Source: a virus. From it: a stretch of DNA of 33,364 nucleotides. A model generated the notes under the pieces. The model had not been told where the DNA came from. It searched no databases and saw nothing but the letters and a program-made list of their open reading frames with translations. Positions 1-33,364 of the stretch are shown piece after piece (position 1 is the stretch's first letter; each line of letters begins with the position of its first letter). The position numbers were made by a program, and so were the translations under genes. The stretch lies in IMG/VR virus record IMGVR_UViG_3300046787_000615, positions 1-33,364 of that record, one strand, 5' to 3'.

Positions 1-127
1 ATATAACATCATTGTTCTTGCTTTAGAAAAAACCGAAGTAGATGAATTTCAAAGAAGATTTGTAGGCGTTGATTGTGCCGGTAAAATTGCTGCACGTTTG
101 CCCGCTTTTTTTGATGAAGTTTTTTAC
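1..127. repeat. Terminal direct repeat, copy 1 (circular overlap)
   Basis: Bases 1-127 are identical to bases 33238-33364. The repeat lies inside a coding sequence that reads straight through the joint in frame. It is best read as the overlap left when a circular or terminally redundant genome was assembled; 127 is also a commonly used assembly k-mer length. The non-redundant genome is therefore 33,237 bp. It is not evidence of a biological 127-bp terminal repeat. Confidence 0.95.
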
Positions 128-289
128 TACAATATTTTTGACCAAGAGGGCAAAAAAGAGAGACTACTTTTAACTTCTAGTTTTGAAAATGGATTAGCCA
201 AAGATAGATCTGGGAAATTATCTCAGTATGAAAAACCAAACTTAACCGCTGTGATTGCAAAAATTAACGGCACAACAAAGGGAAAATAA
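1..289 (+). CDS. Sak4-like ATPase, C-terminal part (continues from 32801)
   Basis: This is the 3' part of the gene that starts at 32801. Codons begin at base 2 and end at TAA 287-289. Joined across the circle the protein has 241 residues. This part holds the end of the P-loop core and a Lys-rich tail. There is no ribosome binding site or genuine start here, so it is not a separate gene. See the entry at 32801 for motifs and role. The following gene starts at the very next base, which suggests the two products are made together. Confidence 0.9.
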   Translation, partial: YNIIVLALEKTEVDEFQRRFVGVDCAGKIAARLPAFFDEVFYYNIFDQEGKKERLLLTSSFENGLAKDRSGKLSQYEKPNLTAVIAKINGTTKGK

Positions 290-721
290 ATGTTAGATTT
301 AACTAAAGCTCAAGATCAAAATGACGTGTTACCAGCCGGAACGTATGCTTCGGTAATTACTGGAGCAGAAACTAAGACAACTAGCTCTGGTACTGGAGAA
401 TATATTAAGGTTGAATTTTCAATCGTAACTCATGGGTATGTTAATAGAAAAATTTGGGCGCAATTTAATATTAAAAATGATAACGCTCAAGCTGTTTCTA
501 TTGGCATGAGCCAACTTAAAGGTTTGGCAAAAGCTATAGGTTTTTCTGAAGCTGCTATGGCAAGTTTTGCTCCAGCTATGCTAGCAGGAAAAGAAGTTGG
601 TATTAAAACTAAAATTAAAAATGATCCAACTTATGGCGAAAAAGCTGAAGTAGCTAGTTTTGTAGCTCTTAATAAATTGCCGGCTCATGCGGCTGTTAAA
701 ACAGACGATATTGGCTTTTAA
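290..721 (+). CDS. DUF669-family protein, likely ssDNA-binding
   Basis: A 143-residue protein with an N-terminal stretch (residues 1-40, including LPAGTYASVITGAE) and a beta-rich core typical of phage DUF669 proteins. These are regularly found directly downstream of a Sak4/AAA_24 ATPase and are thought to act as single-stranded DNA-binding partners in phage replication and recombination. Here it begins one base after that ATPase stops and is preceded by AAAGGGA. Its stop overlaps the helicase start by one base (TAATG), so ATPase, DUF669 protein and helicase form a coupled trio. The family call comes from sequence pattern and context; the ssDNA-binding role is an inference from the family and neighbours. 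Confidence 0.75.
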   Translation: MLDLTKAQDQNDVLPAGTYASVITGAETKTTSSGTGEYIKVEFSIVTHGYVNRKIWAQFNIKNDNAQAVSIGMSQLKGLAKAIGFSEAAMASFAPAMLAGKEVGIKTKIKNDPTYGEKAEVASFVALNKLPAHAAVKTDDIGF

Positions 722-2151
722 TGGAATTATTCCCTTACCAAAAAGAGTGCATTGATGCTTTACGAATAGCAGCTTCTCAAGGTGAGAAAAGGCTACTAGT
801 AAAAGCACCTTGCTCGTTTGGTAAAACCATAGTGTTTTGTCAAATTGCAGTAAATGCCAGGGAAAAGGGAAGAAAAGTTTTAATAGTTATGGATTCAGTG
901 TTCCTAGTGGAACAGACTGTAATGAAGTTGCGTAATTTTACTAATGACGTTGGTATTTATTGCGCAACACTTAACAAAAAAGAAATGAGCACAATAACAG
1001 TTTCCACTATACAAAGTATTAAGGAAAATATCTTTGACATTGTTTTGGTTGATGAATGTCATAGTGGACAAAGTAGATGGCAGGAATTTTTAAATGATAT
1101 GCAAATTGTCATTGGATTTACTGCCACTCCTTATGATGCCAAAGGTAGAGCTATCTATGGCTCTGATAGATTCTTTCCAGGCTTAACTTACTCTATGAGT
1201 GTTAATAAATTATTAGAACTTAATAGAATTACTCCTATGATTTATGGAACCGAAAAAGATGAAACAAAGATAGATTTAAGCAGCGTTAAAATACAAGCTG
1301 GAGATTACAAAGAATCGGATCTTCAAAAAGTATATGAAATAGAAAAAGATAAAGTTGTTATGCAACTTGAGGATATGCTGCTTAGAGTAGCCAACAGAAA
1401 AAAAGTTATCATAATGACTACTGGAATAGATCATGCTGACTTTATAGAGTCAAGGCTGTCTAATTCTTTGGCATATCATAGTAAAATTGACAATAAGAGA
1501 AGATCGGAAATATTAAAAGAGTTTGAGCATGGTAGTATTAAATTTCTAATTGGTGTTATGGCTATCTATAAGGGATTAGATATAACTTCCGTGGACTGTA
1601 TTGCGAATATGAGACCAACCAGGTCAAAAAATTTCTGGGTTCAGCTCTGCGGTCGCGGAGTCAGAAAACATCCAGGTAAGGTCAATTGTTTAATGCTTGA
1701 TTATGGTCAAACAGTAGAGAACCTAGGCTTTTATGAAGATATAGAAGAGATTAATAAAAAAGTAACTAAGGGCTTAGCACCTGAGTTTTTCCCTAAAAAA
1801 TGCCCAAGTTGCTTAGCTCTTCTAAAGCCGCAAATTAGAATATGTGGTTGCGGGCATGTTTTTACAGTTATAACTACTGATAAGTTAGAAAAAGAAGCGT
1901 TCCAAAGAGCTAAAATTGAAAACTATAAACATGAAATAGAGAGTGTAGTAGTTAATCATGAGTTTGTTTCTAAAAAAGGCTTCAAGATGAAAACCATAAG
2001 AGTAGGCCTAGTTGACCATGTTGACCTTATGTTTTTCTATCCTGAGTTTAAAAGAGGTGAGTTTTTTTCTATAATAAAAGAGCTATCCCCTGGAAAGAAG
2101 TTAATTTGGGGATATAAAGAAAACTACCCGCAAATTAGAGGTATAGAGTGA
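721..2151 (+). CDS. SF2 DEAD/DEAH-type helicase with C-terminal zinc ribbon
   Basis: A 476-residue superfamily 2 helicase. Visible motifs in order: Q-motif-like FPYQ (4-7), Walker A APCSFGKT (29-36), Walker B DECH (111-114), motif III TATP (134-137), and motif VI Q308-x2-GRGVR (to 315). After the helicase core there is a CPSC (361-364) and CGCG (375-378) pair that looks like a zinc ribbon, followed by an uncharacterised roughly 90-residue tail. ATP-driven duplex unwinding or remodelling in phage replication or recombination is the likely job, supported by its place after the ATPase and DUF669 genes. No nuclease domain is seen. It starts within the preceding stop codon and ends in a GTGA overlap with the next gene. 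Confidence 0.9.
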   Translation: MELFPYQKECIDALRIAASQGEKRLLVKAPCSFGKTIVFCQIAVNAREKGRKVLIVMDSVFLVEQTVMKLRNFTNDVGIYCATLNKKEMSTITVSTIQSIKENIFDIVLVDECHSGQSRWQEFLNDMQIVIGFTATPYDAKGRAIYGSDRFFPGLTYSMSVNKLLELNRITPMIYGTEKDETKIDLSSVKIQAGDYKESDLQKVYEIEKDKVVMQLEDMLLRVANRKKVIIMTTGIDHADFIESRLSNSLAYHSKIDNKRRSEILKEFEHGSIKFLIGVMAIYKGLDITSVDCIANMRPTRSKNFWVQLCGRGVRKHPGKVNCLMLDYGQTVENLGFYEDIEEINKKVTKGLAPEFFPKKCPSCLALLKPQIRICGCGHVFTVITTDKLEKEAFQRAKIENYKHEIESVVVNHEFVSKKGFKMKTIRVGLVDHVDLMFFYPEFKRGEFFSIIKELSPGKKLIWGYKENYPQIRGIE

Positions 2152-2348
2152 AAGAAGAAATAATCATTAACAGGATTAAAGAGCTATCCGAGCAGAAAAT
2201 GACGCTTGATGCCATGTCGGAAATGGAAAAGAACGGCGGTATAAAAAAGGGTATAAATATCAAAAGGAAAATGCTACAGGAATTACTAGAGGCTAATTTC
2301 TGGGCGCTAGAAATAGTTAAAGGAGTGGATAGTGAAACTTGGCATTAA
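2148..2348 (+). CDS. Small hypothetical protein, 66 aa
   Basis: It begins at GTG 2148, overlapping the helicase stop (GTGA), which indicates translational coupling. The 66-residue product is charged and predicted helical, with basic KKGINIKRK in the middle and a WALEIV segment near the end. No family is recognised. It is the first of a long run of small genes behind the replication trio. Confidence 0.7.
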   Translation: MKEEIIINRIKELSEQKMTLDAMSEMEKNGGIKKGINIKRKMLQELLEANFWALEIVKGVDSETWH

Positions 2349-2523
2349 AGAGCTAGTAGAATTAATGGCTCAAGATGATAAAAGAAGAAAAGAAGAGCAT
2401 GTACTTAAGTTACAAATGGAATATGGAGACAAGTGGAAAGAAGAATATCGCAGAGAAGAAATGGACAGGCAACAAGCGGCTTGCGACTTAATAAGTGAGG
2501 TGAGAAATGTATCTAACGAATAA
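2332..2523 (+). CDS. Small charged helical protein, 63 aa
   Basis: It uses GTG 2332 and overlaps the end of the previous gene by 17 bases. AAAGGAG at 2319-2325 precedes the start. The 63-residue product is dominated by Lys, Glu and Arg (for example DDKRRKEEH) and is expected to form one long amphipathic helix, possibly a coiled coil. No family is recognised. Confidence 0.65.
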   Translation: MKLGIKELVELMAQDDKRRKEEHVLKLQMEYGDKWKEEYRREEMDRQQAACDLISEVRNVSNE

Positions 2524-2746
2524 AGACATAAAACCGAATCATGTCTACTTAGACGTTAGCGGTAGATTATTTTCTACCGATGAAGATTGGATAAAATCCC
2601 CAAATTTTGAGGGTGATTATATTAGATTATACTCAGCGGAAAATGAAGGTGAGTGGAATGAAGCTTATTTTATTTTTAAGATTATAAAAGACGATAAAAC
2701 AATTTACCCAGTTAAATACTTGATAGAAAATTTAGGTGAATTATGA
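2507..2746 (+). CDS. Hypothetical protein, 79 aa
   Basis: ATG 2507 lies inside the tail of the preceding gene and is preceded by GAGGTGAG. The 79-residue acidic product contains many aromatic residues and alternating beta-type segments (NHVYLDVSGRLFS, WNEAYFIFKI), so it is probably a small folded beta protein. No family is recognised. Its stop overlaps the next start in ATGA. Confidence 0.65.
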   Translation: MYLTNKDIKPNHVYLDVSGRLFSTDEDWIKSPNFEGDYIRLYSAENEGEWNEAYFIFKIIKDDKTIYPVKYLIENLGEL

Positions 2747-2835
2747 TCGATAAAATAGTCACTCTCCTTTGTGGTCTTTTTATTTTAACTTGCGTGGTAG
2801 TTATAGGGATAATTATAAAGGTAGGTTTGTTATGA
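2743..2835 (+). CDS. Single-pass membrane microprotein, 30 aa
   Basis: A 30-codon gene: ATG 2743 overlaps the stop of the previous gene (ATGA) and its own TGA overlaps the next ATG in the same way. After MIDKIV the product is one continuous hydrophobic segment (residues 6-25) ending in IKVGLL, so it should sit in the inner membrane. The two-sided ATGA coupling is the main support for its being real. Function unknown. Confidence 0.65.
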   Translation: MIDKIVTLLCGLFILTCVVVIGIIIKVGLL

Positions 2836-3014
2836 AAAAATACACCATCACAATAATCACTGACACTCAGAAGATAACAACCCAAACAAATGACGAACTA
2901 CTTACTCCTAATTTTGGAGAAATGTTTACTATAAAAGGAGACGCTCAAACTATTTATGTAAACATGGATAAAGTCCAAACAATAACTTTCTTAGAAAACA
3001 AGGAGCACGAATAA
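2832..3014 (+). CDS. Hypothetical protein, 60 aa
   Basis: The start is taken at ATG 2832 (MKKYTITIITDTQ), not at an upstream in-frame GTG 2769, because ATG 2832 overlaps the preceding stop and has AAAGGTAGG just upstream. The 60-residue product has regular beta-type periodicity (YTITIITDTQKITT, AQTIYVNMDKVQTITF). It resembles small phage proteins that form a single beta sheet, but no named family is recognised. Its stop shares one base with the next start. Confidence 0.65.
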   Translation: MKKYTITIITDTQKITTQTNDELLTPNFGEMFTIKGDAQTIYVNMDKVQTITFLENKEHE

Positions 3015-3127
3015 TGCTAAGCATAGAATTTTTAATCAAAACAGTTTTCGTTATGTCGCTAGTCTTTTTCGTTTGGCTAGTTGGTGTATTAATTGTTGAT
3101 TATTTGGAGGTTGAGAATGACACTTAA
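3014..3127 (+). CDS. Single-pass membrane microprotein, 37 aa
   Basis: ATG 3014 shares a base with the stop of the gene before it (TAATG), and the TAA at 3125-3127 lies inside the next gene. The 37-residue product is a short N-terminus (MLSIEFLIK), a hydrophobic segment at about 10-28 and an acidic tail (DYLEVEND). It is probably an inner-membrane protein. Together with the 30-residue gene at 2743 it flanks the 60-residue protein. Function unknown. Confidence 0.6.
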   Translation: MLSIEFLIKTVFVMSLVFFVWLVGVLIVDYLEVENDT

Positions 3128-3416
3128 AGAAGCGTTAGAATCAAAGGCAGATAAAATTAAATTGCCTTATATGGTTTATTGGTTGCATCGACCATTAGCG
3201 TTGAGTGATATAGGTTTTAAAAATACTTTGGGCGGCTATCATAATTTAACACTAGAAGAGAGTATTTCTAATGAATGGGAAGTGTATCAAGAAGACGAAA
3301 AAGGAATAAGTATTACCGAAAGACAGCTTGAAGATGTTATAAAGCAATCACTAATAAAACTTGGGTCTAGCAGCTCTAATTTTATTGAGCACATTAAAAA
3401 AGAATTAGGATTTTAA
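3117..3416 (+). CDS. Hypothetical protein, 99 aa
   Basis: The start is ATG 3117 (MTLKEALESKADK), supported by GGAGG at 3106-3110 with six bases between. An in-frame TTG at 3093 is rejected. The N-terminal half is aromatic and includes PYMVYWLHRP; the C-terminal half is helical (ERQLEDVIKQSLIKL). No named family is recognised. Confidence 0.7.
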   Translation: MTLKEALESKADKIKLPYMVYWLHRPLALSDIGFKNTLGGYHNLTLEESISNEWEVYQEDEKGISITERQLEDVIKQSLIKLGSSSSNFIEHIKKELGF

Positions 3417-3417
3417 A

Positions 3418-3675
3418 ATGAAATGGATTTGCGTTAACTGCAAAGCGATTAATCCCGAGTTTAGTTATAGTTGTCATAATTGTGGGAAGAATAAAAAGGT
3501 GGATGAGATGGAAATAAGACTAAAGAACAAATTAAAAATGATAATTGTGTTTATAATATTCGCTCCGTTCTTTTGCATTGGACAAGTAGCGTCCTTGGTA
3601 TACTTTCACTTTTCCATGGGTTATTTTCAAATGGATAAAAAGTTAGAAGAATTATATAAGAATGGGTTATTATAA
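3418..3675 (+). CDS. Zinc-ribbon membrane protein, 85 aa
   Basis: An N-terminal treble CxxC zinc ribbon (C5, C8, C19, C22; sequence WICVNCKAINPEFSYSCHNC) is joined by a basic linker to one hydrophobic segment at roughly residues 40-66 and a short charged tail. A cytoplasmic zinc ribbon anchored in the inner membrane is the likely topology. It starts two bases after the previous stop and overlaps the next gene by 14 bases. Partner and function are unknown. Confidence 0.7.
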   Translation: MKWICVNCKAINPEFSYSCHNCGKNKKVDEMEIRLKNKLKMIIVFIIFAPFFCIGQVASLVYFHFSMGYFQMDKKLEELYKNGLL

Positions 3676-3955
3676 AAAAGGTAGATTTGTGGGAAGTGAA
3701 AAGACGATATTTGATAAGTATAAAGAATACGTAGAAAGACCATATTTAGAACTTGGTTTTTTAAGTGACAATGGAGCTGATGAGTTTTACTGTTTTGAAG
3801 CTGGTTATAATTTAGCAAAAGCAGAAGAGAAAGAGAAGATTGAGAGGATGAAAAACTTTATTGAATGGATTTCTAAATCTGAAAAATTGGCAACTAGCAA
3901 AGAATTTATTTTTGCTTGTGGATTAGCAAATGAAATACTTAAGGAGATTGAATGA
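3662..3955 (+). CDS. Hypothetical protein, 97 aa
   Basis: A 97-residue, mostly helical protein. The first third is basic and aromatic (MGYYKKGRF), and the middle contains FYCFEAGYNLAKAEEKEKIE, an organisation seen in many small phage proteins of unknown role. ATG 3662 lies inside the tail of the zinc-ribbon gene. Its end overlaps the next start (ATGA). No named family is recognised. Confidence 0.65.
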   Translation: MGYYKKGRFVGSEKTIFDKYKEYVERPYLELGFLSDNGADEFYCFEAGYNLAKAEEKEKIERMKNFIEWISKSEKLATSKEFIFACGLANEILKEIE

Positions 3956-4146
3956 AAACTAAAAAACCAAGGAAACCTAGGAATCTGCCTTATGGAATAT
4001 ATAAAGTGAAAGCAGTTATAGAGCATAATAATGATGTCGCAATAGCTAATGGATTATACTCTATCAGGCTTGATGTATACGATGTAAGACGCATCTCAAA
4101 ATTCTTAAATCAATACATTAAGTGGATAGAGAGCAAAAAAGAATAA
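3952..4146 (+). CDS. Small basic protein, 64 aa
   Basis: It starts in an ATGA overlap with the previous stop and is preceded by AAGGAG. The N-terminus is strongly basic and Pro-rich (MKTKKPRKPRNLPYG), then a mixed alpha/beta core and a Lys-rich end. The basic tail suggests nucleic-acid or ribosome contact, but this is only inference. It is the last gene before the only sizeable gap in the early operon. Confidence 0.65.
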   Translation: MKTKKPRKPRNLPYGIYKVKAVIEHNNDVAIANGLYSIRLDVYDVRRISKFLNQYIKWIESKKE

Positions 4147-4147
4147 C

Positions 4148-4205
4148 TTTACACACCAAATCACATATATAAAGTTACGGGCGGAAAGTTACATAAGGGG
4201 AAGGG
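4148..4205 (+). promoter_or_regulatory. Intergenic regulatory region with AAAGTTAC direct repeat
   Basis: This 59-base gap is the longest in the early operon. It holds TTTACAC at 4148-4154, the same 7-mer that clusters at 30048-30385. Two exact AAAGTTAC repeats (4171-4178 and 4185-4192) are spaced 14 bases start to start. A weak promoter can be drawn (TTTACA, 16-base spacer, TAAAGT). The GGGGAAGGG just before ATG 4206 is a strong ribosome binding site. An internal promoter with an operator is the inference. Confidence 0.35.
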
Positions 4206-4382
4206 ATGAGAAAATTATTAGGATATTTTTTAGTGTTTATTCCTATTATGCTATTGTTAACATTGCTTACTATTTCTTCTGGAGTAGAAACATTGCTTAA
4301 GTTTTTGTTGTCTATTTTAATTGCCTATACAGTTGTGAGGTTAATGGAAATAGGTTCAGAATTGTTAAAGGATAAAAAATGA
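4206..4382 (+). CDS. Two-pass membrane protein, 58 aa
   Basis: A 58-residue protein with two hydrophobic segments (about 5-24 and 30-46) separated by SSGVET, and a charged end ELLKDKK. A hairpin topology in the inner membrane is expected. The ribosome binding site AAGGGGAAGGG is among the strongest in the window. The stop overlaps the next start (ATGA). Size and topology would also fit a holin-like or superinfection-exclusion protein, but nothing identifies it specifically. Confidence 0.6.
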   Translation: MRKLLGYFLVFIPIMLLLTLLTISSGVETLLKFLLSILIAYTVVRLMEIGSELLKDKK

Positions 4383-4591
4383 GTTGGATTAAAAGACTTG
4401 ATGAGTTTATTGACAGGCAAAATATTAAATCATCCGAATTGTGTAAAATTGTTAATGGTATAGAACAACAAATCCTCGATGCTGAAAATGTGATAAGGGA
4501 ATTAGTTGGATATGATAGCTTAGATCATCTTGATAGGGGTTCTGATAAAAAAGAAATTGCTAAAAATTATTGGGAGAAGTATGGGAAATGA
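4379..4591 (+). CDS. Helical protein ending in a YWxKY motif, 70 aa
   Basis: A 70-residue charged helical protein, coupled at both ends by ATGA. Its C-terminus EIAKNYWEKYGK resembles that of the next gene (ISKKYWDKYEKN), pointing to a duplicated C-terminal tag or domain. No family is recognised. Confidence 0.65.
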   Translation: MSWIKRLDEFIDRQNIKSSELCKIVNGIEQQILDAENVIRELVGYDSLDHLDRGSDKKEIAKNYWEKYGK

Positions 4592-4743
4592 AAAAAGTAA
4601 AAAATAAAAATAAAAAATATGCACAAAAAATGAAAAGAAAAAAGATAAGGCATAAATCTAGTGATGAATCTATCGTTTCTATGGATTTCATTCAAAGTCA
4701 AAATATTTCTAAAAAATACTGGGATAAATATGAAAAGAATTAG
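4588..4743 (+). CDS. Lys-rich small protein with YWxKY end, 51 aa
   Basis: ATG 4588 overlaps the previous stop (ATGA), and TAG is at 4741-4743. The first 23 residues are almost all Lys, Asn and Arg, giving a highly basic head that could contact nucleic acid. The last twelve (ISKKYWDKYEKN) mirror the end of the previous protein. The middle contains a Ser/Asp patch. Function unknown. Confidence 0.6.
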   Translation: MKKVKNKNKKYAQKMKRKKIRHKSSDESIVSMDFIQSQNISKKYWDKYEKN

Positions 4744-4852
4744 CTTACTGATATTCCTAGCCTCATGCTCTAAGCTGACTTACCTAGATCAAGATTGTTA
4801 TTATGAATGTATGGTAAAAGGGTTGATCTATGAAGAGTGTGAGTGTGAATGA
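4730..4852 (+). CDS. Small Cys-rich lipoprotein, 40 aa
   Basis: The start is ATG 4730 inside the tail of the previous gene; a longer reading from 4661 would destroy the signal peptide. The product has a classic lipoprotein signal: MKR, a hydrophobic core ISLLIFLAS, then Cys13 in an L-A-S-C lipobox. The predicted mature peptide is only 28 residues with four further Cys (23, 27, 37, 39), a C-x3-C and a C-x-C pair. Mature phage lipoproteins of this size include outer spanins and lipoproteins that block superinfecting phage, such as T5 Llp. Which applies, if either, is not known. Confidence 0.65.
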   Translation: MKRISLLIFLASCSKLTYLDQDCYYECMVKGLIYEECECE

Positions 4853-5064
4853 GTGAAATTATAATATTTTTAAGCGGAATATTTTTAGGTATTATCGCTA
4901 TTCCTTTAATATCTATGTTAACTCGTTTTTATCTTTGGACTATCCCAGAATTTGGGATAGTAGAGGAAAAATGGAAAACTGAATTTGAAGAGAAAATAGA
5001 CAGTACAATTAAAGATATGAGCGCAAGACTTAAAAGACAGCTTTATTATGGGGATGAAAAATGA
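4849..5064 (+). CDS. N-anchored membrane protein with charged helix, 71 aa
   Basis: It starts in an ATGA overlap with the lipoprotein gene. Residues 4-27 are a hydrophobic anchor, followed by an aromatic stretch and a long charged helix (EEKWKTEFEEKIDSTIKDMS and on). This is the general shape of an inner spanin or another membrane-anchored helix. Coupling to a lipoprotein gene makes a two-part envelope complex worth considering, but the order is opposite to the usual spanin order. Confidence 0.6.
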   Translation: MSEIIIFLSGIFLGIIAIPLISMLTRFYLWTIPEFGIVEEKWKTEFEEKIDSTIKDMSARLKRQLYYGDEK

Positions 5065-5306
5065 AAAGAAGTGAAATGCTATTAAAAATTGAAACATTTG
5101 TTATGAATGTAGAACTTAAAAATGAGATTTTTAATCCTTGCATGAATGAAGCTGGATATAGGGAGTTTGCAAGTAAAATGCTAGAAGAGATAGAAAACCT
5201 TGGAATGTTGCCGCCAAGTATTGAGGACGCTCATAGCATTTACGGAGATTCTTGCAATATATCTTTTGGGAATATGATTGATGAATATTGCATATGGGAA
5301 AATTAG
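5061..5306 (+). CDS. Hypothetical protein, 81 aa; last early gene
   Basis: An 81-residue acidic protein with a helical N-terminal half (MLLKIETFVMNVELKNE) and an end containing MIDEYCIWEN. ATG 5061 overlaps the previous stop. It closes the rightward operon: its TAG (5304-5306) overlaps the stop of the leftward lysozyme gene, so the two transcription blocks meet stop to stop with no obvious terminator between. Confidence 0.65.
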   Translation: MKRSEMLLKIETFVMNVELKNEIFNPCMNEAGYREFASKMLEEIENLGMLPPSIEDAHSIYGDSCNISFGNMIDEYCIWEN

Positions 5307-5713
5307 CCTTCTAGCATTATCTTAGATAATTCCTTAGCTCTTTTCCCTACTTGTGAAGCCCATTTAGATTCCAACATTTCTATTGCAGCTTGTTCAAATT
5401 GCCCTGACTCAAGAAATCGAATAGTGTTTTTGAAATTGGAAAAACCATTTAATCCAAGATTATAAATCATATTAACTACGACTGCCTGACGTGCAGGGCT
5501 AAGAGTCTTGAACCATTTAAATTTTTCGCTAACTTGCGTAACTATTTTTTTTATGTCATTAGCTAGAAGGAATGACGCTTCTTCTTGGCTAATTCCGACA
5601 TCTTCTAGATTACGGCCATAACCAATGGTAAGTTTGTTAGCGGTACATTTATAAGGCTTAAGACTTAAACCTTCATGACGCATTAACATTTCTTTTAACT
5701 TTTTTATATCCAT
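5303..5713 (-). CDS. T4-type lysozyme (GH24 endolysin)
   Basis: A 136-residue muramidase of glycoside hydrolase family 24, cutting the MurNAc-GlcNAc bond of peptidoglycan to lyse the host. The active-site pattern is E14 (in RHEG), eight residues, C23, five residues, T29 (in TIGYG): the E-C-T version of the usual E-D/C-T triad. The N-terminus (MDIKKLKEML) is not hydrophobic, so there is no signal-anchor and it should need a holin. Conserved helices follow (LSPARQAVVVNMIYNLG). It begins inside the stop of the 29-residue gene (TAATG), so the two are translated together. Confidence 0.92.
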   Translation of the reverse strand: MDIKKLKEMLMRHEGLSLKPYKCTANKLTIGYGRNLEDVGISQEEASFLLANDIKKIVTQVSEKFKWFKTLSPARQAVVVNMIYNLGLNGFSNFKNTIRFLESGQFEQAAIEMLESKWASQVGKRAKELSKIMLEG

Positions 5714-5802
5714 TATTTTTTCTTGTTATGTTCTTTAATCTGCTTTATTAAAGTTAATATTACAGGAATCGCTTTTATTAATTCTACTAATAAAAATGGC
5801 AT
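5713..5802 (-). CDS. Hydrophobic 29-aa protein, holin candidate
   Basis: A 29-codon gene directly upstream of lysozyme. It is preceded by AAAGGAAAG with a short spacer, and its TAA shares a base with the lysozyme ATG. The product is one hydrophobic helix (PFLLVELIKAIPVILTLI, residues 2-19) followed by a basic tail (KQIKEHNKKK), a topology also seen in very small holins and pinholins. Position and coupling favour a lysis role; there is no family match I can name. Confidence 0.55.
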   Translation of the reverse strand: MPFLLVELIKAIPVILTLIKQIKEHNKKK

Positions 5803-5820
5803 AACTTTCCTTTTGTTGAA

Positions 5821-5858
5821 GCGGGCATGTTAAAAGAACCAACAACCAACACGCCCGC
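5821..5858 (-). promoter_or_regulatory. Stem-loop in the leader of the lysis genes
   Basis: In the leftward transcript, bases 5858-5848 pair with 5831-5821: an 11-bp GC-rich stem with one G-U pair and a 16-base loop. No U-run follows, so it is not a standard terminator. It lies 19 bases upstream of the 29-residue gene's start and just after the gene at 5884. An mRNA processing, stability or translation-control element is possible. Confidence 0.5.
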
Positions 5859-5883
5859 CGTTAAGGCGCGACCTGGAGAGTAA

Positions 5884-6201
5884 TTACGCCTTAATATTTT
5901 TTATAATTTCTAAAAGCTCTACTATAATTACAATTGATTTTTCGATAATCTTCTCGGTATTTTCTGATTTTAAATCAAGTTCTTGCTCAATTTCTTTTAC
6001 AAGTAATTGTTTGCTTTCAAATGACAACGCTTGCCATTCTGATTTAACTTTTTCAACACCATTAAATGCCTCTGGTGCTTTTAACATTGCAGCAAAGAAA
6101 TAAGGTAAATCACTTGCACTTAGTTTTTTGTCTTCTAGGGATTTATCGAACGCATGAGCTAGGGAAATAATAAACGATACTAATTCTTTTGTTTCTTTCA
6201 T
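5884..6201 (-). CDS. Hypothetical late protein, 105 aa
   Basis: A 105-residue helical protein of the late block. It begins MKETKELVSF and ends in a long Ile/Val/Leu-rich amphipathic stretch (EKSIVIIVELLEIIKNI) that may pack against a membrane or form a coiled coil. An AAGG site precedes ATG 6201. It lies between the predicted membrane protein at 6219 and the lysis genes. No named family is recognised. Confidence 0.65.
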   Translation of the reverse strand: MKETKELVSFIISLAHAFDKSLEDKKLSASDLPYFFAAMLKAPEAFNGVEKVKSEWQALSFESKQLLVKEIEQELDLKSENTEKIIEKSIVIIVELLEIIKNIKA

Positions 6202-6218
6202 TTTAACCTTCCTTGGTT

Positions 6219-6467
6219 TTAATGTTTTCGACCTTCTTTTATTACTGTGAGGTTTGACTTAATTTTACTATCGTCTTTAAGATAATCAAGATCGGACTGA
6301 ATTTTCACTATGGAAATATTGATTTGGTGAACTTCCTTTTCAACTCCGCCAATATGCCCTTTTAACTCAGTTATTTTATCTTTCACATCGGATATATGAT
6401 TAACAATGAACCACAACATGCCAGCCGCTAAAACAGGAGAGCAAAAGACTATGAAATCAGTTATCAT
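6219..6467 (-). CDS. Membrane-anchored coiled-coil protein, 82 aa
   Basis: ATG 6467 (MITDFIVF) is chosen over an in-frame upstream start at 6530 because it follows AGGAGA, comes 7 bases after the preceding stop and avoids a 56-base overlap. Residues 4-23 form a hydrophobic anchor; the rest is a heptad-like charged helix (VKDKITELKGHIGGVEKEVH). This architecture is common among phage lysis accessories (holin partners, inner spanins), and it sits in the lysis end of the late operon. The exact role is unproven. Confidence 0.65.
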   Translation of the reverse strand: MITDFIVFCSPVLAAGMLWFIVNHISDVKDKITELKGHIGGVEKEVHQINISIVKIQSDLDYLKDDSKIKSNLTVIKEGRKH

Positions 6468-6474
6468 AATTCTC

Positions 6475-7206
6475 CTAGTATAAAGCAACCCAGAAAATAC
6501 TCCCTGTGTTAAAAGCAGAGGATATATCATAGCTTGCTTGTAATTCAGTGTTGGAACCTTGATTCCAAGTTAGTTTTATTCCAGTAAATCCAAATGTAGT
6601 AACACCCGATGTAATAAAGTTAGAGCAAAGTGCTAGAGATGGACCAGTGGTTTGTGAAACACTATTTCTCATTACTCCAACGTAGTAAACTCCAGCCGCC
6701 GCGCTATATGTTGCTGAAAACGGAACAGTAAAAAAAGTATTATTAGCCGTCTTCCAAAGATCTCCGTTATTAGTCGAGGTTGCGACTCTAGTAGCAGTCG
6801 TTCCACTAACAGAATATAAACCTACTTGGTTAGTATTGTCGGCAACGTAATTCCCCTGTACTCCTTGCAAGAGTTTAACCCCTGTTATTGTTGCGGCTTG
6901 TGGGATGTATACAGCGGTAAAGTAGCCATAGCCGTCCGCAAGAGCTAAAAAAGGAGTAGAAATTGGAGTATTAGGACCAAATGGCAGACCTTTAATATCA
7001 GCGCCTAAGCCTTTTAAAATTCTAAAGCTGTTATCATTAATTAGTCCATTTGCTATATCTGTAGAAACTGCACTAGCTAACTTATCTGAAGTAACAACTC
7101 CGTTTTGAATAGTTGCCGAGGAACTTCCGGGACCATTAGCAACAACATCCCCTGTTAGATTAGTGATCGCATCTCCACCGGTATCTGGTATTTCTACAAA
7201 AGCCAT
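6475..7206 (-). CDS. Tail fibre / receptor-binding-type protein, 243 aa
   Basis: The N-terminal 55 residues carry the appendage repeat NLTGDVVANGPGSSSATI followed by VVTSDKLASAV, also present in degenerate form in the 744-residue fibre at 18350. The remaining roughly 180 residues are a Gly/Thr/Asn-rich beta domain (FTAVYIPQAATITGVKLLQG, ending GSIFWVALY), probably a jelly-roll-like receptor-binding or head-fibre tip. Its position after the internal virion proteins suggests a second adsorption protein. The start shares a base with the stop of the 37-residue gene upstream. Confidence 0.65.
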   Translation of the reverse strand: MAFVEIPDTGGDAITNLTGDVVANGPGSSSATIQNGVVTSDKLASAVSTDIANGLINDNSFRILKGLGADIKGLPFGPNTPISTPFLALADGYGYFTAVYIPQAATITGVKLLQGVQGNYVADNTNQVGLYSVSGTTATRVATSTNNGDLWKTANNTFFTVPFSATYSAAAGVYYVGVMRNSVSQTTGPSLALCSNFITSGVTTFGFTGIKLTWNQGSNTELQASYDISSAFNTGSIFWVALY

Positions 7207-7319
7207 TACTTATCCTTTTTTTTAAAAAAGTTTTTTATCTTTTGCATAAGCCCAACTTTTCTATTGGTTGTTCTAACTCTAACTTTTTTAGTTCTACCAC
7301 CTAAAACAATTGTTACCAC
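7206..7319 (-). CDS. Basic microprotein, 37 aa
   Basis: GTG 7319 follows AAAGGA with six bases between and lies two bases after the previous stop. TAA overlaps the next ATG (TAATG). The product has a short hydrophobic start (MVTIVLGG) and a very basic remainder (RTKKVRVRTTNRK, then KIKNFFKKKDK). The basic tail would suit binding DNA, RNA or a virion surface. Function unknown; support is the ribosome binding site and two-sided packing. Confidence 0.55.
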   Translation of the reverse strand: MVTIVLGGRTKKVRVRTTNRKVGLMQKIKNFFKKKDK

Positions 7320-7321
7320 GA

Positions 7322-7639
7322 TTAATCCTTTAAAGTTGCAAATGCGTTTAACTCTCCAGTACCTGAAGATCGGGTATAAGATACTCTAAAATAAGTGTAT
7401 TCTTGCTCGACGCAATTATACATTACAGATACAGCTGTCGTTACGGCGAAAGAACTGTCTGGGACGTCATCCCAGGTTGCTCCGTCATTTGAAGATTGTA
7501 GTTTTAAAGTACCTACTGGAGAGCCTGTCAAAACGCATTGAACGGAAAAGCCGTCAAAATTTAGAAAATCAACTTTATCTGAGTTGACACTGGCTGCTAA
7601 ATTTCCGCTGTTAACAATCTTAAACGCTATCCCTGCCAT
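7322..7639 (-). CDS. Decoration-like virion protein, 105 aa
   Basis: ATG 7639 (MAGIAFKI) is chosen, one base after the preceding stop with GAGGA in front; a start five codons upstream would overlap that gene. The beta-rich protein contains GTLKLQSSNDGATWDDVP and YFRVSYTRSSGTGEL. These match in pattern the two halves of the protein at 17391 (GSIKLEQANDLEGPWMALG and RFIRVYLTLTAGNIG), so the two are probably paralogues. The fold resembles carbohydrate- or capsid-binding beta sandwiches. A minor virion role is inferred. Confidence 0.55.
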   Translation of the reverse strand: MAGIAFKIVNSGNLAASVNSDKVDFLNFDGFSVQCVLTGSPVGTLKLQSSNDGATWDDVPDSSFAVTTAVSVMYNCVEQEYTYFRVSYTRSSGTGELNAFATLKD

Positions 7640-7640
7640 T

Positions 7641-9236
7641 TTATTCCTCTTCAAGAGCTTTTAACTGCTCTCTATATTCTGGGTTTGTTTGCTGTAGCAT
7701 AAAATGAGTTGCACCTAGAGCGTTAGATCCTCTTTGAGCGGCTTTACTTAAAACGTCGGAGAATTTGCCGAACATGTTAGGATTTTTCCTAACGTAGTCG
7801 CCTAATTTATCAAAACCAATTGCCGCCGTTTGACTGCCATATTTTTCAAGTAGTTTCTTACCGCCAACTAGCGCCATGGCAGGAATAGCAGACATCCCCC
7901 CTGTGAATGGAGATGTTGCAAGTCCAGCACCGCCGATAATAGAATCAGTGAGCCCAAACATTTTATTGCCTTGCTCTCTAGCTTGTTTATTCTCTAGTAA
8001 GCTCTCGGCACCCTTAGCGCCTGAGTAAGTTTTCTTGGCACCTTTTAGAGTTTCTTTTAATCCTTGCGTGCCCATTAAGTCCGAGGCAACGTCGGCTGAT
8101 TCATCTATATATTTATTAACTATGTCGTAAGCCTCTCTTGCCATTTTTTCTTTATCAGTTACAACTAGATTGTTTTTCCAGTTTGCAGTTTTACCAATTT
8201 TTTCTTTTAACAGTTGGGCATCTTGTAGAGAAATATCGCTGCCGCCTCTATTTTTAATTGATTCTAAAATGTTATCGAATTGATTAGCTTCGCCTTTATT
8301 AATTGGGTCTCTCCAAAAGCCGCCTAGATCATTTTCCATTCTCTTTGCTGCCACATTTGGATTAAATGTTGATGCTCCAGCTTCATCTATTTGAGAAAAA
8401 ACATTGCCCATAGTTTGACCGGCTTTATTTTTAACAGCTTCATTTCTAGTAATAACGTCATCAACATTTGAAAAAGGAGTTAGCAATTTGTTATCTAGAG
8501 CATACCTTCCAATTTCATCAACCTGATCAGCTCCAAGTTTTTTTATAGTTCCTCTTTCAGCCCCTAGCGCTCTTGCCGCTTGCGAATTAGCTATATCTTT
8601 TAAAGACTTTTGAACATTTTCTGAATCTACTTTTCCGAATTTATTAGCTACACCTTGTAAAGCTGCACCACTTGCGCCGCCAAATGCTGCTCCTGTTAAA
8701 ATATCTTCTAGCGCCTTCACCGAAGCAATTTCTTCAGTATTCCCAGCGCCTTGAGCCGCACCCATTCCAGCGCCTACAGCTCCAGCCCTAAGAGCACTTG
8801 CGCCTTTTCCTATTTGTGCCAATGGTAAAGATCCAGGTACAAATGAGCCTGCTAGATTTGCGCCGCCGTAAGTCCAGGGATTCGCCTCTTGCGCCTTAGC
8901 GTCATCTATCCTTTGCTCGTTTCTAGATTGTCTATAAGTACCTTTAAAATCAGTCGGACCAATATCACCTTTAAAGCCTTGCTCAGCTAATTTTTTATTA
9001 ACTTCAGTTGGTGAGTCTCCAAATAAGCCGGCTACTTTATCAATACCAGCGCCAATCATGCCGCCTATTTCATCGGCAAAACCTAAAGTAGCACCTTGAG
9101 CATAACCGCGAGCAGCGGAATCAAGCATTGACACGTCTTTTTTAGGCGCAACATCTTGAGCTTTGCTTTTTTGAGCTTGATATTCTTCCTCTTCAAGTTC
9201 TAAAAGCTCTAATTCTTCCTCTGGAGTTAATGCCAT
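7641..9236 (-). CDS. Internal virion / DNA ejection protein, 531 aa
   Basis: It starts with a very acidic helix (TPEEELELLELEEEEY) and then AARGYAQGATLGFADE (residues 41-56), a signature often seen in internal or ejected proteins of podoviruses. Next come Gly/Ala-rich, membrane-active-looking helices (about 130-195), a long charged helical middle, and another Gly/Ala-rich segment (about 425-465). Such proteins leave the capsid with the DNA and help form a channel across the cell envelope. It is first named, but last transcribed, of four consecutive structural genes of this type. Confidence 0.7.
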   Translation of the reverse strand: MALTPEEELELLELEEEEYQAQKSKAQDVAPKKDVSMLDSAARGYAQGATLGFADEIGGMIGAGIDKVAGLFGDSPTEVNKKLAEQGFKGDIGPTDFKGTYRQSRNEQRIDDAKAQEANPWTYGGANLAGSFVPGSLPLAQIGKGASALRAGAVGAGMGAAQGAGNTEEIASVKALEDILTGAAFGGASGAALQGVANKFGKVDSENVQKSLKDIANSQAARALGAERGTIKKLGADQVDEIGRYALDNKLLTPFSNVDDVITRNEAVKNKAGQTMGNVFSQIDEAGASTFNPNVAAKRMENDLGGFWRDPINKGEANQFDNILESIKNRGGSDISLQDAQLLKEKIGKTANWKNNLVVTDKEKMAREAYDIVNKYIDESADVASDLMGTQGLKETLKGAKKTYSGAKGAESLLENKQAREQGNKMFGLTDSIIGGAGLATSPFTGGMSAIPAMALVGGKKLLEKYGSQTAAIGFDKLGDYVRKNPNMFGKFSDVLSKAAQRGSNALGATHFMLQQTNPEYREQLKALEEE

Positions 9237-9239
9237 GGC

Positions 9240-10298
9240 TTACTTCCTTGCTAGTGATTTAAGTTCTTGTATTCTTTTTTGTCTTGCTATCGCTTTTTCG
9301 TCATCGTTAGCTATTTTATTTTCTTCTATTTGTGGAGCTATTTCGCTGCCCTCTCTTACTCTTGTCTTAATTCTAGTTTGAAAATCATTGTCTGAATCAC
9401 CTTTGAACTTTTTCAAGTTATTTAAAATAGGATCTTGTCCTTGAACGGCTGCCAAAGGTGAATTATAAGCTAAAGGATCACTTGGGATAATTGCATTGAT
9501 GATATTTTCATCAGCTTGAGATAAAACTCCAAGTTTTGCCATGTTCTTATAAGTTAAAAGCAAGTCTTTAGATAATTGTTTACCCCTTGCCACATCTTCT
9601 CTATTCATCGTTGCGCCGCCGCCGTGTTTTTCTCTTAAGGCAATCATCTCTTGAAGTTTTGCATCAAATACTTTTTTCTCTTCAAAGCCGTCTTTAAGTT
9701 TTTTAGCGTCATCGGCTGTTCTTGCTACCCCAAAAGGAGTAGAGAGCGTCATCATTTTTTCTTCATTTTTCAAATCTCTTGCCATATTTTTAACATTTGC
9801 AGCTTCATTTCTCTTTATTGCGTTTTCTTGTTTTCTTGATTCTAACTCAGCAATTTTTTCTACTGTAGGTAAAACCTTTTTAATTTCAGTTGCACTTTTG
9901 CCAACTAGAGCTTGTCCCCCTGGGTATTTGCTAGCAAGTGACTGATACATTTTAGAAGTTTCAGAATTTGGGTCATCGTCTTCTTTTTGTATCCCCATTT
10001 CTCTATCGTATTTATCAGCTTGCCTAGACATATCCATGGCGCCTAGTTCGTCTGCTTTGCTCTTTTGGAAATTATCCATAATAGATTTTTTCTGAGCTGC
10101 ATTGCTATTTTGGATACTTTGAGCCGCTGCCAAGGGATCACGCCCCATAAAGCCAGCGCCCGCCGCTGCTAAAGCTGGAGCAAGTTTATTACTCACAAAG
10201 CCGCCCTCGTTTTGAGCCGCTAAAGCCGCTTCCTCTTCTTTTTTCTTAAGAAGATAATCTCTAACTTGAGGATTCATTGAATCTAAAAAAGAAGCCAT
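9240..10298 (-). CDS. Probable internal virion protein, 352 aa
   Basis: A helical, charged protein. The N-terminus (FLDSMNPQVRDYLLKKKEEE) leads into an Ala/Gly-rich stretch with AAGAGFMGRDPLAAAQS, followed by long coiled-coil-like segments rich in Lys, Glu and Met. It shows no recognised enzymatic motif. It lies in the block of four ejection-type genes, with 3 bases to the next, so a virion-internal role is inferred from place and composition. Confidence 0.6.
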   Translation of the reverse strand: MASFLDSMNPQVRDYLLKKKEEEAALAAQNEGGFVSNKLAPALAAAGAGFMGRDPLAAAQSIQNSNAAQKKSIMDNFQKSKADELGAMDMSRQADKYDREMGIQKEDDDPNSETSKMYQSLASKYPGGQALVGKSATEIKKVLPTVEKIAELESRKQENAIKRNEAANVKNMARDLKNEEKMMTLSTPFGVARTADDAKKLKDGFEEKKVFDAKLQEMIALREKHGGGATMNREDVARGKQLSKDLLLTYKNMAKLGVLSQADENIINAIIPSDPLAYNSPLAAVQGQDPILNNLKKFKGDSDNDFQTRIKTRVREGSEIAPQIEENKIANDDEKAIARQKRIQELKSLARK

Positions 10299-10299
10299 G

Positions 10300-11457
10300 T
10301 TATTTTCCTTTTTTACTGTAGCCGTATTTATAACCAGTAACCATATCTAGAAAACTATCAACATCAAACTCACCTTTATCATTGGTGTGCATTGCCTTTA
10401 AAGTCCTTGGAACATCTTCTTTTTTAATGACCATTTCCCCAGGCGTAAGCATTGCCGGTTGAGTATCCATATTGGTATTTTCACCATGAATTAAACCGCC
10501 TGAGTTTCTCCACTGAGTTTGATTGTATTGCTCATCGTTTTGAGGCATCAGCGCGTTTGTTCCTTGCCTTGCCGCCATTCCTCCAGCTGGACCGCCTGCC
10601 ATGTACCCGCCAATAGTTAAGCCTGTTCCTACTGTTTGATTAAATGCGTTTGCTTTTGCTGCACTATTTGCGCCTTGAGCTTGTGCATTATTTTGAGCAA
10701 TGCCAGCTTGACCGCCTCTTTTCGCCATTTCATTTTGAAAGTTTTGTTGAATAAGCCCTTTATTATTTTGTTGAGCTTGATTTCTTAACCCTACATTTTG
10801 GTTAGCTAGATTTTGCTTATTCATTAAATTAGCTTCTTGAGCTGCGTTTCTAGCATTAACATTTTGGTTTATTTGTTGCTGAGAATTTTGAGCGTTAAAT
10901 CTACTTATAGCATCATTAGCCTGAGCGATTTGGGATTGCTCACTAAAATCTTGCCCTCTCATTTGCCCACCAAGCTGACCGCCTTGCATAATTGCGTCTA
11001 ACGCTTGTTTTTCTGCCAGGGCTGCAATCTCTAAATCTCTAGAACTTCTCCTAGATGCACTGTCTTGCTGATTTTGTAATTGAGAAGCCATCTCTAAGCC
11101 GGAGCCGCCCATACCTTGAGCAGCGAATCTATTCATTAGAGCTTCTCTATTACCTCTATTTGCTGCGTTTTCTTGGTTCTCTATCTGAGCAAGTCTAGCT
11201 CTTGACTGAGCGTTTAAACCGCCGCTAGAGCCGATTTCTTGAAGCTGAGATAGTGCATCCATTTGAGCTTGCTTAAGCTTTGGATCAAGCGTGATATTAT
11301 TCATCGAGCTTTGCTCTAGCATAATAGTTTGAGCTTCTTCAGGGCTTAATGTTCCCTGACTTATAAGTTCTTCAAGTTGCAGCTCCATTTCATTAATATC
11401 TGGAGTTCTTAATTCTGCAAAGTAATCTTGAACACTTGGAGTTTTACCTGATCTCAT
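10300..11457 (-). CDS. Gln/Asn-rich internal virion protein with PGEMVIKK motif, 385 aa
   Basis: The central two-thirds are extremely rich in Gln, Asn and Ala (NAQNSQQQINQNVNARNAAQ) and likely helical or disordered. A Gly-rich segment (GTGLTIGGYMAGGPAGG) follows. Near the C-terminus, GGLIHGE then AMLTPGEMVIKKEDV is a form of the LxPGExVI motif widespread in phage internal and tape-measure-like proteins. Motif, composition and position support a DNA-ejection role. Confidence 0.65.
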   Translation of the reverse strand: MRSGKTPSVQDYFAELRTPDINEMELQLEELISQGTLSPEEAQTIMLEQSSMNNITLDPKLKQAQMDALSQLQEIGSSGGLNAQSRARLAQIENQENAANRGNREALMNRFAAQGMGGSGLEMASQLQNQQDSASRRSSRDLEIAALAEKQALDAIMQGGQLGGQMRGQDFSEQSQIAQANDAISRFNAQNSQQQINQNVNARNAAQEANLMNKQNLANQNVGLRNQAQQNNKGLIQQNFQNEMAKRGGQAGIAQNNAQAQGANSAAKANAFNQTVGTGLTIGGYMAGGPAGGMAARQGTNALMPQNDEQYNQTQWRNSGGLIHGENTNMDTQPAMLTPGEMVIKKEDVPRTLKAMHTNDKGEFDVDSFLDMVTGYKYGYSKKGK

Positions 11458-11462
11458 GTTTC

Positions 11463-12893
11463 CTACTTTTTCTTAACTTGGTTATTGTATTTTCTAGAGT
11501 TTTTCCAATCACTTAAAGCTTTTTCTAATCTCTTAACATAAGCAGTATTTCCGCTCATATAAGAATGAGATTGCTTCTCGGCTGGGAGTAAAACATTTTC
11601 AAGATAATCAGGAGTGATGCCCGGATTACTAGGATTTGTTATCCCTACACTCTCTCTTAATTTATCTGTTTTATATTGTGATTCGTATTGCTTTTGCAAT
11701 TTTGCAGCTTCGTCTTTAATCTTGCCGCCGATAGCTTTAGTATCAAAATTAGACGGCTTATAAGTTCCAGCTAAGTCAGCTTGAGAATATGGATTTGTAA
11801 AAGCTCCGCCGTAAGTTCCGGATAATCCTGCTAATGCTGATAATCTAGCTTGCTCATCTTTTGAAATAGCTTTATTTGCGTCGAAAACTTCCTCGTTAGG
11901 TAAATAATAAGTTGGATTTTTATTAAGTGATCCAAACAATTTTGTCCCAGCGCTTAAGCCTAGAGCATTTAATTGATCTTGAGTAAGACTTAAGTCCTCG
12001 CCGTCTGATTCATCTACAAGAGCATTTCTAAGTTGCGCTATTTGTGCATTTCTAGCTTGTGCAGCCGCTTGCTGTTTTTGCAACTCACTTTGAACGGATG
12101 CTTTTTTACTTAAAGAAGTATTTTCTAGTAATTTCCTAGCATCACTTTTTAAAGCTTCGGTATCAGCTTGGAATTTTCCAGCCACCTGAGCAGCCGCCGG
12201 CTCTAAAGCAGCAAAGCCAGGTTGTAAACTCTCAGCCCCTTGTCTTGCATTTGCTAGTCTTTGTTTATTTTCTTCAGTATTCATTAAATATGAATCAAGT
12301 CTATTAGCTCCTGGAGTGTAGTTTTTATTTTGGTTAGATTGCCCTTTAACTAAATCTTGGACACCTTCCTCTGTTTTAGTTTGATCGGATAGCTTTTGAG
12401 CTTCCATAACAGATTGCCTAACAGGATTAAAACTATTTGATTCTTGAGCGCTCTTTGGTCCTGAATATTGAGCATTTACAATTTGCCCAAACCTATTTCT
12501 CTCTTGTTCGTTCGGTAGAGCGTTTAAAGCTCCAGTTGCGGCTTTATTTGTAATTTGATTAGCTTCATTTTTGGCAGTATCAAAGCCTTGAATTAAACCA
12601 GACCTTGCCTCATTTTCAAATTGCGAGCCAAAGTTTTGTATGCCTTGGTTAGCTTCATTTATTTTGCCAGAAATATTATTAGATACTTTTTCACCAAATT
12701 TATTAGCTTGATTTTTATTAGCATCTAAATAAGTTTTTAAACCTACAAAGTTTCCAGGATTATCCGGTTGACCTGGACTTGAAGCCGCTTGCGCTCCACT
12801 AACTCCAGCGCTTAAAGATCCCGATTGACCGCCGAGATTAACACCTTCACCTTCCTGGCCAATTTCGTCTTCGTCTTCATTGTAAAAAGCCAT
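11463..12893 (-). CDS. Internal virion protein, 476 aa
   Basis: An acidic, Gly/Ser-rich N-terminus (MAFYNEDEDEIGQEGEGVN) and a linker with PGQPDNPGNFVGLKTYLDAN at about residues 39-58. The NFVxLxxYLxANK pattern recurs in podoviral internal proteins. The rest is long Asn/Gln/Ala-rich helices with no enzyme motif. It lies between the nozzle/tail-associated genes and three other ejection-type genes. Confidence 0.65.
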   Translation of the reverse strand: MAFYNEDEDEIGQEGEGVNLGGQSGSLSAGVSGAQAASSPGQPDNPGNFVGLKTYLDANKNQANKFGEKVSNNISGKINEANQGIQNFGSQFENEARSGLIQGFDTAKNEANQITNKAATGALNALPNEQERNRFGQIVNAQYSGPKSAQESNSFNPVRQSVMEAQKLSDQTKTEEGVQDLVKGQSNQNKNYTPGANRLDSYLMNTEENKQRLANARQGAESLQPGFAALEPAAAQVAGKFQADTEALKSDARKLLENTSLSKKASVQSELQKQQAAAQARNAQIAQLRNALVDESDGEDLSLTQDQLNALGLSAGTKLFGSLNKNPTYYLPNEEVFDANKAISKDEQARLSALAGLSGTYGGAFTNPYSQADLAGTYKPSNFDTKAIGGKIKDEAAKLQKQYESQYKTDKLRESVGITNPSNPGITPDYLENVLLPAEKQSHSYMSGNTAYVKRLEKALSDWKNSRKYNNQVKKK

Positions 12894-12901
12894 AAATTCT
12901 C

Positions 12902-13306
12902 CTAACTTATTTTAATTCTAATTAAGTAACTTTTAGAAGCTGTTAACCCTGGGATACTCTTAATGATTATTGATCCATTATTTTCGGTCCAAGGAATATA
13001 AACCGCTGTAGCAGTTGGTGGTAAAAATGTTTCTTTATCATAAATTTGCATTAGTCTTACGTCCGTTGCTTTTACTTTTAAAAGACTTTGAAATTCAACG
13101 TCATCCATAGTTGGATAAGTTGAAGGTGTCACATAAGTAAATTCTCTGATCGAACAAGCTACGTTATCAAAGTAGGAAATATTTTTATTCATAGCTTGAT
13201 ACATATATTCCATAAATGAATTAACAGGATTGATTACGCCGTCAATCCAAGTTGGAGCGTCTTTAAGATCTTCTCGTAAAATTCTTTTAAGGGAAGGAAT
13301 TTTCAT
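12902..13306 (-). CDS. Podoviral tail-associated protein, 134 aa
   Basis: The N-terminal half ILREDLKDAPTWIDGVINPV followed by NSFMEYMYQAMNKNIS fits a conserved small protein usually encoded next to the nozzle gene in podoviruses. The C-terminal half is beta-rich (AVYIPWTENNGSIIIKSIPG). It overlaps the nozzle stop by four bases. A tail-assembly or tail-adsorption role is inferred from location; the biochemical function is not established. Confidence 0.6.
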   Translation of the reverse strand: MKIPSLKRILREDLKDAPTWIDGVINPVNSFMEYMYQAMNKNISYFDNVACSIREFTYVTPSTYPTMDDVEFQSLLKVKATDVRLMQIYDKETFLPPTATAVYIPWTENNGSIIIKSIPGLTASKSYLIRIKIS

Positions 13307-16197
13307 TTTATCCTACTCCCCATTGTGTTAAACATGACTGATAAACCTTGCAAACTAAAAGAAGTAAAAGCTTCGTTAGTTTCTAAAGTTAAACTTAACC
13401 AATGCCCTCTCATTTGCTCTCTTGGAACATAAGTTCTAAGAACAGCTTGACCGCCTAAAGAGCCACCCCAGGCAAACTCACCCCAGTTTTGCGCTCCCCA
13501 GCCATTATTAGAGTTATTCATTATTTCTACTGTTCTAGTTTGACCTGAGATATTAGTCTGAAAAGTTGCATCAATATTTTCAAAAGCTGCGTTTCTAAAA
13601 AATAAAGATATTTCGCAAAACTGCTTTAATATCCCTGGGTTTTCAACATCAATTGGAGCGTATTTAATTTTGTTTTCAATTGGTTGATAAACTATTGCTG
13701 CGCCTGTAGTTAAACCGCTAATTTCATTTATCGTAATAACATTGCTATTTACTTCGGTGACAATTGATTCTCTAAATCCTTGGACTAAAGTCATCCCAGC
13801 AACAACATTTGCTGCACTTGTTAAAGTTAACTCAGTATCAGAATCAACGCTAACAATATTGATTGCAAATTGCTGATCTGCAAAATCAGTTCTTGTATAA
13901 TTTTTTCTTTCAATTAAAACTTGTCCTGTTTCAGCTTCGCCCATGTAGAGCTTATTTGTGCTCGCACCAACTACTCCGCAAGTTCTATTCATTACCCAAC
14001 GTGTCCAAGAATTAGTTAATGAGTTATAAACAAAAGCTTGAGTAGCAAAAGCATCGTCCTCTTCAGTAACTGTGAAAAACATGTATTGTCTTGCTGATTC
14101 ATAAGCAACGCCAAAAGAAGCTGTAGCAAAATTTGTGTATTGCTCACTTGATAATTCTAAAAGTGTATTTTCAATTGGAACTGATTTTATTTCAACGCCT
14201 GTATCACTAACCGCGCAAATTCCTTGATCTGTAAAACAAAAAATCTGATTATTAAAAGGAACTGCACTTTCAGGGCATAATAGTGCCGTCGTATTATCGA
14301 CAAGCGATACTGTAAAGTTTTCAATTGATTCTCCTGATAGACGAAAAACTCCGTCTTGCTTAAAGAAAAATATCCCATCTCTAAGTGCTATACATCTTTT
14401 AATTGCAAAGTTAGCCGATCCAATATCAAAAAATTGCAACAATGGAACTGCTTCAATCTGACCTCTTTTAGAAACAAAGGCTCTATTTTGTTTTGCATCA
14501 TTATTTGAAATTACTAATTCTGAAGTTAATAAAAAATAACCACTAGTCCCTGCCACTGTCACATTTACAGGAACAGAAAAAGTATCGGCTGTTATATTCG
14601 TGACTACCCTTGCGCCGTCAATTGTCGGAGTAGAGTTTGAGCCGTAAATTGTAATATTAGTTAAACTAGCTGGAGCATTGCCAGTTGAGGTTATCACTGT
14701 AGGATTTGCCAAAGTGTTAGCTGTAATTTTCTTCTTAGTTGGTAGAACTGGAGAAAAAGAATCTCCGCTTGTCGAAGTCGCTATAAAAGCCGAGCCGCCA
14801 ATTGTTCTTTCCTCAAAATACATTTGTCCAGGTAGATCATCTAGAGCGCTTATATAATACGCATAGATTGAACTATTACTTGGGCTTGTATTAATAACTT
14901 GGATAAGATTAAGACATGTCTCATTAATGTTTTGTGCTGGAGTGCCAGCTAGATCAACTTTAAAAGTATTAGTTGCCGTATCATTTGCAGTTCCTGCGTA
15001 ATAATCAACGCCGCCAATTGAAAATTCATCTTGAAATTCTACGCTAACAGTTGCCGTTGCCGTTGCATTTCGTGACATAGTCACTGAATTTGCGCCTGGA
15101 ATTGCAATAATATAAGTATCGGCTGGAATACCAGTCCCAACGCATCTCATACCAATATGCAAATCAGCCGTTGAGGCTATAGCTGTTAAAGTTGGACTGC
15201 CATTTGTTGTATCTGTAGTAGCATCAACATAATAACCAAGAGCCGGTAAATCTACTGCGATAACTGCTAGAGTTAATTTTTGTTTCTGCCTAACGTTTGC
15301 ATAAAAAGCATAGTTTTTAAAAACATCCATATCAACCGCAAAAGGTGGCTGATAATTTGCTTGTGCAATTCCTTCCTGACTTGGAGAGGTATATAGAGTT
15401 GCTCTCATCAATGAATAAGGAGTTATGTCAATTACAGTAAAAGACTTAGCTGTAATTTCTGCGCTAGTTGGATTGCCTTGAACAACTAACTGGAGCTCAT
15501 CTGTAGGCTCATCCGTTGCCGTTGCTGTTCCTTGCGATCTATATATTTGATAAAAATATTCAGTTGTAATTGTATCAGGGATGATAAAACTTAAAGATAC
15601 ATCTCTAGTCCCGCCGCTTGAATTTGAAATAATTAATCTTTGAGAGGGAGCGCCTAATATCAAATTATCATTTGCATCAATATATCCCCAAACTAATCTA
15701 TAAGCTACTGCGCTATTATTTGCCATGAAGCCGCTTGCGCCAGATAAAGAAGCTGATCCACTTAATGCCTGGACTACTCCGGCTTTTCTTGGAGTAGCGT
15801 CAATTTCATCAAGCTTGTAAATTCCAAGAGAAGTAGTAAAATAAAAGTTTCTTTGAGCTTCTAAGCTTCTCATCTTAAAATCAGTACTAGGCGGCGTATA
15901 AGTGCCACTGTAATTTACAAAAGTGCCAGCATTATCAGAATCATAAGCAAGCTTATTGTCGTAAGAGACTATTAGAGAAGTTGCATAATTAAATATCTTA
16001 TTTATTTCGCCCGATCCTACGCTTAAAACAGCTCCATACTGAGTTTGTCCACGCCTTGAATCGACTATGTTTTGATTATTGATTACTACGTTATCAGCAA
16101 TTTCCAAAGCACCTTGAGGAATTGCAGATAGATTATTCGGAGAAGTGTATAGACCTTTAAGGGCAAGATCTAATTTTTGTTGCTGAGGTGACGCCAT
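13303..16197 (-). CDS. Tail nozzle (tail tubular B-like) protein, 964 aa
   Basis: The opening GLYTSPNNLSAIPQGALEIA (15-34) followed by DNVVINNQNIVDSRRGQ is the usual start of podoviral nozzle or tail-tube proteins, large beta-propeller proteins that extend the portal/adaptor channel. It also ends in the usual way, with RGHWLSLTLE and FSLQGLSVMFN. Inserted in the first third is a common phage module (ADLHIGMRCVGTGIPADTYI to VTMSRNATATAT). At 964 residues it is longer than T7 gp12 (about 800). It follows the adaptor gene directly. Confidence 0.8.
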   Translation of the reverse strand: MASPQQQKLDLALKGLYTSPNNLSAIPQGALEIADNVVINNQNIVDSRRGQTQYGAVLSVGSGEINKIFNYATSLIVSYDNKLAYDSDNAGTFVNYSGTYTPPSTDFKMRSLEAQRNFYFTTSLGIYKLDEIDATPRKAGVVQALSGSASLSGASGFMANNSAVAYRLVWGYIDANDNLILGAPSQRLIISNSSGGTRDVSLSFIIPDTITTEYFYQIYRSQGTATATDEPTDELQLVVQGNPTSAEITAKSFTVIDITPYSLMRATLYTSPSQEGIAQANYQPPFAVDMDVFKNYAFYANVRQKQKLTLAVIAVDLPALGYYVDATTDTTNGSPTLTAIASTADLHIGMRCVGTGIPADTYIIAIPGANSVTMSRNATATATVSVEFQDEFSIGGVDYYAGTANDTATNTFKVDLAGTPAQNINETCLNLIQVINTSPSNSSIYAYYISALDDLPGQMYFEERTIGGSAFIATSTSGDSFSPVLPTKKKITANTLANPTVITSTGNAPASLTNITIYGSNSTPTIDGARVVTNITADTFSVPVNVTVAGTSGYFLLTSELVISNNDAKQNRAFVSKRGQIEAVPLLQFFDIGSANFAIKRCIALRDGIFFFKQDGVFRLSGESIENFTVSLVDNTTALLCPESAVPFNNQIFCFTDQGICAVSDTGVEIKSVPIENTLLELSSEQYTNFATASFGVAYESARQYMFFTVTEEDDAFATQAFVYNSLTNSWTRWVMNRTCGVVGASTNKLYMGEAETGQVLIERKNYTRTDFADQQFAINIVSVDSDTELTLTSAANVVAGMTLVQGFRESIVTEVNSNVITINEISGLTTGAAIVYQPIENKIKYAPIDVENPGILKQFCEISLFFRNAAFENIDATFQTNISGQTRTVEIMNNSNNGWGAQNWGEFAWGGSLGGQAVLRTYVPREQMRGHWLSLTLETNEAFTSFSLQGLSVMFNTMGSRIK

Positions 16198-17151
16198 TTA
16201 AAACCATCCCTTGCCATTTCCCCAACGTCCAAATCCTGAACCAGTTCTTAAACCGCCACTTGGATTTATTATTTTCTTAGTTGATCCGTCCACTCTTTGA
16301 GTAGTTATTGTTAACATGTTTTGTCTTAACTCATTCGCCTTTGCTTGAGCCACTTCCATTCCTGGTCTATCTGCTACTGTCTCTAAACATTTAACCGCTG
16401 TTAATTGTGCAAGGTAAGCATGAGCTTCTAATGGAATTTGCGGAATAGCTGAATAACCTTCAAGGGATATATAATCACCGATGCTTAAGCCGTCTACATT
16501 GTCTAAAAATATCGTAGGGCTTGAGATTGATGTGATTGTCATAAGTTCATTTGTTGTTTGAAAACTTGGTGTACTTGATACTGCGTTTAATCTTGTACCG
16601 GCTGCCCAGCTACTAGGAACAGCGCCGTCTAGCACGATTGATAGGTTATTTGTATCGATCGAAGTGATTCTTGCAAAATTGGATGAATCCGTTAGAACTA
16701 AAGTTCTTTTAAAGTAATACAGTCTAATAGTTTGGTTAGTTGAAATATTGTTATTAGGGTAGAGCATCAACTTATTTCCCTGGATATAAAAACCAGTAAG
16801 ATAATTATAATTAACAGGTCCCACACCTGCGACAACATCTAAATCAATCCTTGGTAAATTATTTAAAATCAATGGTGAGGAATTTTGTAGCCAGCAAACT
16901 GATCGTAATTTTTCACCAACAGCTGCCTCTGGTATTGTGATTGATCCAGTTAAATCACTTTGCAAATCTTCAAAAGTTAAAAAATACTCTGATTTCACAG
17001 ACATTAAAAGAGGAACGACAATGTCTTGCATTTCATCATTAGCAAGAGCGCAAAAATCGCTATCTTCTAGTGTTAACTGAGAAGTAGGGACTGTGCATCT
17101 TCTTTTGATGTTCTCGATTAATTCAATAGTCGAGTATTGAGGTAGGGCCAT
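16198..17151 (-). CDS. Head-tail adaptor (tail tubular A-like) protein, 317 aa
   Basis: A helical N-terminus (LIENIKRRCTVPTSQLTLED) and a C-terminal helical bundle (PLEAHAYLAQLTAVKCLETV) enclose a beta-rich middle. This is the plan of podoviral adaptor/gatekeeper proteins that dock under the portal and bind the nozzle. The middle (about 160-225) contains two similar Ile/Ser/Thr beta modules. The tail FGRWGNGKGWF is Gly/aromatic. Position immediately before the nozzle gene fits. It is longer than T7 gp11 (about 196), explained by the inserted modules. Confidence 0.75.
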   Translation of the reverse strand: MALPQYSTIELIENIKRRCTVPTSQLTLEDSDFCALANDEMQDIVVPLLMSVKSEYFLTFEDLQSDLTGSITIPEAAVGEKLRSVCWLQNSSPLILNNLPRIDLDVVAGVGPVNYNYLTGFYIQGNKLMLYPNNNISTNQTIRLYYFKRTLVLTDSSNFARITSIDTNNLSIVLDGAVPSSWAAGTRLNAVSSTPSFQTTNELMTITSISSPTIFLDNVDGLSIGDYISLEGYSAIPQIPLEAHAYLAQLTAVKCLETVADRPGMEVAQAKANELRQNMLTITTQRVDGSTKKIINPSGGLRTGSGFGRWGNGKGWF

Positions 17152-17394
17152 TTATCCTCTCATTTTCATTAGACGTTTTTTTAATAACCTGTCCTCGTCC
17201 TCTTCCTCTGGCATAAAATCCATGCCCATTTCTTCTTCTGGCATTTCTTCTTTACCTTCAATTTCCATTTCAACCATAGCAATTTTAGGTTTTTTACCTA
17301 ATCTCTCGTTAAAGTCCTCTTCGCCTGGCTCCATTTCGCCGATTAATTCATCCATTAAATCTCTAATTATTTCTAGGTCTTGTTTTGATTTCAT
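17152..17394 (-). CDS. Small acidic virion-associated protein, 80 aa
   Basis: An 80-residue protein, very rich in Glu, Asp and Met, with a helical N-terminus (QDLEIIRDLMDELIGEME), a conserved-looking DFNERLGKKP and a basic C-terminus (RLLKKRLMKMRG). Similar small acidic proteins are common next to adaptor genes in phages, perhaps as assembly factors. It overlaps the previous stop by four bases (ATGA). Confidence 0.55.
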   Translation of the reverse strand: MKSKQDLEIIRDLMDELIGEMEPGEEDFNERLGKKPKIAMVEMEIEGKEEMPEEEMGMDFMPEEEDEDRLLKKRLMKMRG

Positions 17395-17999
17395 GCTCTA
17401 TCTCCCTTTCCTAGTACTTGTAAATTAACGCCAATGTTTCCAGCTGTAAGAGTTAAATAAACTCTAATAAATCTTGTAGTAGGTCTGTCTTTTTCAAGTA
17501 ATATATCTGCGTCCACTGTAATATTTGTAGCACTTCCTAAAGCCATCCATGGACCTTCTAAATCATTTGCTTGTTCTAATTTAATTGATCCACCTGCAAG
17601 AGCGACTGGAGTAACTGTTTGATCACCAACCCCTGCATCTGTAAGAGTGATTGCTGTTCCAGCTATTGCATTGACTAAGCTAGCCGCTAATTTAAAATTA
17701 TCGTCATCTACAACAATTACAAAATAATCTGTTAAAGCGGAAATTCCGTCTGGCAAAGTATCACTCGTAGCAACTTGAACTTTTAGACCAGTTCCAAATC
17801 CATGAGCTGTGGATTCAAAGTTGCAGGATGCAAAAGTTATATCTGCACTTGGGACAACAACCGCGTCTGGAGTATTTACGTCTGCTTCAGCTATTACACT
17901 AAAAGAATCACATCCCTTATCTGCAATATAGTAAGTTCCTAGAGCTTGAGAGTAGGCTGCACTGTGCGCAGTATTTTCTTCAATTAATCTAAAGATCAT
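17391..17999 (-). CDS. Decoration-like protein with inserted phage module, 202 aa
   Basis: Residues 1-43 and 136-202 together resemble the whole 105-residue protein at 7322 (shared pattern FSV.., KLxxxND.., RFIRVYLTLTAG). Between them, roughly 45-135, lies a widespread phage beta module (STAHGFGTGLKVQVATS, YFVIVVDDDNFKLAASL, TLTDAGVGDQTVTP). This looks like a domain inserted in a loop of a decoration-type fold. A capsid- or tail-surface role is inferred. Confidence 0.55.
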   Translation of the reverse strand: MIFRLIEENTAHSAAYSQALGTYYIADKGCDSFSVIAEADVNTPDAVVVPSADITFASCNFESTAHGFGTGLKVQVATSDTLPDGISALTDYFVIVVDDDNFKLAASLVNAIAGTAITLTDAGVGDQTVTPVALAGGSIKLEQANDLEGPWMALGSATNITVDADILLEKDRPTTRFIRVYLTLTAGNIGVNLQVLGKGDRA

Positions 18000-18000
18000 A

Positions 18001-18348
18001 TTAATCCTTTTTTGGTTTTTCTGGTAAAGGTATATCTGTCTTAACTTTTTCGTATCTTGCTAATACTTCCACTAATCTTTGCGGCTTGCCTTGCTCTTTT
18101 TCAAGTAACGCCTCAAGCATTTCATCTTTAAATTTGTTGTATTCGTTTTTTCTTAATTCAACTTTTAAACTATATTGGTATTCAGCATCTAAAGATAAAT
18201 CTTTTTTTTCTTCTCTTGTTTGAAGATTAACTATGTGAGGAAAATTTAAATGGTCTTGAATAAATTGATCGGCTTCTGATTCAGTTTCGCATTCTTTTTT
18301 CCAATTTTGTTTTTCATTTTCAATATTATAAATTGCTGCTAACCACAT
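18001..18348 (-). CDS. Hypothetical protein downstream of tail fibre, 115 aa
   Basis: A charged, mostly helical protein starting MWLAAIYNIENEKQNWKKEC. Its middle (YQYSLKVELRKNEYNKFKDE) and C-terminus (PLPEKPKKD) are Lys/Glu-rich. It begins one base after the fibre stop codon. Position and size would suit a fibre assembly factor or scaffold-like helper, but no family is recognised. Confidence 0.55.
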   Translation of the reverse strand: MWLAAIYNIENEKQNWKKECETESEADQFIQDHLNFPHIVNLQTREEKKDLSLDAEYQYSLKVELRKNEYNKFKDEMLEALLEKEQGKPQRLVEVLARYEKVKTDIPLPEKPKKD

Positions 18349-18349
18349 T

Positions 18350-20584
18350 TTAGTAACCTCCTACCTTGCAAAGAATGAAATAATTTCTCCCAGCATTGCC
18401 GTCTAAATTCCCAGCGCCTATGTTTTCTGATTGAATTATCTTAATAGTGTCACCAACATCGCATCTTAGTGATGCTGAACCAATGCTTGAAAAAACTCTT
18501 GTGGCACTTGCGTCAGCGGCATCTCTATTTCCATAAACATCTACTGAAAAAGAGCCTGATTGATTTAAATAACAAGCATAAAAATTTGCAATTGCTCCAG
18601 ATGCTATGTTGCCTGTCTGGGTATACCATGAGCATGAATAAATCCCTTTTTCTCTTATTGTGGCTATCCCTGTAGACGTGTCATACATTGACCAAGAATC
18701 ATTAACTACTGACGTGAAAATGATTGTATTCCCATTTGTAACGGCATCCGCGCACGTGTTGATAAACATATATGGTTTTTTTAATTCTATCGGTTGCAAG
18801 CCTACTTGCGCTGGGGATGTTGCATAAGTACCTGCCGTTGCTTGCGTAGATTCCACAATCCCAATAAGCCTATACCTAACATTTGTCCTTCCAGTGGTAG
18901 AATAAATTGTTGATGGGCTATCGGATGCAGTATCAATTGCAGTAGAACTTCTAGTAATATTAGGATCAAAAAGCCGCCTACTTACTGCTAGCTCAGCCGT
19001 TCCAGCATTATTTAACAAGTAGACATAAATATATGCTTGTTGCCCGTTTCTTGCGCCTAGTGTTGCGCCACTTGGGATAACAATATTTTGTGCAGCAGTT
19101 ATTGATACAACTGAAAAATAACCATTAGTAATAGTAGAATCACCAAAAGAAACAAATGCAGGGTTAGTTGAGCTTAAAGCCGAACCACTTGCGTCCGTTA
19201 AGGAAATTGTCATTGCGTTTGCTGCAACTGTAGCTGTTAACCCAATGTTAACTAGACCATCACTAGAATTTTGTGGCGTTACATATTGTAAACCTTCTGT
19301 TGCACCTGAGTTTGCTTGAAGAAAAAATCCATTAGTTCCAGCCGCTAAGCGCGTAGTTGTATTACTCGCCGTTGCTGCGTATATATCACCTTTAGTAGTT
19401 AAAACACTTCTTAATTGTTTGCCGTCTAATTGAGTTTGAATCGCACTTGTTACGCCATTTACAAAGCCAATTTCCGTTGCCGTTGTTGTTGCATGAGTAG
19501 GTATTCCATTAGCGTCCGATACTAGAGCGCGACTTGCTGTAATTGCCGCCGCATCCTCCATAACTCCAGCCGCTCCGTTAGTCACAACTCTATAATTTGA
19601 TCCTGTAGCTAGTTTTGATCTTGCAATCGCTGCCGCTGCGTCTATGTCTGCATTTACTAACGTTGCTGCACTATCTTTTAATAATGTACCTGTTAAGCCA
19701 TCAAATTTTGCAAACCCATTATCTGTACTTGAAGCTGGACCAACAACATCTCCAGCACCTGCCGGAGTTGCCCAAGATCCGTCGCCTCTAAGAAACTGAA
19801 GCTCATTTGCAATTAATGGTTGAGGCACTAAACCCTTAGTCCCATTAGCAACGCCCGAAGCGCCAACCATTGCATCTAAATTAGCAGTAACTTGAGCCGC
19901 TGTTAAATTACTTGGAGCCGCCAAACCTCCAGAAATATTACCTTTGAAAGTAATGTTTGCCATATTTGCGAGTTTGGCATTTGTAACCGCACTGTTTGCA
20001 ATTGTTAAAGCGCCACTTGCCGCTAAAGTTGCATCCCCGCTAAGAGCTACACTTGTAGCAACATTTCCAGCGCTACCAACTAAAATATTTCCACTTGTCA
20101 AAGTTGCAAGCTTAGAAAAAGCAATTGCCGCGCTATTACTAATCATAGAATTAGTAATTGAGCCTGCGACAATATCAGCCGTTAGAGTTGAGCCTGTCAC
20201 TGTTAAATCTATTGTCGATGTATCTGATACTGCATCAATATAGCCTGGAGATTCGCCGTTAAAAAGAAGTTGGTTTGAAGAATTTACTTCTAATACCAAG
20301 TCCGCGTCATTGGCTTCATTTCTCCAGACAATTTGATCTGCCCTAGCTAGTCTAAATTGACCAGTCGAAGCAATATTAGCTGTTCTTGTTTTGTAGCACT
20401 GTGACAATATCCCATAAGTAGTTCCAAAGTTAACGTCTGCTAAAAGCTGGAATGTTCCCCCTGCTTTTTGCAACATACCACTTGTAACCGCTTGCGCCCA
20501 TTCTGTAGCATCCGGTCCCCACTGAAGATCACCTGTTTGAGGGTAGTCGTATGATACGCCATTAATCGTTAAAGATACTGTCAT
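18350..20584 (-). CDS. Tail fibre / appendage protein with C1q-like tip, 744 aa
   Basis: The N-terminus (about 1-100) includes YPQTGDLQWGPDATEWAQAV, likely the virion-attachment part. Residues 100-420 are a shaft of low-complexity fibre repeats built from units such as ITNSMISNSAAIAFSKLATL, SGDATLAASGALTIANSAVT and AAAIARSKLATGSNYRVVTN. The last about 140 residues (from KPYMFINTCAD to CKVGGY) have the G-x-Y and beta pattern of a C1q/TNF-like jelly roll, a frequent trimeric receptor-binding tip. It is probably a trimer that determines host range. The gene sits early in the virion block, before decoration proteins and adaptor. Confidence 0.75.
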   Translation of the reverse strand: MTVSLTINGVSYDYPQTGDLQWGPDATEWAQAVTSGMLQKAGGTFQLLADVNFGTTYGILSQCYKTRTANIASTGQFRLARADQIVWRNEANDADLVLEVNSSNQLLFNGESPGYIDAVSDTSTIDLTVTGSTLTADIVAGSITNSMISNSAAIAFSKLATLTSGNILVGSAGNVATSVALSGDATLAASGALTIANSAVTNAKLANMANITFKGNISGGLAAPSNLTAAQVTANLDAMVGASGVANGTKGLVPQPLIANELQFLRGDGSWATPAGAGDVVGPASSTDNGFAKFDGLTGTLLKDSAATLVNADIDAAAAIARSKLATGSNYRVVTNGAAGVMEDAAAITASRALVSDANGIPTHATTTATEIGFVNGVTSAIQTQLDGKQLRSVLTTKGDIYAATASNTTTRLAAGTNGFFLQANSGATEGLQYVTPQNSSDGLVNIGLTATVAANAMTISLTDASGSALSSTNPAFVSFGDSTITNGYFSVVSITAAQNIVIPSGATLGARNGQQAYIYVYLLNNAGTAELAVSRRLFDPNITRSSTAIDTASDSPSTIYSTTGRTNVRYRLIGIVESTQATAGTYATSPAQVGLQPIELKKPYMFINTCADAVTNGNTIIFTSVVNDSWSMYDTSTGIATIREKGIYSCSWYTQTGNIASGAIANFYACYLNQSGSFSVDVYGNRDAADASATRVFSSIGSASLRCDVGDTIKIIQSENIGAGNLDGNAGRNYFILCKVGGY

Positions 20585-20596
20585 ATCGATCCTTAA

Positions 20597-21130
20597 TTAA
20601 ATCTGGTCAATTACTGCGTAGCTTGTGCCGTCTGATCCATTAGCAAAAGAAGTGATAGCAACGTTTGCTAAATTCACGTCTGCCATTTTTAAGCCGTTAC
20701 CAATTACTCCAGGCACCGAAGCCGTAACAGTAACAGTGCCACCGCTTGTAACTTCAGCTGTAATTATTCCAACAAATTCAGGCATGGCATTGATCATTGC
20801 TGCGATACTTGCCGCTTGAGTTGCTGGAGTTGCTGAGATATTGAACTCTCCGTCTGCTAAAACAGCGCCCGAAGTTTTTGCCGTAACTGTTTCACCTAAA
20901 ATTGTAGCTGTTTCATTGTTTGCAGCCGTACCAGTTGAAACAATTGTTCCACTTGCTTTAACAGCGCCAACATTTACAGAAATTGAACTAGGGTATTGAC
21001 CGCCCGCAACGCCTACAACGTATTCAGCTAAGTTATTAACCGCGTCTAAGCCAAGCATTGATAAATTGCAGTTAGATTTAAAACTATCTGCACTCTGTTC
21101 TGTTTCAATTATGATTGTTTGAAAAGACAT
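20597..21130 (-). CDS. Beta-module virion protein, 177 aa
   Basis: It contains a common phage surface module: ASGTIVSTGTAANNETATIL, then EFNISATPATQAASIAAMIN and VTSGGTVTVTASVPGVIGNG. This is found in decoration, tail and fibre-associated proteins of many phages. It follows the capsid gene but is separated from it by a strong terminator, so it must be expressed by partial read-through or from another promoter. Capsid decoration is the favoured role. Confidence 0.6.
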   Translation of the reverse strand: MSFQTIIIETEQSADSFKSNCNLSMLGLDAVNNLAEYVVGVAGGQYPSSISVNVGAVKASGTIVSTGTAANNETATILGETVTAKTSGAVLADGEFNISATPATQAASIAAMINAMPEFVGIITAEVTSGGTVTVTASVPGVIGNGLKMADVNLANVAITSFANGSDGTSYAVIDQI

Positions 21131-21144
21131 AGAATCTCCAAAGT

Positions 21145-21167
21145 TAAAAAGGGCTCCGAAGAGCCCT
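21145..21167 (-). terminator. Intrinsic terminator after the capsid gene
   Basis: On the leftward strand AGGGCTC (21167-21161), loop TTCG, GAGCCCT (21156-21150) and a T-run down to 21146. The 7-bp GC-rich stem is closed by a C(UUCG)G tetraloop, one of the most stable RNA loops, and lies nine bases after the capsid stop codon. It should limit transcription of the distal virion genes relative to capsid. Confidence 0.92.
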
Positions 21168-21175
21168 AGTTTTGA

Positions 21176-22477
21176 TTAAAGGGAGTTAACAATTCCTGAG
21201 ATATAAGCAGCCTGTGCAGGTGCTTCTAAGAAAATCGCTTGATTCGTATAAGTTCTTAAGCCAACGCCCGCCTTACCTGGGATAGTAAAGAAGATTTCAT
21301 CTTGTGGCTTAGTAGGATCTTGAAGAGATAATTCTCTTGCACCGATTCTTATAACTTTATCTTTAGGAATAATGAAGCAATCACCTTCCTTAACGATGTT
21401 ATAAGGAACGATTTCAATTGATCCGTTCATTGCAACGTATTCTAATACTTCAGATCCATTGCTAGATTTTTTCTTAGAATAAGAGCCATCAAATCTTCTA
21501 AGAGCTGCCAAGTTAGATGCTAAATCAGACCATGTTTGAGGATTACAGAATAAAACCGCGTCCCCATCAAGACCTCTTTGAGATTGTTTTGCAACAACGC
21601 CCAAAACTTTTTGCATAGTTAATTGACCGCTAGTAGCTACTGAGTTTCCTTTCCATAAATCGTACTGAGAAGCATCAATTCCAAAAAGTGATCCTGTATT
21701 TGTAATTTGTTTCTTTAAGCCAGCTTGTTCAGCATAAGCAAAAGTACCAGCTGAGCCGCTTACTGATCCATAAAAATGGATGTTACAAGCGTAAGCATCG
21801 ATTGCAGTTTCTAATGTAGTTAAAGTACCAGCTGTACCCGCTGTTCCCGCTGCGAAATAAACTGTTTTATTATCAACGTCAACTTTAGCAACTTTGAAAG
21901 ATCTCAAAGAATCAACCGCTGTATTGTTAGAAGCTCTAACGAATACTACGTTTGAATTTTCTGAGCCTGACCAAATTCCAGTTGCCCAAGATGCTGTATC
22001 AATAATAAGAGGTAACATATCTGAAGCAATTGTCGTTGCTTGAACAGATACAACACCGATATTGTCGTTACCATAAAGATAACCAATCTCAAGTCTTTTT
22101 TGAGAAGACTTAAGCATGTTTTCCATTTTCACGCCCATAACAGACTTGAAAGAAGTTGCTGAGTGTGAAGCTCTAGCAGCTTGGTTGTATCCAATAGTTG
22201 AATCTAGAACTAAATCAGCTCCAGGAACTTCAGCCATATCCATAACCATACCGATCGAATCGTTAAGGTCATAAGCATTTTGACTGTCTAATGAATAAGT
22301 AAATCCTGCTTCGTTTGAAAGAATTACTGGTTGTTCATATTGCTTACCATTCATAAGATCCGAAGGAACGAAAGGAACGTATTCTTCAATCTTTTTCGCT
22401 AGAGGAATTAAATCTTCAATTCCTTTTGCATAAGCAACTTTGTAAAGTGAGTTCAAGGTTCCGGTATCTACTGCCAT
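21176..22477 (-). CDS. Major capsid protein, HK97-like fold
   Basis: A 433-residue coat protein placed directly downstream of the scaffold gene, as in P22-like and N4-like podoviruses. The N-terminus (GTLNSLYKVAYAKGIEDLIP) lacks a long delta domain, consistent with a separate scaffold. The family pattern includes a central helix (MENMLKSSQKRLEIGYLYG) and a C-terminal segment with IEIVPYNIVKEGDCFIIPKD typical of the A-domain. AGGAGA precedes ATG 22477. A dedicated promoter and terminator enclose the gene. Confidence 0.85.
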   Translation of the reverse strand: MAVDTGTLNSLYKVAYAKGIEDLIPLAKKIEEYVPFVPSDLMNGKQYEQPVILSNEAGFTYSLDSQNAYDLNDSIGMVMDMAEVPGADLVLDSTIGYNQAARASHSATSFKSVMGVKMENMLKSSQKRLEIGYLYGNDNIGVVSVQATTIASDMLPLIIDTASWATGIWSGSENSNVVFVRASNNTAVDSLRSFKVAKVDVDNKTVYFAAGTAGTAGTLTTLETAIDAYACNIHFYGSVSGSAGTFAYAEQAGLKKQITNTGSLFGIDASQYDLWKGNSVATSGQLTMQKVLGVVAKQSQRGLDGDAVLFCNPQTWSDLASNLAALRRFDGSYSKKKSSNGSEVLEYVAMNGSIEIVPYNIVKEGDCFIIPKDKVIRIGARELSLQDPTKPQDEIFFTIPGKAGVGLRTYTNQAIFLEAPAQAAYISGIVNSL

Positions 22478-22623
22478 AAAAAATTCTCCTAAAATAAAAA
22501 ATTAAGTTGTTAAAATTAAAAAGTTCTAAATTTTGACTTTAATCTTTTAGGTAGTAAGAAGCTTACGCCGTAGACTAGTCAGTTTCTCTATATTTTGAAG
22601 GATAGATAAACGTCCTTGCTCAA

Positions 22624-22651
22624 ATTCTAATATAAAATTGCTACAATGCAA
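22624..22651 (-). promoter_or_regulatory. Capsid-gene promoter (TTGCAT / TAGAAT)
   Basis: On the leftward strand -35 TTGCAT (22651-22646), a 16-base spacer and -10 TAGAAT (22629-22624) give a start near 22617 and a leader of about 140 bases before the capsid ATG at 22477. The -35 box is embedded in TGTTGCAT, the same octamer found at the -35 of the candidate late promoter at 28825-28853. The 203-base gap between scaffold and capsid genes otherwise holds only small hairpins (22555-22567 and 22600-22619). Confidence 0.6.
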
Positions 22652-22680
22652 CATCTTTTCGGAATGGCACTATTTTTACT

Positions 22681-23577
22681 TTAGCGCCTTCGGTTAAACT
22701 CTCTCCATTCCGTTGATGTCATGCGCTTAGTTGGTTTGCTCCTGTCGCTTGGTTTTTTCTCTAAAGATTGTACTGGAGTTTTTAAGTTTGCCTCTGGAGT
22801 TTTAACTCTTGAGGTATCCCATTTGCGTATTTTATTTGCGACATCTTCCCCGAAGTAGCTAATCAGAGCGTCGCCGTCAAGATCTCCGACTAATGCCTTT
22901 TGTCTGGTTAAAATATCTTCTTTAACAAGTTTTGCCGCCTCACTTGCCGTCATTTTAAACCCAATCTCTGTAGCTCGTTTAATATATTTTGCCATTTCCT
23001 GAATGGTTTCTTTTTTAGCTGGCAATTTTTCTGATTCGAGAGCTTGTGTAAATTGCTCAGTGTATTCTTTAGCGTACTTAGAAGAAATCTCTTTGATTTT
23101 TGCCTCTTCTTGAGACTTTGCATAATCTTCCTTTTCTTTTTCAAACGCTGCTAGTTGAGCCTTAGTATATTTAAGCTCTCGATCTTTTGGATCCATCAAC
23201 TCCTCTTCTATTTGCTGAGCTAGATACTTCTCAGCCAGTGATCTTGGGTTATGCCCAATCTTCTCTAGTACTTCAAAAAGCCTACCTTCATCTCTAAGCA
23301 TATTAATAAATTCTTCAGCTTGCTTTTTAGACTTAAGTCCCTCTTGCATTGCCTTATTTGCAGCTTGTTGGTGTGAATAACCTCTAATTAGTTCCTTTTC
23401 ATCAACTTCACGCTCTTCTCCCATGACTTTAACTTTATATTTCCTTATCTCTTCTCTTGCTTCAGCTTTGGTCATACCCTCAACATTTGGAGCGGCGTCA
23501 TTTGTAGCTGCTTCTGAGTTTGTTTTAATGTCTGCATTTGGTGTGTTTGGTGTGCTTGCTGTGTTCGTGGCTTCCAT
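22681..23577 (-). CDS. Capsid scaffolding protein, 298 aa
   Basis: Gene order (portal, scaffold, capsid) and sequence agree. An unstructured Asn/Thr/Ala-rich N-terminus is followed by KVKVMGEEREVDEKELIRGY (48-67), a pattern typical of podoviral scaffolds. Then come long coiled-coil segments (for example ERELKYTKAQLAAFEKEKED-type heptads) and a basic C-terminus ending EWREFNRRR. The basic end is the part that contacts coat protein in P22-type scaffolds. AGGAG precedes ATG 23577. Confidence 0.8.
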   Translation of the reverse strand: MEATNTASTPNTPNADIKTNSEAATNDAAPNVEGMTKAEAREEIRKYKVKVMGEEREVDEKELIRGYSHQQAANKAMQEGLKSKKQAEEFINMLRDEGRLFEVLEKIGHNPRSLAEKYLAQQIEEELMDPKDRELKYTKAQLAAFEKEKEDYAKSQEEAKIKEISSKYAKEYTEQFTQALESEKLPAKKETIQEMAKYIKRATEIGFKMTASEAAKLVKEDILTRQKALVGDLDGDALISYFGEDVANKIRKWDTSRVKTPEANLKTPVQSLEKKPSDRSKPTKRMTSTEWREFNRRR

Positions 23578-23584
23578 GGAACTC

Positions 23585-23953
23585 CTAGTATAGTTGTAAA
23601 GTTATGAGCGTATGCCCTGTTTCTATTTTTGCGCCAAATTTAAGCGCATGTTTAATAACTGAAGGTGATTTTGTAACCGATTGCACAAACTTATAGTTCA
23701 TGCTTTTTGCTGCCTTGATTGCAGTATCTAAAAGGTAGTTAATTTGCTGATTCTTATTCTCAGCTTTTGGATTTGAATAAAGATTCTCAATTTGACACAT
23801 GTCCGAGTTAGTAGCGTATAAAAATACAACCGCAACATCGGGGATAATAAAGCCCAGGGTTGATAGCACATTCTCGTGTACTCTGGGCATTTCTCTGGCA
23901 TCAAGCCAGGACATTACCATTTCATAATCATCATTTGTATATTGTCTAACCAT
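23585..23953 (-). CDS. GNAT-like acetyltransferase family protein, 122 aa
   Basis: A 122-residue protein with GNAT-like secondary structure: an N-terminal helix (DDYEMVMSWLD), paired strands (GFIIPDVAVVFLYATN), a helix (INYLLDTAIKAAKSMNY) and a final strand pair (AKIETGHTLITLQLY). The acetyl-CoA loop (Q/R-x-x-G-x-G/A) is not evident, so catalysis is doubtful. Proteins of this type often lie between portal and scaffold genes in podoviruses, suggesting a morphogenetic role. It shares one base with the portal stop. Confidence 0.6.
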   Translation of the reverse strand: MVRQYTNDDYEMVMSWLDAREMPRVHENVLSTLGFIIPDVAVVFLYATNSDMCQIENLYSNPKAENKNQQINYLLDTAIKAAKSMNYKFVQSVTKSPSVIKHALKFGAKIETGHTLITLQLY

Positions 23954-25932
23954 TACATTGGCACCTGGCTAACTATTGTCTCACCTGTGACCGGGTTGCT
24001 TGGTTGACTTGGCACACCAACGCCTTGCGCCTCTTGTTGCACTGGCACTGTAGGATCAAGCATGTCACCTGTTCCGCTATCTTGTGGCATTTGTCCAGGT
24101 ACTGGCATTGCCATAGATTGCTGCTTAATTAACGCTAACAGTTGAGGATCAGCCGACTTTAAGAAATCTAAATGCTCTTGAATATGGTTAAGGGTTTCTA
24201 CAACAATTGGAGAGTTAGGATCTTTTCTAGCTTCGGGATTCGCAAGTACTGTTTTATGCTCCATAATATGTTGAGAGTGTTGATCTGTAATAAGAGCTCT
24301 TTGCTTAATGCCGTCTGCTAAGCCTTCGTTTTCTGCTTTGATTAATAGTAACTCAGCTTGTTTGCCCTCAATAACAGGCTCTAACCTACCAGTTGTAATA
24401 ACTTGAATGTATTGATCTGCGTTATCTACCAAGCCTCTTTCCATTAATTGATCTGCTAGGTTAGCTTTACCGCCGTGAGTAGCTGTTAATGGGTTCCCCA
24501 TGTCTACTGTCACTCTATCAATTGCATCTAAGTTATCCCCTGTAAATTCCTTCATTAAAGGTCTATTGGATTTCCCTGCAATTGCCGCAACTCTTGGAAC
24601 GGCTGCAAAGTCTTTAAGGATGTTAATTGTAGATGTCCCAACATTTGCATTGAACTTGTTATATGAATACTGAAGGTTTGAGTTTGCTTGTAAAGCTGAA
24701 GCCTGGACTAGTGCAATCGCTACACCTGACTTAAGAACACTCTCCGGGTTTCCTCTAACTGCACTATTTACAGCGCTTAAAGTTTCTCCGACTTTATCTA
24801 ATGAGCTTGCAAAATTAAAGATCTCTGGAGCCGTTGAGAGCATTTGCATAACTTCGGGCTTACCAAGCTTGCTATCATACTCAGTAACATTTAAGCCGCC
24901 TGCTAACTGAGAAGTGCTTAGATTTGAGCCTTGAGGAATCATGATATTTTGAACACCAAAACTTGCTTGGTTAGTAATAATTGTTGAATAAAGAATATCT
25001 TGAGCCTCTTGAACAGGTAATAAATCAAACGCTACTGTATATCCAAATATTGAGCCAATCTCTTCATCCGGTGCAAGTCTATGGACATGTAGCTCTTTAT
25101 AAGGAATCGGTCCATCGATTAAAACAGTGCCATTATTTAAGACTTGTGTATAACGCCCATTAGGCATTGCCTTAGTAGGTTTATGTAAAAGAGTAAATAC
25201 TGATATATTATCCCCTTCCAAGAGAGCGTTAGCCTGGAGAGTAGTAGTAGAAATCATATTATCGTCATCGCTATCATCTAAAATATCGTCTTTGATTTCC
25301 GGATACTTTGCAGCAAGATCGAACTTATTCTCAAAGTCTCTTAGGATTATCCATGTATCATCATTAGGATTGTTTTTTGTGTAATCTCTAACTACATCAA
25401 TTGGAAGATAGTTAGTGTACTTAATGTCCCCTTCATTAATGACCGCGCCTGTTTCTGTTTGCCCATACTCTTTACCGCCGTTAGCGTCCCACTCAACACG
25501 TAAAAATGAATCACCAAATATTAAGCCAGTCTTAACGGCTGTTTTTAGCTTAACTGATAAATTCTTTTCTCTCATGTAGTAGTCAAGTAAGCCAGTTGCC
25601 AAGATAACTTGAGCTTGTGACTTAGCGTCACTGTTTGTAGCCTTTGGCTCAAAGTAAGGTGCTTGCTGAGTAGTCATAGTCTCTAAGTGAGATAAAAGAT
25701 TTCTATAATTGTTTACTGACATTGAAGTTAATTCGCCTTGTTCTCCGACTGGAGCTAAGCGACCGCCTGTAAATCTTGGGCGATAGTAGTAGTTATAAGA
25801 GCGCATATATAATTGTAAACGCCCTGAGATCTGAAGGTATTCATAGAAGTTATCAACGCGCTCTAAAATCTTATCTGCTATTTCATCACTCGGAACACTT
25901 GCCCAATAGGTATCCTGATCTGAATTTCTCAT
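23953..25932 (-). CDS. Portal protein, 659 aa
   Basis: A large podoviral portal encoded between the terminase and scaffold genes. The N-terminal helical part (NFYEYLQISGRLQLYMRSYN) and wing segment (MTTQQAPYFEPKATNSDAKS, KTAVKTGLIFGDSFLRVEWD) are typical. The crown/stem region includes LSAVNSAVRGNPESVLKSGV and ALVQASALQANSNLQYSYNK. The C-terminal 60 residues are Pro/Gln/Met-rich and probably disordered. It forms the dodecameric DNA channel at the capsid vertex and is the terminase docking site. Overlaps the terminase stop by four bases. Confidence 0.88.
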   Translation of the reverse strand: MRNSDQDTYWASVPSDEIADKILERVDNFYEYLQISGRLQLYMRSYNYYYRPRFTGGRLAPVGEQGELTSMSVNNYRNLLSHLETMTTQQAPYFEPKATNSDAKSQAQVILATGLLDYYMREKNLSVKLKTAVKTGLIFGDSFLRVEWDANGGKEYGQTETGAVINEGDIKYTNYLPIDVVRDYTKNNPNDDTWIILRDFENKFDLAAKYPEIKDDILDDSDDDNMISTTTLQANALLEGDNISVFTLLHKPTKAMPNGRYTQVLNNGTVLIDGPIPYKELHVHRLAPDEEIGSIFGYTVAFDLLPVQEAQDILYSTIITNQASFGVQNIMIPQGSNLSTSQLAGGLNVTEYDSKLGKPEVMQMLSTAPEIFNFASSLDKVGETLSAVNSAVRGNPESVLKSGVAIALVQASALQANSNLQYSYNKFNANVGTSTINILKDFAAVPRVAAIAGKSNRPLMKEFTGDNLDAIDRVTVDMGNPLTATHGGKANLADQLMERGLVDNADQYIQVITTGRLEPVIEGKQAELLLIKAENEGLADGIKQRALITDQHSQHIMEHKTVLANPEARKDPNSPIVVETLNHIQEHLDFLKSADPQLLALIKQQSMAMPVPGQMPQDSGTGDMLDPTVPVQQEAQGVGVPSQPSNPVTGETIVSQVPM

Positions 25933-27338
25933 AAAGTCCTTTTTAATGAAAACATATTCTTAATTGCTTTTTGATTACTAGTTTCCTTGCTTATGTTTCC
26001 TAACCACGCCTTATGAGCTTCAAATCCATGATCAGCCGGTATAGGATTTATCCCTTTAGATAAATTTCGCACTGTGTATATTAGAGCAGCAAGCATGTCA
26101 AAATGTCCATAAGTCTTGGATCTTGCAAACTCTTTTCTGTTTTTATCCCAAACACCATACTTCAAGCATCCGATTAACATTTGGCACTTAGGATTAATTA
26201 AAATCCTGCCTTCAGATACTAGAAGTCTGACTTCATTTACCATAGCTTCAAGTGATTCTTTGTTCGTTTCTTGGAAGTTAACCTGGTGTAAGTGCTGAAG
26301 ATCTATAATAAGGTGAGGGTTGTTGTTATCTGAAATTCTTCTAAAAGGTTTTTGCTCTCCCCAAAGTTCCTCTTCTTTTTTTAACAAACTATCTTTTAAG
26401 GTTTCTGTAGTCCAATCGGCTCCGACTAACACCAATTCATCTTCTATAATCAATGAAGCTCTCTTGAAATCGTAATGTCCAAAAATTAAAGCCGTATGGT
26501 CAAGCCTGCCTAAATCCATGCCGACATACTTGTGGTAATATGTATGGTATTCGTCTCTATTGATACTCTGCACAAATTCATCTTTCCATTCTGGGATTAG
26601 CTGTAAATCAGAATCGACAACAAACTTGCATAAATATTCACGTTGCCAAGTTGTCGTATGCTCGCCGCCTGATTCTTTAACCAAGCGTGCTCTAGTTTCT
26701 GCATTTACTCTAGGGTTTTGATCGATAGTTAATTCAATGTAGCCGCCTTCAAGTTGCGCTTTTTGAACATAATCACAAAAGTCATGCGCTGGAGTAGACG
26801 GCGGCGTACTTATCATTATAACTTTAGCTTTTGGGCGGTGCATCGTAGCCGGAACAATAATAGATTTATAAATATAATCAAGCTGAGAAGTAAAGCCAAC
26901 CTCATCTAGGATAATTAAATCAAGAGTATTCCCTCTAAGTCCATCGGGGTTTTTGTCTAGACCAACTAGCTTAATTACTGATCCATTTCCAAACTCAATT
27001 CTAGACCCTGCTTTTAAATATCTTGAGCGCATTTGTAGCGGGCAATCTTCTTCAATCTTATGAAAGGCTGGAATAATATAGTCTAGCAAGTCACTCTGAA
27101 AAGCCGCGCCGTATCTTATTTGTGAGCCTGGAAATGTCCTAGCAATCTCTTCAGCTTTTTTAACAGCCCAATAAGTCTTACCAGTTTGCCGGGCAAGATT
27201 TCCCACAAACAACATATTTGTGTTTTCATTGAATTTCTGTTCAACTAACATTTGAGCGGAATGAAGCTTATAATCTAAGCGACCTTTATGCCAGGCAGCC
27301 TGGATCAAAATTTCCCTGCTATATTTTTTCTCACTCAT
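25929..27338 (-). CDS. terL: Terminase large subunit (packaging ATPase and nuclease)
   Basis: A 469-residue DNA packaging motor. The ATPase half has a terminase-type Walker A, ARQTGKT (49-55), and Walker B LIILDE with D145-E146, then ISTPP as coupling motif. The RNase H-like nuclease half has its acidic residues in VGMDLGRLDHTALIFG, in LIIDLQ and in YGHFDMLAALIY near the end. Length is normal for the family. It overlaps the small-subunit stop by eight bases, so the two subunits are translated together. Confidence 0.93.
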   Translation of the reverse strand: MSEKKYSREILIQAAWHKGRLDYKLHSAQMLVEQKFNENTNMLFVGNLARQTGKTYWAVKKAEEIARTFPGSQIRYGAAFQSDLLDYIIPAFHKIEEDCPLQMRSRYLKAGSRIEFGNGSVIKLVGLDKNPDGLRGNTLDLIILDEVGFTSQLDYIYKSIIVPATMHRPKAKVIMISTPPSTPAHDFCDYVQKAQLEGGYIELTIDQNPRVNAETRARLVKESGGEHTTTWQREYLCKFVVDSDLQLIPEWKDEFVQSINRDEYHTYYHKYVGMDLGRLDHTALIFGHYDFKRASLIIEDELVLVGADWTTETLKDSLLKKEEELWGEQKPFRRISDNNNPHLIIDLQHLHQVNFQETNKESLEAMVNEVRLLVSEGRILINPKCQMLIGCLKYGVWDKNRKEFARSKTYGHFDMLAALIYTVRNLSKGINPIPADHGFEAHKAWLGNISKETSNQKAIKNMFSLKRTL

Positions 27339-27807
27339 CTTTTTTGCCGATAAGTTCCGCGTCTATTGCGTCTATTGGAATTTCGTCTAACTCTTTCGTA
27401 TGCACCACATGATTGACTATTTGCTGATCTAGTCCAGCTAATTTGCCAATCTCTTTTAATGCTGTGATTGAAGTTGAGAACTCTTTTGCTGCTTTGGTTT
27501 GTTTAGCAATATCCCAATACTGAGCTGTAATTGTAGCGGCAACCTCCTCGGCTGTTTGCTTATTACTCTCCACAAGTCTTCTCTTGGCTCTTGCCATTAA
27601 CTCTTCAGCGGTTCGGTGAGATACCTTGTAACGCTCTGCAATATTTCGCAATAATACATGACCAAATTGACCTTCCATTATCATGACAATAACTTCATCA
27701 ATCCTCATTGAAATTTCTAAATCAGTTGCTTTTTTTGCTTTATTCTCTGGTAGTAATTGAATTGGCTGTGATTTCTTCTTCGGCTGCTCTTTTGACACGC
27801 TCAACAC
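27331..27807 (-). CDS. terS: Terminase small subunit, 158 aa
   Basis: The start is GTG 27807 because AAAGGA lies six bases upstream. A basic N-terminal tail is followed by a helix-turn-helix segment (LRNIAERYKVSHRTAEELMA, about 54-73) for DNA recognition. A coiled helical middle (TITAQYWDIAKQTKAAKEFS, ALKEIGKLAGLDQQ) is the expected oligomerisation region. The acidic C-terminus would bind the large subunit. Position immediately before the large subunit supports the call. Confidence 0.78.
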   Translation of the reverse strand: MLSVSKEQPKKKSQPIQLLPENKAKKATDLEISMRIDEVIVMIMEGQFGHVLLRNIAERYKVSHRTAEELMARAKRRLVESNKQTAEEVAATITAQYWDIAKQTKAAKEFSTSITALKEIGKLAGLDQQIVNHVVHTKELDEIPIDAIDAELIGKKDE

Positions 27808-27943
27808 CCAATATCCTTTCCAAGTGTTCCATGAGCCATTGAAGCTCAGGAGTTTTTTTCCTCTTTAAAACCCAATAGCGTATCTTCTCGCCAAAGGTAT
27901 CATCTAACTTAACAGCTTCGTTAATTAGACTTTTTAACTTCAT
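27740..27943 (-). CDS. Small charged protein overlapping terS, 67 aa
   Basis: ATG 27943 (MKLKSLINEAVKL) is preferred to an in-frame TTG eight codons upstream. It overlaps the preceding gene by 23 bases and the small terminase by 68 bases. The 67-residue product is a charged amphipathic helical protein (TPELQWLMEHLERILGVERV). The long overlap lowers confidence, but the reading frame fills a gap in a tightly packed operon. Confidence 0.55.
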   Translation of the reverse strand: MKLKSLINEAVKLDDTFGEKIRYWVLKRKKTPELQWLMEHLERILGVERVKRAAEEEITANSITTRE

Positions 27944-28232
27944 CGTTTCTTTTTGCTCTAGGTACAAATGCCTGAGTTATGCTCATTTGGTTAAGTAGCT
28001 TCTTAGATTCATCGGCTAATTTTTCTATAGCCGTAAATCCTGACCTTATTTCAATTATCTCATTTGATAGCTGAGCATAGTTAAAATTTGTCTCTTTTTT
28101 AGCATCTTGAACTATATCTAAGATATATTTTTTAAAATCGCTCACATCTCTTTCCTGTTTAAGTTTTCTAAAATAGTGAAAACTAAACATTCCCATGATC
28201 CAAAAAGAAATAATGTAAGCTAGAAATGTCAT
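27921..28232 (-). CDS. Membrane-anchored helical protein, 103 aa
   Basis: A hydrophobic segment at residues 3-20 (FLAYIISFWIMGMFSFHY) is followed by a basic patch (FRKLKQER) and a long helix of coiled-coil type. The basic patch after the anchor favours an N-out, C-in arrangement. It is encoded at the head of the late operon, before terminase, an unusual place for a lysis protein. Function unknown. Confidence 0.6.
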   Translation of the reverse strand: MTFLAYIISFWIMGMFSFHYFRKLKQERDVSDFKKYILDIVQDAKKETNFNYAQLSNEIIEIRSGFTAIEKLADESKKLLNQMSITQAFVPRAKRNDEVKKSN

Positions 28233-28233
28233 A

Positions 28234-28521
28234 TTAAAACTCGTTTAAAAAAGTATCTTCAAAGTTAATCTTAGCTTCACCGATTGCAACGCCTTTAAGA
28301 TTTGGTTGTCCTGGTTCAACTTTTAAAACTTCTCCCCCTTGAGAAGTTAGAATAAAAGAAATATATCCTTCCTTAGTTTTCATAACACCAATTGATTTAA
28401 CTATTGGAGCTTCTTTGCTCTCTAAGATTGCAACTTCAGCCGGATTCTTTTCGCCGTTAAAGCGTAGAGCTGGCTCCACTATCGGGAGTTTCTTTGCTTG
28501 TGATTTTTTTGTCGCCGCCAT
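28234..28521 (-). CDS. Hypothetical protein, 95 aa
   Basis: AAGGAAAG precedes ATG 28521. The basic N-terminus (MAATKKSQAKK) leads to a probable small beta-sheet domain (GVMKTKEGYISFILTSQGGE, VLKVEPGQPNLKGVAIGEAK). It overlaps the previous gene by 65 bases in another frame. No family is recognised. Confidence 0.6.
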   Translation of the reverse strand: MAATKKSQAKKLPIVEPALRFNGEKNPAEVAILESKEAPIVKSIGVMKTKEGYISFILTSQGGEVLKVEPGQPNLKGVAIGEAKINFEDTFLNEF

Positions 28522-28765
28522 TTAAACTTTCCTTATATTTTTTAATCTCATCAATAAGATCAGCTTGAGGGTGCGCCAATACACTTGCGATAGTTTCTCT
28601 ATGAAGAGCATGAACAAAAGTTAATGCCTGAGTAACTTTATTGGCAAAAGCGTATGGAACGTTATGAAGTAATTCTGATATAAGAACTAAAGTTTTACTT
28701 GCATTGTATGAGTTGGTTAAATCTTCAGGGATAGTATTTGTATCTGATTCGTGATCGGTATTCAT
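28457..28765 (-). CDS. First gene of the late operon, 102 aa, unknown
   Basis: AGGGA precedes ATG 28765. The product is acidic at the start (MNTDHESDTNTIPED) and helical in the middle (TLVLISELLHNVPYAFANKV, TQALTFVHALHRETIASVLA); the C-terminus is hydrophilic. About 53 bases separate its start from the predicted late-promoter start site. An early-late regulatory protein could sit here, but nothing in the sequence shows DNA binding. Confidence 0.6.
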   Translation of the reverse strand: MNTDHESDTNTIPEDLTNSYNASKTLVLISELLHNVPYAFANKVTQALTFVHALHRETIASVLAHPQADLIDEIKKYKESLNGGDKKITSKETPDSGASSTL

Positions 28766-28824
28766 TTGGCTTTTCCCTTATCTTGGCGCGGTTTTTTTGA
28801 CCTTGCGTTATCTGGTTTAAATAT

Positions 28825-28853
28825 ATTCTTTAATAAAATTTGTAATCATGCAA
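28825..28853 (-). promoter_or_regulatory. Candidate late promoter (TTGCAT / AAGAAT)
   Basis: On the leftward strand -35 TTGCAT (28853-28848), a 17-base spacer and a weak -10 AAGAAT (28830-28825). The sequence around it resembles the capsid promoter: TGTTGCAT, then an ACAAATTTTAT- / GCAATTTTAT-type spacer, then AGAAT. It would drive the roughly 23-kb late block. The weak -10 suggests an activator is needed. Confidence 0.45.
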
Positions 28854-28882
28854 CAATTATTTTAAGTGACAAGGATGTTGCA
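28849..28882. repeat. TGCAACA/TGTTGCA inverted repeat at the late promoter
   Basis: Perfect 7-bp inverted repeats (28849-28855 and 28876-28882), 27 bases start to start, about 2.6 helical turns. The left arm overlaps the -35 of the leftward late promoter. This is the geometry of an operator for a dimeric regulator; it is also a hairpin in the candidate rightward RNA. Confidence 0.5.
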
Positions 28883-28898
28883 CAATCTAGATTTTGGG

Positions 28899-28923
28899 AA
28901 GGGAGTTTTTATGCTCCCTTTTT
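28899..28923 (+). terminator. Rightward intrinsic terminator
   Basis: AAGGGAG (28899-28905), eight-base loop, CTCCCTT (28914-28920), and a T-run to 28923. The U-run is on the rightward strand only; the leftward strand reads CCCAAAA after the stem. It lies between the leftward late genes and the rightward RusA gene. Confidence 0.75.
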
Positions 28924-28934
28924 AATGGGCTAAA

Positions 28935-28988
28935 TTAGCACTTGCCTTTTTTAGCTTTTACTTTTTTAACTGGTTTTTTCTTTTTCAT
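28935..28988 (-). CDS. Lys-rich 17-aa microprotein (candidate)
   Basis: ATG 28988 follows AGGGG with seven bases between, an excellent ribosome binding site. The product is MKKKKPVKKVKAKKGKC, nine Lys out of the first fourteen residues and a C-terminal Cys. A weak promoter (TTGCAA 29036-29041, 17-base spacer, TTTAAT 29013-29018) can be drawn upstream. Possible roles include nucleic-acid condensation or binding of acidic host proteins. The strong binding site argues for translation, but size alone makes it uncertain. Confidence 0.4.
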   Translation of the reverse strand: MKKKKPVKKVKAKKGKC

Positions 28989-29031
28989 AATGATTCCCCT
29001 TTTGTAACATTCATTAAACCAAAAGGATTAC

Positions 29032-29451
29032 ATGATTGCAACTTACACTATCCCCATGCGAGCACCTTCAGTAAATGGCTTATACATTTCTAAGTATAAA
29101 GGAAGAGGAAAGACAATTTCCAAAGAGGGATTAAAATTTAAGAACTTTGTTAAATACCATGTCACTACTGATTTTACCTATGATAAAACTACACATGCTT
29201 TAGAAGTTGAGATATTTTTCTACATCAAAGATCTATTCACTAAGACAAAAGTCAAAACTATATCTGATAGATCAGGGGATTTAGATAACTTTTTGAAGGT
29301 TAGTATTGATAGTGTTTTTTCCTGCCTTGGTATCAATGATTCTCAGATATGCAAGATCACCACTCAGAAACTAGAAGCTGAGAACGATTGCATAGTTTTT
29401 ATTCTGAAAACTTTTCCTTTAAGTCTAGTGCGTCAACGCGCAGCGTTATAA
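29032..29451 (+). CDS. RusA-family Holliday junction resolvase
   Basis: A 139-residue endonuclease that cuts four-way DNA junctions, here likely clearing recombination intermediates before packaging. The catalytic pattern SGDLDNFLKVSIDSV has D83, D85 and K89, with a further Asp in GINDSQI (D102), matching D70, D72, K76 and D91 of E. coli RusA. The N-terminal PSVNGLY motif is also present. AAAAGGA precedes ATG 29032. It is the only rightward gene between the two leftward blocks, and its last 53 bases overlap the convergent gene at 29399. Confidence 0.88.
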   Translation: MIATYTIPMRAPSVNGLYISKYKGRGKTISKEGLKFKNFVKYHVTTDFTYDKTTHALEVEIFFYIKDLFTKTKVKTISDRSGDLDNFLKVSIDSVFSCLGINDSQICKITTQKLEAENDCIVFILKTFPLSLVRQRAAL

Positions 29452-29668
29452 GACTATCTATTGCCGCCTCTATCTCAGCTTGTTCATGTTGTTCTATAAA
29501 ACACGATTTAAGCCACATATCGCCAAAATAAGCGCCGTAATGAAAATCCCATGTCCAAGCACCACTTGGCATCTTAAACGCCGTATATGAGCCAATTATA
29601 CGCAAAACCAAGGGAGCTTGATCTCCGATCTTATGCTCTAGTTCAAAAATGTCCTGGAGTAGCTTCAC
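29399..29668 (-). CDS. Hypothetical protein, 89 aa
   Basis: GTG 29668 overlaps the stop of the gene upstream (GTGA). The 89-residue product is aromatic-rich (PSGAWTWDFHYGAYFGDMWL) with helical ends. Its C-terminal 53 bases are antisense to the end of rusA. No family is recognised. Confidence 0.6.
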   Translation of the reverse strand: MKLLQDIFELEHKIGDQAPLVLRIIGSYTAFKMPSGAWTWDFHYGAYFGDMWLKSCFIEQHEQAEIEAAIDSLITLRVDALDLKEKFSE

Positions 29669-29853
29669 TGTAGCTCTTTTTGCTTGATTACCACTGTGTA
29701 ACCTAATTTACGAATATGCGCTAATACTTGCTTTGTGAGGGTTTTAGTCCCAACCATTTCTGCAAAAAGTTTAGCCTTTGGGCAGATAGGGTATACTAGC
29801 TCTTGACCATATACGTTTTTAACATCTACTAGAATTTCCATATTAGTAATCAT
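29665..29853 (-). CDS. Hypothetical protein, 62 aa
   Basis: ATG 29853 (MITNMEIL) is chosen: it lies after GAGGAAAGGA and only just inside the 54-codon gene upstream. An alternative in-frame TTG at 29868 would overlap further. The product is small and mixed alpha/beta (LVDVKNVYGQELVYPICP, QVLAHIRKLGYTVVIKQKEL), similar in shape to small phage regulators, but without a recognised motif. Confidence 0.6.
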   Translation of the reverse strand: MITNMEILVDVKNVYGQELVYPICPKAKLFAEMVGTKTLTKQVLAHIRKLGYTVVIKQKELQ

Positions 29854-30007
29854 AATTCCTTTCCTCAATCTTGCGACCTAAATTATCTCGAATACCTAGT
29901 TTCTTTTCCATTTCAAAAAGAGTTATGGTTAATTGCTCCCATCTTTTGCACTGGTAGTAATGAATACAAAAAACAAGAAAAAGGATAATCCAAATTAAAG
30001 TTTCCAT
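29843..30007 (-). CDS. Membrane-anchored small protein, 54 aa
   Basis: ATG 30007 is preceded by AGGTG; TAA at 29845-29843 lies inside the next gene. Residues 3-16 are hydrophobic (TLIWIILFLVFCIH), followed by a charged helical tail (WEQLTITLFEMEKKLGI). It is the first gene after the strong leftward promoter at 30046-30074. Function unknown. Confidence 0.6.
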   Translation of the reverse strand: METLIWIILFLVFCIHYYQCKRWEQLTITLFEMEKKLGIRDNLGRKIEERNYDY

Positions 30008-30045
30008 TGTGCACCTGCTTTTTAGTTAAAGTAACTGACTAAATA

Positions 30046-30074
30046 AGTTTACACTACTTCCTGATTCCTGTCAA
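30046..30074 (-). promoter_or_regulatory. Leftward sigma70-type promoter
   Basis: Perfect -35 TTGACA (30074-30069), a 17-base spacer and -10 TAAACT (30051-30046) on the leftward strand. Transcription would start near 30039, about 32 bases before the 54-codon gene. A TTTACAC repeat (30048-30054) overlaps the -10, so a protein binding those repeats could repress it. Confidence 0.75.
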
Positions 30075-30385
30075 TAGCCTTGGTTAGCTCTAATGGAGAA
30101 AAAACAAGATTACACCATTGCACCACTTATATACACATAAATGACCATAAATGACTAAAAGTCTAAAAAGATATATATATATTAGTGTAAAGTATGTATT
30201 TAAAGAATAGAGCGTAGCGATACCTTTTATTTCAAGTACTTAGAAAGAGTAAGTTCGCATATTACCTATTTTATATTACATCTTACCCCCCCATGCTTTA
30301 CACTTTTACACCCTGAATTTTGAACTTTTGGTTTTGCATTGCGTTAATAAAAGTTTAAAAAAATAAGTGCAAAACAGCTTTACAC
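30048..30385. repeat. Cluster of TTTACAC iteron-like repeats
   Basis: TTTACAC occurs at 30048-30054, 30297-30303, 30305-30311 and 30379-30385, and as GTGTAAA at 30185-30191; a one-mismatch ATTACAC lies at 30109-30115. Two copies are only 8 bases apart. Most extend to TTTACACT. The AT-rich interval 30008-30411 has no plausible gene; it also holds a run of alternating AT at 30171-30181 and a C7 run (30286-30292). Either an operator array or replication iterons would fit. Confidence 0.6.
30137..30155. repeat. Tandem 9-bp repeat, 10-bp period
   Basis: ATAAATGAC occurs at 30137-30145 and 30147-30155, one DNA turn apart, next to the alternating-AT tract. This is the pattern of side-by-side protein-binding sites. 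Confidence 0.5.
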
Positions 30386-30396
30386 TGGTTTTGCAC
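30360..30396 (-). terminator. Intrinsic terminator of the primase gene
   Basis: On the leftward strand GTGCAAAAC (30396-30388), 12-base loop and GTTTTGCAC (30375-30367), then TTATTTTTTT. A perfect 9-bp stem with a T-rich tail lies 16 bases after the primase stop codon. The loop contains a TTTACAC repeat. The other strand reads TCTCAATTTTTC after the stem, so weak two-way action is possible. Confidence 0.85.
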
Positions 30397-30411
30397 TCTC
30401 AATTTTTCTCA

Positions 30412-32496
30412 CTAGATAATGGAATAAATTCTAGCTGTTCCCGATAATTTTTCTTGAATCAATCCTGATTCTTTTAGGTCACTTAAATACTCATCTCTTT
30501 GTTTTTTTGGCATGTATTTAGAGAATTTTCTATTGATATCGGTTTTAGTTACCTGTTCTTTGCTGGCGATAAACTCTAAAATTTTCTGCATATGAGCTTT
30601 TCTATGCCCTTCAAACATCTTATTGCTAATTAGTATTTCCGCGTTATTGGTGTTTGCCTTAACTAGCTCAAGAGCAAAACGTAGATCTTTTTTGCTAATG
30701 ACTAGCGTCGTAGTATCCGGGTTATTAAACGCTGCACTTATGATAGCATATTTAATAAACATCACTTCCATTCTATTAACCATTGCTATGACCGGGCTAT
30801 TGCTGTCGACTTTAAATTTAATGTCCCTAATTTCGCCCACAATTTCTTTAAATAATGATTCTGTGTCTGCTTTAAGTGTTGCGCTAGGTATATTAAAAGG
30901 TCTTAAATGGGTGTTTTCTTCTAAATCTATGTTATCTGACTTTGGGCTCCACAATGAATCATTTTTAACTTTTCTCCACATTTCTAAAAAAGCCGTAAAT
31001 TTTTCAGGCATAGGCAAACTTTCGCGGTCCCTATCTTTCATGTTTTTTAAATCATAGTAAATATCCCCCCGACCAAAAAACCCTCGATTAATCAAGTTAG
31101 ACGTAAATGATTTTTCAAAGGCATCAAACGTAGTCCCCATAAGTAAGTTAACGTATGGAGCAAAGCATCCTCCGATGTTCCCTTTAGTGTTTTTAGTATC
31201 TTTAGCATGAGAAACATTTTTACCTAAAAATGCCCTTCCTGTACTTGTATATAGTTCTGACAATGTTGCGCTTATAGCTTCGCCTAGCCCGGTTTTATCG
31301 TTTATCTTTTCAAACAAGCTAGATGCCTCATCTAGCACCCCAATTTGAACTCTGCACTGTTTAAGAGTTTGAGTAAGTCCATTAACACTAGTAATCGAAC
31401 TTGGACCCAATAAATTAATTCCAAGAGGTGAAGAAATTAATAAGTCTTTTATAAAATTAAAGCTTGAAGTCTTTCCGGCACCCGAGCCGCCAACTACTAA
31501 AGTGTAGAGGTTAGGAGTGATACCTTTGAACTGAACTTTATTCCCTAAGATAGTGGAAATTGCCATCATGGCAGTTGGAAAAGCAAAATGAGTACGATCT
31601 TGAGATGAATTAGCAATAATATGTTCAAACATTTCTTGGGCTATCCCACTAAGCTTGGGAAGTTTCATTTTAGTAAGTTGAGCCTCTTTGACTAAAGTTA
31701 TTTTAACATCTTCTTTTACATTAACTTTATCTATAGACCCTACTTTTAAATTTCTCTGTATCCCTTCCAGGATAAAAGCTAAAACATTTGCTTCTTTACT
31801 ATTAGTTTTCCATTTTCTCGAAGGACATAGGAAGTAACTAACATCGGGATTAATAGCGTCGTCGTAATCTAGTAAATTTTTTGCAATAGTATCAGGCGTA
31901 TCATTAGAGTGTAAGGCTGCTACTAACATCTCCGACAATTTAGAGTGTGAGCCATGATTGCATCTAGTTCCGTCCGATTGAGAAATAGAGGTACTTGGGT
32001 TTGTTTGTCCTTGGAATAATTCTAGAAATTCTTTACTTAAAGTGGGTAGATCTTTTAAATCAAAGCCTAATAAATCATCTACTGTTAACCAGGAATAAGC
32101 TGTGTGAGTTTCTGGGTGTATTGAAGGCGGCAATACTGTTTGATTTCCATTAGACAATAACTCAATACCTAAATCATGTCTCTTCCTGGAAATCTCTCCG
32201 TTGTATTTAAAAAATCTTGTTTCGCCTTTTTTGCCTTTTTTCACTACTGGAGATAATGGGCATAATTTTAAACCGCTATCTTTGTCTATATCAATTGCGA
32301 TAACGCCGCTAATTTCGCCTAATAGCAACCCAATGTTTGAGCATGGATTTTCATCTATTATCTTTTCGTAATTTTTATAAATTATTTTATTGGTCCAATC
32401 TTTTAACACTGGTCTTTTGTCATTCCTAATTAGCGGAGTAACAATTAAGCCTCTTTCAAAATACTTTGGCGCATAATTTTCGTAAATTCTTTCCAT
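30412..32496 (-). CDS. Prim-Pol primase fused to DUF3987 helicase-like ATPase, 694 aa
   Basis: The N-terminal domain (about 1-165) is a bifunctional primase-polymerase: KRPVLKDW (27-34), NIGLLLG (54-60), the metal-binding D69-x-D71 in IAIDID, and LPPSIHP (122-128). The C-terminal part (about 275-640) is DUF3987-like with Walker A GGSGAGKT (336-343) and Walker B VLDE (D389-E390). It probably primes and unwinds DNA at phage forks. No separate DNA polymerase gene is visible, so host Pol III presumably elongates. The ribosome binding site AAAAGGA lies a little far from ATG 32496. The leader lies opposite the rightward RNA at 32551. Confidence 0.88.
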   Translation of the reverse strand: MERIYENYAPKYFERGLIVTPLIRNDKRPVLKDWTNKIIYKNYEKIIDENPCSNIGLLLGEISGVIAIDIDKDSGLKLCPLSPVVKKGKKGETRFFKYNGEISRKRHDLGIELLSNGNQTVLPPSIHPETHTAYSWLTVDDLLGFDLKDLPTLSKEFLELFQGQTNPSTSISQSDGTRCNHGSHSKLSEMLVAALHSNDTPDTIAKNLLDYDDAINPDVSYFLCPSRKWKTNSKEANVLAFILEGIQRNLKVGSIDKVNVKEDVKITLVKEAQLTKMKLPKLSGIAQEMFEHIIANSSQDRTHFAFPTAMMAISTILGNKVQFKGITPNLYTLVVGGSGAGKTSSFNFIKDLLISSPLGINLLGPSSITSVNGLTQTLKQCRVQIGVLDEASSLFEKINDKTGLGEAISATLSELYTSTGRAFLGKNVSHAKDTKNTKGNIGGCFAPYVNLLMGTTFDAFEKSFTSNLINRGFFGRGDIYYDLKNMKDRDRESLPMPEKFTAFLEMWRKVKNDSLWSPKSDNIDLEENTHLRPFNIPSATLKADTESLFKEIVGEIRDIKFKVDSNSPVIAMVNRMEVMFIKYAIISAAFNNPDTTTLVISKKDLRFALELVKANTNNAEILISNKMFEGHRKAHMQKILEFIASKEQVTKTDINRKFSKYMPKKQRDEYLSDLKESGLIQEKLSGTARIYSII

Positions 32497-32514
32497 GAAG
32501 ATTCATTCCTTTTA

Positions 32515-32544
32515 TTGACAAATGTTGGTGAATTAAATTATTAT
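32515..32544 (+). promoter_or_regulatory. Rightward promoter of the structured RNA
   Basis: Perfect -35 TTGACA (32515-32520), an 18-base spacer and -10 TATTAT (32539-32544, five of six matches). The start is predicted at 32551, exactly the first base of the 5' stem-loop of the RNA that follows. The promoter lies in the 5' leader of the divergent primase gene. Confidence 0.7.
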
Positions 32545-32550
32545 TTGGAC

Positions 32551-32658
32551 AAGCATAATTTAATTTTTTCACGCAAGACTTTATTAAAATGCTTATTGAT
32601 TTCTTTTGTAAAGAAGAAAATCTTTGGTGTGGGCCGGATTATTTCGGCCCATTTTTTT
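32551..32658 (+). ncRNA. Structured non-coding RNA, about 108 nt, three stem-loops
   Basis: Between its own promoter and an intrinsic terminator, the RNA can fold into three successive hairpins. Stem 1: 32551-32556 and 32559-32564 pair with 32583-32594 (12 bp with a two-base bulge, 18-base loop). Stem 2: 32598-32607 with 32612-32622 (10 bp including one U-G pair, one bulged A, and a GUAA loop of GNRA type). Stem 3: the terminator 32630-32651. There is no coding frame with a ribosome binding site. A size near 100 bases, three hairpins and a position opposite a replication gene's leader recall plasmid antisense RNAs such as CopA and RNAI; that role is inference. Confidence 0.6.
32630..32658 (+). 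terminator. Rightward intrinsic terminator
   Basis: TGGGCCG (32630-32636), eight-base loop, CGGCCCA (32645-32651), then seven T (32652-32658). This GC-rich stem in very AT-rich surroundings with a T7 tail is a textbook terminator. It separates the short RNA from the early promoter 70 bases downstream. Confidence 0.92.
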
Positions 32659-32679
32659 GACGCAAATGTCTAAATATTT

Positions 32680-32709
32680 TTATCCACAAATAATTTAAAA
32701 TTTTCCACA
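32680..32709. other. Candidate replication origin: paired DnaA-box-like sites
   Basis: TTATCCACA (32680-32688) is a perfect DnaA box (consensus TTATNCACA), and TTTTCCACA (32701-32709) is one mismatch away. They are in the same orientation and exactly 21 bp apart, two helical turns, so DnaA would bind on one face. They lie in a very AT-rich stretch (32667-32727) between the divergent replication genes. Host DnaA-dependent initiation is inferred. Confidence 0.5.
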
Positions 32710-32729
32710 AAACTTTTTTCTAAATCTGT

Positions 32730-32758
32730 TTGACAAGTAGCTATCGACCTACTACATT
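32730..32758 (+). promoter_or_regulatory. Early promoter of the Sak4-helicase operon
   Basis: Perfect -35 TTGACA (32730-32735), 17-base spacer and -10 TACATT (32753-32758). The start near 32765 gives a leader of about 36 bases before ATG 32801, which has AAAAGGAAAG in front. This is the strongest sigma70-type candidate in the window and reads across the circular joint into the early block. Confidence 0.8.
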
Positions 32759-32800
32759 TTTCCAACCAAAGAGATTCTAAAATTTACAAAAGGAAAGAAA

Positions 32801-33364
32801 ATGTTTACGACATCCGGCGCGCTATCACAAAACTCCCTATCTATTTTAGTTTATGGCAAATCAGGAATTGGAAAAACTACTTTAGCAGCAACTACTCCAG
32901 ACACAACTAAGACATGTATTTTGTCTCTAGAAAATGGCTTACGTAGTATCGCAGATAAGACTATCTCAGTTTATGACGTTACTGTAGATGCTAATGGTAA
33001 AGAACTTGATAGAGCAGTAAGACATGATAAATTTCTACACGCTCTTAAATTATTTCAAACAGAAGAAATAAAAGCAAAATACGACTACCTTGTAATTGAT
33101 AGCTTAACAGAAATTGCGCAAAACCTTGTCGAGAAGTTAAAGCTAACTTATCCAAATAAAAGTGATGCTATGAAGCTATGGGGAGATTATAACGATAATA
33201 TGCTAAACATCGTTAAATCTATTCGTGATTTAAAATCATATAACATCATTGTTCTTGCTTTAGAAAAAACCGAAGTAGATGAATTTCAAAGAAGATTTGT
33301 AGGCGTTGATTGTGCCGGTAAAATTGCTGCACGTTTGCCCGCTTTTTTTGATGAAGTTTTTTAC
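32801..33364 (+). CDS. Sak4-like (AAA_24) recombination ATPase, N-terminal part
   Basis: The gene runs off the contig end and continues at base 1 to 289; the joined protein has 241 residues. It is a RecA-fold P-loop ATPase of the phage Sak4/AAA_24 type: Walker A GKSGIGKT (19-26), a Walker B strand in YDYLVIDSLTE, and a sensor-like IIVLALEKTE. Such proteins pair with DUF669 or SSB-like proteins in single-strand annealing and recombination-linked replication. AAAAGGAAAG precedes ATG 32801, and a strong promoter lies 43 bases further up. It is first in the early operon. Confidence 0.85.
   Translation, partial: MFTTSGALSQNSLSILVYGKSGIGKTTLAATTPDTTKTCILSLENGLRSIADKTISVYDVTVDANGKELDRAVRHDKFLHALKLFQTEEIKAKYDYLVIDSLTEIAQNLVEKLKLTYPNKSDAMKLWGDYNDNMLNIVKSIRDLKSYNIIVLALEKTEVDEFQRRFVGVDCAGKIAARLPAFFDEVFY
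33238..33364. repeat. Terminal direct repeat, copy 2 (circular overlap)
   Basis: Identical to bases 1-127; one copy should be removed when the genome is circularised. See the first copy for interpretation. Confidence 0.95.

Follow-up and report, generated by a model that had tools for sequence, protein, structure and literature searches.

The 304-bp gap between the divergent primase and sak4 genes of a small tailed phage of the P22-portal type probably encodes a phage base-pairing small RNA (sRNA) that represses translation of sak4 (probability about 0.7). Within the window – the whole 33,364-base stretch of DNA analysed – this gap contains a promoter-terminator unit for a structured RNA whose middle segment is complementary to the leader of the downstream, same-strand sak4 gene. 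The complementarity is conserved in one relative, where the two sides of the pairing covary.

The predicted transcription unit and its setting

The first and last 127 bases of the window record are identical (an exact direct terminal repeat, 1-127 = 33238-33364), and we therefore treat it as a closed 33,237-bp genome, though IMG/VR classes it as linear despite the repeat. We found no integrase domain in the phage, no repressor-like protein among the small ORFs inspected in the window, no tRNA or tmRNA in a search of the window, and no DNA-level relatives among annotated phages. Idiomarinaceae phage 1N2-2 and Alteromonas phage PB15 have the same primase/sak4 divergence; in these phages the gap is filled by an annotated transcriptional regulator (Cro family in PB15). 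Coordinates of the locus and its neighbouring genes are collected below.

Table 1. Features of the primase-sak4 region (window coordinates).
Feature	Position	Strand	Remarks
Prim-Pol/helicase (primase) gene	30412..32496	-	divergent from sak4
sRNA promoter TTGACA-18-TATTAT	32515..32544	+	sigma-70-like, 11/12 matches
Predicted small RNA, ~108 nt	32551..32658	+	three hairpins; fold z -4.6
Hairpin 1	32551..32594	+	12-bp bulged 5' stem; fold prediction
Hairpin 2	middle of RNA		10-bp stem, GUAA loop, plus one bulge
b' segment UUUCUUUUGUAAA	32600..32612	+	hairpin 2 5' arm and loop; anti-Shine-Dalgarno; partner 32783-32795
AGAA	32615..32618	+	four additional paired bases; partner 32775-32778
a' segment UCUUUGGU	32621..32628	+	linker, mostly unpaired, predicted toehold; partner 32765-32772
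Intrinsic terminator	32629..32658	+	GC-rich; 10-bp stem, 6 GC, T7
Predicted sak4 promoter TTGACA-17-TACATT	32730..32758	+	10/12; predicted start ~32765
sRNA target in sak4 leader (Shine-Dalgarno AAAAGGAAA)	32765..32796	+	predicted 5' end through Shine-Dalgarno
sak4-like recombinase gene (AAA_24)	32801..33364	+	from start; runs on past terminal repeat to ~289
DUF669 / SSB-like protein gene	290-721	+	presumed sak4 operon
DEAD helicase gene	721-2151	+	presumed sak4 operon

We defined a transcription unit as a promoter with at least 10 of 12 matches followed, within 50-200 nt, by a terminator stem of at least 8 bp. The window contains one unit of this size, and 1 of 100 dinucleotide-shuffled genomes has one (mean 0.01). 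The promoter–three-hairpin–terminator unit for the predicted RNA is real: the promoter, the 12-bp bulged stem, the 10-bp stem with a GUAA loop and the GC-rich terminator with T7, all described in an earlier note made from the sequence alone, lie exactly where that note had placed them. Folding 32551-32658 reproduced the three hairpins with a minimum free energy (MFE) of -30.0 kcal/mol, and none of 200 shuffles was equally stable (z = -4.6). The accompanying statement that no coding frame fits needs amending, as a 23-codon ATG frame exists (32589-32660); it has no Shine-Dalgarno sequence, and its stop lies past the predicted end of the RNA.

The plus strand upstream of the locus is without a gene, so the layout implies that the terminator must serve a transcript begun within the primase-sak4 gap. 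We infer that the unit is transcribed, in which case RNA polymerase would start at about 32551 and stop at the terminator at about 32658. Hairpin 1 is probably protective.

We observed a second orphan terminator-like hairpin on the plus strand at 28898-28922, ~110 nt upstream of rusA (29032). No plus-strand gene precedes it, its fold z is -2.9, and its promoter is weak only; it is possibly another small RNA or a leader.

Complementarity to the sak4 leader and its covariation

A repeat search identified 32600-32628 as complementary to 32765-32795, which is the sak4 leader including its Shine-Dalgarno sequence. Because the GC-rich terminator swamps a duplex scan with the whole RNA, we used the middle segment alone. 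Hairpin 2 and the linker that follows it form 25 pairs with the same-strand sak4 leader at -26.5 kcal/mol, and no shuffle of either partner (0 of 2000) paired as strongly. Among 61 ORF starts in the window, sak4 was the best partner (next, -18.3 kcal/mol).

To our TerL bait we owe the one relative that shares the whole replication module, IMGVR_UViG_3300020201_000006 (G001, loci L074/L075). Its proteins are 78% (Sak4), 55% (DUF669), 59-61% (helicase) and 28-31% (primase) identical to those of the window. Immediately ahead of its sak4 and in the same orientation, we identified a promoter (TTGACG-18-TG-TAAGAT) and a three-hairpin RNA (L074 minus 1500-1376, z -4.9) followed by a terminator, so that promoter, hairpins, terminator and sak4 have the same order and strand in both phages. 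The middle segment is identical at 19 of 21 bases; hairpin 1 differs in sequence, and the relative also has a 5' hairpin. The relative's sRNA/sak4 duplex (-25.3 kcal/mol; 0 of 2000 shuffles) ranked first of 72 ORF starts, with the next at -15.7 kcal/mol.

The margin of sak4 over other ORF starts is about 8.6 kcal/mol in the window and 9.6 kcal/mol in the relative. When the cost of opening both RNAs is included, net energies are -18.6 (window) and -14.6 (relative) kcal/mol, and sak4 remains first in both genomes. Since ranking among ORF starts controls for A/G-richness, chance or A/G-rich ribosome sites are a poor explanation for the pairing.

Comparison of the two alleles separates the paired region into two parts. 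The b' segment is identical in both phages. The a' segment is UCUUUGGU in the window and AACAAAGU in the relative, and each pairs with the 5' end of its own leader: in the 8-bp a'/a helix, both partners differ at six of the eight positions, yet all eight pairs are intact. In calculated pairings of each a' with each a, cognate combinations gave -13.0 and -8.7 kcal/mol and non-cognate ones -1.6 and -1.8 kcal/mol.

These features suggest how the RNA might act. The first target base coincides with the predicted start of sak4 mRNA (32765), and in the free RNA a' is largely unpaired (0.66 in the window, 0.62 in the relative) and therefore able to make first contact. The a' linker after hairpin 2 would be the toehold that engages the mRNA at its extreme 5' end; hairpin 2 would then open, and the b' arm would pair across the Shine-Dalgarno sequence and block ribosome binding. 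The predicted openness of the Shine-Dalgarno sequence falls upon dimer formation from 0.66 to 0.09 in the window and from 0.50 to 0.02 in the relative; the inferred sign of the effect is repression. Sak4 would be lowered, possibly together with the SSB-like protein and the downstream helicase by polarity, an effect suggested by the operon layout and general knowledge.

Alternative readings of the locus

The same complementarity could belong to a cis-acting leader. Transcripts from the 32515/32551 promoter would read through, their middle segment would fold onto the sak4 ribosome-binding site (RBS), combining attenuation with sequestration, and the short RNA would be a mere termination by-product. 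The long-range pairing is indeed part of the MFE structure of the full read-through transcript in both phages (Shine-Dalgarno openness 0.09 and 0.02), and the relative has only ~50 nt from terminator to sak4 ATG, with no clear sigma-70-like promoter found between them. In the window, however, there is a separate 10/12 promoter whose predicted start is the first target base; moreover, a strong terminator should leave mostly the short product, and an RBS always sequestered behind it would yield little expression. We consider this reading improbable. Because sak4 in the window has its own predicted promoter starting at the first target base, action of the sRNA on a separate mRNA is favoured there; as no sak4 promoter is visible in the relative, its sak4 mRNA may be a read-through product, and cis pairing is also possible.

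The earlier note had proposed an antisense-type control RNA, similar to RNAI or CopA, that acts on the leader of the divergent primase mRNA beside the origin. Its general idea survives in that a replication/recombination gene appears, from sequence, to be controlled, but it applies to another target in another geometry: the complementarity that is both strong and conserved involves the sak4 leader, downstream on the same strand, instead of the primase leader. A cis-antisense role against primase could draw on the position of the RNA, which is encoded opposite primase and 55 nt ahead of that gene's start, and on trans pairing with the primase RBS, which ranks second in the window at a net -13.2 kcal/mol (only weakly significant, at 9/1000 and 56/1000 shuffles). 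Against it, a minus-strand promoter scan of 32497-32800 found no primase promoter, which leaves overlap of the two RNAs unproven, and the relative has another gene, a 100-aa ORF, opposite its RNA, with primase further off and sRNA pairing with both at chance level. We regard this role as very improbable.

The primase leader in the window (32494-32530, minus strand) contains CACCAA and AAAAGGAA, a two-part layout as in the sak4 target. Primase could possibly be a second, weak sRNA target, with both operons co-regulated, which we offer as a lead only. The relative's 100-aa ORF (L074 1554-1856, plus strand), located between RNA and primase, has a zinc-ribbon-like CPFC motif, and the window is without a counterpart.

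The placement beside an origin was likewise not established. The DnaA-like boxes at 32680 and 32701 are near chance (19 of 100 shuffled genomes have as many as the window) and have no counterpart at the corresponding position of the relative, and we dropped the origin model for these reasons. Just 3' of the primase gene, at 30048-30385, five of the eight genomic TTTACAC copies are clustered together with TTGCAC-like repeats; this cluster is a candidate iteron-like origin or operator.

Finally, the inverted copies (32600-32623 / 32772-32795), 148 nt apart, could form a DNA operator to which a phage protein binds, the RNA features then being incidental – a reading in keeping with the Cro-like or other regulator gene found at this spot in phages of the same layout and with the inverted leader similarity of divergent genes at other Sak4 loci (L141 and L166, below), but one we rate as highly improbable given that the sites diverge between the two phages yet stay complementary within each, that conservation around one copy extends to promoter, fold z-scores and terminator, and that the window's small ORFs yielded no repressor-like protein.

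Distribution, known counterparts and implications

The RNA-pairing unit is known from two genomes only, the window and its relative. A scan of IMG/VR with the motif TTTCTTTTGTAAANNAGAAAA gave seven matches, of which only the relative has the motif in this context; the others are unrelated loci without a nearby sak4, mostly within coding frames. No third close relative of Sak4 turned up in viral scans with Sak4 and helicase or in a single genome scan. We checked 75 Sak4 loci for upstream-RBS complementarity, and the arrangement was present in the window and the relative alone. Matches of the L141 type and of L166 were set aside as inverted leader similarities between divergent genes. In these loci, near-palindromic leaders common to sak4 and the divergent gene (L141 ~3900-3990, L166 ~3420-3540) form long inverted repeats over both RBSs, in an arrangement that differs from the window's; they may represent an operator or a leader duplication. 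Because the distant Sak4 operons examined lack the arrangement, it seems to have arisen locally, within the window's phage group.

Rfam gave no match in the window at the gathering cut-off, and relaxing the threshold to E = 10 added no convincing family. A Yfr19 match (E = 0.004), seen in the relative only and absent in the window, was far under its gathering score, and L20 leader and sroB matches were at chance level. A literature search found no paper joining Sak4, phage and small RNA.

The closest parallel is C4, the antisense RNA of phages P1 and P7, where b' partly occludes the RBS, a' pairs upstream for specificity, and few a' differences separate related phages (PMC5320573; for the distribution of C4, see PMC2864571). 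Like C4, the window RNA is encoded just upstream of its target on the same strand and has two short segments, b' at the RBS and a' upstream, with a' differing between related phages. Unlike C4, which is processed by RNase P from a longer transcript, it has its own predicted promoter and intrinsic terminator, places a' within a linker and b' within the arm of a hairpin, and is directed at a Sak4-like AAA_24 gene rather than the icd/ant antirepressor operon, in a phage in which no integrase domain was found. C4 shares a transcript with its target; for the RNA described here, a separate sak4 promoter is predicted in the window and none is clear in the relative. The C4 covariance model (RF01695) matched neither window nor relative, at the gathering score or up to E = 10. 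Given this result, the promoter- and terminator-set ends, the other segment positions and the different target, we conclude that the RNA works like C4 but is not a C4 family member.

Other systems share less. The CI RNA of satellite phage P4 is likewise small and encoded in a leader, and it too pairs with the transcript that follows on its own strand; it is RNase P-processed and acts by premature transcription termination, whereas the pairing in the window lies over the first gene's RBS. In the type I antitoxin systems IstR-1/tisB and OhsC/shoB, too, an independent sRNA gene sits beside a gene whose mRNA it matches over a limited and imperfect stretch. Their targets are small toxins; the window target is a recombination enzyme in the same orientation as the sRNA. 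Lambda OOP, ColE1 RNAI and R1 CopA are short, structured, base-pairing RNAs near replication genes, but they lie opposite their targets with full complementarity, and the window RNA is on its target's own strand with partial complementarity.

Since each copy of the genome would produce the sRNA, a rise in copy number could be met by a ceiling on recombination-operon expression; like polarity on the helicase, such feedback is suggested by operon layout and general knowledge. More tentatively, the RNA may have arisen as an inverted duplicate of its target leader and now act as a type-specific switch that silences only its own recombination operon, an idea we think unlikely. If true, a fixed anti-Shine-Dalgarno part would be combined with a fast-evolving a'/a lock-and-key, and phages without a recognised repressor or integrase would gain feedback on copy number and possibly specificity in superinfection. 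The window and relative are natural alleles that make a specificity test possible without designed mutations. A predicted phage target that covariation supports is available for only a few phage RNAs, and the pairing described here connects a so far uncharacterised RNA with the regulation of a Sak4 recombination/replication operon.
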